This document shows positions 1 through 55,340 of a stretch of 55,340 nucleotides of DNA, one piece after another. Position numbers and translations under genes: made by a program. This stretch comes from Ruminococcus sp. GTDB lineage: Bacteria > Bacillota > Clostridia > Oscillospirales > Ruminococcaceae. The stretch spans positions 1-55,340 of the forward strand of contig JAFTYF010000026.1 in NCBI GenBank assembly GCA_017461395.1. The letters run 5' to 3'. The notes beneath the pieces are model-generated. The model did not search any database, was not told the origin of the DNA, and saw nothing but the letters and a program-made list of their open reading frames with translations. How positions within the stretch are numbered: position 1 is the first letter of the stretch; each line of letters begins with the position of its first letter.

Positions 1-328
1 GCATAAGAGACTCAGTCGAGACTTTAATCATAATTCTCTTATAAAAAAATGCTGAGAAGCATCCGAGAAGATAAATTCCTGCGATAACGGCGATGATTCC
101 GATAAATTCGGCTTTATCCCATTTTCCTGTTTTCAGGCTTTTCTCAATGTTGTCGATAAGCGGCTTTAGCATATAGTTTCCGGCGATTCCTGCGGCAGAG
201 CTGAGAATGATTCCTATCACCACAAAGACAAGCTGCAGCTTGAAGCCGTACATATAGCTGAAAATACGCTTGAATGTACCAAATACCTGCTCCGGCTTCT
301 GAACCGGCATATTCTTTCTGGGCGGCAT
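1..328 (-). CDS. ABC exporter subunit, ATP-binding/permease (3' end beyond window)
   Basis: The reverse strand encodes the first ~109 residues of a protein starting MPPRKNMPVQKPEQVFG and running off the left edge. A hydrophobic stretch follows (YMYGFKLQLVFVVIGIILSS), then a KPLIDN motif and another membrane helix, as in the transmembrane domain of type-IV (B-family) ABC exporters. Its ATG overlaps the TAA of the upstream ABC gene as TAATG, so the two are translationally coupled and most likely form a heterodimeric exporter. The nucleotide-binding domain lies outside the window. In such pairs this partner usually carries the intact catalytic site, which cannot be checked here. The substrate is unknown. 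Confidence 0.85.
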   Translation of the reverse strand, partial: MPPRKNMPVQKPEQVFGTFKRIFSYMYGFKLQLVFVVIGIILSSAAGIAGNYMLKPLIDNIEKSLKTGKWDKAEFIGIIAVIAGIYLLGCFSAFFYKRIMIKVSTESLM

Positions 329-2055
329 TATTCATCGGCTCCTTTCTGCTGGGAATCATATACCTCACGGTATATCTCATTGGATTTCATAAGCTCCTCG
401 TGAGTGCCTATGCCGTTAATTTTTCCGCCGTCCATGACGATAATTCTGTCTGCGTCCATAACGGAGGAAATTCTCTGTGCAATGATTATCGTTGTCGTAT
501 CGGCAAGCTTTTCACGGAAAGCCTTTCTTATGCTGCTGTCTGTAGCCGTATCAACAGCGCTGGTGGAATCGTCAAGAATGATGATCCCCGGCTTTTTGAG
601 AAGCGCTCTTGCAATACAGAGACGCTGCTTCTGACCGCCGGAAACATTCACACCGCCCTGTCCCATATATGTATCATATCCGTCAGGGAATCCCATAATA
701 AAGTCGTGAGCGCAGGCTGACTTGCAGGCTTCGACGATTTCCTCGTCCGTCGCGTCACCGTTTCCCCATTTGAGGTTATCCTTTATTGTACCGGTAAAGA
801 GTACATTTTTCTGGAGAACCATCGCAACCTGATCTCTGAGCGTTTCAAGAGAATACTCACGGACATCGTGACCGCCGACAGTGACAGTTCCCTCTGTAGC
901 GTCGTAAAGACGCGGGATAAGCTGGACAAGCGTACTTTTTGACGAACCCGTACCGCCGATAATTCCTATAGTTTCGCCTGATTTTATATCAAGACTGATA
1001 TTTTCAAGAGCAAGATTCTTCATATCACCGAAGTATGAGAAGCTTACATTTCTGAAGCTTATTGAGCCGTCCTCCGGCATAACTGAAGCACCCTCGGGAT
1101 CAGCAATTGCCGGCTCCTCAGAAAGCACTTCATATACACGCTGCATGGACGCTCTTGAAATCACAAACATGATAAAGAGCATTGAAAGCATCATCAGCGA
1201 AATAAGTATCTGTCCGACATACATGATAAAGCTTGAAAGTTCTCCGGTAAGGATGTCGCCGTCTACAGCCATTTTTCCGCCGAACCAGAGGATAGCGCAG
1301 ATGCTTCCGTACATAACGAGCTGCATTATCGGCATATTGAGGATAATAAGCTTTTCTGCGAACACCTGTGCACGTCTTACGCCGTCAGCAGTTTTGCTGA
1401 ATCTTTTTGTTTCGTAGTCCTCACGGGCAAAAGCCTTGACTACACGGATTCCGGTAAGATTTTCCTGAACCATGCCGTTCATGCTGTCGTACTGACTGAG
1501 CATTTTTTCAAATCTCGGGAAAGCCTTTGTTGCGATGAAAAATATGGAAATCCCCAGTACCGGTATTGCAAACAGGAATACTACCGAAAGCTGCGGATTC
1601 ACGCAGACAGCCATAACCGTTGCGCTGATGAGCATGATCGGCGACCTGAATGCTCCTCGTATGAACATCATAAAGGAATTCTGGAGATTTGTAACGTCTG
1701 TTGTAAGTCTTGTCGTGAGCGACGCTGTCGAGAATTTATCAACATTGGAGAAGGAAAAATCCTGCACCTTTCTGAACAGTGCACCTCTGAGATTTTTTGC
1801 AAAGCCCATTCCGGCAACCGCACTCAAACGGCCTGCGATAGCACCGAACATAAGGGAAAGCAGAGCCATTGCGACCATAAGCAAACCCATTCCGGCAACA
1901 TATCCGATATCCTCCTTCTTGATGCCGTTGTCGATAATTTTAGCCATAACTAAGGGGATAGTAACCTCCATGACGACCTCGCCGACTATGGTGATCGGAG
2001 TCAGCACAGCCTGCTTTTTGTATTCTCCGACGTGGGAGAATATTGTTTTGAACAT
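328..2055 (-). CDS. ABC exporter subunit with degenerate ATP site (heterodimer half)
   Basis: A 575-residue fused permease/ATPase. Residues 1 to about 310 form the six-helix transmembrane domain and about 330-575 the nucleotide-binding domain. Visible motifs are Walker A GGTGSSKST (367-375), Q-loop Q415, signature VSGGQ (471-475) and Walker B ILDDS (493-497). Position 496, normally the catalytic Glu, is Asp, and the switch His is Gln (527, IIIAQRIS). Both changes are typical of the degenerate-site subunit in heterodimeric exporters such as BmrCD or TM287/288. The start is preceded by AAGGAGT. The partner gene begins on the stop codon of this one. Drug, lipid or peptide export is possible, but the substrate cannot be told from sequence. 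Confidence 0.93.
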   Translation of the reverse strand: MFKTIFSHVGEYKKQAVLTPITIVGEVVMEVTIPLVMAKIIDNGIKKEDIGYVAGMGLLMVAMALLSLMFGAIAGRLSAVAGMGFAKNLRGALFRKVQDFSFSNVDKFSTASLTTRLTTDVTNLQNSFMMFIRGAFRSPIMLISATVMAVCVNPQLSVVFLFAIPVLGISIFFIATKAFPRFEKMLSQYDSMNGMVQENLTGIRVVKAFAREDYETKRFSKTADGVRRAQVFAEKLIILNMPIMQLVMYGSICAILWFGGKMAVDGDILTGELSSFIMYVGQILISLMMLSMLFIMFVISRASMQRVYEVLSEEPAIADPEGASVMPEDGSISFRNVSFSYFGDMKNLALENISLDIKSGETIGIIGGTGSSKSTLVQLIPRLYDATEGTVTVGGHDVREYSLETLRDQVAMVLQKNVLFTGTIKDNLKWGNGDATDEEIVEACKSACAHDFIMGFPDGYDTYMGQGGVNVSGGQKQRLCIARALLKKPGIIILDDSTSAVDTATDSSIRKAFREKLADTTTIIIAQRISSVMDADRIIVMDGGKINGIGTHEELMKSNEIYREVYDSQQKGADE

Positions 2056-2097
2056 ATCATCATACTCCTTTCATATAATTAATATTTCCAATCAACG

Positions 2098-2127
2098 GGA
2101 AAAAGGGACGCCGAAGGGCGCCCTTTT
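2098..2127 (-). terminator. Hairpin terminator after the coaD operon
   Basis: AAAAGGG-a-CGCC-gaag-GGCG-CCCTTTT forms an 11-bp stem with one bulged base. Read on the minus strand it is followed by TTTTT and lies just beyond the stop of the coiled-coil gene at 2141, so it probably ends the rsmD-coaD transcript before the ABC genes. Confidence 0.7.
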
Positions 2128-2140
2128 AACTTATGATATA

Positions 2141-2635
2141 TTATAACACATTTATTCTGTCAGCGTCAGACTTTACATTTGCTGATGAGAGTGTAGAAGA
2201 AAGCTTCTGCTTTACCATTTTGATATTCTGAAGATTTCTTGCATAGTAGTTTTCCGTATCGTTGAGCATCTTTGCAACGGATACAGCCGCATTCTGCTGA
2301 AGATTCTTTGCAGCTGCCTGAGCCTTTGTAAGCATATCAACAGCCTTTTTCTTAGCCTCTGTCATAATAGCCTCACGGGAAACTATCTGAGCTGCTCTTT
2401 CCTCAGCCTTGCGGATGATGCTTTCAGCGTTGAGCTTAGCCTCGTTGAGAATTCTCTGGCAGTCGAACTCAATTTTCTTTGCCTCTTTAAGCTCGTGAGG
2501 CATATTCAGACGTACATCGTTGATGAGTTCTCTCATGCGTTCACCGTCGATAACCTTTTTATGTGCAACAAAGGGCATAGAGGACGCTTTATCAAGAAGC
2601 TCGTCCATTTCTTCAAGAATTTCATCAATACTCAT
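2141..2635 (-). CDS. Coiled-coil protein of unknown function (coaD-linked)
   Basis: A 164-residue soluble protein with no signal peptide or membrane span. About residues 45-130 are a highly charged helix rich in Glu, Lys and Ala (for example AKLNAESIIRKAEERAA), giving the look of a DivIVA or F-type ATPase b-subunit stalk. Genes of this kind sit next to coaD in many Clostridia and are often labelled ATPase, but no nucleotide-binding motif is present. It starts 6 nt after the coaD stop behind AGAGAGG, so it shares the rsmD-coaD transcript. A structural or scaffold role is a guess. Confidence 0.75.
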   Translation of the reverse strand: MSIDEILEEMDELLDKASSMPFVAHKKVIDGERMRELINDVRLNMPHELKEAKKIEFDCQRILNEAKLNAESIIRKAEERAAQIVSREAIMTEAKKKAVDMLTKAQAAAKNLQQNAAVSVAKMLNDTENYYARNLQNIKMVKQKLSSTLSSANVKSDADRINVL

Positions 2636-2640
2636 AACAT

Positions 2641-3132
2641 TTACCTCTCTTTAATAAGTCTTTGTTTTATGTCATCAAGAATTTTTTCGGGAACAAAGTG
2701 GCTGATATCTCCGCCGAAGTACGCTATCTGCTTGACAACGCTTGAACTGAGATACATATTTTCTGCAGCCGTTGTGAGAAAGACAGTTTCCGCACCGGCA
2801 TACAGTTTTTTGTTTGCAAGAGCCATCTGGAATTCATATTCAAAGTCGCTGACGGCACGAAGTCCCTTGACAATGGCGATAGCACCGACATTCCGCACAT
2901 AATCGGCAAGAAGTCCGTCAAGTATATCAATAACGACGTTATCCAGATCTTTTGTAACTGATTCGATCATCAGCATTCTTTCGGTAAGCGTAAAGCTGGG
3001 ATTTGTTTTCCCTGCGTTTACGGAGATAAGTACGATCACCTTATCAAAGAGCTTTGAGGCTCTTGTGATTATGTCAAGATGACCAAGCGTCACGGGATCA
3101 AAGCTTCCGGGACAAACCGCTATTCTTCTCAT
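2641..3132 (-). CDS. coaD: Phosphopantetheine adenylyltransferase
   Basis: A 163-residue cytoplasmic enzyme that transfers AMP from ATP to 4'-phosphopantetheine, giving dephospho-CoA, the fourth step of CoA synthesis. The nucleotidyltransferase signature PGSFDPVTLGHLDII with the TxGH motif (T15, G17, H18) is at the N-terminus. The C-terminal part has YLSSSVVKQIA, equivalent to the ISSTxxR region of the family, followed by FVP. Length matches the family (about 160). The start overlaps the rsmD stop as ATGA, the usual rsmD-coaD pairing in Bacillota. Confidence 0.97.
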   Translation of the reverse strand: MRRIAVCPGSFDPVTLGHLDIITRASKLFDKVIVLISVNAGKTNPSFTLTERMLMIESVTKDLDNVVIDILDGLLADYVRNVGAIAIVKGLRAVSDFEYEFQMALANKKLYAGAETVFLTTAAENMYLSSSVVKQIAYFGGDISHFVPEKILDDIKQRLIKER

Positions 3133-3701
3133 ACTTCCTCATCCTCTCCGCCGTCCTCATCGGGTAATGGCTTGTCAAAGATGGTAACATTTATTTTTCC
3201 GTAGCGGTAGGTTTTTCTCAGTACCAGACCTTCCGGCGTTGCAGGAACATCTGCCTCAGACTCATACTCGCAGATTATGCATCCGCCCTCCTGAAGCTTT
3301 GCGGCAGCGATCGGAAGAACAGTGTCTATATGTCCGTGTCTATAGGGAGGATCAAGAATAATCACGCCGAAGCTTTGTCTTGTCAGCCTGATGAAATCGA
3401 AGCTGTCACGGCTGATGACTTCAGAGCAGCGTTCAAAGCCTGTCGCACGAAGATTATCATTTATGCAGCTTATTGCGGCACGGGAGCTGTCAACGAACAC
3501 AGCTCTTTTGGCGCCTCTGCTCAGAGCCTCGATACCCATCTGACCACTTCCGGCAAAGAGATCAAGCACATAGGTTCCCTCTATCTGGAACTGCACAGCA
3601 GAAAAAACTGCCTCCTTGACCTTGTCAGCGGTAGGGCGGACATCGAATCCCTCGGGAGCCTTAAGGCGGCGCCCTCTTGCAATACCGGTTATAACTCTCA
3701 T
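3129..3701 (-). CDS. rsmD: 16S rRNA (guanine-966 N2) methyltransferase
   Basis: A 190-residue SAM-dependent methyltransferase. It opens with MRVITGIARGRRLKAP and RPTADKVKEAVFS, both characteristic of RsmD. The SAM-binding motif I is VLDLFAGSGQMGIEALSRGA and the catalytic motif IV is DPPY. It modifies G966 (E. coli numbering) of 16S rRNA during 30S assembly. The C-terminal tail is acidic (PLPDEDGGEDEEV). It is the first gene of the rsmD-coaD-coiled-coil unit, with a promoter about 90 bp upstream. Confidence 0.96.
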   Translation of the reverse strand: MRVITGIARGRRLKAPEGFDVRPTADKVKEAVFSAVQFQIEGTYVLDLFAGSGQMGIEALSRGAKRAVFVDSSRAAISCINDNLRATGFERCSEVISRDSFDFIRLTRQSFGVIILDPPYRHGHIDTVLPIAAAKLQEGGCIICEYESEADVPATPEGLVLRKTYRYGKINVTIFDKPLPDEDGGEDEEV

Positions 3702-3784
3702 TGAAATATCTCCTGAATCTTCTGTTTAATGCCCAAAACAGACCTTGCCGCCAATACGGGACAACGCTCAGCTGGTACACATAT

Positions 3785-3813
3785 ATTATAGCCTGTTTCT
3801 CAGAGTTTGTCTA
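3785..3813 (-). promoter_or_regulatory. Sigma-A promoter for rsmD-coaD
   Basis: On the minus strand TAGACA and TATAAT are separated by exactly 17 bp, reading toward rsmD, whose start is about 85 nt downstream. Confidence 0.65.
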
Positions 3814-4121
3814 TAATTTTTTCCAAAGATAGTTGAATCTCCACAAAATACAGGAATAAAATTCGTGATATTTGATAATATAGACTATAACTCCGGCAAA
3901 TTTCCGGCGTCAGAAGCGCTCCGAAACAAATTCCTTTCCACTGATATGCCGTTATACAGCCATTTTTCTGTCCGATTTACCATGTAATCACGCACTGTAA
4001 AATCCGAAATTGCGCTGAACTGCCGCATGGTATTTTCGACAAAAAAATCAATAACATTTTGTTATTTTCTCCAAAAAAATTAGTTTCAGTATAATTGCAC
4101 TGGAATTTTTTCAAAAAGCTG
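3814..4121. other. Intergenic stretch without recognised gene
   Basis: Between the divergent promoters at 3785-3813 and 4122-4150 there is about 300 bp of AT-rich DNA. No ORF with a ribosome-binding site, tRNA or clear repeat was seen. It contains several T- and A-runs near 4048-4140 that could act as an upstream element for the strong rightward promoter. Confidence 0.5.
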
Positions 4122-4150
4122 TTGATTTTTTTTGAAGGATATTGTATAAT
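4122..4150 (+). promoter_or_regulatory. Strong sigma-A promoter
   Basis: TTGATT (4122-4127), 17-bp spacer, TATAAT (4145-4150). The predicted start is near 4157, leaving a leader of about 135 nt before the first supported start codon at 4292. Confidence 0.8.
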
Positions 4151-4156
4151 ATATAT

Positions 4157-4279
4157 GTATTTATGTGCCGTGAGCTTTTAAAGGACATTATGCAGTCCTC
4201 CAGTATAACTCACGAACCTTGGGAAATCGGCAGGCCGCAGCCGTAAAGCGGCAGCCGGAGTGGTGCTCCACACCGGCGG
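4157..4279 (+). ncRNA. Structured 5' leader, candidate cis-regulatory RNA
   Basis: Three nested or adjacent helices can be drawn. CGTGAG (4169-4174) pairs with CTCACG (4209-4214) and encloses AGGAC/GTCCT (4182-4186, 4195-4199). CGGC..GCCGC (4228-4238) pairs with GCGGC.GCCG (4248-4257). CCGG-a-GTGG (4255-4263) pairs with CCAC-a-CCGG (4268-4276) and ends 5 nt before the ribosome-binding site. The last two helices share 4255-4257, so they exclude each other. The segment does not match the conserved cores I know of cobalamin, TPP, SAM, c-di-GMP, THF, ZTP, ydaO or T-box leaders. The function is inferred from shape only. Confidence 0.55.
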
Positions 4280-4291
4280 ATGGAGATCATT

Positions 4292-6646
4292 ATGGATATT
4301 TTACTCGTAACATCTTCGTTTAACGATGAAATACACGGCAGCGATGATAAGAAGAAAACCGGCTGCGGAATCTCTCTTATCAAGCCGGAAAACATCTCAA
4401 AATACCGCATAACCAGCGTTATGACTGACCTTAAGGAAATCACCTGCGAAAAATGCAAGGAAAGACTCGCTAAAAAAATTATCAGATTAGATAAAAAGGA
4501 AATGGCAAAGATCCTTAAGGAAGAACGTGCTAAAGCCAAAAAGGGTATTGAGGATGAGGGTATCATCCCGCTCGGAAATACTACCGCAAAGATAACAAAA
4601 TCCCCTGAACAGAAGCGTCAGGAAGAAGAATCAGCCGCTGAGGCAGCAAGAAGAGAGGCAGAAGCTAAAAGAGCTGCCGAAGAAGCTGCAAGAGAAGCCG
4701 AAGAAGCCGCAAGAAAAGCTGCTGAGGAAGAAGCAGCAAGAGCCGTTCAGAAAACTATCCCCGGCACAGGTATTGCTATGGACAACAGCCTTGCTCAGTT
4801 CGCTATAAATGTTCCTAAGGAAGAAGAACCCGAGCCGCAGCCTGTTCAGGATGACTTCCTCGCACAGTTCGCTATCCAGAAGCCGGAAGAAGAAACACCG
4901 GCAGAGGATGAAATTCCTGCTGTACAGGATGACTTCCTTGCGCAGTTCGCTATACCGGTTCAGGAAAATAATGTTCAGCCGGATTACCTCTCTGACGAAA
5001 GCACCGACAGCAGCTATGACTACGAAAGCTCATCCGCTGCATACGAAAACGACGATTCTGTTATCAATGTTTCCGACGATGAACTGATAAGCATCTCCGA
5101 AGAAACTGCACCAGCAGAACAACCTGAAACAATTCTCACCGGAAACTCTGACTGGGATTTCGTTGCAAATCAGATATTCGGCTTTGAAGGCGTAAATACA
5201 TCTGAACCTGAGCCGCAGCCGGCAGAAATGGAAGAACTTCCCCTGCCATCACAGACTGCTGCTCCCGAAACCGCAAGAACACCTGAACCCAAGCCGGCTG
5301 TTTCTGCACTTGATGACATCACACCGCCTGTTCTTGAAGATATAGCTCCTCCTGTTCTTGAGGATATTTCTCCACGCCCAATCGAAAATGTTACAGCTCC
5401 AGTGCTTGAAGAAATAACAGCTCCTGTCCTTGATGAAATGATAATTCCTGAGGTTCCCGTTCTCAGCGGACTTTCATCAGTAAAGAATGAGGAAACAGTT
5501 CAGCCGGCAGCAGTTGAAGAAGCTTCATCCATTATTGAAGAAGCTGCACCTGTTGATGAATTCGACGGCTTTGAGATCCCCGAAGTTCCGGTGCTCAACA
5601 ACATTTCAGCTATAGCAGAACAGCCCGAAGCTGCCGCTGAAGAAGCCGCAGAGACCTTCGAGGAAGAGACCGAGGAAATCATTGAGGAAGAAATTGCAGA
5701 AACAATCGAAGAAGCTGTTGAAGAAACAGCTGAGGAAGCAATTGAAGAAGAAATTCCGGAAGCTATAGAAGAACCGGTTCAGGCTGCACCTCCTGTTCAG
5801 CAGGCTCCTGTACAGACTGCACCTCCTGTTCAGCAGGCTCCTGTACAGAGCGCTCCTCCTGTTCAGCAGGTTCCTGTACAGACTGCTCCCCCTGTTCAGC
5901 AGGCTCCCGTACAGACTGCTCCCCCTGTTCAGCCTCAGGTTATCAGTGTTCCGCAAATCTCAGGCTACGATCAGAACGGTCAGCCGGTATATACATATGT
6001 ACAGATGCAGATGACAGGCTACGATCAGAACGGTCAGCCGATATACAATCCGATTGGTGGACAGCAGCTCCCTATACCGCCGCAGGCTCCGCAGCGCAGA
6101 CCTATGATGGGTATGAGCAGCACTATGGGCGGACAGATGGGCGCAAATATCCAGAAGCCATTCGTTCAGCTTGACGCTCCTACTCAGACTCCTGCATACA
6201 TCAAGGCAAAGCTCGGCAGTCAGGGCACAGACGGTCAGTATATGCAGCCGTCCGCAAACATCTCAAAGATTGCTGTGAATCCGCACTCAAAGGAGACTTC
6301 AAAGGCTTTCGTAAACGCTATTTCAAGCTCCAAGGATTATGCAAACAAAAACCTTATCGAAACTCAGGGACTCCGTGCAAATTCACCTATTCTCTCCTCT
6401 GTTGAAGATGTACTCTCACAGATGGGTGATAATTCTCTCAAAAACCAGAAGAAGGCAGAACAGGCTGAGGTAAAGCTCGGCTCTGAGTATAAGGCTCCAG
6501 CCGCAAGACCTTCTGCTCCAAGACCTGCACCGAAAAAGCAGGAAGAAGATATCAGATTCATGACAAAATCTGAACTTAAGGAAAAGAAAAAGCAGGATAA
6601 ATATGCTGCAAAATTCAAGAAGGATCTCGCAAAGAGAGGCTTCTGA
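4292..6646 (+). CDS. Repeat-rich acidic/proline-rich protein with N-terminal Cys motif, function unknown
   Basis: 784 residues when started at 4292; an ATG at 4280 contains the ribosome-binding site GGAG (4282-4285), so the later start fits better. No signal peptide or membrane helix. Residues 1-75 form a compact region with C25 and CEKC (52-55), possibly metal binding. Residues 105-150 are a charged Glu/Ala/Arg helix. Three copies of LAQFAI follow (from 167, 190 and 215), then PPVLEDI-type repeats (345-380), a Glu-rich tract (446-493), five APPVQQ(A/V)PVQ(T/S)-like repeats (499-547), two GYDQNGQP(V/I)Y repeats (558 and 576), and a basic C-terminus (755-784). This suggests a flexible multivalent scaffold. 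I do not recognise the family. The TPR protein downstream is its likely operon partner. Confidence 0.85.
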   Translation: MDILLVTSSFNDEIHGSDDKKKTGCGISLIKPENISKYRITSVMTDLKEITCEKCKERLAKKIIRLDKKEMAKILKEERAKAKKGIEDEGIIPLGNTTAKITKSPEQKRQEEESAAEAARREAEAKRAAEEAAREAEEAARKAAEEEAARAVQKTIPGTGIAMDNSLAQFAINVPKEEEPEPQPVQDDFLAQFAIQKPEEETPAEDEIPAVQDDFLAQFAIPVQENNVQPDYLSDESTDSSYDYESSSAAYENDDSVINVSDDELISISEETAPAEQPETILTGNSDWDFVANQIFGFEGVNTSEPEPQPAEMEELPLPSQTAAPETARTPEPKPAVSALDDITPPVLEDIAPPVLEDISPRPIENVTAPVLEEITAPVLDEMIIPEVPVLSGLSSVKNEETVQPAAVEEASSIIEEAAPVDEFDGFEIPEVPVLNNISAIAEQPEAAAEEAAETFEEETEEIIEEEIAETIEEAVEETAEEAIEEEIPEAIEEPVQAAPPVQQAPVQTAPPVQQAPVQSAPPVQQVPVQTAPPVQQAPVQTAPPVQPQVISVPQISGYDQNGQPVYTYVQMQMTGYDQNGQPIYNPIGGQQLPIPPQAPQRRPMMGMSSTMGGQMGANIQKPFVQLDAPTQTPAYIKAKLGSQGTDGQYMQPSANISKIAVNPHSKETSKAFVNAISSSKDYANKNLIETQGLRANSPILSSVEDVLSQMGDNSLKNQKKAEQAEVKLGSEYKAPAARPSAPRPAPKKQEEDIRFMTKSELKEKKKQDKYAAKFKKDLAKRGF

Positions 6647-6697
6647 TAAAATAATACCGGCAGCTATTATCTGCCGTAAAGAAATGAGGTATACACT

Positions 6698-7768
6698 TTG
6701 GCATACGATGAAATATATAATGAACTTAAAGGCAAAATGACCGATGACAAGGCTGCCAATGAGGAAATGCTCAAACAGGAATTCGAACGCTTGATGCGTG
6801 AAAAAAACACCGACGGCGCTGATGCCGCTGCTCACCTTATCATGGAAAATATGCCCGAGGATAAGCGTGATGAGATCATCCGCGTTACCCATATTGACGG
6901 AATAAGTCTTGATGAGTACTACAAGAAAATTGACGTGCTTCTCGATGAGCGCAATATTAACGACGCAAAAATTCTTGCAGAAAAGCTCTACAAGAAGATC
7001 ACTGTTGATTTCAAGCAGACTGAAAAAGAATGCTTTGTTTCCTTCAGAAATCCCTTTGAGGATAATCTCTATCAGATACTTTTCAAACCGGAAAAAACTC
7101 TTACACGAACTCCCTTTGATTTCCCGAAATATATCACAACCTATGCTTATATCCTGACAGAATCTGGTTCTCCGCTTGACGCTATTCCGGTACTCCAGAA
7201 GGCTATGGAGTATAACCCCGTTGACTGCGGACCGAAATTTGAACTTGCAGAGGTTTACAAGAGACTGAAAAACAAAAAGCGTCTCATTGAGATTACAGCT
7301 GAAACTCTCAGAGTTGCTTCATCCCCGCAGGCCATCGCACGCTGCTACGCAAATATGGGATATATGCTCACTGATTTCGGCGAATATGATGATGCTGTTG
7401 CATTCTACACTGCAAGCGTAATGGCATCTCCGGATCCGGCTATCCCCCTTGAAATGCAGCATCTTGCTGATCTTAAGGGATCCCCTATCCAGTATGTCGG
7501 ACGTGAAAAGGTTGAAGAAGTCCTTGAAAAGTATGATATAACTTTCGGACCTAATCAGGAAGTTGTAAACGTTGCAGCTCAGCTCGGCGCATACTACCTC
7601 GGTCAGAAAAATCTTAAATACGCTCTTAATGCAATGAAAATAACTTACGGTCTTACAAGAGATCAGGAACTTAAAAAGGTCATTCTTAAATATGAGGCTT
7701 CTATGAATCCTCCAAGATCATCTAAACCTGATATCACTCAGACTGTAAACGAAAATCCCGAAGAATAA
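6698..7768 (+). CDS. Tetratricopeptide-repeat protein
   Basis: 356 residues, cytoplasmic. It starts with TTG at 6698 behind GAGGT (6686-6690); no ATG in this frame is better placed. The first 120 residues are charged and helical. From about 130 to 240 there are helical pairs of TPR type, for example TYAYILTESGSPLDAIPVLQKA and CYANMGYMLTDFGEYDDAVAFY. TPR arrays bind other proteins. The gene lies 51 bp after the repeat-rich protein and both end at the terminator at 7774, so they are probably co-expressed and may interact (inference). Confidence 0.85.
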   Translation: MAYDEIYNELKGKMTDDKAANEEMLKQEFERLMREKNTDGADAAAHLIMENMPEDKRDEIIRVTHIDGISLDEYYKKIDVLLDERNINDAKILAEKLYKKITVDFKQTEKECFVSFRNPFEDNLYQILFKPEKTLTRTPFDFPKYITTYAYILTESGSPLDAIPVLQKAMEYNPVDCGPKFELAEVYKRLKNKKRLIEITAETLRVASSPQAIARCYANMGYMLTDFGEYDDAVAFYTASVMASPDPAIPLEMQHLADLKGSPIQYVGREKVEEVLEKYDITFGPNQEVVNVAAQLGAYYLGQKNLKYALNAMKITYGLTRDQELKKVILKYEASMNPPRSSKPDITQTVNENPEE

Positions 7769-7773
7769 AACAA

Positions 7774-7804
7774 AGGACACGGCATTATGTCGTGTCTTTT
7801 TTAT
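7774..7804 (+). terminator. Intrinsic terminator after the TPR gene
   Basis: GACACG (7776-7781), 9-nt loop, CGTGTC (7791-7796), then six T. Confidence 0.85.
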
Positions 7805-7829
7805 TGTACATCCGATATCATAAACTGAA

Positions 7830-7860
7830 ACGGACAGCCGAAGCTGTCCGTTATTTTTAT
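7830..7860 (-). terminator. Terminator hairpin between convergent genes (prfB side)
   Basis: ACGGACAGC-cgaa-GCTGTCCGT (7830-7851) is a perfect 9-bp stem. On the minus strand the loop reads TTCG, the stable C(UUCG)G tetraloop. The T-rich flank is better on the plus strand, so it may work in both directions. Confidence 0.65.
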
Positions 7861-8978
7861 TATTTTTCAAGAGTTCCATGTGACAGGGATTTAAGATATG
7901 CATTGATAAATCCGTCGATATCGCCGTCCATAACTGCCTGTATATTGCCGTTTTCAAAGCCTGTTCTATGGTCCTTAGCGAGGGTATAGGGCATAAATAC
8001 ATATGATCTGATCTGTGAACCCCATGCGATCTGATTCTGAACGCCCTTGATATCCTCGATTTTTTCGAGGTGTTCACGCTCCTTGATCTCAATGAGCTTT
8101 GAACGGAGCATCTTCATAGCGTAATCCTTATTCTGGTACTGGCTTCGCTGTGTCTGGCATGAAACAACGATTCCTGTAGGCTTATGAATAAGACGAACAG
8201 CCGAGCTTGTCTTGTTTACCTTCTGACCGCCTGCACCGCTTGAACGGTAAACTTCCATTTCGATATCCTCAGGGCGGATATCAACCTCGATAGAGTCGTC
8301 AATTTCTGGCATAACTTCAAGAGCCGCAAAGGATGTATGACGTCTGCCGGACGAATCAAAAGGTGAAATTCTTACAAGACGGTGAACTCCAGATTCAGAT
8401 TTCATATATCCGTAGGCATTTTCGCCCTCAATGAGGATAGAAGCCGACTTCACACCTGCATCATCGCCGTCGAGGTAGTCCATGAGCGTAACCTTATAAT
8501 TATGACGCTCAGCCCACATATTGTACATTCTGTAGAGCATTTCCGTCCAATCCTGAGCCTCAGTTCCGCCTGCTCCGGCATGGAAAGTCAGAATAGCATT
8601 GGAACCGTCATACTCACCAGTAAGAAGCGTAGACAGCTTTTCGTCCTCAAGCTTCTGCTTAAACGCATCAGATTCAGCCTTTATTTCCTCAATGGAGCTT
8701 TCATCATCTTCCTCAATAGAAAGCTCGATGAGTGTGATAAGATCTTCCAGACTATCGTTAAGTCTATTGTATTTTTCAATTTTTCTTTCAAGCGACTTCT
8801 GCTCCTTGAGGACGTTCTGAGAATTTTCAAGGTCATCCCAGAAGCCTTCCTTTGCAGTTTCTTCGCTCAGAGCAGCTACTCTTTCCTGCGCCGCCTTTAT
8901 ATTCAGAACATCAGCAAGCTCCTTCATTTCTTTACGGAAGCCTGTCATTTCTACTCTCAGTTCGTCAAGAATAATCAT
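7860..8978 (-). CDS. prfB: Peptide chain release factor 2
   Basis: 372 residues from 8978. An in-frame ATG at 8996 contains the AAGGA ribosome-binding site, so I use the second. The stop-codon discriminator SPF lies in HRLVRISPFDSSGRRHTSF and the peptidyl-transferase GGQ motif in RSSGAGGQKVNKTSS. It recognises UAA and UGA and triggers peptide release on the ribosome. The reading frame is continuous, so the autoregulatory +1 frameshift at an early UGA seen in many prfB genes is absent. Single gene with its own promoter. Confidence 0.97.
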   Translation of the reverse strand: MIILDELRVEMTGFRKEMKELADVLNIKAAQERVAALSEETAKEGFWDDLENSQNVLKEQKSLERKIEKYNRLNDSLEDLITLIELSIEEDDESSIEEIKAESDAFKQKLEDEKLSTLLTGEYDGSNAILTFHAGAGGTEAQDWTEMLYRMYNMWAERHNYKVTLMDYLDGDDAGVKSASILIEGENAYGYMKSESGVHRLVRISPFDSSGRRHTSFAALEVMPEIDDSIEVDIRPEDIEMEVYRSSGAGGQKVNKTSSAVRLIHKPTGIVVSCQTQRSQYQNKDYAMKMLRSKLIEIKEREHLEKIEDIKGVQNQIAWGSQIRSYVFMPYTLAKDHRTGFENGNIQAVMDGDIDGFINAYLKSLSHGTLEK

Positions 8979-9010
8979 AATTTCAGATCCTTTCAAAAAT
9001 ATACATTTTT

Positions 9011-9039
9011 ATTATACCACATTTTTACTGTCTCTGCAA
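9011..9039 (-). promoter_or_regulatory. Sigma-A promoter for prfB
   Basis: On the minus strand TTGCAG, 17-bp spacer, TATAAT, about 30 nt upstream of the prfB start. Confidence 0.7.
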
Positions 9040-9142
9040 CGTTTTTTTTTAATTTCCAGAGAAAAAAGTGCACAAAAATCAACAGTGTTTTTCTATAAGA
9101 ACGGTTCGTATGAAAAAATTTATAAAATCGGCTATTTTACTC

Positions 9143-9171
9143 TTGCAAATTTACTGGTTTTGTAGTATTAT
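9143..9171 (+). promoter_or_regulatory. Probable promoter for the glycosyltransferase-pur unit
   Basis: TTGCAA (9143-9148), 17-bp spacer, TATTAT (9166-9171). The leader that follows contains two short hairpins: AGTGA/TCACT (9187-9201) and TTCCGCA/TGCGGAA (9210-9231). The second ends 3 nt before the ribosome-binding site AAGGAGGT (9235-9242). No further promoter was found before purE. Confidence 0.6.
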
Positions 9172-9247
9172 TAATAGTGTATTGGTAGTGATAGCCTCAC
9201 TGCCGGAAATTCCGCAGAAAACATTGCGGAAAGTAAGGAGGTATTCC

Positions 9248-10249
9248 GTGAAACTCGTTTCAATTGTCGTGCCATGCTACAATGAACAGGAAGTTCTGCC
9301 CATGTTCTACGACGAAATAACAAAGACTACTGACAATATGTCAGAGCAGTACCCTGAGCTGGAATTTGAATATGTTTTCATCAACGACGGCTCAAAAGAC
9401 AAAACACTTGAAATTCTGCGCTCCCTTGCTGATAAGGACAAGCGTGTAAGATATATTTCATTTTCAAGAAACTTCGGAAAGGAATCGGGAATGTTCGCCG
9501 GTCTCCAGAATGCAAAAGGCGATTTCATTGTCGTTATGGATGCCGATCTCCAGCATCCGCCTTCATTCCTGCCGGAAATGTACAGCTACGTCCGTGACGG
9601 TGAATATGACTGCGCTACAACACGCCGTGTCAGCCGCGACGGCGAATCAAAGATACGCTCGTGGTTTGCAAGAAAATTCTACAAGATCATGAACAAGATC
9701 TCGCAGACAGAAATCGTTGACGGTGCACAGGATTTCCGCTTCATGACAAGACAAATGGTTGACGCTATCCTTGATATGAGTGAATATAACCGCTTCTCAA
9801 AGGGTATTTTCAGTTGGGTAGGCTTCAACACAAGATACATCGAATACAAGAATGTTGAACGTCCTGCCGGTACAAGCTCGTGGTCGTTCTGGGGACTCTT
9901 TAAATACTCCCTTGAAGGTATCATGGCTTTCTCGACTGCTCCGCTTGCGATCTCCTCGCTTCTCGGAATCGTCAGCTGTGTGATTGCCTTTATCCTCATG
10001 CTTGTGACTGTTATCAAGACGCTCGCTTTCGGAGAGGATGTTGCAGGTTATCCTACCACTATCTGCGTTATCTTCCTTCTCAGCGGACTTCAGCTTTTCT
10101 GCACCGGCATCCTCGGTCAGTATCTCTCAAAAACTTATCTCGAAACTAAACGCAGACCTATATATATCGCTAAGGAAACTGATGAATCCTACCGCAGCAG
10201 AAAGAAAAACTCTGTGGAAAACAGCGGTTCCTCCGCCGACAATGAATAA
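9248..10249 (+). CDS. Family 2 glycosyltransferase, GtrB/DPM1 type
   Basis: 333 residues, starting at GTG 9248 behind AAGGAGGT. The frame is open further upstream, but that part has no ribosome-binding site and falls before or within the promoter. The GT-A fold shows SIVVPCYNEQEVL, NDGSKDKT and the metal-binding DAD (98-100, DADLQHPP). TSSWSFWGLFKYSLEGI marks the membrane-associated polyprenyl-phosphate glycosyltransferases, and two C-terminal transmembrane helices follow. Such enzymes load a sugar onto undecaprenyl phosphate on the cytoplasmic face. Sugar and acceptor are not known. A GtrA protein is encoded at 28.9 kb, but in a separate unit. Confidence 0.93.
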   Translation: MKLVSIVVPCYNEQEVLPMFYDEITKTTDNMSEQYPELEFEYVFINDGSKDKTLEILRSLADKDKRVRYISFSRNFGKESGMFAGLQNAKGDFIVVMDADLQHPPSFLPEMYSYVRDGEYDCATTRRVSRDGESKIRSWFARKFYKIMNKISQTEIVDGAQDFRFMTRQMVDAILDMSEYNRFSKGIFSWVGFNTRYIEYKNVERPAGTSSWSFWGLFKYSLEGIMAFSTAPLAISSLLGIVSCVIAFILMLVTVIKTLAFGEDVAGYPTTICVIFLLSGLQLFCTGILGQYLSKTYLETKRRPIYIAKETDESYRSRKKNSVENSGSSADNE

Positions 10250-10269
10250 ATTCCGGAGGTGCAGCTGCC

Positions 10270-11355
10270 TTGAGTAAGCATATGAGATTAATCGTCACGG
10301 TGCTTTTTGCAGTTATTCTGCTGCTTACTGCCGCTATAACAAAATTCTATTCCGATACCGGAAAAAGCACAGGTGAAGGCGCTGTAAAAATCGACGCTGA
10401 AAAAAAACTCGGCAGCGATCCGATGGGAAATAGGATTTTCGAGGACAGCAGCGGTCTTTACGGCGTTATCGACAGCAATGAACGTGTGGTGATAGATCCG
10501 CAGTGGATAGAGCTTAAATTTGTCGGTGAAAATCTCTGCATGGTCTCAAAGCGACTTAACGGCAAGCTCATGACCGGATGCATCGACTTTGAGGGAAATG
10601 TCGTCGTTCCTATGATCTACCGTGACATTATCAAGCAAAGCCGTGGAAATTTCGTATTCTACACCGCATACCCTGCGGCAGATAATTCCTGTGTTCTCTA
10701 TGATATTGATTTTGCTCCGCTTTTCAGGCGTTCATGGGACAGCTGTTCCCTCACTGAGGACGAAATGATCCTTACCAGCACAAACGGAACATACATATAT
10801 AATGTGGACTATACAGGACTTACACTGAAAAGCGCCGATATCAACGGTATCGCTTTCGACTGCGAATATGAGCTTAACGTCCGGAACAAGAATATCCTCT
10901 CGGAGCTTGATCCCGATATGCTCGATGCGATATGCGCCGATTCTGGCAGATATATAGAATATGCCTTCACCGGCAGCCGTGAGTATCTTTCAGATGCCCG
11001 GACAGAAGAAAAATCAGTTTTTACAGCTATCTTCCCCGACGATAAAAAGATACTTTCAAAAAAGCTTACAAAGCTTTCAAATATTATTATACACAAAACC
11101 GATTCCGATGACGAAAAACCGCATTATACGGTTTCTATGACGGCTGGAACAGAAATCGTCTATGCAGACGACGAGGACAAGCCTCATACTCTTGAGGGCA
11201 GCTACAGAGCAGTCGTTGAATTCTGCGGAACTTCATCCAATGACCTCGCAGCAGTTTCAGGAAAATTCCTGCAAAGCTCGCCTGACTACCCAAAACCGCC
11301 GGAACCGGAAAATGATACCGATACTCAGGATGCTACAGCTGCTGCTGTTGAGTGA
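10270..11355 (+). CDS. WG-repeat protein with N-terminal membrane anchor
   Basis: 361 residues. The best start is TTG 10270 (GGAGG about 10 nt upstream); ATG 10282 is an alternative. Residues about 5-25 are an uncleaved-looking signal or anchor helix (LIVTVLFAVILLLTAAITKFY). Residues 55-130 resemble WG/KWG beta repeats (GVIDSNERVVIDPQW, GCIDFEGNVVVPMIY). The C-terminus is Pro/Asp/Thr rich. It is probably extracytoplasmic. It follows the glycosyltransferase by 20 bp and precedes purE, so it could share their transcript. Function unknown. Confidence 0.8.
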   Translation: MSKHMRLIVTVLFAVILLLTAAITKFYSDTGKSTGEGAVKIDAEKKLGSDPMGNRIFEDSSGLYGVIDSNERVVIDPQWIELKFVGENLCMVSKRLNGKLMTGCIDFEGNVVVPMIYRDIIKQSRGNFVFYTAYPAADNSCVLYDIDFAPLFRRSWDSCSLTEDEMILTSTNGTYIYNVDYTGLTLKSADINGIAFDCEYELNVRNKNILSELDPDMLDAICADSGRYIEYAFTGSREYLSDARTEEKSVFTAIFPDDKKILSKKLTKLSNIIIHKTDSDDEKPHYTVSMTAGTEIVYADDEDKPHTLEGSYRAVVEFCGTSSNDLAAVSGKFLQSSPDYPKPPEPENDTDTQDATAAAVE

Positions 11356-11385
11356 TCCGCAAATATACAGATTGGAGTTTTGAAT

Positions 11386-11886
11386 ATGTCAAAAAAAGTT
11401 GCAGTTATTATGGGAAGCAACAGCGACTTCCCTGTTGTAAAATCAGCTCTCTCTGAGCTTAAAAAGTACGGCGTTGAATTTGAATGCCGCATCATGAGCG
11501 CTCACAGAACACCCGCAGAAGCAGCAGATTTCTTCAAAAATGCAAGAAACAACGGCTTCGGCGTTATTATCTGCGCAGCCGGAATGGCAGCTCATCTCGC
11601 AGGTGCAGCAGCCGGAAATACATCACTCCCCATTATCGGAATCCCCATGATGTCAAAGGCTCTTGACGGTATGGACGCTCTCCTCGCAACAGTTATGATG
11701 CCGCCCGGAGTCCCCGTGGCTACAGTAGGCATCAACGGCGCTAAGAATGCCGCTGTTCTTGCAGTACAGATCCTTGCAGTTGCAGATGATGAACTCGCTG
11801 CAAAGCTTGACGCTGAAAAGGAAAAAATGGCTGAAGGAGTCCGTCAGAGCGACGCTGAGCTTCAGAAAGAAATTGCTAATATCTGA
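11386..11886 (+). CDS. purE: N5-carboxyaminoimidazole ribonucleotide mutase
   Basis: 166 residues. Start ATG 11386 has GGAG 8 nt upstream. The class I PurE signatures MGSNSDFP and SAHRTP are at the N-terminus, followed by the glycine-rich AAGMAAHLAGAAAGNT. It moves the carboxyl group of N5-CAIR to C4, giving CAIR. Class I PurE needs PurK to make N5-CAIR; purK is not in this window. First purine gene of the cluster. Confidence 0.96.
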   Translation: MSKKVAVIMGSNSDFPVVKSALSELKKYGVEFECRIMSAHRTPAEAADFFKNARNNGFGVIICAAGMAAHLAGAAAGNTSLPIIGIPMMSKALDGMDALLATVMMPPGVPVATVGINGAKNAAVLAVQILAVADDELAAKLDAEKEKMAEGVRQSDAELQKEIANI

Positions 11887-11970
11887 AGCATATAAAATCA
11901 TCACTCAGTTTACCCGTCCGATGAACGGACACATATATATTTCATATAATTCTCAAGGAGGAACTCTAAA

Positions 11971-12690
11971 ATGGAAAATATCGTAAAAATGGAACAGCTT
12001 TATGAAGGAAAGGCTAAGAAGGTTTATGCCACAAATGACCCTAACCTCGTTATCGTTGACTACAAGGATGATGCAACAGCTTTCAACGGCGAAAAGAAGG
12101 GAACTATCTCTGGAAAAGGCTCTATCAACAACAGAATGACTAACTTCATGTTCGGTATGCTCGAAAAGGAAGGCGTTCCTACTCATCTTGTCGAGGAAAT
12201 CAGCGACAGAGAAACAATCGTTAAGAAGGTATCCATCGTTCCTCTTGAAGTAATCATCAGAAACGTTGCTGCAGGCAGCTTCTCAAAGAGAATGGGCGTT
12301 GAGGAAGGCAGAAAGCTCCTTACTCCTATCCTTGAATTCGGTTACAAGAACGACGATCTCGGCGATCCCTTTATCAACGACTACTATGCTCTCGCTCTCG
12401 GTCTTGCTACAAAGGAAGAAATCGACACAATCGCTAAGTACGCTTTCAAGGTAAACGAGTTCATGGTAAACTTCTTCAAGAAGCTCAACATCGACCTCAT
12501 CGACTTCAAGATCGAGTTCGGTAAGACTCCTGACGGCACTATCATCCTCGCTGACGAAATTTCCCCTGATACTTGCCGTTTCTGGGACAGCACAACTCAC
12601 GAAAAGCTCGACAAGGATCGTTTCCGTCGTGATATGGGCGGCGTAGAAGAAGCTTATCAGGAAATTATGAAGAGACTTATGGGAGAATAA
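11971..12690 (+). CDS. purC: SAICAR synthetase
   Basis: 239 residues, full family length. It ligates aspartate to CAIR using [15 protein letters not shown] is the classic N-terminal motif; [20 protein letters not shown] and the metal/ATP site region [14 protein letters not shown] are all present. The ribosome-binding site AAGGAGG is strong. The 84-bp gap after purE contains a small hairpin (GTCCG/CGGAC) without a T-run. The purC stop is in frame with the next gene, only two codons before its ATG. Confidence 0.97.
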
Positions 12691-12693
12691 TTT

Positions 12694-14118
12694 ATGGGCG
12701 GTTTTTTTGGAGCAGCCTCTAAAAATGACTGCGTCACCGATGTTTTCTTCGGTACAGACTATCATTCTCACCTCGGCACAAGACGAGGCGGTCTGACCTC
12801 CTATACTGAGGATATGGGCTTCCAACGAAACATCCACAGCATTGAAAACTCTCCGTTCAGAACAAAGTTTGAAAACGATGTTGTGAAAATGGAGGGCAAG
12901 CTCTGCATCGGATGCATCAGCGATACAGATCCCCAGCCTATCCTCGTCCGCTCAAAACTCGGACTTTATGCTATCTGCTCTGTTGGTATCATCCGCAATG
13001 CCGACGCTCTCGTTCAGGAGCTTCTTGAAAATGGCTGCGCTAACTTTGAGACTATGAGCAGCGGAAATATTAACTCCGGCGACCTTATCGGCGCTCTTAT
13101 CGCTCAAAAAAATTCCTTTGTTGAGGGAATCCGATACGCTCAGGAGAAGATAGACGGCACAATGTCCCTTATTATCCTGACTAAAACAAGCATTATCGCC
13201 GCAAGAGATACATACGGCAGACTTCCTATCATCGTCGGAAAGCGTGACGACGGCTACTGTATCTCTACAGAATCATTTGCATTCCAGAAGCTCGGATATA
13301 ATATATTCCGTGAACTTGAGGCAGGAGAGATCGCTGAGATCACCTCTGACGAATGCAAAACTATCAGCAAGGGCGATCCTTCAAAAATGAAGATATGCAC
13401 CTTCCTCTGGACTTATTACGGATATCCTACCGCCTCATACGAGGGCGTGAACGTTGAAGTTATGAGAACACGCAACGGCGAGATCATGGCTGAAAACGAC
13501 ATCAAGGCAGGCAGACTTCCTGATGTTGACTACGTCTGCGGAATCCCCGATTCCGGAACGCCTCATGCTATCGGCTACGCCAACAAAAGCGGTATCCCGT
13601 TTGCACGTCCGTTTATAAAATATACCCCCACATGGCCAAGAAGCTTTATGCCCTCAAATCAGAAAATGCGCAATCAGGTCGCAAAAATGAAGCTTATCCC
13701 CGTACATGAGCTTATCGCCGGCAAAAAGCTCCTCTTTATCGACGACAGTATCGTAAGAGGCACTCAGATGCGTGAAACCGTTGAATTCCTCTATGAAAAC
13801 GGCGCAAAGGAGATTCACATGAGATCTGCCTGCCCGCCTATCATGTTCGGATGCAAGTATCTTAATTTCTCACGCAGCACCTCAGAAATGGAGCTTATCG
13901 CACGTCAGATAATCAATGAGCTTGAGGGCGATGAGGGAATAAAATATATTTCCGAATACTGCTCATCTGACACCGAAAGAGGAAGAAAGCTCCGTGAGGA
14001 GATCTGCCGCAGACTCAAGCTCACTTCCCTTGAATTCCAGACGCTTGAAGGTACACAGAAGGCGGTCGGTATGCCGGAATGCAGCCTATGCTCATACTGC
14101 TGGGACGGCCGTGAGTAA
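12694..14118 (+). CDS. purF: Amidophosphoribosyltransferase-like protein lacking the glutaminase Cys
   Basis: 474 residues. In canonical PurF the residue after Met is the nucleophilic Cys of the Ntn glutaminase domain (C-G-x-F-G); here it reads MGGFFG. No upstream start can supply a Cys, because the in-frame purC stop lies two codons before the ATG. The rest is well kept: SHLGTRRGG, the PRPP-binding loop [10 protein letters not shown] (348-357), and cysteines C235, C387, C463, C466 and C469 in positions suggesting the Fe-S cluster ligands of Bacillus-type PurF. It may use free ammonia, get ammonia from a partner, or have another role. Related Cys-less proteins occur in Bacteroides and Clostridia (from memory). 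Its place between purC and purM supports a purine function. Confidence 0.88.
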
Positions 14119-14171
14119 TCCCCTTTTTACCCATAACCCTATGGGAATATCAATATAAGGAGAATTTTAAA

Positions 14172-15209
14172 ATGAACAACAGTTTTTCTGAAAGCTATAA
14201 AAAAGCAGGCGTTGACGTTACTGCCGGATATAAGGCTGTTGAACTGATGAAGCAGCATATCGCAAGAACTACTCTCCCTGGCTGCGTATCAGGAATCGGC
14301 GGCTTCGGCGGTCTTTTCGAGCTTGATATGACTGGCATCACAAAGCCTGTTCTCGTTTCCGGAACAGACGGCGTTGGTACAAAAATCAAAATTGCATTTA
14401 TCCTCGACAAGCACGATACAGTCGGAATCGACTGCGTTGCTATGTGCGTGAACGATATTATCTGCTGCGGCGCAAAGCCTCAGTTCTTCCTCGATTACAT
14501 CGCTTGCGGAAAGAATATTCCCGAAAAGATCGCTGAGATCGTTTCCGGTGTTGCTGAGGGCTGCGTACAGGCTGAATGTGCCCTTATCGGCGGCGAAACT
14601 GCTGAGCACCCCGGTCTTATGCCTGAAGAAGAATACGACCTTGCAGGCTTCTCTGTAGGCGTTGTTGACAAATCAAAGATCCTCAGACCTGATACTCAGA
14701 AGGCAGGAGATGTTCTTATCGCTATCAAGTCAAGCGGCGTTCACTCCAATGGCTTCTCACTTGTAAGAAAGGTCTTTGACGTAAACGAAAAAAATCTTGC
14801 TATGCACTTCGATGATCTCGGAGCTACTCTCGGCGAGACACTGCTTACACCTACAAGAATCTATGTGAAGGCTGTCATGCAGCTTATCGACAGCGTGACA
14901 GTGAAGTCCGTTTCACATATCACAGGCGGCGGCTTCTATGAGAACATCCCGCGTTCACTTCCCAAGAACCTCTCTGCAAAGATCGAGAGAAACGCTGTTC
15001 AGGTTCTTCCTATCTTCGACCTTATCGCAAGAACCGGAAATATTCCTGAAAGAGATATGTTCAATACATTCAATATGGGCGTTGGAATGATCGTTTCTGT
15101 TGATAAGAACGACGCTGACAAGGCTGTTGCAGCTATCAAGGCTGCCGGTGAGGACGCATATATTCTCGGCGAACTTGTTGAATCCGAAGAAGGCGTAATC
15201 ATCTGCTGA
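14172..15209 (+). CDS. purM: AIR synthetase (phosphoribosylformylglycinamidine cyclo-ligase)
   Basis: 345 residues, normal length. It closes the imidazole ring of FGAM with ATP to give [23 protein letters not shown] is the usual N-terminus, with [26 protein letters not shown] and [12 protein letters not shown] as conserved ATP/substrate segments. The start is preceded by AAGGAG. The 53-bp gap after purF holds a small CCCAT/ATGGG hairpin. Confidence 0.97.
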
Positions 15210-15229
15210 TAAATCAGAGGGGTTCATAT

Positions 15230-16102
15230 ATGAAGCTATTAAAAACAGCTTTGCTTATATGCGTTTCAGCTGCTGCGGTATCTGTTACCGCTCCGGCAGC
15301 CAGCGTTCCTGTGCATCCTATGGATGTATGCCCTGACGGCGTCATTGACTGCTTTGATGTCGCTATGGCACGTCAGAAAGGTCTGCCTGCCGCAGAAATT
15401 AAAAGCATACAGGACTACGTTCTTGGCAGAGGATATACCGCTCCATTACCGGAGACAGACGTCACCATCGACGAAAGCTGTATCCTCGAACCAAAAGGAA
15501 CTGTCCACACAGGCGAGGGAACTTTCTACGGCGGAGGCTATGAGGGCGGCTGTGCTATGCTTGATCCCGTTTCAAGAGATTACTGGATAGTCGCTATGAA
15601 TCTTGCCGACTACAATGACGCTCAGCTTGCCGGAGCATACCTCGAAGTTACGGGCGAGCTCGGAACTATCAATATGCTTGTCACCGACCTTCTCCCAGAA
15701 GGGAAAAAAGGTGATCTTGACCTCTATGTTGACGCATTTCCCCTTATCGCTCCTGCGGAAAAAGGCAGAGTTCCCGTAAGCTGGAAAATAGTTCCGCTTG
15801 ACTCGGCAAAAAATGCACCTGTTTCATACAAATACAAAGAGGGAACAACGGAATTCTGGTGCGGAATTCAGGTTCGCAACCACCGCTATCCCATTACAAG
15901 ACTGGAATACCTTGACGAAAACGGAGAATTTCAGGAAATAAAACGCCGCCCCTACAACTACTTTGAATCGGATAAAATGGGGGCTGGACCATTCACTTTT
16001 CGCATAACGGATATCTACGGTCAAATGATTATTGACGAGAATATTCCGCTTTCCTACGACGACACCGAAATAATTCAAGGTCATGTTCAGTTTCCGGAAT
16101 AA
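15230..16102 (+). CDS. Secreted bacterial expansin (EXLX1-like) with one dockerin-like repeat
   Basis: 290 residues. A signal peptide spans about 1-24. Residues 32-43 (DVCPDGVIDCFD) fit one dockerin/EF-hand-type calcium loop, with a helix up to about 66. Residues 93-290 align from memory with Bacillus subtilis EXLX1 (YoaJ) over both domains: GEGTFYGGGYEGG, AGAYLEVTG, VTDLLPEG, IQVRNHRYP, and an almost identical end GHVQFPE. The expansin acidic residues are kept (D153, D164), as is the aromatic platform (F209, W210, Y242). Tyr73 of EXLX1 is Leu155 here. Expansins loosen cellulose/wall networks without hydrolysis. The gene sits between purM and membrane genes; the reason is unknown. Confidence 0.9.
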   Translation: MKLLKTALLICVSAAAVSVTAPAASVPVHPMDVCPDGVIDCFDVAMARQKGLPAAEIKSIQDYVLGRGYTAPLPETDVTIDESCILEPKGTVHTGEGTFYGGGYEGGCAMLDPVSRDYWIVAMNLADYNDAQLAGAYLEVTGELGTINMLVTDLLPEGKKGDLDLYVDAFPLIAPAEKGRVPVSWKIVPLDSAKNAPVSYKYKEGTTEFWCGIQVRNHRYPITRLEYLDENGEFQEIKRRPYNYFESDKMGAGPFTFRITDIYGQMIIDENIPLSYDDTEIIQGHVQFPE

Positions 16103-16104
16103 TT

Positions 16105-16578
16105 ATGAAAGTCGAAAAAATTGATTTTGCATGGGCTGTCGTGTCCATGTTCATTGTCGGAATTTCATTCCGCAAGGGTATGCTTATTCAGGGCTTACTG
16201 CTGATATATGCGCTTATGGTGGTACTCTTTATCTACCACATCTTCGTTATAAAAAAACGATTGTCCGGAAGCATTGCCGTTTACGGAACAGTCGTGGAAT
16301 ACCATAAATCAAATGTCCCGAAGAAAAAAGGTTACTATCCCGTTGTGAAATACGAAACGGAATCCGGCAGGGAAATAACCTCTGTCTACACCGTCGAGGA
16401 CAGCCAGATGCGCTATGAGATCGGCGATGAACCTATGATCTGCTATGATCCCGATAACCCGATGTTCTTCTATTTCTCCGATCGTGAGGATGATCTTGTA
16501 AAGGATTACTACAGATTCATCGTGTTCGGCGGAGTGATTGCAGTTATGCTTCTATTCTTTCTTATTGCAGGGAAGTGA
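16105..16578 (+). CDS. DUF3592-type membrane protein
   Basis: 157 residues. Two N-terminal hydrophobic segments (about 8-50), a soluble beta-rich middle (VYGTVVEYHKS, GYYPVVKYETESGREI, YEIGDEPMICYDPDNP) and a C-terminal helix (about 130-155). The GxV...PVVxY...G..v.v.Y.P.nP pattern is that of DUF3592. It begins 2 nt after the expansin stop without a strong ribosome-binding site, suggesting translational coupling. Function unknown. Confidence 0.75.
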   Translation: MKVEKIDFAWAVVSMFIVGISFRKGMLIQGLLLIYALMVVLFIYHIFVIKKRLSGSIAVYGTVVEYHKSNVPKKKGYYPVVKYETESGREITSVYTVEDSQMRYEIGDEPMICYDPDNPMFFYFSDREDDLVKDYYRFIVFGGVIAVMLLFFLIAGK

Positions 16579-16584
16579 TATTCC

Positions 16585-16980
16585 ATGGGATTTTTTATTT
16601 TTGGTCTGATCGCAGCTGCTGCCGGACTTATCATCTGCCGATTCCATAAAGAATCTGTAAACTCGACAGAAAGTTTCAGCGGCGTTGTAACAGGAATCAG
16701 TGAAAAAATCCTGCCGCAGGGACATCTCCTTGTAAAAAAATATCGTCCCGTTGTAAAGTTCACCATGAACGGCAGAACCTACACCGCTGACCACCATAAA
16801 TACAGTCAGATCATTCTGCACAACGTCGGCGAAACAGTAATTATCTGTGTGAATCCTCAGATGCCGAAATACTTCTGCTACGCTGAGGAGGAACAGCCGC
16901 ATTCACTGATTGGAATAATCCTGACTTCATGCGGAATATTCGTCTGCATATTGAGTCTTGTCTTTTTAGTGATTCACTGA
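16585..16980 (+). CDS. DUF3592-type membrane protein, paralogue of the preceding gene
   Basis: 131 residues: one N-terminal helix, the same beta-rich core (GVVTGISEKI, YRPVVKFTMNGRTY, NVGETVIICVNPQMP) and a C-terminal helix. The shared pattern with the upstream gene points to an old tandem duplication. Both lie between the expansin and purN. Function unknown. Confidence 0.72.
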   Translation: MGFFIFGLIAAAAGLIICRFHKESVNSTESFSGVVTGISEKILPQGHLLVKKYRPVVKFTMNGRTYTADHHKYSQIILHNVGETVIICVNPQMPKYFCYAEEEQPHSLIGIILTSCGIFVCILSLVFLVIH

Positions 16981-17027
16981 AATATTACTGTACAATAATG
17001 ATTTCTATTTAAAGGAGGTCGATACCA

Positions 17028-17654
17028 ATGAAAAATATAGTTGTCCTCGTCTCCGGAGGAGGCACTAATTTACAGGCACTTATTGACGCTGAAAAATCCG
17101 GTCTCATTCAGGGCGGAAAGATCACCTGTGTGATTTCCTCCAAAGACGGAGTTTATGCCCTCGAAAGAGCTAAGAACAACAACATTCCGGCAAGAGTTAT
17201 CCCCCGTAAGGAATATTCCGACAGCAAGTCCTACAGCGAGGCTATACTCAATGCGCTGAATGAAGAAAAAGCTGATCTGATAGTGCTTGCCGGCTTCATG
17301 ACCATTCTCGATGAATGCGTCACCAAGGCTTACGCCTACAAAATCATCAATGTTCATCCGGCACTGATACCGTCCTTCTGCGGAGAGGGCTTCTACGGAC
17401 TTAAAGTCCACGAAAAGGCTCTTGAATACGGAGTAAAGGTCAGCGGTGCAACGATTCACTTCGTTAACGAAGAAGCTGACGCCGGCGCTATAATCCTTCA
17501 GGGAACTGTTGATGTCCAGAGGGATGATACCCCCGAAATTCTCCAGAAACGCATTATGGAGAACGTTGAATGGAAACTTCTTCCGAAAGCCGCTTCACTT
17601 TTCTGTCAGGATAAGATCGAGATCATTGACGGAAAGGCTTACATAAAGGACTAA
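17028..17654 (+). CDS. purN: GAR transformylase (10-formyl-THF dependent)
   Basis: 208 residues. It formylates glycinamide ribonucleotide using 10-formyltetrahydrofolate. SGGGTNLQALI is the phosphate-binding loop; catalytic Asn and His are in INVHPALIPSF, and the Asp in FVNEEADAGAII. Ribosome-binding site AAGGAGG, 8 nt before ATG. The next gene begins 3 nt after its stop. Confidence 0.97.
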   Translation: MKNIVVLVSGGGTNLQALIDAEKSGLIQGGKITCVISSKDGVYALERAKNNNIPARVIPRKEYSDSKSYSEAILNALNEEKADLIVLAGFMTILDECVTKAYAYKIINVHPALIPSFCGEGFYGLKVHEKALEYGVKVSGATIHFVNEEADAGAIILQGTVDVQRDDTPEILQKRIMENVEWKLLPKAASLFCQDKIEIIDGKAYIKD

Positions 17655-17657
17655 GCT

Positions 17658-18218
17658 ATGAAGCTTTCAGTAATTACAGAAAATCAGCGTATACAGAAGC
17701 TTTTTCTCTGTTTTATGATGTATGCCGTTCTCGGCTGGTGTTACGAAGTCTTTCTTGAAGTTGTGATATATCGCTGGGGCTTCACTAACAGAGGTGTCCT
17801 TTTCGGGCCATACTGCCCCGTATACGGAGTGGGTGCACTTTCATTTCTCGCCTGCTTCGGAAAACTTATGAAGAAGAAATCACCGCCGTGGCTGAAATTT
17901 GTCAAGCCGCTGCTTATCTTCCTCGGATGTATGGCTGTTGCGACTGCTATAGAGCTTGCCGCAAGCTATATACTGGAATTTTTTACCGGCGCATGGCCAT
18001 GGCAGACGTATGCCGATTACAAATACAACTTTCAGGCAAGAATCGCTCTCAGCACATCACTGAGATTCGGTCTTGGCGGAGTGCTTTTCCTGTATATTGT
18101 CCAGCCTTTTTTCAATTGGCTGCTTTCAAAGCCCTCTGCAAAATTACTTAATGCGATCACCATTATCACCGTTGTTACAGTCTTTGCAGATTGTATCTAT
18201 ACATTCATTATCAAGTAA
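17658..18218 (+). CDS. CmpB-family putative ABC-type permease
   Basis: 186 residues with about five transmembrane helices. The motif GWCYEVFLEVVIYRWGFTNRGVLFGPYCPVYGVGAL (shortened here: GWCYEV...NRGVLFGPYCPVYG) is typical of the family named ABC_trans_CmpB (PF06541 from memory), widespread in Clostridia. No ATPase is nearby, so a transport role is only a family label. Tightly coupled to purN. Confidence 0.82.
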   Translation: MKLSVITENQRIQKLFLCFMMYAVLGWCYEVFLEVVIYRWGFTNRGVLFGPYCPVYGVGALSFLACFGKLMKKKSPPWLKFVKPLLIFLGCMAVATAIELAASYILEFFTGAWPWQTYADYKYNFQARIALSTSLRFGLGGVLFLYIVQPFFNWLLSKPSAKLLNAITIITVVTVFADCIYTFIIK

Positions 18219-18230
18219 GGAGAAATTATT

Positions 18231-18944
18231 ATGATTAAACTTGACCTTGCAAAAGAGCTCAGCACAAACGCTTATCCCGGCAGAGGCATCGTTATCGGTA
18301 AATCTGACTGCGGAAAGTACGCTGTAACAGGCTACTTCATCATGGGACGCAGCGAAAACAGCCGTAACCGTGTTTTCGTTGAGGAAGGCAGAGGAATCCG
18401 TACTCAGGCTTTTGATCCTTCAAAGCTTACTGATCCCCACCTTATCATCTACGCTCCCGTAAGAGTTCTCGGAAACAAGCTCATCGTTACTAACGGTGAC
18501 CAGACAGATACGATCTACGAGCTTATGGACAAGCAGTTCACTTTTGAACAGGCTCTCCGCACAAGAGAATTCGAGGACGACGCACCTAATTACACACCTC
18601 GTATTTCTGGTATTCTCCGCTTCGAGGAAGACGGCTTCAACTACGCTATGTCTATCCTCAAGAGCGCTAACGGAAATCCCGAGTCATGCCAGAGACATAC
18701 ATTCAGCTACAACAGCCCCCTCAATGGTGAAGGTCACTTCATCCACACATACATGGGCGACGGAAATCCCCTCCCCAGCTTCGAGGGCGAGCCTAAGCTT
18801 GTAGGAATCTCCGGCAATATCAACGAGTTCACAGATATGCTCTGGAACAACCTCAACGAGGATAACAAGGTTTCTCTCTTTGTACGCTATGTAAATCTTG
18901 AGGACGGCACCGAGGAGACAAGAATTCTTAACAAGAATAACTAA
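18231..18944 (+). CDS. purO: PurO-type IMP cyclohydrolase
   Basis: 237 residues. The N-terminal part PGRGIVIGKSDCGKYAVTGYFIMGRSENSRNRVF fits the archaeal PurO / IMP_cyclohyd family, with later YTPRISGI, RHTFSYNSPLNGEGHFIHTY and GDGNPLPSF-type segments. (Segments: GRGIVIGKSDCGKYAVTGY, GRSENSRNRVF.) It would close FAICAR to IMP, the last step of purine synthesis, replacing the N-terminal domain of PurH, which is missing from the AICAR transformylase at 20656. PurO is typical of archaea and rarer in bacteria. AAGGAG precedes the ATG. The genomic context supports the call strongly. Confidence 0.88.
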   Translation: MIKLDLAKELSTNAYPGRGIVIGKSDCGKYAVTGYFIMGRSENSRNRVFVEEGRGIRTQAFDPSKLTDPHLIIYAPVRVLGNKLIVTNGDQTDTIYELMDKQFTFEQALRTREFEDDAPNYTPRISGILRFEEDGFNYAMSILKSANGNPESCQRHTFSYNSPLNGEGHFIHTYMGDGNPLPSFEGEPKLVGISGNINEFTDMLWNNLNEDNKVSLFVRYVNLEDGTEETRILNKNN

Positions 18945-18956
18945 TTCTTCGCAGTC

Positions 18957-19319
18957 ATGAAAATAAAAGTAATAAAATCATTTGCCGTTTTGGCTGATAT
19001 CGCAGTTGTGCTGTATCTTCTATATCAGCAGTTCTATTGGGTATGGTATTACGGTGCATCTGTTGAAGGCGCATTATATCTCACATCTGACAAAACAAAG
19101 TTTTTCAGAAATTATATGACAACACCACTTATATTTGCAGTTTTTATACTTGTTAGCTTTTTGAGTATATTTCTTTACAGAAAGTTCCGCAAAAAGGAGA
19201 GTATCGGCAGGAAATATCTTTTTCTCGTGATATTCAACATTATCCTGACAGCTATAATGCCCTTTGAACAGATTTGTATGATAATTCACTTCGCACATAG
19301 CGGAGATCTGATAATATGA
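18957..19319 (+). CDS. Small membrane protein, unknown
   Basis: 120 residues with three predicted helices (about 8-28, 55-75, 90-110). I do not recognise it. No clear ribosome-binding site in front, 12 bp after purO. Codons are AT-richer than in the purine genes. Its stop overlaps the next start as ATGA, so the two form a pair. Confidence 0.65.
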   Translation: MKIKVIKSFAVLADIAVVLYLLYQQFYWVWYYGASVEGALYLTSDKTKFFRNYMTTPLIFAVFILVSFLSIFLYRKFRKKESIGRKYLFLVIFNIILTAIMPFEQICMIIHFAHSGDLII

Positions 19320-19723
19320 CAAATAAACATCTTCTCTGCTTTTGCAGAATATGTTGGTTACCACTGACGTTATTCTTCTTTGTCATGAACTTTATGACGC
19401 TCTCATGGTTCATCGAAGAAAAAAAGCTTAATGGCGGATTCTATCTTTTTGATTACATGGCAAAACATATGGAACGTGGAAAAGCTGTTGACCTGTATTA
19501 TTCCATGTGTAATATGTCTTTTATGGGTATCAATCCTTTTCTTGTAAGACCAACAGCCGTTATCATAACTCTGATATTTGTACTCATAACATATAATGAA
19601 ATCAAATCAAAGAAGAAAACGTATTTTAAGTGGTCATTTTATTTATTATTATCACTTTCAATTATTTTCATTGCTTTTCCCTTTGCCCAGCAGGCATTTT
19701 TTAGTGATTCAGCAAGTATATAA
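19316..19723 (+). CDS. Small membrane protein, unknown (partner of preceding gene)
   Basis: 135 residues, helices near 10-30, 82-98 and 105-125, with a soluble loop between the first two. It overlaps the upstream membrane gene by 4 nt. No recognisable family. AT-rich like its neighbours, hinting that 18957-20642 was acquired separately from the purine genes (inference). Confidence 0.65.
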   Translation: MTNKHLLCFCRICWLPLTLFFFVMNFMTLSWFIEEKKLNGGFYLFDYMAKHMERGKAVDLYYSMCNMSFMGINPFLVRPTAVIITLIFVLITYNEIKSKKKTYFKWSFYLLLSLSIIFIAFPFAQQAFFSDSASI

Positions 19724-19744
19724 ATATTATTTATGCGGCTGAAC

Positions 19745-19794
19745 AATTACGCATTAAGAATTACGAATTATAAAAGCAGGACATTATTATGTCC
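19745..19794. repeat. Short AT-rich repeats and hairpin
   Basis: AATTACG occurs twice within 19745-19773, followed by the hairpin GGACAT-tatt-ATGTCC (19779-19794) just before the ribosome-binding site of the next gene. No T-run follows, so not a terminator. May be the scar of a small mobile repeat. Confidence 0.35.
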
Positions 19795-19811
19795 GAAACA
19801 AGGAGATATTC

Positions 19812-20642
19812 ATGAAAATCCAAAACATCCATAAAACTATATTGACAGCATCAATATGTGCTGCGATTATGACTTCCTGCGGTTCGGAAAAATCTTCGGA
19901 AACCTCGTCAGATAAAGATTCCGGAGCAGTATCAGTTTCCGACCTGACAGATGTCAATATGGAAGATTTTGATATTGAAATCCCCGAAAATGCAGTCTAC
20001 TGCCAGACGGAGCTTGTCCGTATTAAAGGAGAACCTTCAACTATAGCTTTCAATTTTTATGACGATCATGACAATTGTATTTATCTTTATTCTCATCCTG
20101 TAGGAGATTCAGAAAATGAATTTCAGACAACTTTTTATTGTTCCTATTCATATAAATACAATGATGACGGCACAATATCTGAAATGAATATGGCTATGCA
20201 GGATAGCAGTCCTATTCTTTCCGAATTTGAGTACAGCGATGATAAAAAGCTCGAAACTGAAAGGACATACCGAAACGATGAAATGTGGAGTACTGCTTTC
20301 TCTGAACTTGATGAACATTCAAATCCGGTGCGGTGTGAAATCGCCTACGTCGATAATGATAAACTCAACTCCGTTACAACGTATGAATATGAATATGATT
20401 CAGAAGGCAGAATCTTAGTCGAAAAATGCTTTTCGGATAAAAGCTCTAATAATACTACCAAGTATTATACCTATGATGCCAACGGCAACATGACAAGCCT
20501 TGAAACGCAGTATGCTGATATGGATTTAACGATGCTAACAAAATACACATATAATTCCGATAACCGTCTTATCAGGCAAGAAGAATTCACAGACGGAGAG
20601 GAATCATCATATGCCGAATACGAATATGAATTTTATAATTAA
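19812..20642 (+). CDS. Lipoprotein with YD/RHS-type repeats
   Basis: 276 residues. The signal peptide ends in a lipobox-like IMTSC (C23), followed by a Ser/Asp/Glu-rich linker, so it is probably anchored outside the membrane. The C-terminal half has short RHS/YD-like repeats: YEYEYDSEGRI, KYYTYDANGNM, KYTYNSDNRL. It lacks the large cage and toxin domain of true RHS proteins. It ends 13 nt before the AICAR transformylase start, whose ribosome-binding site follows its stop at once. Function unknown. Confidence 0.78.
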   Translation: MKIQNIHKTILTASICAAIMTSCGSEKSSETSSDKDSGAVSVSDLTDVNMEDFDIEIPENAVYCQTELVRIKGEPSTIAFNFYDDHDNCIYLYSHPVGDSENEFQTTFYCSYSYKYNDDGTISEMNMAMQDSSPILSEFEYSDDKKLETERTYRNDEMWSTAFSELDEHSNPVRCEIAYVDNDKLNSVTTYEYEYDSEGRILVEKCFSDKSSNNTTKYYTYDANGNMTSLETQYADMDLTMLTKYTYNSDNRLIRQEEFTDGEESSYAEYEYEFYN

Positions 20643-20655
20643 GGAGGACATTATT

Positions 20656-21837
20656 ATGTCAAATGAAATGCAGTTAAAATATGGTTGCAACCCCAATCAG
20701 AAGCCCTCAAGAGTATACATGGCTGACGGCAGCGAGCTTCCTATCGAGGTTCTCTGCGGCAAGCCCGGTTACATCAACCTTCTCGACGCACTCAACGGCT
20801 GGCAGCTCGTAAAGGAGCTTAAAGCTGCTACAGGTATGTGCGCTGCTACATCCTTCAAGCACGTTTCTCCGGCTGGTGCTGCAATCGGCAGACCTCTTTC
20901 CGACGACCTCAAGAAGATCTACTGGGTTGACGACCTCGGCGAGCTTTCTCCCCTTGCTTCCGCTTACGCAAGAGCAAGAGGCGCAGACAGAATGTCATCC
21001 TACGGCGACTTCATCGCTCTCTCTGACAAGGTTGACGTATGCACAGCCAAGATGATTCAGCGTGAGGTTTCTGACGGTGTTATCGCTCCCGATTACGACG
21101 ATGAGGCTCTTGAGATCCTCAAGTCAAAGAGAAAGGGCACATACTGCGTTCTTAAGATCGACGAGAATTACAAGCCCGCTCCTATCGAAGTAAAGCAGGT
21201 TTACGGCGTTTCATTCGAACAGGGAAGAAATGAACTCGACATCAACCGTGAACTTCTTGCAAACATCGTTACAGAAAACAAGGATATTCCGGCTGACAAG
21301 ATGGATGATCTTCTCATCTCTCTTATCACACTTAAATATACACAGTCCAACTCCGTTTGCTATGTAAAGGACGGACAGGCTATCGGTATCGGTGCTGGTC
21401 AGCAGTCAAGAATCCACTGCACACGTCTTGCTGGTCAGAAGGCTGACAACTGGTGGCTCAGACAGTCTCCTCAGGTTATGGGACTCCAGTTCATCGACGA
21501 TATCCGCCGTGCTGACCGTGACAACGCTATCGACGTTTATATCGGCGACGAGTACGAGGATGTTCTTCGTGACGGTACATGGCAGAATATCTTCAAGGTA
21601 AAGCCTGAAGTATTTACAAGAGAAGAAAAGAAGGCATGGCTTGCTCAGAATACAGGCGTTTGCCTCGGTTCAGACGCATTCTTCCCCTTCGGCGACAACA
21701 TCGAGCGTGCTAAGAAGTCCGGTGTTGAGTACATTGCAGAGCCCGGCGGTTCTATCCGTGACGACAACGTTATCGAGACTTGCAACAAGTACAATATCGC
21801 TATGGCATTCACAGGAATTCGTCTTTTCCACCACTAA
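20656..21837 (+). CDS. purH: AICAR transformylase, stand-alone (PurH C-terminal domain only)
   Basis: 393 residues from ATG 20656, which has AAGGAGG 8 nt upstream; the frame is open 45 nt earlier, but inside the lipoprotein gene. It transfers a formyl group from 10-formyl-THF to AICAR, giving FAICAR. Conserved parts are SFKHVSPAGAA (catalytic Lys-His pair), GAGQQSRIHC, SDAFFPFGDNIERA and EPGGSIRDDNVIE. The MGS-like IMP cyclohydrolase domain (about 200 residues) that normally precedes it is absent. PurO at 18231 would supply that step. The gene symbol is given by homology to the domain only. Confidence 0.93.
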   Translation: MSNEMQLKYGCNPNQKPSRVYMADGSELPIEVLCGKPGYINLLDALNGWQLVKELKAATGMCAATSFKHVSPAGAAIGRPLSDDLKKIYWVDDLGELSPLASAYARARGADRMSSYGDFIALSDKVDVCTAKMIQREVSDGVIAPDYDDEALEILKSKRKGTYCVLKIDENYKPAPIEVKQVYGVSFEQGRNELDINRELLANIVTENKDIPADKMDDLLISLITLKYTQSNSVCYVKDGQAIGIGAGQQSRIHCTRLAGQKADNWWLRQSPQVMGLQFIDDIRRADRDNAIDVYIGDEYEDVLRDGTWQNIFKVKPEVFTREEKKAWLAQNTGVCLGSDAFFPFGDNIERAKKSGVEYIAEPGGSIRDDNVIETCNKYNIAMAFTGIRLFHH

Positions 21838-21848
21838 TAACTATATAT

Positions 21849-21870
21849 GGGCTGTTGTAATCAACAGCCC
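21849..21870 (+). terminator. Hairpin after AICAR transformylase
   Basis: GGGCTGTT-gtaatc-AACAGCCC, a perfect 8-bp stem 12 nt after the stop. No T-run follows, so it may stabilise the 3' end or act as a weak or factor-dependent terminator. Confidence 0.45.
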
Positions 21871-21899
21871 ATTCACATTATGATATAAGGGGTTAAATT

Positions 21900-23027
21900 A
21901 TGAAAATAATAATTACTATCGGAGCTTCAATCTGTGCTGTACTTATAGGAGGACTCATCACAGGCTTTTATCTTGAATCCCGTGAGGACAAAGAAAAATC
22001 CTCCGGCACAGCTGAAACTTTTTCAAGCGTATCTGACGACATCGTGGATGAAGAAAATCTGACCGAGGATGATGCTTCGGACGCAGATTCGGACAATGAA
22101 TCCGATGAAACTAAAGCTCTTACGGATGTTGACACTGCAATTGAAGAAGCAATCAAGGAATTTTCTGTCGGAGATATAATAGATAATTACAAGCTCAGCG
22201 ACAAATATCAGGATGAAGGCTATGTTGTTCTTGAACATAAAAACGAACCTGTTATGTTTGCTGTCTGTGAAGGATCCAGCTGGGCGGTTTCGTCCTACGG
22301 TCATGCTAAAGATTTTGTTGAATTTATAGAAGATGATTGTACTGACGTAAGCTTAAAAAAATGTCCCGAATACAAATATGATGTTTCGGTTGTTTCCTAT
22401 AAGGAAGAGTTAGACGGCAAAACAATATTCAGTGACTATTACCAGCTGTGCGAACAGGATGCAAAATTTGATATAATAGTCATGTATACAGAGGACTTTG
22501 ACCTTATAGCAAAAGAGCTTGCTGATGAGTTTATCAATTCCATTGAGTATACATCCGACTTCTACTATCCCACAGAGCCTCAGACGTTTGAAAATGATTT
22601 CTTTTCGGTATATTATCAACCTGAATGGATTGAAAACAACAGGTCCTCAACAGATACAAGCTACGAATTCAACTTCAAATACGGTCATAGCGACACAATG
22701 GATAATTATCTTGCCTGCTATAAAATCCGTATAGAGAATGACGGAGAATACAGTACAGCTGAGGAATATGCTTCAAGCGCCTACAAAACCAAAGCTGAAT
22801 CAAATTCAAAGCTCAGACATAGTCTTTCTCTTGATAAAGACGAGATTTTCGGTATTCCTGCCCACAGGCTTTCCTATAGCTTATCTTTATTAAAGTACAA
22901 CTATAATATATATTATTTCGACTACAACGGTCATATATATGTAGTTACAACGAGCATACCGATAAACGACGACGGAACTGTTGCGGCAGCTATGCAGAGA
23001 ATTATCGACGGCACAACTTTAAAATAA
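21900..23027 (+). CDS. Membrane-anchored extracytoplasmic protein, unknown
   Basis: 375 residues. Helix at about 3-23 (IIITIGASICAVLIGGLITGFYL, anchor or signal), then a linker to about 80 very rich in Asp, Glu and Ser. The rest is a globular, aromatic-rich region. The last ~150 residues start with TFENDFFSVYYQPEWI and resemble the end of the next protein (YDNDYFSITAVEKWYF), so both carry the same domain. I do not recognise the family; the pattern recalls PsbP-like or lipoprotein domains, but only loosely. Confidence 0.75.
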   Translation: MKIIITIGASICAVLIGGLITGFYLESREDKEKSSGTAETFSSVSDDIVDEENLTEDDASDADSDNESDETKALTDVDTAIEEAIKEFSVGDIIDNYKLSDKYQDEGYVVLEHKNEPVMFAVCEGSSWAVSSYGHAKDFVEFIEDDCTDVSLKKCPEYKYDVSVVSYKEELDGKTIFSDYYQLCEQDAKFDIIVMYTEDFDLIAKELADEFINSIEYTSDFYYPTEPQTFENDFFSVYYQPEWIENNRSSTDTSYEFNFKYGHSDTMDNYLACYKIRIENDGEYSTAEEYASSAYKTKAESNSKLRHSLSLDKDEIFGIPAHRLSYSLSLLKYNYNIYYFDYNGHIYVVTTSIPINDDGTVAAAMQRIIDGTTLK

Positions 23028-23039
23028 GGGAGATTTTTT

Positions 23040-24044
23040 ATGAAAATCAAAAGAATTTTATCATTCCTCACTGTACTCTGTCTCGGAATATCCATGTGCG
23101 GATGCGGCGGAAAGAACAGCTCATCAGATTCTGATTCATCCTCTGCGAATAAAACTGAGGAAACCTTTGAACTTCCGGAAGATATCGTATACTGCGACAC
23201 AGAGGACGGACTTTTTGAATTCGCTGTCAGCAGCGATACTCCCAACGGCATAAGCAGTACACTAATAGGCGAAACAGAATATGTGTTCAATCTCGGCGAC
23301 GATGATACGCTGATAGGCGTTATGACTGTTGCAGATCTTCATCAGACTGCCGCAGGTATGGGCACTGGTCTTTCTTCTGACTTTGAGGAAAGCGGTCTGT
23401 ACTCAAACATAAAAGGCGAAGAACTTACCTTTAACGGAAATCCAGCCTACAGAATAACTGCTGACTGCGAAAATGATATCATTTACACGCTGACAACAGT
23501 ACAATTCGGCAACGGAGATATCTTTGCAGCTGCTTCTACATCAACTCCAGAAAGCCGTGAAAACTGTGAAAAAGAAACAGATATAATTCTTCACTCCGTC
23601 AAATACAAAGGCACCCCGCTGAAAACTGAACCGGAATCTTATGACAACGATTATTTCTCGATCACTGCCGTCGAAAAGTGGTATTTCAGAAAAATGACTG
23701 CTGACTTTGCTTCAATTTCGCTGAATCTGCAGAACGATATCAGTGATATGATGTATGCGTTCTCGTTCAGTGCACTCACGGATGAATCTGATATTGAAAC
23801 TGCCGCAAAAAACAGCGCAGAAAAATTAACAGATGAACCGGAGTTTCTTCGTGACAAAGCCGATTATATGGGCTTCAATGCGGAGCATATCCACTATCTG
23901 AATCCCCTTGACGCTTATGTTGATTACTATATCTTTGAAAATGACGGCGTGATTTATCAGGCTATCGAGGTTTGTCCCACAAGTAAAACGGAACAATATA
24001 AAACTGATATTCAGGAAATTCTTGACAGTATTGAATTTAAATAA
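23040..24044 (+). CDS. Lipoprotein, unknown, related to preceding protein
   Basis: 334 residues. Signal peptide with lipobox near SMCGC (C20 or C22), then a Ser/Asp linker. The globular part has two similar halves, each ending in an Ile-Leu-x-Ser-(V/I)-(K/E) stretch (IILHSVKYKG, ILDSIEFK). The C-terminal half parallels that of the upstream gene. Starts 12 nt after it behind GGGAG. Ends at a good terminator, closing the large unit. Confidence 0.75.
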   Translation: MKIKRILSFLTVLCLGISMCGCGGKNSSSDSDSSSANKTEETFELPEDIVYCDTEDGLFEFAVSSDTPNGISSTLIGETEYVFNLGDDDTLIGVMTVADLHQTAAGMGTGLSSDFEESGLYSNIKGEELTFNGNPAYRITADCENDIIYTLTTVQFGNGDIFAAASTSTPESRENCEKETDIILHSVKYKGTPLKTEPESYDNDYFSITAVEKWYFRKMTADFASISLNLQNDISDMMYAFSFSALTDESDIETAAKNSAEKLTDEPEFLRDKADYMGFNAEHIHYLNPLDAYVDYYIFENDGVIYQAIEVCPTSKTEQYKTDIQEILDSIEFK

Positions 24045-24051
24045 ACAAATT

Positions 24052-24080
24052 ACGGCTCGGTAAATTCCGAGTCGTTTTTT
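24052..24080 (+). terminator. Intrinsic terminator before purD
   Basis: ACGGCTCGG-taaatt-CCGAGTCGT (one G-T pair) followed by TTTTT. Confidence 0.88.
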
Positions 24081-24081
24081 A

Positions 24082-24110
24082 TTGACAAAACAGCGAAAAA
24101 ATGATAAAAT
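24082..24110 (+). promoter_or_regulatory. Sigma-A promoter for purD
   Basis: TTGACA (24082-24087), 17-bp spacer, TAAAAT (24105-24110), immediately behind the terminator. purD is thus transcribed apart from the other pur genes. Confidence 0.85.
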
Positions 24111-24151
24111 AATGGTATGTAATTTTAAAAATTTATAGGAGGAATTATCCC

Positions 24152-25438
24152 ATGAAAAATATACTTGTAGTCGGCGGCGGCGGACGTGAACACGCTATTA
24201 TCATGAAGCTTGCTGAAAGCCGTCATGTAGGCAAGATCTACTGCACACCCGGAAACGGCGGTATCTCCAAATACGCTGAATGCTTCAATATCGGCGCTAC
24301 AGATATCGACGGTGTTGTTGCTCTCGCAAAGGAACTCAAACCCGACATGGTCGTTGTTGCTCCCGATGATCCGCTCGTTCTCGGCATGACAGACGCTCTC
24401 CAATCTGAGGGCTTTATGGTATTCGGTCCAAAGGCAAATGCCGCAATTATCGAAGGCTCCAAGGTTTTCTCAAAGGAACTTATGAAGAAATACAACATTC
24501 CTACTGCATTCTATGAGGTATTCACAGAGTCCGACAAGGCTATTGCTTACCTTAAAGAACAGAACAGCTACCCCGCTGTTATCAAGGCTGACGGTCTTGC
24601 TCTCGGAAAGGGCGTTATCATCGCTCAGAATGAGGAAGAAGCAGTTCAGGCTGTTCATGATATGATCGACGAGCTGAAATTCGGTAAAAGCTCTGCAAGA
24701 ATCGTTATCGAGGAATTCCTCACAGGCCCTGAGGTATCCGTCCTCAGCTTTACAGACGGAAAAACTGTCGTTCCTATGATCTCCTCAATGGATCACAAGC
24801 GTGCTCTTGACGGCGATATGGGACTTAATACCGGCGGAATGGGAACTCTCTCCCCTAACCCCTGCTACACCGAGGAACTCGCCACGGAATGTATGGAAAC
24901 TATCTTCCTTCCTACTATCAACGCTATGAACGCTGAGGGACGTTCTTTCGAGGGATGTCTCTATTTCGGACTGATGATCACTCCCAAAGGACCAAAGGTT
25001 ATTGAGTATAACTGCCGATTCGGCGATCCCGAAACACAGGTAGTTCTGCCTATGCTCGACGCCGATCTCTATGAGGTTTTCGAAGCTGTATGCAAGCATG
25101 AGCTCGACAAGCTCGATATCAAGTGGCACTCCGGAAGCTGCGCCTGCGTTGTTATGGCAAGCGGAGGTTATCCTGAAAGCTACCCCAAGGGCATCGAAAT
25201 GAACGGTATGGACGATAAGGGACAGGTTGACGGCTGTTTCGTTTATCATGCCGGAACAAAGCTCTCAGAGGACGGAAAATTCCTTACAAACGGCGGACGT
25301 GTTATTGGTGTTACCGCTAAGGGCGAGGATCTCCAGTCGGCTCTTGACAACGCTTACAAGGGCGTATCACAGATCAGCTTCGAGGGCGCTCACTACAGAA
25401 AAGATATTGGTCAGAGAGCTCTGAAGGCTCTCGGTTAA
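24152..25438 (+). CDS. purD: GAR synthetase (phosphoribosylamine-glycine ligase)
   Basis: 428 residues, full length ATP-grasp enzyme joining glycine to phosphoribosylamine. VVGGGGREHAI is the N-terminal motif; YPAVIKADGLALGKGV is the ATP-grasp loop, with LNTGGMGTLSPNP and EYNCRFGDPETQ carrying the metal and substrate residues. Ribosome-binding site AGGAGG. Its substrate is the unstable product of PurF, so co-regulation with the Cys-less PurF-like protein would be worth knowing. Confidence 0.97.
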   Translation: MKNILVVGGGGREHAIIMKLAESRHVGKIYCTPGNGGISKYAECFNIGATDIDGVVALAKELKPDMVVVAPDDPLVLGMTDALQSEGFMVFGPKANAAIIEGSKVFSKELMKKYNIPTAFYEVFTESDKAIAYLKEQNSYPAVIKADGLALGKGVIIAQNEEEAVQAVHDMIDELKFGKSSARIVIEEFLTGPEVSVLSFTDGKTVVPMISSMDHKRALDGDMGLNTGGMGTLSPNPCYTEELATECMETIFLPTINAMNAEGRSFEGCLYFGLMITPKGPKVIEYNCRFGDPETQVVLPMLDADLYEVFEAVCKHELDKLDIKWHSGSCACVVMASGGYPESYPKGIEMNGMDDKGQVDGCFVYHAGTKLSEDGKFLTNGGRVIGVTAKGEDLQSALDNAYKGVSQISFEGAHYRKDIGQRALKALG

Positions 25439-25448
25439 GGAGCTGCCT

Positions 25449-26078
25449 ATGCAAGCTAAGCTTTCAAGAGCGCTTACCCTCGGAATTATCGGAAACGTTC
25501 TTTTTCTGCTGTTTCTTCTGATATCACTCCTCTATCACCAGATGTTCAACTCATCAGCGCCAGACATAGTAGTAAAGGCTGTTGAAGTAATCGCATATTT
25601 CGTTGAAATCGGCGGATTCGCTGTTCTTGTAATTGCAGATTACTTTATCTGCTCTGCCGTGAGGATGCGAAAAGCGCCTAAAATAGCCTTTTCTCTCTAT
25701 CTTGCACTTGAAGCCTTCTTCATGTTCTGCGAGCTTAACGGTATGACGGTGCGCAGCTTCTATAACCCCTATTCACTGGTGTTGTATATCGTTCACGTTC
25801 TTGCCTCAGCAGCTGCGTGTTTCACTTTTGTATACTTCGATCCGTATAAAAAGCCGCTTGAACTGCTTGTTATCGGCTGTATCGTCATAATTCTTGCAGG
25901 TCTTTTCGGAAATTATATGGGCGTGAGAATTTATTTCAGCATCGCGGCAAACGCTCTGGCATTTCTGGTGATGTTCGCCGGAATGAAAATCATGATAAAG
26001 AGAGAACTCATTGAAATCGAATGTCACGGAGACCGCACCCGTGAAGTAAAATATAAAAGCGGATTTTTTGACGATTGA
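25449..26078 (+). CDS. Polytopic membrane protein, unknown
   Basis: 209 residues with about six transmembrane helices spread over residues 10-190 and a charged C-terminal tail. The ribosome-binding site AAGGAG overlaps the purD stop, so it is co-translated with purD. No family recognised. Confidence 0.7.
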   Translation: MQAKLSRALTLGIIGNVLFLLFLLISLLYHQMFNSSAPDIVVKAVEVIAYFVEIGGFAVLVIADYFICSAVRMRKAPKIAFSLYLALEAFFMFCELNGMTVRSFYNPYSLVLYIVHVLASAAACFTFVYFDPYKKPLELLVIGCIVIILAGLFGNYMGVRIYFSIAANALAFLVMFAGMKIMIKRELIEIECHGDRTREVKYKSGFFDD

Positions 26079-26118
26079 TATAAAGCTCGTTCTTTCAGTT
26101 TTATTTTCTGGATTAATA

Positions 26119-26192
26119 GTAGAGGCGACCCTTGCGGTCACCCTAAATTATATTAATAATTAATTAAGGGCAGCCACAAAGGCTGCCCCTAC
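26119..26192. repeat. 74-bp miniature inverted-repeat element
   Basis: Ends are GTAGaGGC (26119-26126) and GCCcCTAC (26185-26192), an 8-bp terminal inverted repeat with one mismatch. Inside are two hairpins: GGcGACC-cttgc-GGTCaCC near the left end and the perfect GGGCAGCC-acaaa-GGCTGCCC (26168-26188) near the right, separated by an AT-rich stretch. Such GC hairpins bounded by GTAGGGGC are familiar intergenic repeats in Clostridia genomes (from memory). Confidence 0.6.
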
Positions 26193-26225
26193 AATTTGCG
26201 TCCAAAACATATTATATTTGATAGT

Positions 26226-26254
26226 TTGACATTTTCTGCGTTTCATGTTATAAT
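26226..26254 (+). promoter_or_regulatory. Consensus sigma-A promoter for the FNT transporter
   Basis: TTGACA, 17-bp spacer, TATAAT: a full match to consensus. Predicted start near 26261, about 20 nt before the coding start. Confidence 0.92.
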
Positions 26255-26282
26255 CTATATATTATTTTATGGGAGGTCAATT

Positions 26283-26933
26283 ATGAAACGTGAATCTATC
26301 AAAAGCATATTTTTCAAAGGCATAATGGCTGGAATTATGATCGGCATCGGCGGCATAATCTACCTTATGGCTGAAAACAAAGTGGTGGGATCGTTCCTGT
26401 TCAGCTTCGGACTTTTCACCATAATCCGATACGGTTTTGCACTGTACACGGGCAAGGTGGGATACATCCCCGAAAACAAGCCTTACTACATACTTGAAGT
26501 CGTAGTTACCTTTGTAGGAAATGCCTGCGGAACGGCTCTTACTGCCGGACTTGTACTGCTTACCAGAATAGGAGACAAGCTCCACGACAGCGCATCAGCT
26601 ATCATGGATACAAAACTTGATGACTCGATCGAAAGCCGCTTCATTCTCGGAATATTCTGCGGTTTGCTGATGTATCTTGCCGTACAGAACGCAAGAACCT
26701 GCCGTGAGACAGGCGCTGATACTTCGCTTGTATTTGGTACAGCGATACCAGTAATGATCTTTATTCTCAGCGGATTTAACCACTCAGTTGCGGACTGCTT
26801 CTATTATTTTGCTGCATATCCGACAGGTGAAGGCGCTCTTTATCTTGGAATTGTAGTTCTTGGAAACGCAGTCGGCGGTATGCTTGTGCCGATATTTAAA
26901 AAATTCGCCTTTGATAAGCCGGAGGCTAAATAA
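26283..26933 (+). CDS. Formate/nitrite transporter (FNT) family channel
   Basis: 216 residues from ATG 26283, which has GGGAGGT upstream; earlier in-frame codons overlap the promoter. Six helices, with FNT features such as FVGNACGTALTAG and the helix-5 segment LSGFNHSVADCFYYFAAYPTGEG. FNT pentamers pass formate, nitrite or hydrosulfide through the inner membrane. In a fermenting anaerobe, formate export is the likely job (inference). Monocistronic, with its own promoter and terminator. Confidence 0.92.
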   Translation: MKRESIKSIFFKGIMAGIMIGIGGIIYLMAENKVVGSFLFSFGLFTIIRYGFALYTGKVGYIPENKPYYILEVVVTFVGNACGTALTAGLVLLTRIGDKLHDSASAIMDTKLDDSIESRFILGIFCGLLMYLAVQNARTCRETGADTSLVFGTAIPVMIFILSGFNHSVADCFYYFAAYPTGEGALYLGIVVLGNAVGGMLVPIFKKFAFDKPEAK

Positions 26934-26944
26934 TCGTTTTGAGG

Positions 26945-26977
26945 AAAAATCCCCCGATGTAACATCGGGGGATTTTT
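26945..26977. terminator. Bidirectional terminator
   Basis: AAAAATCCCCCGATG-taa-CATCGGGGGATTTTT lies between the convergent FNT and polytopic-protein genes and has T-runs on both strands. Confidence 0.9.
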
Positions 26978-26980
26978 ACA

Positions 26981-28825
26981 TCAAACGATATTATGGTCGA
27001 ACACAAGAACACGGTATTCCGTATTATTTATAACCTTGATAAGCTCCTTAGTTTTTTCTGTAAGAAGCGGGCTCTGAATATTCACAAGAGTCTGATATTC
27101 AGGAGGATTCAGCAGGAGGAAATATTCTTCCTGGCCGGGCTGATCCTTATACCACTCACTGGATGACTGGTAAATTCTCTTAGAAACGCCGTAATCGTCA
27201 ATATTTACGTCACGCACTTTAACTTCGGAATCGGTGATAAGAGTGATCGCATTAGCCTGCCAGAAAGTAGAGTAGCCGTATGTGAGACCTTCTTCTTCGA
27301 GGAAATCAGCGATACCGTAAAGGTTGTTAGCCTTATGGTAATCCTTTTCGATATCCTTAACAGCCTTAAGGTTGAGTATTGATACAATAAGAACGGGAAT
27401 TGAAAGGAATGCTGCAATCCTCTGAACGGAAGTTTTAGTAGAGAGTGCCCAGTGAACGAAGAAAATCGAAAGGATGAGCGATGTTCCGAGGATAGGAGTA
27501 AGTCTCCAGTCAGCACCAGAAAGCACGCCGAAGAAGTATCCCATAAGCACGATAGCTGTACAAGCCCAGTGCATCCATACGAAAATACGGATCATATGGC
27601 CGTCCTTAGCCGTCTTATACTTAGGGTAGAAGCAAGTTGCGATGATAGGCATAACGAGGATAATAAGAGAAGCAAGAACATAAATAAGGTTCTGGATTCC
27701 CTCGATATCGGAGATTCTGATAACCTCGCCATTGTCCTTTCTCATGTGGACGATATCCTGTACGCCGTTGAGCTTCATCCATGCAAGCGGGAATTTATGA
27801 GTATTATCTACCCATTCGCCCATAGGCGAGAAAACAGAGTAAGCGTCCTGATATCCAGCAGTAAGATCGCCCGTCCATTTTTCGTTGAGCTTCATGCCGA
27901 GGATTATCATAATTCCGAAAACGCCGATCATAAGGATAGTTTTAAGAGCCTTTTTGCTTGCGATATCGTTGTCAGTATTTACAAAATGCTCAGCAAACAG
28001 TGCTGCGATAAAGGGAACAGCGAAGATAGAAAGTGCTGAGATTCCGTCCGTAGCCGTAAACATAATGAATACAGCGAGGAGGATAAAGACAAGCATGAAG
28101 CGCATAAAGGTGATTTTTCCCTTTATATCCTTCGGATTAAGACTCTTCATCTTTTCCGAGAGATTTATCATGTGGAAATACATATAAAGTCCGATGACGA
28201 TAAAAAGTATTCCGAGAGTGTAGTAAATAGTATGCTGCCAAAAGATTTCTCTCAGCTTTTCAGATGATACTGTCATTGAGAGGAAAACCGAACAGGCGAT
28301 AAGTATGCTGCGGATGTTCCAGTGCATTTCCTTGAGCATAAGGCAGAAGAAAACTACCAGAAGAATGAAATAGCTCATCATGCCCCAGATATGAGCCTTC
28401 ATGGTAAGACCGAACATATTTATAAGGGGCTGCATAATGACATTGATACCGAAAGGCAGGAAGCACGCATAGCCAAAGTTCTGATCATAGACTGCGCCGC
28501 CCTCAATGGAGGCGTTTGCCCAAAGGATAGTATCCGTACAGTCAGAGTGGAATTCAGCTCTGTATGCGGAGGTAATAAAGTAAATTACAATTGACGCTAC
28601 ATAGAGGAAAATCAGAACAGGGATGATGTATGATATCACTGTAGCGACAGGTTTCTTGTACTTATTGAAACCGGCGGCAGCTTTTTTGCCGTAATATTTC
28701 ATTTTCTCCGGAAAGGATGACGGCACGATAACAGCAGTATCAGCCGTCTTTTTTGCTGTTCCGGAGCTTTTTTCCGGCTTCTGTGCTTTACCGCCGGATT
28801 TAGCTTTTGTTTTTTTATTTTCCAT
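26981..28825 (-). CDS. Large polytopic membrane protein, GT-C glycosyltransferase-like
   Basis: 614 residues. The N-terminal ~45 are Lys/Ala/Thr rich and cytoplasmic. About 12 transmembrane helices follow from about 58 to 470, then a soluble C-terminal part. The loop after the first helix has an acidic motif (HSDCTDTILWANAS, about 93-106), as in GT-C enzymes that use polyprenyl-phosphate sugars. Downstream of an FAD oxidoreductase and a GtrA protein in one operon, it may transfer or polymerise a lipid-linked sugar. No specific family recognised; the GT-C call is a structural inference. Confidence 0.7.
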   Translation of the reverse strand: MENKKTKAKSGGKAQKPEKSSGTAKKTADTAVIVPSSFPEKMKYYGKKAAAGFNKYKKPVATVISYIIPVLIFLYVASIVIYFITSAYRAEFHSDCTDTILWANASIEGGAVYDQNFGYACFLPFGINVIMQPLINMFGLTMKAHIWGMMSYFILLVVFFCLMLKEMHWNIRSILIACSVFLSMTVSSEKLREIFWQHTIYYTLGILFIVIGLYMYFHMINLSEKMKSLNPKDIKGKITFMRFMLVFILLAVFIMFTATDGISALSIFAVPFIAALFAEHFVNTDNDIASKKALKTILMIGVFGIMIILGMKLNEKWTGDLTAGYQDAYSVFSPMGEWVDNTHKFPLAWMKLNGVQDIVHMRKDNGEVIRISDIEGIQNLIYVLASLIILVMPIIATCFYPKYKTAKDGHMIRIFVWMHWACTAIVLMGYFFGVLSGADWRLTPILGTSLILSIFFVHWALSTKTSVQRIAAFLSIPVLIVSILNLKAVKDIEKDYHKANNLYGIADFLEEEGLTYGYSTFWQANAITLITDSEVKVRDVNIDDYGVSKRIYQSSSEWYKDQPGQEEYFLLLNPPEYQTLVNIQSPLLTEKTKELIKVINNTEYRVLVFDHNIV

Positions 28826-28905
28826 TGTTTGTCCTCGCTCTCAGGATGAAAAATTTACCTAAGTGTTAGTATGATATTACCGCACAGGATGTGTGCGGTA
28901 ATACT

Positions 28906-29394
28906 TTAGTTTTCTTTTTTTGTGAAAAGGAATATCTTTCGTGCAAAAAAGTTCCAGAAGAAGGCAGCGCCGGTTGAAACTATCTTTGCAAGGATCTGGA
29001 AGGCGCTTGTGGAGTCAGAGAGCCACAGCTCAAACAGCCATGTTATTCCCATTGTCATGAGAAGTCCCACCAGACCGATAGCCGCAAAGCCAAGAAATTC
29101 CTTCAGCTTTGACTCTACCGCAGAATTCTTGAATATCCAGAAGGTGCTTATCAGATAATTTACTGCAAGGCCGGCTACGAATGAAATCGAGTTAGCGGCG
29201 ATTGCGTAATGCTCATTGAAAGCGAATCTGAACAGAAGGTAAGAAACTCCCCAGTCAACGACCGTAGCGAGTCCGCCCACGAAAAGATAGCGGAAAAACT
29301 GGATAAAAGTGTTTTCAGTATCACCCACAAAGAGCTTTGAGAACTTCTTTGAGCGGAGAATATCCATTACCTCCTGAAGATTGGGATTCTTCAT
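28906..29394 (-). CDS. GtrA-family membrane protein
   Basis: 162 residues, four transmembrane helices after a ~28-residue cytoplasmic start. FFRYLFVGGLATVVDWGVSYLL, FVAGLAVNYLISTFWIFK and a final WNFFARKIFLF are the GtrA hallmarks (FIRFxxVGxxxTxxD, NY..s..wvF, F...r..vF). GtrA proteins are thought to flip polyprenyl-phosphate sugars or assist the transferase. Start overlaps the oxidoreductase stop as TAATG. Confidence 0.93.
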   Translation of the reverse strand: MKNPNLQEVMDILRSKKFSKLFVGDTENTFIQFFRYLFVGGLATVVDWGVSYLLFRFAFNEHYAIAANSISFVAGLAVNYLISTFWIFKNSAVESKLKEFLGFAAIGLVGLLMTMGITWLFELWLSDSTSAFQILAKIVSTGAAFFWNFFARKIFLFTKKEN

Positions 29395-30950
29395 TACTTC
29401 TTCTCCTCGTGATATTCTTTTTCTGTATTAACGTTCCAGATGTTGGACTTGTCCTTTGTGCCGGACTTGATATTTTTTACAGCCTCAAAGGAAGTGCACA
29501 TAGAGTGGTCGATATTGTTGTAACGGTGCTGACCGTTTCTGCCGACGCAGTAGAGGTTGTCGATAGTGTTAAGGTAATCAACAAGAGTATCCATTTCGTC
29601 GTATGTGTCGAAGTATGCAGGATAAGCCTTCTTTACCTTTTCCATATGTGTATCGAGAACCTGATCTGCACTGTCGATAAGACCAAGCTTTACCATTTCC
29701 TTTACGCAGAAATCAGAGAACTGCTGTTCTGTCATGTTCCAGAACTTGTCGCCTTCGTTTACGAAGTATTCAAGACCGAGCCATACAGTATTCTTAAGAT
29801 CTTTTACCATGTAGGGAGACCAGTTGTTGTAGATCTGGAAGCGTCCCATTTTAACACGTCTGTCCTGAACGTAAACCCAGCAGTCAGGAACGATATTTCC
29901 TACGGTTCTCATAGTAGTTTCGTTTTTGAGGTTGAGCTTAGGAACGAGTACGCCGAGAGTCATGTAATCACGGTAAGGGAGACCAGCTGCAATTCTTGCA
30001 GGTTCATTCGGAACATCGTTCATGCCGGCAACGAGATCCTTGACAGGCATTGAAGAAATGATACAGTCGCCGTCGAGAGTGATTTCCTGACCATCCTTGA
30101 CGTAGGTTACGCCGGTAAGGAGATTTTCCTCATTTTTATGGAGTTTCTTAACGCCGGCGTTCATAATGATAGTACCGCCGAGCTTTGTGATCTCATCAGC
30201 AGTAACTTCCCAGAGCTGTCCGGGACCAAGCTTAGGATACTTGAACTCTTCGATAAGGGAAGTATTTACCTTACGGTTCTTCACCTTGAAGATCTTGCCG
30301 AAGAAGTCCTTGATGATACCCACGATAGAGAGGCCCTTTGTACGCTGAGCGCCCCATGAAGCGTCGATTTCGCTGGGATGTCTGCCCCAGAGATTTTCAG
30401 TGTAGTTCTCAAAGAACATAGAGTAGAGCTGCTTGCCGAAGCAGTTGATGTAGAAGTTTTCGAGGTTGTCCTCAGGACGCTTGTGGATAACAGCAGCGAG
30501 GTAGCTGAAGCCTACCTTCATTGTTGTGATGAAGCCGAAGTTCTTGATTGTTTCGGGCTTAAGTGAAACGGGATAATCATAGAACTTGTCATTGAAAAGA
30601 ATACGGGAAACACGTCTTCTGGAGAGCATTACACGGTTCTTCTTCTGAGGATCAGGTCCATTTTCAACTGTAGCGACTTTTCTTCTGAGGAGAAGATCGT
30701 CGTATGAGGGAGAGCCCTGCATAGGGAGGATGTTGCCCCACCATCTGTTTACCTCAGGAATTTTGGAAAAGAATCTGTGACCGCCCATATCCATGCGGTT
30801 GCCTTTATAGTTTACTGTTTTAGAAATACCGCCTATAGCATCAGTTTCTTCAAGTATAGTAACGTCGTATTCGCCGGAATTATCTTTAAGAAGCTCATAC
30901 GCCGCTGTCAGACCGGCAGGGCCTGCGCCTATTATAATTACTTTTTTCAT
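29394..30950 (-). CDS. FAD-dependent oxidoreductase, UDP-galactopyranose-mutase/protoporphyrinogen-oxidase-like
   Basis: 518 residues from ATG 30950, behind AAGGAGA; the frame is open 30 nt earlier without a ribosome-binding site. The dinucleotide-binding motif is [17 protein letters not shown], followed by [29 protein letters not shown] (GGxxxT-type FAD contact; shortened: [19 protein letters not shown]). The end has [18 protein letters not shown], resembling the C-terminal FAD contact of UGM-like and amine-oxidase-like proteins. Such genes are common beside GtrA and GT2 genes, suggesting a role in making or modifying a surface sugar. Substrate unknown. Confidence 0.85.
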
Positions 30951-30998
30951 AGCTTTCTCCTTTTTGATATTTCGTATCATTACAATATGACATTATAT

Positions 30999-31027
30999 AT
31001 TATACCATATAATAATAATTTTTACAA
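30999..31027 (-). promoter_or_regulatory. Sigma-A promoter for the FAD oxidoreductase operon
   Basis: On the minus strand TTGTAA, 17-bp spacer, TATAAT, about 50 nt upstream of the start at 30950. Confidence 0.75.
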
Positions 31028-31125
31028 GGCTTTTTGAAAAAAATTCAAAATTAACACTCCTTATATTTGTTTGTCGCTGTAAATGATGCAAAACGCTCAC
31101 TTTTTTCCAGGATTTTGTATTATTA

Positions 31126-31151
31126 CACATATACGTTGGGACATATATGTG
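31126..31151. repeat. Inverted repeat in divergent control region
   Basis: CACATATA (31126-31133), 10-nt gap, TATATGTG (31144-31151). It lies between the divergent promoters; it could be an operator, but nothing more is visible. The remainder of 31028-31188 holds no gene. Confidence 0.4.
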
Positions 31152-31188
31152 CAGTATGACGAAATGTTTGTTTTGTATAGTTAAAAAT

Positions 31189-31261
31189 AAAATATTTGTT
31201 CGATTCCTCTTGACAATAAGAAACTTTTGTTCTATAATATAACACACGGAACAAATATTCG
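31189..31261 (+). promoter_or_regulatory. Two opposed SOS-box-like sites around a promoter
   Basis: AATATTTGTTC (31191-31201) and GAACAAATATT (31249-31259) are exact reverse complements. They bracket the promoter at 31210-31238, one just upstream of -35 and one just after the expected start site. Extended to CGAACAAATATTTT (minus strand) and GGAACAAATATTCG (plus strand), each agrees with 12 of 14 positions of the Bacillus LexA consensus CGAACRNRYGTTYG, missing the G of GTT. LexA binding is a hypothesis. Confidence 0.5.
31210..31238 (+). promoter_or_regulatory. Consensus sigma-A promoter
   Basis: TTGACA, 17-bp spacer, TATAAT, full match. Start near 31245; drives the small-gene pair and possibly the holB-ricT-queH genes downstream. 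Confidence 0.9.
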
Positions 31262-31289
31262 ATTTTGTGCAAGGCTAAGGAGGTAAAAA

Positions 31290-31523
31290 ATGAAACAGAT
31301 GATAAAAAACTACGAGCATAGCTGTGAACTTGCAAAACAGCGGATCATCCAGCTGACACATCAGAAAAATCAGCTGAAAAAGGAGGGAAAGGACGCTCAG
31401 ATTGAGGAGCTTGACCTTGAACGCCGCATACGTCTCCTTTATACGGAACACAGTCAGATGAGAGAAATTGTGATTTATCTCACGAATTATGTGAGGAGGG
31501 TTGAACAGCGTGCCGAAGCTTGA
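31290..31523 (+). CDS. Small coiled-coil protein, unknown
   Basis: 77 residues, highly charged and helical throughout (CELAKQRIIQLTHQKNQLKK, then LDLERRIRLLYTEHSQMREI), with no membrane span. AGGAGG precedes the ATG. Its end overlaps the start of the sigma-like gene by 14 nt, so they are translated together. It may bind or regulate that partner (inference from coupling). Confidence 0.75.
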   Translation: MKQMIKNYEHSCELAKQRIIQLTHQKNQLKKEGKDAQIEELDLERRIRLLYTEHSQMREIVIYLTNYVRRVEQRAEA

Positions 31524-31806
31524 AAGCTATTCTGATATCTTTACAGGTGAGTCGGACAGCAGGCTGAATGAAATAATCGGGCACGCAGATGAATCGGAGT
31601 CAAGACAGAAGGTGAGAAAAATACTGTTAAATGTTATAAAAAACGAGCTTACTCCGAGACAAAAGGAAATTATTATGCTATACTATTTTAAGAACCTTGA
31701 TTCCGTTCAGATAGGAAAGCAGCTCGGCATTACTCCGCAGGCTGTTTCGGCTGCTATGTCAAGAGCAAAAATGAGGATCTTCAGAATCATGAAATACTAC
31801 ATATAA
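31510..31806 (+). CDS. Small sigma-70 region-4-like DNA-binding protein
   Basis: 98 residues from GTG 31510, with GAGGAGG 10 nt upstream; TTG 31501 is in frame, but only 1 nt from that site. The C-terminal half, NELTPRQKEIIMLYYFKN then SVQIGKQLGITPQAVSAAMSRAKMRIFRIM, is a clear sigma region 4 helix-turn-helix. (Segments: LTPRQKEIIMLYY and IGKQLGITPQAVSAAMSRA.) There is no region 2, so it cannot act as a full sigma factor. Similar small proteins are found in prophages and integrative elements, but no other mobile genes are here. A regulator or anti-/co-sigma role is possible. Confidence 0.82.
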   Translation: MPKLESYSDIFTGESDSRLNEIIGHADESESRQKVRKILLNVIKNELTPRQKEIIMLYYFKNLDSVQIGKQLGITPQAVSAAMSRAKMRIFRIMKYYI

Positions 31807-31839
31807 TGCAATTTTACAAATGAAAGGCTGAAAGTAAAT

Positions 31840-33168
31840 ATGACTACTCCGATTTATGATTTTATACAGAAATACGCTTCTTCCGGAACTCTGCGCTGCC
31901 ATATGCCGGGACATAAAGGTATTGCTCCGACAGAAGGTACGAAGGAACTTTACAGCGGCGATATTACTGAAATTTCCGGCGCAGACAGTCTTTTCGAGGC
32001 TGACGGAATCATCGCTGAAAGCGAGAAAAATATGGCATCCCTTTACGGTACAGCGGCTACTGTCTATTCTGCCGGCGGTTCTACACTGTGTATTCAGGCA
32101 ATGCTGACTATCATGAAGCAGGAAAAACGCCGGATAATCGCTGTCCGCAACGTTCATCGGAGCTTCCTTAATGCGGCGGCGCTTCTCGACCTTGACGTTG
32201 AATGGATTCTTCCCCGATATTCAGGCGGGATCCTCTCCGGAGAAATAGAAATTTCTGCTGTAGAGGAAAAACTGCGTTCCTGTGAAGCTCCGGCGTGTCT
32301 TTATGTAACATCTCCCGACTATACCGGCAGACTTGCCGATATAAAGAATCTTTCGGCTGTATGCCGCCGTTTCGGAGCAAGGCTCATCGTTGACAACGCT
32401 CACGGAGCACATCTGCATTTCTTTAATGAAAGCCTTCATCCGATAGCTCTCGGAGCCGATATGTGCTGCGATTCGGCGCACAAAATGCTTCCGGCACTGA
32501 CGGGAGCCGCAATGCTTCATACCTCATGTCAGGAGTATGCTCCGCTTTTAAAGCCGGCAATGAGCCTTTTTGCGTCCACAAGCCCGTCTTATCCGGTGAT
32601 GATGTCGCTTGACCTGTGCAATAAGTATATCGCTGAAAATATCCGCAGGGATATTGCAGCAAACCTCGTGTATCTCAGCCAGTTTCGTGAGAAATTTTCC
32701 GGACGTCTGGAATTTGTGGATTCAGAGCCGTTTCATATTACAATAAGAGCATCGGAGAGCGGCTATGATGGTGGTGAGCTTGCAGAGCTTCTGCGAAAAA
32801 ACGACGCAGAATGTGAATATGCGGACAATGAGCTTATAGTTCTGCTGACGTCGCCGTTTTTCCGTCCGGAGGATTACGCAAGGCTGTCGGAGGCTCTTGA
32901 AAAATCTCTGGATTCTGCCGGACGATGTAAAAAAAATATCCGGAGCTTTACGATGAAGCTTCCCGAAAAGGCAATGCGTATTCGTGAGGCTGTTTTTTCC
33001 ACAACCGAAGATATAGATGTTGAAAACTCTGAGGGTAGAATCTGCGGTGCAGTGAGAGTTCCGTGTCCGCCGGCTGTTCCTATAGCGGCAAGCGGAGAAA
33101 TAATTGACCGGAACTGCATAAATATTTTCAAAAGCTATGGAATTTCAACCGTGAATGTGGTAAAATAG
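31840..33168 (+). CDS. Orn/Lys/Arg decarboxylase-family PLP enzyme
   Basis: 442 residues, aspartate-aminotransferase fold. CHMPGHKG at 20-27 and the PLP lysine K215 in DSAHKMLPALTGA are diagnostic, with VDNAHGAH (D185) as the pyridine-binding Asp region. It is shorter than the classical inducible decarboxylases and lacks their N-terminal wing domain, as in the Bacillus YaaO/SpeA-like group. The exact substrate (arginine, lysine or ornithine) cannot be assigned. It stands just before holB, the usual Bacillota arrangement (yaaO-tmk-holB), but tmk is missing between them. Confidence 0.9.
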   Translation: MTTPIYDFIQKYASSGTLRCHMPGHKGIAPTEGTKELYSGDITEISGADSLFEADGIIAESEKNMASLYGTAATVYSAGGSTLCIQAMLTIMKQEKRRIIAVRNVHRSFLNAAALLDLDVEWILPRYSGGILSGEIEISAVEEKLRSCEAPACLYVTSPDYTGRLADIKNLSAVCRRFGARLIVDNAHGAHLHFFNESLHPIALGADMCCDSAHKMLPALTGAAMLHTSCQEYAPLLKPAMSLFASTSPSYPVMMSLDLCNKYIAENIRRDIAANLVYLSQFREKFSGRLEFVDSEPFHITIRASESGYDGGELAELLRKNDAECEYADNELIVLLTSPFFRPEDYARLSEALEKSLDSAGRCKKNIRSFTMKLPEKAMRIREAVFSTTEDIDVENSEGRICGAVRVPCPPAVPIAASGEIIDRNCINIFKSYGISTVNVVK

Positions 33169-33216
33169 AATAATGACGGCACGTCGGAAAGTGCCGCAAT
33201 ATGTAAGAGGTCTGAT

Positions 33217-34197
33217 ATGAATAAAATTTACGGAAATGACTATCTGCTGTCAACGCTGAAAAATATGGTGAGCAAGGATAAAGCTGCTCATGCGGTGATG
33301 TTTTACGGCGAAAAGGGCAGCGGAAAAAAGCTTCTGGCGAGATATTATACAATGCTCCTGCTCTGTGAAAATCCCATGGACGGAGAACCATGCGGCTGCT
33401 GTACTGCCTGCCGGAATATAGAATCCGGATTTCATCCGGATGTGATATATCCCGAAAAAAGCGGAAAATTAGGCGGATATTCCGTCGAAACAGCAGGCTC
33501 GGTTGCAAGCGACGCCTATGTAAAACCAAATAACAAGACCGGCAGAAAGGTATATATTTTCGCAGACTGCCGGAATTTTGACAGCCGTCCGCAGAACAAG
33601 CTCCTGAAGCTTATTGAGGAACCGCCGGATTATGCTTATTTTATCTTTACGGCGGAATCAAAATCAGTGTTTCTTCCCACGATAATTTCACGATGCGTCT
33701 GCTTCGGAACATCAGTCTGCACCGAGGATCAGGCAAGGCAGGCTCTTGCTGAGGACGGACATTCTCAGGAGGAGATATGCAGTGCTGTAAGCTGTTTTCA
33801 CGGGAATATCGGTATGTGCAAAAGCTATCTTTTCGATGATTCTCTCCGCCGGAAAGTGGATTTGACAAAATCGCTCGCAGATAGTATAATAAGAAGAGAT
33901 GAATATGCGATGAATTCGGCGTTTTACACCGTGGCAAAGGACAGAAACGAGGTCGGAGATGTTCTTTCGATGCTCGATAAGCTTGTAAGAGACGCAGCAG
34001 TGCTGAAAAAGTCTCCGGATATTTCGGGGATAAGCTGCTTCGCAGACGGCGCCGGAAGGCTCTCTGAAAGGCTGGATATATATCAGGCGGCAAAGCTTCA
34101 CAAATATCTTGAAAAAGCTAAAAGCGCCGTTGACAGCAATGTGAACATTCCGCTTGTTCTTGCGGCTCTCTGCGCAGAAATCATCGGTACAGTATAA
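33217..34197 (+). CDS. holB: DNA polymerase III delta' subunit (clamp loader)
   Basis: 326 residues. The P-loop is degenerate-looking (GEKGSGKK, 31-38). Zinc cysteines C50, C59, C62 and C65 are spaced C-x8-C-x2-C-x2-C, and the SRC motif is in TIISRCVCF. Delta' is part of the complex that loads the sliding clamp. The order holB-ricT matches Bacillus holB-yaaT. A small hairpin (CGGCAC/GTGCCG, 33177-33196) precedes its ribosome-binding site. Confidence 0.92.
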   Translation: MNKIYGNDYLLSTLKNMVSKDKAAHAVMFYGEKGSGKKLLARYYTMLLLCENPMDGEPCGCCTACRNIESGFHPDVIYPEKSGKLGGYSVETAGSVASDAYVKPNNKTGRKVYIFADCRNFDSRPQNKLLKLIEEPPDYAYFIFTAESKSVFLPTIISRCVCFGTSVCTEDQARQALAEDGHSQEEICSAVSCFHGNIGMCKSYLFDDSLRRKVDLTKSLADSIIRRDEYAMNSAFYTVAKDRNEVGDVLSMLDKLVRDAAVLKKSPDISGISCFADGAGRLSERLDIYQAAKLHKYLEKAKSAVDSNVNIPLVLAALCAEIIGTV

Positions 34198-34226
34198 AAG
34201 CAACACCTTGCAAAAAGGAGAAAAAT

Positions 34227-35093
34227 ATGAAAGAAATAGTAGGAGTACGCTTTAAAAGCGTCGGAAAAATATATTACTTCTCGCCGGGCGATATCAAGGC
34301 GAATATCGGTGATTACGCTATCGTTGAGACAGTCCGTGGAGTCGAGTGCGGAGAGGTAGTTATTGCAAACAGACAGATAGAGGACAATCAGATATCCTCT
34401 CCGCTCAAGCCTATTATCCGGTTAGCTACCGAGGTGGATATGAAGACAGCTGAAAAAAATAAACAGCGTGAAAAAGAGGCTTTCGCCGTTTGTCAGGAGA
34501 AGATAGCTTTCCGCAAACTGAAAATGAATCTCGTGGACGTTGAATGTACTTTCGACAATAATAAGATACTTTTCTATTTTACGGCAGAAAATCGCGTTGA
34601 TTTCCGTGAGCTTGTCAAGGATCTTGCGGCTGTTTTCAGAACACGAATCGAGCTGAGACAGATTGGCGTCAGGGATGAAGCTAAAATTCTTGGCGGAATG
34701 GGTATCTGCGGCAGAGAATTCTGCTGTAAGGGATATATGGGCGATTTCCAGCCTGTATCTATCAAAATGGCTAAGGAACAGGGACTTTCACTCAATCCGA
34801 CAAAGATCTCCGGCACCTGCGGCAGACTTATGTGCTGTCTGAAAAATGAACAGAACGTCTACGAGGAGCTTCTTAAGATCACTCCCAAGATCGGAGCTTT
34901 GGTCGTTACTCCCGACGGCGATAAGGGCAAGGTCGAGGATGTAAACCTCATTACAGGAAAACTCAGGGTAAAGACTGAAAAATCTGAAGTCCCCGTAACT
35001 CTCGACAGAAGCGAGGTCAAGCTTCTCAAAGATGCGGAGATCAGGGTAAACCGTGATGAACTGAAAGCACTTAAAAATCTTGAGGACAAATAA
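34227..35093 (+). CDS. ricT: RicT/YaaT, PSP1-domain Fe-S protein
   Basis: 288 residues. The PSP1 domain includes the Cys pairs GMGICGREFCCKG and GTCGRLMCCLK, which in Bacillus RicT help hold 4Fe-4S clusters. The C-terminal part has a KOW-like beta domain (TPDGDKGKVEDVNLITGKL). In B. subtilis RicA-RicF-RicT promote RNase Y-dependent mRNA maturation and affect sporulation and competence. AAGGAG in front. Its stop overlaps the queH start as TAATG. Confidence 0.94.
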   Translation: MKEIVGVRFKSVGKIYYFSPGDIKANIGDYAIVETVRGVECGEVVIANRQIEDNQISSPLKPIIRLATEVDMKTAEKNKQREKEAFAVCQEKIAFRKLKMNLVDVECTFDNNKILFYFTAENRVDFRELVKDLAAVFRTRIELRQIGVRDEAKILGGMGICGREFCCKGYMGDFQPVSIKMAKEQGLSLNPTKISGTCGRLMCCLKNEQNVYEELLKITPKIGALVVTPDGDKGKVEDVNLITGKLRVKTEKSEVPVTLDRSEVKLLKDAEIRVNRDELKALKNLEDK

Positions 35094-35737
35094 TGAACAA
35101 GATAAATTACGGCAGAATGCTTGACGAAACTATTGCCGCACTTGAAAAAAGCGGCGAAAAGCCGTCGCTGCTGCTTCATGCGTGCTGTGCTCCGTGCAGC
35201 AGTCATACGCTGACGGTACTGGAAAAATATTTCGATCTTACGCTGTATTTTTTCAATCCGAATATCGCTCCGGAGGAGGAATATCAGTTCCGCTGCAGCG
35301 AGCTGAAAAGGCTTGTCCGTGAAATGGGACTCGATGTGAAAATAATCGAGGAAAAATACGATCCTTCGACGTTTTATGAGCTTGCAAAGGGACTTGAAGA
35401 TCTTCCTGAAAGAGGAGAGCGCTGTCAGAAATGCATTTCCTGCCGCCTTGAAGCTGCCGCCGCAAAGGCTGACGAGCTTTGCTGCGATTACTTCACCACT
35501 ACGCTGACTATCAGTCCGCATAAGGACTGCGCTTTTATCAATCAAAGAGGCGGAGAAATCGCAGGAAATTACAATGCGGACTACCTCTACTCCGATTTCA
35601 AGAAGCACGAGGGCTATAAACATTCAATCGAGCTGTCAAAAAAATACGGTCTGTACCGGCAGAATTACTGCGGATGCGTATACAGCAAGAGAAATTCCAC
35701 ACAGTCAGAAAATCGTCCGGAGGATAAAAATGGCTAA
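35093..35737 (+). CDS. queH: Epoxyqueuosine reductase QueH
   Basis: 214 residues. LLLHACCAPCSS near the N-terminus, CQKCISCR in the middle and YCGCVYS near the end hold the paired cysteines for the metal/Fe-S centre of the QueH (DUF208) family. It reduces epoxyqueuosine in tRNA to queuosine, a non-orthologous replacement for QueG. Overlaps the next gene by 8 nt. Confidence 0.94.
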   Translation: MNKINYGRMLDETIAALEKSGEKPSLLLHACCAPCSSHTLTVLEKYFDLTLYFFNPNIAPEEEYQFRCSELKRLVREMGLDVKIIEEKYDPSTFYELAKGLEDLPERGERCQKCISCRLEAAAAKADELCCDYFTTTLTISPHKDCAFINQRGGEIAGNYNADYLYSDFKKHEGYKHSIELSKKYGLYRQNYCGCVYSKRNSTQSENRPEDKNG

Positions 35738-36209
35738 AGAAGCAAAGACAAATGCAATGCGTTTTCTTGACAAGTCAGGGATAAAATACGAGTACAATAC
35801 ATATCAGTGCGATGAGTTCATCGACGGCGTTACTACTGCAAAAACTCTCGGACAGCCGCCTGAGGAGACATTCAAGACGCTTGTAGCACAGGGAAAAACA
35901 GGCACTTACTACTGCTTTCTGATTCCCGTTGCGCTGGAGCTTGATCTGAAAAAAGCGGCGGTAAGCGTCGGGGAAAAATCAGTTTCTCTGCTTCATGTGA
36001 AGGATATCACAAAGGTTACGGGATATGTCCGTGGCGGATGTACTCCTATCGGCATGAAAAAACAGTTCATGACGGTTGTACATTCATCGGCTGAGGAACT
36101 TCCGCTTTTCTATATAAGCGGCGGAAGGATTGGTTTGCAGATACATCTTTGTCCGGCTGATCTTGTATCTTCGATCGGCGGAAAATTCTGCGATATAGTA
36201 ATGAATTAA
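35730..36209 (+). CDS. YbaK/EbsC-type aminoacyl-tRNA deacylase
   Basis: 159 residues from ATG 35730 (GGAGG upstream, inside queH); the longer frame lies within queH. EETFKTLVAQGKTG, LDLKKAAVSVGEKSVSLL (shortened: KKAAVSVGEKSV), VRGGCTPIGMKK and ISGGRIGLQIHLCPADL are YbaK hallmarks, including the catalytic Lys in the first segment. It most likely hydrolyses Cys-tRNA(Pro). Last gene of the unit before a terminator. Confidence 0.92.
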   Translation: MAKEAKTNAMRFLDKSGIKYEYNTYQCDEFIDGVTTAKTLGQPPEETFKTLVAQGKTGTYYCFLIPVALELDLKKAAVSVGEKSVSLLHVKDITKVTGYVRGGCTPIGMKKQFMTVVHSSAEELPLFYISGGRIGLQIHLCPADLVSSIGGKFCDIVMN

Positions 36210-36232
36210 GGGCACCGACGGTGCCCTTTTGT
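36210..36232. terminator. Terminator between convergent ybaK-like gene and dpaB
   Basis: GGGCACC-gac-GGTGCCC followed by TTTTG on the plus strand, directly after the stop codon. Confidence 0.8.
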
Positions 36233-36238
36233 TTATGA

Positions 36239-36841
36239 TTACTTCGATTCTCGTGAATGATATATAATCGGTCTTAACTGGATTCCCTTCATAGCCGCTT
36301 CTGCCGCCTGCGGTATCATGCTGAATTCCGCCACAAGTGAAGCAGGCTTTTTTACCCAGTCATCCTGAATCATAGGTACAAAATAGTAATTCTTCCGGTT
36401 GAACAGCTCACCGAGATTCTTTGCCGAGCCTAAAAGCGAATCGTTGGAGGCAATCGCAAGAAGTACCGGTTTTCCAGTACGAAGATGCGATTTTACCGCC
36501 ATTGTGGCAGTATTATCGGTAATTCCGTTTGCAAGCTTTGCGGCTGTATTTGAAGTGCACGGCGCAGCTATCATGAGATCCGTCATGTCCTTCGGACCGA
36601 TAGGTTCGGCGTCCGCAATTGTTGTGATTATCTCACGTCCGCAGATTTTCCGCAGCTTTGCAAGATTTTCCTCAGCCGTTCCGAAGCGTGTATTGATTGA
36701 GGCAGCGTGCTCCGACATTATCGGAATCAGTTCTGCGCCCATTTCCATAAGCCGCTGTGCCTGTTCAAAACTCTGGCTGAATGTGCAGAACGAGCCTGTC
36801 ATGATGTATCCTATCCGGAGTCCTTTTAATGTATCAGCCAT
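36239..36841 (-). CDS. dpaB: Dipicolinate synthase subunit B
   Basis: 200 residues, flavoprotein-like fold. GLRIGYIMTGSFCTFSQSF, IMSEHAA and LMIAAPCTSNTAAKLANGITD are typical of SpoVFB. With subunit A it forms dipicolinic acid from dihydrodipicolinate in the mother cell; the product is stored as Ca-DPA in the spore core. Overlaps dpaA by 8 nt. Confidence 0.94.
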   Translation of the reverse strand: MADTLKGLRIGYIMTGSFCTFSQSFEQAQRLMEMGAELIPIMSEHAASINTRFGTAEENLAKLRKICGREIITTIADAEPIGPKDMTDLMIAAPCTSNTAAKLANGITDNTATMAVKSHLRTGKPVLLAIASNDSLLGSAKNLGELFNRKNYYFVPMIQDDWVKKPASLVAEFSMIPQAAEAAMKGIQLRPIIYHSRESK

Positions 36842-37694
36842 AAGCTTCCTCCATTTCCGTGATTATGTCGATAACCGTTTCTGCGATGATCTCTCCGGAG
36901 GTGACTGGTGCTGTTTTTCCGGGAAGTCCCAGTGCCCATATCGCTTTAATTCCAAGCTCTGCAGCAGCGTCGAAATCAATTCCTCCCGGCTTGGAGGCAA
37001 GGTCAATGAACAGCGTTTTTTCACCGAATCTTCCAAGAAGCTCCCGATCGAAAATAATATGAGGAGCTGTATTGAAAACCAGATCATAATTTCCGTCCAT
37101 TTTGTCAGTGCAAACGGATTTTATACCGTGTATTCTTGAATTTGCCGTGCCCCTTGCACTGCGGACAGCAGCAGTCACATCTGAACCAAAGCCCTTTAAT
37201 ATCTCTGCAAGAGCCCTGCCTATCCTGCCCATGCCGACGATAAGAACACGCAGTCCGCTGAGTGTCACAGGAAGCTCATCGAGAGCGATCTGCACAGCAC
37301 CCTCAGCTGTAGGCACGGCATTTTTCAGATTCAGTGCCTCGCTTTCCATGTAGTCGCAAAGCTGATATCCCTCAAAAGCTTCACGGAGCTTTTCATCAAT
37401 GCGTCCGGCAAAAATAATACTGTCAGGTTTGAGAAGATTTTTTATATCCTCAGCCGAAATGCTCCCCCTGAAACAGGGCGTGCTTATCATTCCGGCTTCG
37501 TCGAGGGGAAGAACAGGCAGAACAGCACAGTCAAAAGGAGTACCCTCCGCAGAGGAGATGAATGAGTTTACGGAGGGGATAAGTTCCTCGTCAAAGCCGA
37601 TGATACCGGCTATATATCCGGATGAAAGGCGGCTTGCACAGTAAATCTGACGCATATCACCGCCGGCAATAAGAATTTTGTGCTTGCTTTTCAT
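36834..37694 (-). CDS. dpaA: Dipicolinate synthase subunit A
   Basis: 286 residues from ATG 37694, with GGAG 6 nt upstream; an ATG at 37706 contains that site and is less likely. ILIAGGDMRQIYCASRL is the start of SpoVFA; the C-terminal Rossmann domain has LRVLIVGMGRIGRALAEIL, and the end WALGLPGKTAPVTSGEII is conserved. Many Clostridia lack spoVF and use another route, so its presence is informative: this organism very likely makes, or recently made, endospores. A sigma-K-like promoter lies upstream. Confidence 0.94.
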   Translation of the reverse strand: MKSKHKILIAGGDMRQIYCASRLSSGYIAGIIGFDEELIPSVNSFISSAEGTPFDCAVLPVLPLDEAGMISTPCFRGSISAEDIKNLLKPDSIIFAGRIDEKLREAFEGYQLCDYMESEALNLKNAVPTAEGAVQIALDELPVTLSGLRVLIVGMGRIGRALAEILKGFGSDVTAAVRSARGTANSRIHGIKSVCTDKMDGNYDLVFNTAPHIIFDRELLGRFGEKTLFIDLASKPGGIDFDAAAELGIKAIWALGLPGKTAPVTSGEIIAETVIDIITEMEEAYG

Positions 37695-37710
37695 AATGAA
37701 CTCCATTCTG

Positions 37711-37730
37711 CCGCCGAGCGGCGGATTTTT
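37711..37730. repeat. Hairpin in the dpaA leader
   Basis: CCGCCG-ag-CGGCGG lies just before the dpaA ribosome-binding site. On the plus strand it is followed by a T-run (ATTTTTT), like a terminator, but no plus-strand gene leads into it. In the dpaA mRNA it would sit in the leader. Confidence 0.5.
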
Positions 37731-37744
37731 TGAAATTACCTTTT

Positions 37745-37772
37745 TATTATATGAAAAGCAGACTGGATGTGT
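37745..37772 (-). promoter_or_regulatory. Sigma-K-like sporulation promoter for dpaAB
   Basis: On the minus strand AC, 17 bp, CATATAATA. This equals the Bacillus sigma-K pattern AC-N16/17-CATAnnnTA. Predicted start about 44 nt before dpaA. No TTGACA-like element is spaced with it. spoVF is a sigma-K gene in B. subtilis. Confidence 0.65.
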
Positions 37773-37825
37773 TCTGAAAATGTAAGATCCTGCTCTTTAA
37801 CTGTTGTACTCCTATATAAAAGTTT

Positions 37826-37857
37826 GAGGAAACCCCTTTTACAAAAGGGATTTCCTC
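37826..37857 (-). terminator. Terminator after groEL
   Basis: GAGGAAA-c-CCCTTTT-aca-AAAGGG-a-TTTCCTC, a long stem about 55 nt beyond the groEL stop. The T-run on the minus side is interrupted (CAAACTTTTA). Confidence 0.7.
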
Positions 37858-37909
37858 AATAACACCTATAAAAATTCTTATAAAAATATTTCAGTTAAGG
37901 ATACGGTAA

Positions 37910-39550
<1,641 letters not shown>

Positions 39551-39579
39551 TTAATTTATAATGTAACCAGCTTTTGTAA

Positions 39580-39891
<312 letters not shown>

Positions 39892-39896
39892 TTATC

Positions 39897-39923
39897 TTAG
39901 CACTCTCTTTCTTTGAGTGCTAA
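39897..39923 (-). promoter_or_regulatory. CIRCE operator (HrcA binding site)
   Basis: TTAGCACTC-N9-GAGTGCTAA, an exact match to the CIRCE consensus, between the promoter and groES. Heat-shock control by HrcA is expected; hrcA is not in this window. Confidence 0.97.
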
Positions 39924-39927
39924 TTAT

Positions 39928-39955
39928 ATTTTACCACCTTTTTGCAATAAATCAA
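39928..39955 (-). promoter_or_regulatory. Promoter of groES-groEL
   Basis: On the minus strand TTGATT, 16-bp spacer, TAAAAT; CIRCE begins 5 nt downstream of the -10 box and covers the expected start site. Confidence 0.65.
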
Positions 39956-40088
39956 GAGTATTCCGCCATTTTCATGATTATGCACAATATATTCAACAGT
40001 ATGTTGAAATCATCCTCATTGATATCGCCCGTATTTTTCAGCATACAGAAAACTTTTTGCCGATTTTCCGTAAAAAAGAAAAAATCAC

Positions 40089-40117
40089 TTGCAATTATTC
40101 TTAATATATGGTATAAT
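40089..40117 (+). promoter_or_regulatory. Sigma-A promoter for yajC
   Basis: TTGCAA (40089-40094), 17-bp spacer, TATAAT (40112-40117), 46 nt before the start codon. Confidence 0.78.
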
Positions 40118-40163
40118 GTTATTTACATTTATAGAATGAGCAATGCTCAGATTGGAGAGAATC

Positions 40164-40712
40164 ATGAAGTTTAAAAAGTTTATTTCATCATTGACCGCTG
40201 CCGTTTCAATGTCTGTACTGGCAGCTTTCACAGCAATGTCTGCTTTCGCTGATGATGCAGCTCAGACAACAGCTGCTGCAAACAATTCTCAGCAGCAGGG
40301 TGGAAGCATCTGGGGATTCCTGCTTCCTCTTATCCTCATGTTCCTGCTTCTCTATTTCATCGCTATCAGACCGCAGAAGAAAAGAGACAGAGAGCTTAAA
40401 GAAATGCAGGACAGCCTCGAAATAGGCGATGAAATCATCACCGGCGGCGGTATAGTTGGTATCGTTGTCCGCACAAACGATGATACAATCGTTATCGAAA
40501 CAGGCGGCGAAAGACACAAGCTCAGAATCAAGAAGTGGGCTATCACTGAAAACGTAACAGCAGCTGAACGCATCAAGGAAATGAAAGCAGCTGCTGCATC
40601 TAAAAAGGCTGATTCAGCCGGTGTTGCTTCTGCAAAGCTTGCTGATGAGGATGAGGATTCTTCCGACAAGAAGAAGTCAAAAAATAAGAAAAAAGACGCT
40701 GAAGAAGAATAA
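40164..40712 (+). CDS. yajC: Preprotein translocase subunit YajC
   Basis: 182 residues from ATG 40164 (GGAGAG upstream). The YajC core is a single helix (WGFLLPLILMFLLLYFIAIRP) followed by QKKRDRELKEMQDSLEIGDEIITGGGIVGIV (shortened: DSLEIGDEIITGGGIVG). Before it is an extra 45-residue N-terminal part resembling a signal peptide (ending AFADDA) plus a Gln/Ala linker; after it is a charged Lys/Glu tail. This makes it longer than E. coli YajC (110). It assists SecDF at the translocon. Confidence 0.92.
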   Translation: MKFKKFISSLTAAVSMSVLAAFTAMSAFADDAAQTTAAANNSQQQGGSIWGFLLPLILMFLLLYFIAIRPQKKRDRELKEMQDSLEIGDEIITGGGIVGIVVRTNDDTIVIETGGERHKLRIKKWAITENVTAAERIKEMKAAAASKKADSAGVASAKLADEDEDSSDKKKSKNKKKDAEEE

Positions 40713-40720
40713 TAACAGCT

Positions 40721-40764
40721 ATCCCTCCATAGAATGTACTAACTACTTCTATGGAGGGATTTTT
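40721..40764 (+). promoter_or_regulatory. Perfect 14-bp hairpin with T-run covering the next ribosome-binding site
   Basis: ATCCCTCCATAGAA (40721-40734) and TTCTATGGAGGGAT (40747-40760) are exact complements with a 12-nt loop, followed by TTTT and then the ATG at 40765. The 3' arm contains GGAGGG, the only ribosome-binding site for the next gene. It can act as the yajC terminator and/or mask that site. Confidence 0.8.
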
Positions 40765-41163
40765 ATGCGCCGTCACCGCAGAAACCTATGGTCATTCAGC
40801 CGGCTGAGTATGACCGTCTCGACTGTTTTGGGCGTTGTTTTCCTTTTTATTACAGTTCTCGCTGTTTCGGGATTTGCTTTTTTCTTCGTATCTGATTTCC
40901 GGCTTTTGAAAATCATTTCGCTGCTTCCCCTTTTCACCGGAGCTTTCTCAGCTGGATTTATCTTCGGAAAATACCGCCGCCGTAAAGGTATGCTCTCCGG
41001 TATTATCTGCGGTTTGCTCTTGTATATCATTATTTCTGCCGTTGGAATCGCCCTTTCCGGAAGCCCTGCACATATCAGCAAGCTCTTTCTGCTTACCGTA
41101 TCCGGCGCAATAGGCGGCATTACCGGCGTTAACTCTAAACGCCCGAAAAATCTTAGAGATTAA
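40765..41163 (+). CDS. TIGR04086-type four-helix membrane protein
   Basis: 132 residues. Basic start (MRRHRRNLW) and four transmembrane helices; the pattern FTGAFSAGFIFGKYRRRKGMLSGIICGLLLY is typical of the small membrane family found next to yajC in Clostridia (shortened: GAFSAGFIFGKYRRRKGML). Function unknown. Its translation start lies inside the yajC hairpin, see the preceding feature. Confidence 0.82.
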   Translation: MRRHRRNLWSFSRLSMTVSTVLGVVFLFITVLAVSGFAFFFVSDFRLLKIISLLPLFTGAFSAGFIFGKYRRRKGMLSGIICGLLLYIIISAVGIALSGSPAHISKLFLLTVSGAIGGITGVNSKRPKNLRD

Positions 41164-41165
41164 AA

Positions 41166-41199
41166 AACTGCCCGTTATTTCACGGACAGTTGATTTTTA
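41166..41199. terminator. Terminator between convergent genes
   Basis: AACTG-c-CCGT-tatttc-ACGG-a-CAGTT, with T-rich flanks on both sides (TTTTTA on the plus, TTTTTTA on the minus). Confidence 0.8.
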
Positions 41200-41205
41200 T
41201 AAATA

Positions 41206-42633
41206 TCAATAATTTCCGGATGTATCTTCTATAAGCTTGAATTTTATTTTATATTCAGTTATAGCTCCATCCTCATCAATATGCGCACAAGTTGCCGGAA
41301 CAGTATCACCTACCCCATAGCTGCTTGTAATCGCATTGTAGAACTCATTATACGTTGCCACCTTAGTTCCGGCAACCTCAGTGATGAAATCTCCCGGCTT
41401 AAGGTCGGTATTTGCAATATCAGAATCTTCTGAAATACTTTCGATATATATTCCTCTGAAATTCTCTGGAAGATCAAAACCAAGCTCGTCCTCTATAATA
41501 AGTATCTTAGACTGCTCTGACATATCTATAAGCTGTATACCTATTCTGAATCTGCCGCTGATATAGCCCTTATCAATAAGTTCCTCTATAATAGGAAGCG
41601 CCTCGTTTGAGGTGATAGCAAAGCCAAGTCCCTCATAGCTGCTGCTTACATACTTTGAGGAGGTAATTCCGATAACCTCGCCGTACATATTGACAAGCGC
41701 TCCGCCGGAGTTTCCAGGGCTTATATCGGCATTTGTCTGGATACACTCCATTTCAAAGGTAGTTTCATCTGTTCTTATCTTTCTATGAACGGCGGAAATT
41801 ATTCCGTCTGTAACCGTAAACGAAAGGCTTACCGGATTTCCGATAGCAATAACCTGCTGTCCAACAACGGCATTGTCGGAATTGCCGAAAACCGCAGGAT
41901 GAAGCTTCACACCTGATACTCTGATAACAGCAATATCCGTCTTGACATCCCTTCCAACAACCTCAGCCTCATACTGCTTGCCGTCAACTGTATTTATTAT
42001 GTGTATGCCGTTTTCATGGAGAACATGAGTATTTGTGACGATATAGCCGTCCTCGCTGATTACAACACCTGAGCCTGAGCCAATATAATTTCCTGCCTGA
42101 TAGTCAGCACGGCTGGCGTAGGTGTATATCTCAACGATCGAAGGCTTTACTATTTCAGAAACTCCCTCAATAGTGTATCTTCCGTACTTGTCGGTTTTCA
42201 GAAGCTCATCAGCGGAAGCTTTTCTGTTCACACTTTTATACATCACTATCTGCTTGCGTTCTGCAAGCCTGTCAAGAGCCTTATCGCTGTCGACCATATC
42301 TGTGACTATCCCGAATGCCGCAAAGCCGAATGCAGCTGCCATAAGCACCAGAAACATCACTACAGCCGCTGTTGTACCGCCGGATTTCTTTGCAGATACC
42401 GCTTCTGCCGCTGGCTGAGTATTATTTCCGCTGTTTTTCATTTCTTCAAGACCGATAGATTCATACATAAAGCTGTCGTATGAAGTCTGTTCCGGCTGTG
42501 AGATATATACCGGCTGATCTATGCTTTCCTCTCGAAACTGTTCAGCAGAAGGTGTTTCCTCAACTGCCGGAGTACTCTCCTCCCCGCTGAAATCAGATAT
42601 ACCATTTGTAATATTATTATCTCTTTCGTCCAT
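41206..42633 (-). CDS. HtrA/DegP-like membrane-anchored serine protease
   Basis: 475 residues. An acidic, Gln/Ser-rich cytoplasmic part (1-85), one transmembrane helix (89-110), then the trypsin-like domain with catalytic H203 (VTNTHVL), D233 (TDIAVIRV) and S309 (GNSGGAL), and a C-terminal PDZ domain (about 360-465, LKPGDFITEVAGTKV). It degrades or refolds damaged exported proteins outside the membrane. It overlaps the kinase gene by 17 nt. The order regulator-kinase-HtrA recalls the Bacillus walRK locus, which ends in an htrA-type gene. Confidence 0.95.
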   Translation of the reverse strand: MDERDNNITNGISDFSGEESTPAVEETPSAEQFREESIDQPVYISQPEQTSYDSFMYESIGLEEMKNSGNNTQPAAEAVSAKKSGGTTAAVVMFLVLMAAAFGFAAFGIVTDMVDSDKALDRLAERKQIVMYKSVNRKASADELLKTDKYGRYTIEGVSEIVKPSIVEIYTYASRADYQAGNYIGSGSGVVISEDGYIVTNTHVLHENGIHIINTVDGKQYEAEVVGRDVKTDIAVIRVSGVKLHPAVFGNSDNAVVGQQVIAIGNPVSLSFTVTDGIISAVHRKIRTDETTFEMECIQTNADISPGNSGGALVNMYGEVIGITSSKYVSSSYEGLGFAITSNEALPIIEELIDKGYISGRFRIGIQLIDMSEQSKILIIEDELGFDLPENFRGIYIESISEDSDIANTDLKPGDFITEVAGTKVATYNEFYNAITSSYGVGDTVPATCAHIDEDGAITEYKIKFKLIEDTSGNY

Positions 42634-44155
42634 AGTCCGTCCTTTCGTTATCGTTCCCGTTGTTTATATTAAGATCGGGTATCTGTATTATAAATTTAGT
42701 ATATTCGCCGTAAACGCTCTTAACGACAATGTGTCCCTTATGCAGATGCACGATTTTTCTGGAGATCGCAAGTCCCAGTCCGAGACCAGCAGCATCCTTG
42801 CCTCTTGAAGCATCCGTCTTGTAGAAGCGATCAAAAACCTGCTGTATTTCGTTATCACGAAGTCCCTCGCCCGTATTTTTAATGCTTACACAGTTCATTC
42901 CGTCAACCTTTTCAAACTCAAAGGTCAGCGTTCCGCCGTGATTTACGAACTTAACTGCATTCTCAACAAGATTGTAGATTACCTGCTGCATAAGATCAGC
43001 ATCGGCAACAGCAACAAGTCTCTGACTGTCGAGTCCGAGAATATCAAGATTCTTTTCATCTATCTTCTTTTCAAACATCAATACTGTCTGTATAACAAGA
43101 TCAGTAAGATTAGTCTCACGGAAGTTAGGCGTCATTGTTCCTGATTCAAACTTTGTCATGTTGAGCATCGACGAAATAAGTATCTTCAGACGCTGTATTT
43201 CCTTCGACACGATAACAAGATACTCGTTCTGCCTTGATTTCGGGATAGTTCCGTCAAGAATTCCTGACACAAAGCCGCCGACCGTAGTTATCGGAGTTCT
43301 CAACTCGTGTGAAACATTAGCGATAAATGTCTTTGAAGCTTCCTCGCTGTTCTTCAAGTTCTCCGCAAGCGCATTGACGCACTGAGTTATTTCCTTCGGG
43401 ATTCCATCAATATCCGTGCTGAGCGTTTCGGAGAAATCACCTTTGACGTACATCTCGCTTACCCTGAGGAAGTCGTATTCATATTTCGTCAGTTTTTTTG
43501 TCCTGCGGCTAAGAAGTACATAGAACAGATATATTACTGCAAGCGACATAACGCTTACAACAATTATTATTTTCAGTGTGAAGCTGTTGATGTTATCGGT
43601 TCTGCCGCAGAACAGGATATACATTCTGTCTCTTTCACCGGTATTATTCACAAAGGTCTTTTTTGTGCCATACAACAGATACGGTTCGCTTTTGAGGAGG
43701 TTTCTGGAATCAAATTTAAGATATTTCTTTTTCTTACCGTTTATTTCTTTTTTGATTTCAGTGTCAAGATCCTTCACCTCGCTGCTTGGAACAACTGTCT
43801 TACTGGAAACTGAAAAACGATTATCCGCCTCAATAAGATTCTTATCGTAATCGCCCTCAGCGAAAATACATTTGCCTTCCTTATCGTAAATATAAATTTT
43901 CAGCTTTTCTTCATTTGAAAATTTATAATGAAGCTTCTGCATTGTCTGATTGGATATCTGACCAGAATTTCTGTATTCATCTGCAAACATATCAATGTAA
44001 AGTCCGCCGGTCTTTTCAAGGCTGTCAAGCTCGGAATTCCTGTATATACGGGATGTGATCATGACAAGAATAACGCTGATGAATACAAGCACCGAGATAA
44101 TCGTGATAAATGCAAATTTAAACTGCCTGTGATAAGAGCTTTCCTTGTAATTCAA
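42617..44155 (-). CDS. Sensor histidine kinase (HAMP, HisKA, HATPase_c)
   Basis: 512 residues. Start is TTG 44155 with AGGAGG 9 nt upstream. Helix 1 (about 12-33), extracytoplasmic sensor of about 160 residues, helix 2 (about 193-215), HAMP (216-270), HisKA with phospho-accepting H283 (NVSHELRTP), N-box NLVENAVKF (395-403), G1 NTGEG and G2 GLGLGLAI. There is no PAS domain, unlike Bacillus WalK. Phosphorylates the regulator at 44229. A strong terminator lies between the two genes. Confidence 0.95.
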   Translation of the reverse strand: MNYKESSYHRQFKFAFITIISVLVFISVILVMITSRIYRNSELDSLEKTGGLYIDMFADEYRNSGQISNQTMQKLHYKFSNEEKLKIYIYDKEGKCIFAEGDYDKNLIEADNRFSVSSKTVVPSSEVKDLDTEIKKEINGKKKKYLKFDSRNLLKSEPYLLYGTKKTFVNNTGERDRMYILFCGRTDNINSFTLKIIIVVSVMSLAVIYLFYVLLSRRTKKLTKYEYDFLRVSEMYVKGDFSETLSTDIDGIPKEITQCVNALAENLKNSEEASKTFIANVSHELRTPITTVGGFVSGILDGTIPKSRQNEYLVIVSKEIQRLKILISSMLNMTKFESGTMTPNFRETNLTDLVIQTVLMFEKKIDEKNLDILGLDSQRLVAVADADLMQQVIYNLVENAVKFVNHGGTLTFEFEKVDGMNCVSIKNTGEGLRDNEIQQVFDRFYKTDASRGKDAAGLGLGLAISRKIVHLHKGHIVVKSVYGEYTKFIIQIPDLNINNGNDNERTDYGRKR

Positions 44156-44171
44156 AGCAATACGCCTCCTT

Positions 44172-44199
44172 AAAAAAAGGGAGGACAGAGCGTCCCCCC
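44172..44199 (-). terminator. Intrinsic terminator between response regulator and kinase
   Basis: On the minus strand GGGGGGAC-gctct-GTCCTCCC (8 bp, one G-T pair) is followed by seven T, 30 nt after the regulator stop and right in front of the kinase ribosome-binding site. Confidence 0.88.
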
Positions 44200-44228
44200 G
44201 AGTAATCCGATGTCAATGCGAAGGATTT

Positions 44229-44936
44229 TTATTCTTCCTCATCCGCCTCGAATTTATATCCGACGCCCCAGACTGTTTTTAAAGCCCACTTATCGGAAAT
44301 TCCCTCAAGCTTTTCACGCAGGCGCTTGATATGAACGTCAATTGTGCGTGAATCACCGTAATATTCAAATCCCCAGACCTCGTCAAGAAGCTGGTCACGA
44401 GTATACACCCTGTTGGGATTGGATGCAAGATAGAAAAGCAGTTCAAGCTCCTTGGGCGGAGTATCAATAGTTTTACCGTTGACCTTAAGCTCATAGCGTG
44501 TCATATTTACGGAAAGCTTGTCATAGTGAACCTCTTTGATCTCGGGTTCAGAATTGCCTGTTCCCACACGTCTTGTAACTGCATTTATTCTGGCAATAAC
44601 TTCCTTAGCGTCGAAAGGCTTTACGATATAATCATCGGCACCGAGTTCAAGACCGATAACCTTGTCGATTGTTTCACCCTTAGCAGTGATCATAATGATC
44701 GGCACGTTAGATTTTTTTCTGATCTCACGGCACACCTGCCAGCCGTCGATACCTGGAAGCATGATATCGAGAAGAACCATATCGGGTTTGAGGGCGTTGA
44801 ATTTTACAACTGCCTCCTCGCCGTCATGCGAAAGGATAACGCTGTAGCCGTCCTTTTCGAGGTAGAGCCTCAGCAGATCGCATATATTTTTATCGTCATC
44901 GACTATCAGAACCTTCAGACTTTTTTCATTAGACAT
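44229..44936 (-). CDS. OmpR/PhoB-family response regulator
   Basis: 235 residues from ATG 44936; a longer frame (to 44987) lacks a ribosome-binding site, and the one used (GGGG) is weak. Receiver domain: D13, D14, phospho-acceptor D57 (VLLDIMLPG), T/K switch residues (MITAKG, YIVKPF). Winged helix from about 140: KELELLFYLASNPNRVYTRDQLL, then SRTIDVHIKRLREKL and TVWGVGYKF. Partner of the downstream kinase; WalR-like by operon order with an HtrA gene (inference). Confidence 0.95.
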   Translation of the reverse strand: MSNEKSLKVLIVDDDKNICDLLRLYLEKDGYSVILSHDGEEAVVKFNALKPDMVLLDIMLPGIDGWQVCREIRKKSNVPIIMITAKGETIDKVIGLELGADDYIVKPFDAKEVIARINAVTRRVGTGNSEPEIKEVHYDKLSVNMTRYELKVNGKTIDTPPKELELLFYLASNPNRVYTRDQLLDEVWGFEYYGDSRTIDVHIKRLREKLEGISDKWALKTVWGVGYKFEADEEE

Positions 44937-44999
44937 TTTAATACCCCATTTCTTCAACACTCTGGTAATAAATTTGTAGTACATCATATTATTAAGTAA

Positions 45000-45018
45000 G
45001 ATGAGATGTTATCTCATC
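45000..45018 (-). promoter_or_regulatory. Perfect palindrome in the response-regulator leader
   Basis: GATGAGAT-gtt-ATCTCATC, 8-bp arms, lies about 10-30 nt after the predicted start site. Could be an operator (for example autoregulation) or an mRNA hairpin. Confidence 0.55.
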
Positions 45019-45034
45019 ACATATATCTTTAATA

Positions 45035-45063
45035 ATTATACAACAAATTTACGCAAATCTCAA
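45035..45063 (-). promoter_or_regulatory. Sigma-A promoter for the two-component operon
   Basis: On the minus strand TTGAGA, 17-bp spacer, TATAAT, about 100 nt before the regulator start. Confidence 0.78.
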
Positions 45064-45103
45064 TAATCTTTTTATAAAATATTTCACAAGTATGAAGAAT
45101 AAT

Positions 45104-45134
45104 AAAAAAGACGTCCCGAAAGACGTCTTTTTTT
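45104..45134 (-). terminator. Terminator of the ribosomal protein operon
   Basis: AAAAAAGACGT-ccc-ga-ACGTCTTTTTTT-type hairpin (AGACGT/ACGTCT with A- and T-runs) about 60 nt after the rplQ stop. Confidence 0.85.
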
Positions 45135-45192
45135 CATTTATATCGGAATCCAGCCGGTCGGCTGAATCTCCGGAACTCTTTTTAATCGATGA

Positions 45193-45534
45193 TTAAACGA
45201 GCTTGATGACTGCCATTTCAGCAGCGTCGCCACGACGAGGACCGATCTTTACGATCTGTGTGTAGCCGCCGTTTCTTTCAGCATACTTGGGAGCAATTTC
45301 GTCGAAAAGCTTCTTTGCAACGGACTCCTTTGTAATGTAAGCCAATACCTGACGCTTGGAGTGCAGATCATTGTTTTTACCGATAGTAATCATTTTTTCT
45401 GCAACAGCGCGAACTTCCTTAGCTCTCGTTACGGTAGTTTCGATCTGACCGTTCTCGAGAAGGAAAGTTACCATGCCTCTGAGCATAGCCTTTCTATGGT
45501 CAGTTGTTCTGCCCAGCTTTCTTGTACCCGGCAT
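45193..45534 (-). CDS. rplQ: 50S ribosomal protein L17
   Basis: 113 residues, bacterial length. [22 protein letters not shown] is the conserved N-terminus and EMAVIKLV the end. Last gene of the alpha operon. A short GGTGC/GCACC hairpin lies in the gap after rpoA. Confidence 0.97.
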
Positions 45535-45585
45535 TGTATTTCACTCCTTTTCGTTTCCGGTGCCTGTTTGCACCATTATATAGGT

Positions 45586-46551
45586 TTATTCTTCTTCAGA
45601 GCTAAGTTCGAAGCCAAGTGACTGGAGCTTCTCCTTAACCTCGTCGAAGGACTTCTTTCCAAGGTTTCTAACCTTCATCATTTCTTCCTCTGACTTATTG
45701 ATCAAGTCATCCACGGTATTAATTCCGGCACGCTTCAAGCAGTTGAAGGAACGTACCGACAAGTCAAGATCCTCAATGGTCATCTCAAGGATTTTTTCCT
45801 TACCCTTTTCGTCCTTTTCAACAAGAACCTCAGCAAGTCCTGATTCCTCTGAGAGGTCAATGAACAGCTTCAGATGCTCGTTGAGGAGATTGGCTGCCTG
45901 TGACAGAGCTTCCTTAGCGGAGATTGTTCCATCTGTCCAGACCTCCATTGTAAGCTTGTCATAGTCGGTAACCTGACCCAGACGAGTATCCTCGACTGTG
46001 TAGTTTACCTTAAGAACAGGAGTATAGATGCTGTCTACTGCAATAACATCAACAGGAAGGTTGATCTGCTTCTTATTGCGTTCAGCAGAAACATATCCTC
46101 TGCCTCTGTCGAGAGTTATTTCCATGTAGAGCTTTGCGTCTTTACCCAGTGTTGCGATATGCATACCTGGATCGAGGATATTAACCTCAGAGTCGGTTTT
46201 TATATCTCCGGCGGTGATTTCGCATTCACCCTCTGCCTCTATATAGACCGTTTTCGGGCCTTCTCCGTAGAGCTTTGCTGTCAATCCCTTGATGCTGAGG
46301 ATAATCTCTGTGACATCCTCTTTTACACCAGGAATTGTTGAAAGCTCATGGTGAACTGTGCCATCCTTGCCCGAAAGCTTCACAGAGGTCACAGCAACAC
46401 CCGGAAGTGAGGAGAGCAGCACACGTCTGAGGCTGTTTCCAAGTGTTATACCGTATCCACGCTCCAGCGGTGCTAAAACGAATTTGCCGTATTTGCCGTC
46501 ACTTTTAAGCTCGACAATATCAATATCAGGCTTATTAATTTTTTCCAGCAT
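45586..46551 (-). CDS. rpoA: RNA polymerase alpha subunit
   Basis: 321 residues. N-terminal dimerisation domain with [21 protein letters not shown]-terminal domain (from about 245) with [23 protein letters not shown] (shortened: [14 protein letters not shown]), the UP-element and activator contact surface. Acidic linker and tail. Between rpsD and rplQ as usual. Confidence 0.98.
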
Positions 46552-46611
46552 AAAAACCCTCCTATTTCACAATAACTGTTTTTTTCGAGTTCTGACAAGT
46601 CAAGTAATTTA

Positions 46612-47211
46612 TTACTTGGAGTACAGCTCGACGATAAGGTGTGTTGCAACCTCGTAATCGATATCCTCTGCACCAGGGAGACGATTAACTGTAGCTGAGA
46701 AATCATCCTTATTTGCTGTGAGCCATACAGGAACGAGTCTGTCCTTAGTTTCTTCAACAGTTGCCTTGAACTTATCGGAGGTTCTGTCCTTTTCACGGAG
46801 AGCGATTACATCGCCAGGCTTAACTCTGTAGGAAGGAATGTTTACCTTCTTGCCGTTTACAGTATAGTGGCTGTGAACAACCAGCTGTCTTGCTTCACGT
46901 CTTGTGAGAGCGAGACCCATTCTGAAAACAACGCTGTCAAGTCTTGATTCGAGACAAGTGATAAGGTTGTCACCAGCCTTACCTTCCATCTTTGAAGCGA
47001 TCTCAAAGTAGTGATAGAACTGCTTTTCAAGTACGCCATAGATGAACTTGAGCTTCTGCTTTTCCTTAAGCTGAAGACCGTATTCAGATATCTTCTTTCT
47101 GTTCTGAACGTTCTTGAAGCGGATTGACTCCTTCTTGGATACGCCTAGAACAGCGGGGCTGATGCCCAGATATCTGCACTTTTTAAGAATTGGTTCTTTC
47201 TGTACTGCCAT
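46612..47211 (-). CDS. rpsD: 30S ribosomal protein S4
   Basis: 199 residues. The S4 RNA-binding domain is clear (LESRLDSVVFRMGLALTRREARQLVVH). The N-terminus (KKCRYLGISPAVLGVSKKES) lacks the C-x2-C zinc knuckle of many S4 proteins and is a known short Clostridia variant. S4 nucleates 30S assembly and can repress its own operon. A second rpsD elsewhere cannot be excluded. Confidence 0.95.
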   Translation of the reverse strand: MAVQKEPILKKCRYLGISPAVLGVSKKESIRFKNVQNRKKISEYGLQLKEKQKLKFIYGVLEKQFYHYFEIASKMEGKAGDNLITCLESRLDSVVFRMGLALTRREARQLVVHSHYTVNGKKVNIPSYRVKPGDVIALREKDRTSDKFKATVEETKDRLVPVWLTANKDDFSATVNRLPGAEDIDYEVATHLIVELYSK

Positions 47212-47232
47212 TTTAAAACACCTCCTGTTTGA

Positions 47233-47637
47233 TCAGACACGACGTCTCTTGGGCGGACGGCAGCCATTGTGAGGAATGGGAGTAACGTCCTTGATCATCT
47301 TAACCTCAAGACCTACAGTCTGAAGTGCTCTGATAGCAGCCTCACGACCTGCATCGGGTCCCTTTATATAAACTTCAACGTTCTTAAGGCCGTGCTCCAT
47401 AGCAGCCTTAGCAGCTGTTTCTGCTGCTGTCTGTGCTGCGAAAGGAGTAGACTTCTTTGAACCTCTGAAGCCCAGCTCGCCTGCACTTGCCCATGAAATA
47501 GCGTTGCCGGCTGTATCTGTGATTGTTACGATTGTATTATTGAAAGTGGACTGAATATGAACTGCGCCGCTTTCGATGTTCTTGCGTTCTCTACGTCTTC
47601 TGACAGTAGTAACCTTTTTACCCTTCTGCTGTGCCAA
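47233..47637 (-). CDS. rpsK: 30S ribosomal protein S11
   Basis: 134 residues. [27 protein letters not shown] and the C-terminal [13 protein letters not shown] are standard S11. Follows rpsM by 14 nt. Confidence 0.98.
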
Positions 47638-47651
47638 AGCTCATAACCTCC

Positions 47652-48020
47652 TTACTTCTTCTTGTTAGCGATAGTCTTTACAGGGCCCTTGCGGGTTCTT
47701 GCGTTTGTCTTAGTTCTCTGACCTCTTACGGGGAGACCCTTTCTGTGACGAACACCTCTGTAGCAGCCTATTTCAACAAGTCTCTTGATGTTAAGAGCAA
47801 CCTCACGGCGGAGGTCACCCTCTACGCTGTAATTTGCGTCGATATAGTCACGAAGCTTAGCTACATCCTCTTCAGCGAGATCCTTTACTCTTACGTCAGG
47901 ATCAACACCTGTGTTAGCGAGGATAGTTGTTGCAGTCTGACGACCGATTCCGTAGATATAAGTGAGACCGATTTCGATTCTCTTATTCTTGGGAAGGTCA
48001 ACACCGGCTATTCTTGACAT
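47652..48020 (-). CDS. rpsM: 30S ribosomal protein S13
   Basis: 122 residues. ARIAGVDLP-like start ([19 protein letters not shown]), [22 protein letters not shown] and basic tail. Contacts 16S rRNA and tRNA in the head of the 30S subunit. Confidence 0.98.
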
Positions 48021-48056
48021 ATTAAAATTGAACCTCCATTAAATGCGCTTCGGGGA

Positions 48057-48170
48057 TTAACCCTGACGCTGCTTATGCTTTGGATTCTGGCAGATCACCA
48101 TGATTCTGCCCTTTCTTTTGATAACCTTGCACTTTTCGCAAATAGGTTTTACTGAAGGTCTGACTTTCAT
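48057..48170 (-). CDS. rpmJ: 50S ribosomal protein L36
   Basis: 37 residues, [20 protein letters not shown] then [17 protein letters not shown]. The zinc ligands C-x2-C...C...H are present (C11, C14, C27, H32), so this is the zinc-binding form. Preceded by AAGGAGG. Lies between infA and rpsM. Confidence 0.97.
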
Positions 48171-48220
48171 TGAAAATACCTCCTTATAGCGGATGCGGAA
48201 TGTTATTCATTCCTGTATTA

Positions 48221-48439
48221 TTATTTAACGCGCCATGTAATGCGGCCCTTTGAAAGGTCGTAGGGTGACATTTCAAGCTTTACCTTGTCACCGGGCACGA
48301 TTCTGATATAATTCATTCTGAGCTTGCCGGGAACGTGGGAAAGTACCTCGTGACCGTTTTCAAGCTGAACCTTGAACATTGCGTTAGGCAGTGCGTCTGT
48401 TACAACGCCCTCAACCTCGATTACATCTTCCTTGGACAC
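48221..48439 (-). CDS. infA: Translation initiation factor IF-1
   Basis: 72 residues, the exact family length. OB fold with [25 protein letters not shown] (shortened: [18 protein letters not shown]) and [12 protein letters not shown]. Binds the 30S A site during initiation. Confidence 0.98.
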
Positions 48440-48453
48440 CTTGATAACCTCCT

Positions 48454-48696
48454 TTACTCAGCCTGCCGGAACTCTGCCAGCATTTTTCTGAGCTTTTTAT
48501 CAGTTATATCGTTTAATTCTATCATGCCGCCTGTCAGACTGATATGCTTTATATTCTTGCGCTTCGGATTTGAAAGCTTTCTGCTTTTTCCGTCTGCGAT
48601 AAAACAGTATCCGTTTTCTGCCGATACGATCACGAAGAAACCTCCCTGATCTCTTCCGGCATTTGCTCTGACAACCGAGCCTTTATTCAGCTTCAC
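48454..48696 (-). CDS. KOW-domain RNA-binding protein
   Basis: 80 residues. The KOW motif is at the N-terminus ([21 protein letters not shown]), followed by [17 protein letters not shown], a basic stretch. This small protein between map and infA is typical of Clostridia and resembles eukaryote-type L14e. Probably ribosome or rRNA associated. Confidence 0.88.
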
Positions 48697-48710
48697 AATA
48701 CGTCCCTCCG

Positions 48711-49463
48711 TCAGGGCTGAGTCAGAATGACGGGACCGTCAGGAGTTATTGCGATTGTGTGCTCGAAATGAGCTGACAGTGAACCATTTTTAGTAACCAC
48801 AGTCCAGCCGTCGTTGAGAACCTTTACATCGTCGCCCTTCTGATTGATCATAGGCTCGATGCATATTGTCATACCGGATACCAGTCTGGGACCATGCCCA
48901 GCCTCTCCCCAGTTCGGGACTTCCGGCGATTCGTGAAGCTCTCTGCCGATACCGTGGCCGCAGTAATTTCTTACGATTCCGTAGCCTCGTGAAGCACAGT
49001 ACTCTTCAACAGCATGAGAAATATCTCCGATTCTTGCGCCCACCTGAGCCTGAGCTATACCTTCGTAAAGGCTTTTCTCAGTAACCTCAAGCAATGCCTT
49101 AGCTTCATCAGAAATTTTACCGACAGGGAAGGTCCAGCAGCTGTCACCATTGAAGCCCTTGTACACAGCTCCGGTGTCTATGCTTACTATATCGCCTTCT
49201 TTAAGCCTGCGGCTGGCTTTCGGAATTCCATGGATTACTTCCTCATTTACTGAGATACAAGCATTTGCAGGAAATCCATATAAGCCTTTGAAACCGGACT
49301 TGCAGCCATGCTTTGCGAAAAAATCGCCTATCAGCCTATCCACCTCAAGAGTGGTCATTCCCGGTTTTAATCTTTCGCCCGCATACCACAGTGCGCCGCA
49401 GGTAATTCTACCTGCTTCACGCATTATGGCAAGTTCGGACTTTGATTTTATGGTTATGCTCAT
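48711..49463 (-). CDS. map: Methionine aminopeptidase, type I
   Basis: 250 residues. The two-metal site is visible: Asp residues in SIDTGAVYKGFNGDSCWTF, His in CGHGIGRELHE, Glu in TICIEPM and in FEHTIAIT. Removes the initiator Met from nascent proteins. Starts 4 nt after the adk stop. Confidence 0.97.
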   Translation of the reverse strand: MSITIKSKSELAIMREAGRITCGALWYAGERLKPGMTTLEVDRLIGDFFAKHGCKSGFKGLYGFPANACISVNEEVIHGIPKASRRLKEGDIVSIDTGAVYKGFNGDSCWTFPVGKISDEAKALLEVTEKSLYEGIAQAQVGARIGDISHAVEEYCASRGYGIVRNYCGHGIGRELHESPEVPNWGEAGHGPRLVSGMTICIEPMINQKGDDVKVLNDGWTVVTKNGSLSAHFEHTIAITPDGPVILTQP

Positions 49464-49467
49464 TACC

Positions 49468-50100
49468 TCATGCTCCTACTGCTTCCAGTGTAAGCTTTGA
49501 AGTATCTGCAACCTCTTCCTGACCTTCTACTGTAACAAGCTTACCCTGCTTCTCGTAGTAGTCCTTGAGAGGAGCTGTCTTTTCGTGATAAGTTGCAAGT
49601 CTTTCGAGAACGACTTCTGGCTGATCATCCTTACGGATTACAGTCTGGTCGCCGCACTTATCGCAAACGCCTTCAACCTTTGAAGGCTTGTAATCAACGT
49701 GGTAGGAAGCTCCGCAGCCCTGGCATACTCTTCTGCCTGAAACTCTCTGCTTGATTGTCTCATCAGCTACGTTGATCTCAATTACCTTGTCGATTCTGAT
49801 ATTCATAGCGTCAAGCGCTTCTGCCTGAGGAACTGTTCTCGGGAAGCCGTCGAGGATAAATCCGTTCTGGCAATCATCCTGAGCAATTCTCTCTTTCAGG
49901 ATTCCGATAACGATTTCATCTGATACAAGAGCGCCTGCATCCATTGCAGCCTTAGCCTTAAGACCGTACTCAGTACCGTTCTTAGCAGCTTCACGAAGGA
50001 TGTTGCCTGTTGAGATCTGGGGAATGTTAAGTGCCTCGGAAACAACCTCAGCCTGTGTTCCCTTTCCTGCGCCGGGAGCGCCTAAAAAGATAAGATTCAT
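49468..50100 (-). CDS. adk: Adenylate kinase
   Basis: 210 residues. P-loop GAPGAGKGTQA at the start. The LID carries a zinc knuckle (CQGC near 130 and CDKC near 150), the Gram-positive form. ILDGFPRTVPQA is the NMP-binding signature. Converts AMP plus ATP to two ADP. Its usual place after secY. Confidence 0.98.
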   Translation of the reverse strand: MNLIFLGAPGAGKGTQAEVVSEALNIPQISTGNILREAAKNGTEYGLKAKAAMDAGALVSDEIVIGILKERIAQDDCQNGFILDGFPRTVPQAEALDAMNIRIDKVIEINVADETIKQRVSGRRVCQGCGASYHVDYKPSKVEGVCDKCGDQTVIRKDDQPEVVLERLATYHEKTAPLKDYYEKQGKLVTVEGQEEVADTSKLTLEAVGA

Positions 50101-50117
50101 ATATCGTACCTCCTATT

Positions 50118-51446
50118 TTACTTTAAGAAGCCCTTATGATGACGCATCATAAGATGTGATTCAAGTGTACGGGTTGTTTCAATTGCAACGCTTACCGAGA
50201 TAAGAATTGTTGTACCGCCCATTGAAAGTGCCTGCAGATTTGCGTCTGCGATACCCATGATTACAGGGATGATAGCGATGATTCCGAGGAAGATCGCACC
50301 AACGAGAGCAATCTTTGAAAGAACTCTCTGGATGTAATCAGATGTGGGCTTGCCAGGTCTGATGCCGGGAATACCGCCGTTGCCCTGACGAAGATTGTTT
50401 GCAATCTCAACAGGATTGTACTGGATTGAAACATAGAAATAGTTGAATGCAATAATAAGAATGAAATAAAGTATTGCATATGACCAGCTTGTTCTGTCGA
50501 AGAAGTTGCAGAAGTGATAGTAGAAGCCGGATGTCTTCTCAGGCTGACCTGCAAAAAGCTGGATTGTCTGGGGCAGAGCCATAAACGACATAGCAAAGAT
50601 GATAGGCATAACGCCGCTCATGCAAACCTTGATCGGAATATGAGTCTTCTGACCGCCATACTGTTTTCTTCCGACAACACGCTTAGCGTACTGGATCGGA
50701 ATACGTCTTTCTGCTTCGTTCATGAATACGATAAATGCTATCTCAGCGATAACGAAAATAAGATATCCGATTGAAACGAAGAGATACTTCTCAGGCTGCT
50801 GCTTTGTAAGGTCGATAAGAACACCTACATCGGTGGGGAATCTTGCGGCAATACCTGCGAAGAGGAGCATTGAGATACCGTTGCCGATACCCTTGTCGCT
50901 GATTCTGTTACCCATCCATACTACAAGTGCAGAACCTGCTACGAAGGTGAGGATGATAACTGCTGCTGAGAAGTACTGATCAAAGTTTTTGCCCAGATAC
51001 TTTACAGCCTGATTGCCTTTGCCGTCATCCATTCTTGTAAGAGTAACATAGTAAGCGTAACCCATGAAGAATGCAAGACCGATAGCAACGAATGAAGTTA
51101 TTTTTTCAATCTTTTTACGTCCGTCTTCTCCTTCATTACGCATTCGCTCCAGAGGAGGAAGTGCGTAAGTCAGAAGCTGCATAATAATTGATGCGTTGAT
51201 GAACGGTGTGATTGAGAGTGAGAAGATGGTTGCCTGTGACAGCGCACCACCAGTAATGATGTTCAGATATTCGAGGAAGTTTCCGTCAGTTGCATTTCTG
51301 TCCATCCATGTACCAACTACGTTGGAGTCAAGGAAAGGAACTGTAACTGCGCTTCCGAATCTGAAAATGATGATCATGAATAATGTATAAAGAAGCTTTT
51401 TCCTTATCTCAGGAACGCCCCAAGCCTTTCTCAGGGTTTGAAACAT
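50118..51446 (-). CDS. secY: Protein translocase SecY
   Basis: 442 residues, ten transmembrane helices. Typical parts are the start of helix 1 and plug region (RFGSAVTVPFLD), NRISDKGIGNGISMLLFAGI, and the C-terminal GGTTILISVSVAIETTRTLES (shortened: GGTTILISVSVAIET). Forms the channel for protein export and membrane insertion. Start 2 nt from the rplO stop. Confidence 0.98.
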   Translation of the reverse strand: MFQTLRKAWGVPEIRKKLLYTLFMIIIFRFGSAVTVPFLDSNVVGTWMDRNATDGNFLEYLNIITGGALSQATIFSLSITPFINASIIMQLLTYALPPLERMRNEGEDGRKKIEKITSFVAIGLAFFMGYAYYVTLTRMDDGKGNQAVKYLGKNFDQYFSAAVIILTFVAGSALVVWMGNRISDKGIGNGISMLLFAGIAARFPTDVGVLIDLTKQQPEKYLFVSIGYLIFVIAEIAFIVFMNEAERRIPIQYAKRVVGRKQYGGQKTHIPIKVCMSGVMPIIFAMSFMALPQTIQLFAGQPEKTSGFYYHFCNFFDRTSWSYAILYFILIIAFNYFYVSIQYNPVEIANNLRQGNGGIPGIRPGKPTSDYIQRVLSKIALVGAIFLGIIAIIPVIMGIADANLQALSMGGTTILISVSVAIETTRTLESHLMMRHHKGFLK

Positions 51447-51448
51447 TA

Positions 51449-51889
51449 TTAGATCACCTCTGCTTTCCCGCCAGCCTTTTCGATTTTTTCGATAGCGCTC
51501 TGTGAGAATTTAGCAGCCTTTACAATGAGATTAGCGGTAAGCTCTCCGTTGCCGAGCACCTTGATGCCGTCATATGCCTTCTTAACGAGACCTGATGCGA
51601 TAAGAAGCTCTGTATCAACAACAGTGCCATCCTTGAATGCATTGAGATCTGCAACATTTACGATTGCATACTTTGCAGCGAAGATGTTATTGAAGCCTCT
51701 CTTAGGAATTCTTCTTGTGAGGGGCATCTGTCCGCCTTCAAAGCCAATTCTTACACCACCGCCTGAACGTGCGTTCTGACCCTTGTGGCCCTTGCCGGCA
51801 GTCTTACCGTTACCCGAACCGTGACCTCTGCCTACGCGCTTTACAGCCTTATTTGAATCGGGTGCTGGAGTTAATTCATGAATTTTCAT
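51449..51889 (-). CDS. rplO: 50S ribosomal protein L15
   Basis: 146 residues. Glycine-rich basic N-terminus ([20 protein letters not shown]) and [18 protein letters not shown] are standard. Stop almost touches the secY start. Confidence 0.98.
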
Positions 51890-51907
51890 TAGTGTGCACC
51901 TCCTTGC

Positions 51908-52084
51908 TTACGCTTCTGTAACCTCAACAAGGTGTGAGATCTTATTGATTTTGCCCTGTGTCTGCTCATTATCGGGCTGGGTTGTTACGTCGCCGACCTT
52001 CTTGAGGCCAAGTGACTGAGCAGTAGCAATCTGGTCTTTTTTTCTTCCGATAAGGCTCTTTACGAGCTTGATGTTCTTAGCCAT
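51908..52084 (-). CDS. rpmD: 50S ribosomal protein L30
   Basis: 58 residues, [20 protein letters not shown] then [19 protein letters not shown] and a C-terminal [10 protein letters not shown]. Conserved L30 length and motif (SxIGRxxxQ, LGLxK). Between rpsE and rplO, with AGGAGG upstream. Confidence 0.97.
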
Positions 52085-52098
52085 GTGTTACTGCCTCC

Positions 52099-52599
52099 TT
52101 AACCTAAAATTTCCTTAACAGTCTTGCCTCTCTTAGCAGCAACTTCCTTAGCGGATACGCAGCTTGTAAGACCGTTGATAGTAGCTCTTACTACGTTGCA
52201 GGGGTTATTTGAACGAAGTGACTTTGTTCTGATATCCTTGATACCTGCAACTTCAATCACGGCACGAACGGGACCGCCTGCGATAACGCCGGTACCGGGT
52301 GCAGCGGGCTTCATAAGAACTCTGCCTGCTCCGAATTCGCCGATGATTTCATGAGGGATAGTAGTTCCCTTGAGAGCAATCTTCTTAAGGTTCTTCTTAG
52401 CATCCTCAATTCCCTTGCGGATAGCGTCCGGAACTTCTCCGGACTTTCCGAGACCGAAGCCTACTGTGCCGTTTCCGTCGCCTACTACAACGAGTGCAGC
52501 AAACTTCATTACACGACCGCCCTTAACAGTCTTGGAAACTCTGTTAATAGCAACGACCTTTTCAACGAATTCAGGAGCCTGTGTTTCAATATTAGCCAT
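52099..52599 (-). CDS. rpsE: 30S ribosomal protein S5
   Basis: 166 residues. [23 protein letters not shown] and [17 protein letters not shown] (double-stranded RNA binding), then [18 protein letters not shown]. Involved in decoding fidelity. Confidence 0.98.
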
Positions 52600-52614
52600 T
52601 GTTGTACCTCCCTC

Positions 52615-52974
52615 TTAGAACTTTAATCCGTTTTCACGAGCGCCTTCTGCAAGTTCCTTAACACGACCGTGATAAAGGTAGCCGCCTCTGTCGAAAACAA
52701 CTTCAGTGATGCCCTTATCAGCAGCGTTCTTAGCGATCATCTCGCCAACCTTGCGTGCGCCTTCAACGTTGCCGCCGTTTCCGTCAAAGCCCTTGTCCAT
52801 GCTGGATGCGCTGGCAAGAGTAACACCGTTTACGTCATCGATAAGCTGTGCGTAAATGTGCTTTGTTGAGCGGAACACATTGAGACGGGGACGCTGAGCA
52901 GTTCCAGAGATCTTAGCACGAACTCTGCGATGTCTCTTTAATCTTGCTTTATTGCTGTCAAACTTTTTAATCAT
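52615..52974 (-). CDS. rplR: 50S ribosomal protein L18
   Basis: 119 residues. [20 protein letters not shown] and [21 protein letters not shown] are the L18 signatures. Binds 5S rRNA together with L5 and L25. Confidence 0.98.
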
Positions 52975-52993
52975 AGCAATTTGCTCCTTTTAA

Positions 52994-53539
52994 TTACTTC
53001 TTGCCCTTACCGGCCTTACCTTCCTTGCGGATGATGTATTCGCCGGCATATCTGATGCCCTTGCCCTTGTACGGCTCAGGCGGACGCTTCTCGCGTATCT
53101 CAGCTGCAAACTGACCTACAGCCTGTTTGTCGATACCGCTTACAACGATCTTGTTAGGCTGAGGAACGTCAAGCTTGATCTGATCTGTTTCCTCAAAGAT
53201 AACAGGATGTGAAAATCCAAGTGAAAGAGTTACCTTTGTACCCTGCTTTGCAGCACGGTAGCCGACACCCTCGATCTCAAGAGTCTTGGAGTAGCCGTTT
53301 GTAACACCTTCAACCATGTTAGCGATAAGTGTTCTTGTAAGACCGTGAAGTGAACGATGCTTCTTGTCATCGCTCGGTCTTGTAACTGTGATTACACCTT
53401 CAGCAACCTCGATGCCGAGCTCTGTAGAAAACTGTCTTGTAAGCTCGCCCTTAGGTCCCTTTACTGTGATGCAGTTGTTATCGTTCTTAACCTCTACACC
53501 TGCGGGAACGCTGACAGGCATTTTGCCGATTCTTGACAT
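52994..53539 (-). CDS. rplF: 50S ribosomal protein L6
   Basis: 181 residues from ATG 53539 (AAGGAGG upstream); a longer frame runs into rpsH and is not used. [17 protein letters not shown] start, [26 protein letters not shown] and the end [16 protein letters not shown]-like segment ([16 protein letters not shown]) are conserved. Confidence 0.98.
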
Positions 53540-53552
53540 AATGTTGTCCTCC

Positions 53553-53951
53553 TTACCAGATGTATGCGAGGATTTCGCCGCCGACATTGAGCTCTCTTGC
53601 TTTCTTGTCTGTTACGATACCCTTTGAAGTTGAAACGATTGCAATGCCAAGGCCTTTTCTTACCTTAGGCATATCTGCGCAGCTTGAATAGATACGCAGA
53701 CCGGGCTTTGAAACTCTTCTGAGCCCTGTGATTACCGGTGACTTGTTGTCGCCGTATTTAAGCGTAATTCTGATAACACCCTGCTTGCCGTCCTCAATAA
53801 GCTGAAAGCCCTTTACATAGCCTTCGTCAACAAGGATCTGTGTAATATCCTTTTTAACTCTTGAAGCGGGAACGTCAACTGTGGCGTGCTTTGCAGTATT
53901 CGCATTACGAATTCTTGTTAAAAGATCTGCTATTGTATCAGTGATTTGCAT
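53553..53951 (-). CDS. rpsH: 30S ribosomal protein S8
   Basis: 132 residues. [16 protein letters not shown] start, and [19 protein letters not shown] near the end (STSKG motif). Binds 16S rRNA and acts as spc-operon repressor in some bacteria. Confidence 0.98.
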
Positions 53952-53975
53952 GCCGAATGACCTCCTTTTTGTATT

Positions 53976-54161
53976 TTACCAGCTTGCCTTCTTAACACCC
54001 GGAATCTGACCGTCGTGAGCAAGCTCTCTGAAGCAGATACGGCAGATGCCGAACTTTCTGAGATATGCGTGCGGTCTGCCACAAATCTTACATCTGTTAT
54101 ATGCTCTTGTGGAATACTTGGGAGTTCTCTGCTGCTTGTTGATCATTGCCTTCTTAGCCAT
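53976..54161 (-). CDS. rpsZ: 30S ribosomal protein S14 type Z
   Basis: 61 residues from ATG 54161; a longer frame starts inside rplE and is rejected. Zinc-binding form: C24-x2-C27 ([18 protein letters not shown]) and C40-x2-C43 (CRICFRELA), with the usual VKKASW end. The zinc form is the normal one in Bacillota; a zinc-free copy may exist elsewhere. Confidence 0.98.
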
Positions 54162-54177
54162 TTTTATTCCTCCCTGA

Positions 54178-54717
54178 TTACTTGATGAACGGAGCACCCA
54201 TAAGTGTCAGGAGCTCTTTAGCTTCTTCATCAGTATTTGCTGTTGTGATGAAGTTGATATCCATACCTCTTACCTTGTCGATCTTGTCATACTCGATCTC
54301 AGGGAAGATAAGCTGTTCCTTGATACCTGTTGAGTAGTTGCCCTTACCATCGAAGGAGTTTGCGTTGATACCTCTGAAGTCACGAACACGGGGGAAAGCT
54401 ACATTGAAGAGCTTGTCAACGAATTCGTACATCTTCTCTGCTCTAAGTGTTACCTTAACACCGATAGGCATACCCTCACGGAGCTTGAAGTTAGCAACTG
54501 ACTTCTTAGCACGGCATACTACAGGCTTCTGACCTGTGATAGCTGCGAGATCTGTCATGATTGCGTCGATAACCTTTGCGTTATCCTTAGCCTCGCCGGC
54601 GCCTACATTGATAACAACCTTTTCGAGCTTCGGAATCTGCATTACGCTTTTGTATCCGAATTTCTTCATCATTGCAGGAGCAACGTCGCTAACATAAAAA
54701 TCCTTTAATCTTGCCAT
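54178..54717 (-). CDS. rplE: 50S ribosomal protein L5
   Basis: 179 residues. [41 protein letters not shown] (shortened: [18 protein letters not shown]) and [20 protein letters not shown] are typical. 5S rRNA binding protein. Confidence 0.98.
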
Positions 54718-54734
54718 TGTCGTTCTCCTTTACA

Positions 54735-55079
54735 TTATTCAAAAGACTTGCCGCACTTCTTGCAGACACGAAGCTTCTTGCCGTTGTCATCAAATGTGTG
54801 GCCAACTCTTGTGGGCTTGCCGCACTTAGGGCAGACAAGCTGTACCTTTGAAGCATATACGGGAGCCTCTGTCTTGATGATGCCGCCCTTTTCGCCCATT
54901 CTTGTGGGCTTTACATGCTTTGTGATAATGTTGATTCCCTCAACGATTACCTTATCTTCCTTAGGGCTTACTTCAACGACCTTACCAGTCTTTCTGTCGC
55001 CCTTGCTTGTGAATTTATCCTCGTACTTGCCGGTGAGAAGGATAACAGTGTCACCGGTTTTTACGTGTACCTTACTCAT
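54735..55079 (-). CDS. rplX: 50S ribosomal protein L24
   Basis: 114 residues. KOW-type core (KVHVKTGDTVILLTGKYEDK, GINIITKHVKP) and a C-terminal zinc-ribbon-like tail with C-x2-C twice (VCPKCGKPTRVG, VCKKCGKSFE). This tail is common in Bacillota L24. Confidence 0.98.
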   Translation of the reverse strand: MSKVHVKTGDTVILLTGKYEDKFTSKGDRKTGKVVEVSPKEDKVIVEGINIITKHVKPTRMGEKGGIIKTEAPVYASKVQLVCPKCGKPTRVGHTFDDNGKKLRVCKKCGKSFE

Positions 55080-55097
55080 AATCGAATGACACCTCCA

Positions 55098-55340
55098 TTA
55101 AAGAACTTCCGGTGCGAGGCTGAGGATCTTTGTATACTCCTTTTCACGGAGCTCCTTAGCAACCGGTCCGAAGATACGAGTACCCTTGGGGTTCTTATCT
55201 TCCTTAATAATAACAGCAGCGTTCTCATCAAAACGGATATATGTTCCATCCTCTCTTCTGAGACCCTTTGCTGAACGAACGATAACTGCCTTTACAACAT
55301 CGCCCTTCTTTACAACGCCTCCGGGTGTTGCTTTCTTAAC
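55098..55340 (-). CDS. rplN: 50S ribosomal protein L14 (5' end beyond window)
   Basis: The last ~80 residues are encoded, ending [23 protein letters not shown]-like (shortened: [20 protein letters not shown]). [20 protein letters not shown] and [11 protein letters not shown] are standard L14. The N-terminus lies beyond the right edge of the window. Confidence 0.96.

Follow-up and report, generated by a model that had tools for sequence, protein, structure and literature searches.

A covarying pseudoknot predicted close to the Shine-Dalgarno sequence of many unrelated genes in Ruminococcus and its relatives

The window analysed, a stretch of 55,340 nt from Ruminococcus sp., carries on its + strand a gene (4292..6646) for a protein with a zinc-binding-like N-terminal domain and a long repeat-rich region containing DDFLAQFAI motifs. 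An earlier note on this DNA had described the RNA ahead of the gene as an unclassified leader with mutually exclusive helices, in the layout of a translational riboswitch or protein-binding leader. Which part of this leader is conserved, before which genes does it occur and what might it do there?

Conserved fold of the leader

Several parts of the leader were found as described. The promoter TTGATT-N17-TATAAT is present at 4122..4150 on the + strand (TTGATT 4122-4127, TATAAT 4145-4150; 10 of 12 consensus matches), and a loose-pattern scan detected a promoter-like pair upstream in 54 of the 58 distinct leaders of the window's gene family. The two-part 5' stem occupies 4169..4214 (+ strand), with CGTGAG (4169-4174) opposite CTCACG (4209-4214) and an inner AGGAC (4182-4186) opposite GTCCT (4195-4199). 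Among relatives the kind of stem recurs but its sequence does not; the fold z-score of this stem was -0.99 in the window and averaged -1.37 in 20 leaders hand-picked from the 58, 12 of which had z < -1. A hairpin near the ribosome-binding site was likewise recovered (4254..4277, + strand; pairs 4254-4258/4273-4277 and 4260-4263/4268-4271), ending 4 nt before the Shine-Dalgarno (SD) sequence GGAG (4282..4285, + strand). The translation start is most likely ATG 4292 (MDILLV...) and not ATG 4280 of the longest open reading frame, because the former aligns with the conserved start of the relatives and fits the SD spacing.

Folding of the single sequence 4140-4300 was unremarkable (z -0.72; 47 of 200 shuffles folded equally well), so that support for structure is comparative. 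A search with 4157-4320 in 60 relatives, the own genome counted, gave matches in 17 genomes, centred on 4220-4251. Sequence conservation among relatives lies mainly in the 3' half of the leader (from about 4220) and hardly in the 5' stem; in one relative, contig G011:C7 has a 93% match to the leader's 3' part.

The core common to the relatives reads AAAUCGGC-N(1-3)-CCGC-U/A-GCCG-UAAA-GCGG. The loop of the CCGC/GCGG hairpin contains GCCG, with which CGGC can pair, and the core is therefore predicted to form an H-type pseudoknot. In the window, all on the + strand, stem S1 is formed by CGGC (4228..4231) and GCCG (4240..4243), stem S2 by GCCGC (4234..4238) and GCGGC (4248..4252). Loop L1 (4232..4233) is 2 nt long, varying in length and sequence in alignments A3 and A4; loop L2 (4239..4239) is 1 nt, with 1-2 nt in relatives in the same alignments; and the A-rich loop L3, at least 4 nt long, is UAAA (4244..4247), its AA being present in 67 of the 69 rows of A4. 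In general, S1 has 4 bp and S2 4-6 bp, with loops of 1-3, 1-2 and at least 4 nt.

Covariation was strong only once diverse members were included. The initial set of 19 cores was 100% paired and nearly invariant, with one double-change pair, a value equalled by 85 of 500 shuffles. An earlier alignment comprised 70 sites placed by the model, 64 of them distinct; in it 94.7% of 588 cells were paired, changes on both sides occurred at 6 of 10 pairs (shuffle mean 2.8, reached in 1 of 500) and the covariation score was 0.150 vs 0.099. In A4, with 69 sequences, 95.1% of 654 cells were paired, against 29-56% in controls with slid partners. Double-change cells numbered 59 vs 24.3 +- 3.9 in shuffles, and both-side changes occurred at 7 of 10 pairs; none of 500 shuffles was as high in either count, nor did any reach the covariation score (0.234 vs 0.125), while the count of further pair types was equalled by 2 of 500. 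These shuffle statistics ignore the kinship of the sequences, and the loci entered were chosen by the authors (71 and 72, of which L116 in the first set and L237, L240 and L261 in the second gave no match).

The two stems contribute differently to these counts. S1, which was paired in 98.5% of its cells, is absent as a pairing from every covariance model and had only three double-change cells, at two of its four pairs in A4; examples are ACGGC/GCCGU to AUGGU/GCCAU before guaA and CGGC/GCCG to CGGU/ACCG before rsmD. S2 was paired in 92.6% of cells and changed on both sides at five of six pairs (for example CCGC/GCGG to UCAC/GUGA), counts that lean towards the fold since its pairs were built into the models.

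Comparison thus supports a pseudoknot at 4228-4252 as the predicted conserved part of the leader, and not the two competing helices proposed before. The GC-rich helix that had been drawn at 4228-4257 requires CGGC (4228-4231) to pair with GCCG 4254-4257, instead of with the loop strand GCCG at 4240-4243. In 28 of 98 distinct sites, a minority, the 12 nt that follow S2 contain a 4-nt partner for the 5' strand of S1. The third hairpin is optional, and mutual exclusion is not supported as a general rule. The frequency of such partners nevertheless exceeds that in shuffles of the same 12 nt (mean 11.1, maximum 20 in 300 shuffles); the nested fold may therefore compete in a subset of leaders, that of the window included. 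Two procedures were abandoned: nested single-sequence folding as a guide, which yields this competing helix, and a MAFFT alignment of the cores, which put the S1 strands out of register and was replaced by a set of equal loop length and by Infernal alignments.

Genes and genomes carrying the element

Covariance model R3 matched the window at 4221..4256 on the + strand with 38.3 bits (E 4.1e-6), the runner-up place within the window scoring 12 bits; R2 and R3 had been built from sequences that included the window's own copy. R1, built from genus members, matched 97 of 120 genomes of the genus at E <=0.05. R2 matched 18 of 396 genomes of the family (10 of 126 genera) and R3 matched 19 of 394 genomes of the order (12 of 168 genera). 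Few of the sampled genomes outside the genus match, which could mean a narrow model or a patchy distribution of the element. Some weak matches, L348 and L352 included, look like chance.

An exact-pattern search of the genome collection gave 72 loci, of which 49 were retained. The remaining 23 were dropped because, on reading by eye, no convincing start and SD followed the motif (L026, L031-L033, L040, L042, L047, L048, L053, L054, L061, L062, L065, L067, L073, L074, L077, L081, L083, L085, L086, L088, L093); 19 came from distant taxa and 4 (L031, L033, L048, L061) from Clostridia or Oscillospiraceae MAGs. The retained sites precede homologues of the window's gene in 45 cases, as read by eye (44 are recovered by a pattern), guaA in three (L025, L044, L056) and rel in one (L041).

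The predominance of one gene in this set suggested that the element might be the operator of the zinc-finger protein encoded downstream, which would regulate itself and have the other genes as further targets. The protein's zinc-binding-like N-terminal domain would suit such a role. In it H15, C25, C52 and C55 are invariant among 19 sequences of the family, and the domain is followed by a predicted 34-residue helix and by low-complexity and 33-nt repeats with the DDFLAQFAI motifs. No Pfam or NCBIfam family was found for it. The fold predicted for its first 115 residues (pLDDT 79.7, pTM 0.58) gave no Foldseek match at E <=0.001 (best 2.2), and its profile gave none below E 0.19 against PDB sequences. 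The protein was found, however, in only 7 of 100 family genomes, and the element occurs in genomes in which it was not found (G064, G104, G109); the leaders of four more distant homologues (L378, L380, L381, L382) lack the element by eye. A protein so rare, and not found in several carriers, is unlikely to be a general factor, and autoregulation was dropped as very improbable.

The element was then seen before many other genes. In loci of the genus read upstream by eye, it was present at 15 of 30 guaA and 10 of 30 rel genes (L123 could not be resolved and L106 ends at a contig edge). Among 60 further model matches, from those listed, 27 precede rsmD, 21 the window's gene family, 4 guaA and 2 rel, these labels being assigned by short sequence patterns; five others precede pnp, purM, rpiB, a choline-binding-repeat protein and a P-type ATPase, and one is L311, in which rsmD lies about 180 nt beyond the element. 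Five loci were left out of the reading of downstream genes (L168, which is the locus of L034, L182, L226, L231 and L234).

In other genera and families the downstream genes, those ending in -like being the authors' reading, are rex, pstS-like, rpiB, glgC-like, guaB, efp, a sigE-like factor, murD-like, trkA-like, Asp23-like, secG (in three genera), EF-G-like, ricT, fabZ, an S4-domain protein, lemA-like, rbfA, rpoZ, a Mini-III-like RNase, cysS-like, ilvE-like and genes for secreted proteins. Twenty fragments were scanned for NCBIfam product names. The scans back guaA, rel/spoT, secG, efp, rex, rpoZ, rbfA, pnp, purM, guaB, purE, sigG, parB/noc, the EF-G-like factor, fabZ, rpiB and ricT; several full-length cut-offs were missed because many queries were fragments. 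The S4-domain protein gave a weak Hsp15 match only and the Asp23-like protein a weak AmaP match only, no match was obtained for the CarD-like protein, and the name rsmD rests on a scan of the window's own RsmD protein. With a strict descriptor run over the collected loci, 198 distinct proteins were found encoded downstream. They fall into 47 clusters, of which a few are spurious, and most downstream families are single cases. In one taxonomic family (f3), five genomes have the element before a family of large secreted proteins (L338-L341, L345). Palindromic GC-rich stretches of the AAGCGGCGAAGCCGCT type were seen just upstream of several guaA leaders (L142, L146, L150, L155).

Three sites were found in the window's genome at E 3.4e-4 or better, the fourth place having E 2.5: the window leader, rel, and a secreted protein with repeats read by the authors as of choline-binding type (G000:C29:13648-13684; L186, L208). 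L305 has the element before the same kind of choline-binding-repeat gene. A covariance-model search of the window found no site in its own rsmD and purE leaders, and guaA was not found in the genome assembly. In another family, a single genome (G583) has 13 sites at E <=0.005 (L337, L354, L357-L367), preceding rbfA, rpoZ, fabZ, a carD-like gene, a lemA-like gene, a Mini-III-like RNase gene and others, which makes it a good organism for study of the regulon.

Copies dispersed in this way, up to 13 per genome, could also belong to a small RNA gene or to a mobile repeat that landed upstream of genes; sub-threshold matches of Rfam's M23 RNA, typed 'Gene; sRNA', lie on the element. Against this, in 59 of the 60 further matches a recognisable gene follows the element directly in the sense direction, the one that was read, the gene being farther away in one, and the element also occurs between genes that look cotranscribed, such as recJ and rel. 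We consider a small RNA gene or mobile repeat highly improbable.

The presence of guaA and rel among the first genes led to an early reading of the element as a compact guanine-nucleotide or (p)ppGpp riboswitch, through which a growth signal would set the translation of rel, guaA, guaB, purE, purM and growth genes. Its occurrence before these five genes and pnp fits this reading, and other H-type pseudoknot riboswitches, such as preQ1, are comparably small (PMC11625349, in excerpt). The reading was demoted once rsmD, secG, fabZ and secreted proteins appeared: most downstream families have no purine link (also murD-like, trkA-like and glgC-like genes), few unpaired nucleotides are conserved apart from AA in L3, L1 being variable, and the SD lies outside the pseudoknot. 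We give it a small chance. The fit is poor for any single-ligand riboswitch, given how many unrelated genes the element precedes; of the earlier interpretation, an unclassified, conserved, structured leader with its last helix just before the SD is supported.

Position relative to the Shine-Dalgarno sequence and possible action

Of 98 distinct sites, 97 have an SD either within 15 nt of the element or 0-7 nt beyond the end of an intervening hairpin; start and SD were picked by a script that favours strong SDs. The distance from S2 to the SD is 15 nt or less in 23 sites (median 5 nt). The other 75 have longer spacers; in 74 of them the spacer forms a hairpin with a minimum free energy below -2, and from its end to the SD there are 0-7 nt (median 3). 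Spacer energies in these 75 sites were far below those of mononucleotide shuffles (mean z -3.44; 72 of 75 below -1). Most guaA leaders read do without the third hairpin and have the SD directly after the pseudoknot. For a control, the stretch of 26 nt ahead of the SD was folded at 172 element-bearing starts and at 516 other starts of these loci, both groups having been sorted by a pattern. The fraction with a helix at -5 kcal/mol or below whose end lies at most 7 nt from the SD was 0.76 in the former and 0.15 in the latter. A helix ending shortly before the SD, as the earlier note had seen in its third helix, is thus a general feature of the sites. The layout of L311 is an exception. Overall, the element keeps a conserved place before genes, as a cis-acting leader does.

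Such constancy might be purely structural: the pseudoknot could shield the SD from upstream pairing, or protect the mRNA, with no regulating factor involved. The GC-rich fold looks independent of any ligand, the nearness to the SD is constant and the genes are varied. For a passive insulator, however, any hairpin would suffice, and the near-invariant GGC/GCC and AA would not be needed; part of this invariance is there by construction, since the models used to find the sites score these letters favourably. A passive role is in our view unlikely, though it deserves some weight.

Two observations argue for translational rather than transcriptional control. Copies occur between cistrons: in the window's genome (L207) recJ stops at 1499, the model match begins at 1501 and rel follows, and the order recJ, element, rel is found again with a short gap in a relative (L041). 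Furthermore, no terminator-like site was found on the + strand at 3700-4700.

What comparison across genomes shows is a predicted fold that keeps its position next to the SD and recurs before many unrelated genes. How it acts is a matter of judgement, and we put the chances at about even that the element is a dispersed cis-acting module of translation initiation read by a general factor. The pseudoknot, with or without the hairpin, would place the end of a stable helix a few nucleotides before the SD. A fold directly 5' of the SD would lie where the mRNA leaves the 30S subunit. Action would be expected at translation initiation, at which the folded domain would come into contact with the platform side of the 30S subunit; the state of the module (bound, unfolded or docked) would depend on a factor shared by these mRNAs. 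The downstream genes share no pathway, and a general factor is therefore favoured over a metabolite; candidates would be a ribosomal protein or a global RNA-binding protein, not one pathway metabolite.

A wider proposal is offered tentatively, and we hold it somewhat less probable than its opposite: that bacteria of the Oscillospirales type use one pseudoknot as a general tag for translation initiation, read next to the SD by a dedicated protein or a specialised 30S component, which would co-regulate the stringent response, purine synthesis, rRNA methylation, ribosome maturation, secretion and sporulation, with Rfam's M23 as one narrow branch. A structured leader is usually linked to a single ligand or a single protein family. 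If the proposal is true, a post-transcriptional regulon would be defined by a single folded RNA domain. A covarying pseudoknot reused before many unrelated genes, near the SD, would offer a handle on global translational control in abundant, little-studied gut bacteria, and the element would give M23 a context and a testable function.

Comparison with known systems

The absence of a known riboswitch core from the leader, remarked on before, agrees with the Rfam searches: no match at gathering score was found in the window or in 9 further loci, and the NiCo riboswitch model reached 15.5 bits in the window vs a cut-off of 37. A 2017 paper is reportedly the source of many such Rfam motifs, and the element may already be described there. 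No description of it was found among the open-licence papers listed, as covered by titles and abstract openings; the main text of PMC11109978, PMC8632094 and PMC6429828 contains no mention of M23, guaA or Ruminococcus.

M23 RNA (RF03006) was the only Rfam family found repeatedly on the element (L236, L239, L361 and L254 among 20 loci scanned, all below the cut-off of 41.2 bits). It scored 22.9 bits in the window and 35.8 bits at best elsewhere, and reached 41.2 bits in none of 197 family genomes and none of 197 order genomes. The alignment to the window runs end to end (model positions 1-53) with the parts in the same order, and R2/R3 and M23 matches coincide at L228/L249, L234/L239 and L361/L374. 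Other M23 matches fall in GC-rich coding DNA, several of them looking like chance, and a control search also matched one unrelated genome (Methanosarcina). Like the element, M23 has a 5' CGGC, a GCCGC/GCGGC hairpin with loop GCCG, a second hairpin and a GGAAAGG-like stretch, and its printed consensus can form the same pseudoknot. It differs in being typed as an sRNA in Rfam, whereas for the element the range of genes and the closeness to the SD were read from the loci. M23 is likely a branch of the same superfamily, the window element lying outside M23 by Rfam's rule.

SAM-II and SAM-V are compact H-type pseudoknot riboswitches in leaders near the SD, and preQ1-I shares this architecture with the element. 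The element differs from these riboswitches in giving no Rfam match, in having the SD outside the fold and in preceding genes that are not tied to one metabolite.

Pseudoknots read by ribosomal proteins offer precedents. In mycobacteria uS15 acts as a repressor by way of a pseudoknot that lies upstream of the initiation site, and the uS15 operators of rpsO in E. coli and mycobacteria resemble the element in having a pseudoknot at or upstream of that site, control by uS15 being exerted at translation initiation (PMC10931766, in excerpt). There, however, a ribosomal protein regulates its own gene, whereas the element stands before many other genes; rpsO was not recognised by eye among the downstream products read. 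Targets of bS1 sit 5' of the SD and include pseudoknots bound with high affinity, according to the same excerpt (PMC10931766). The element shares its place 5' of the SD with these bS1-binding pseudoknots and with translational enhancers.
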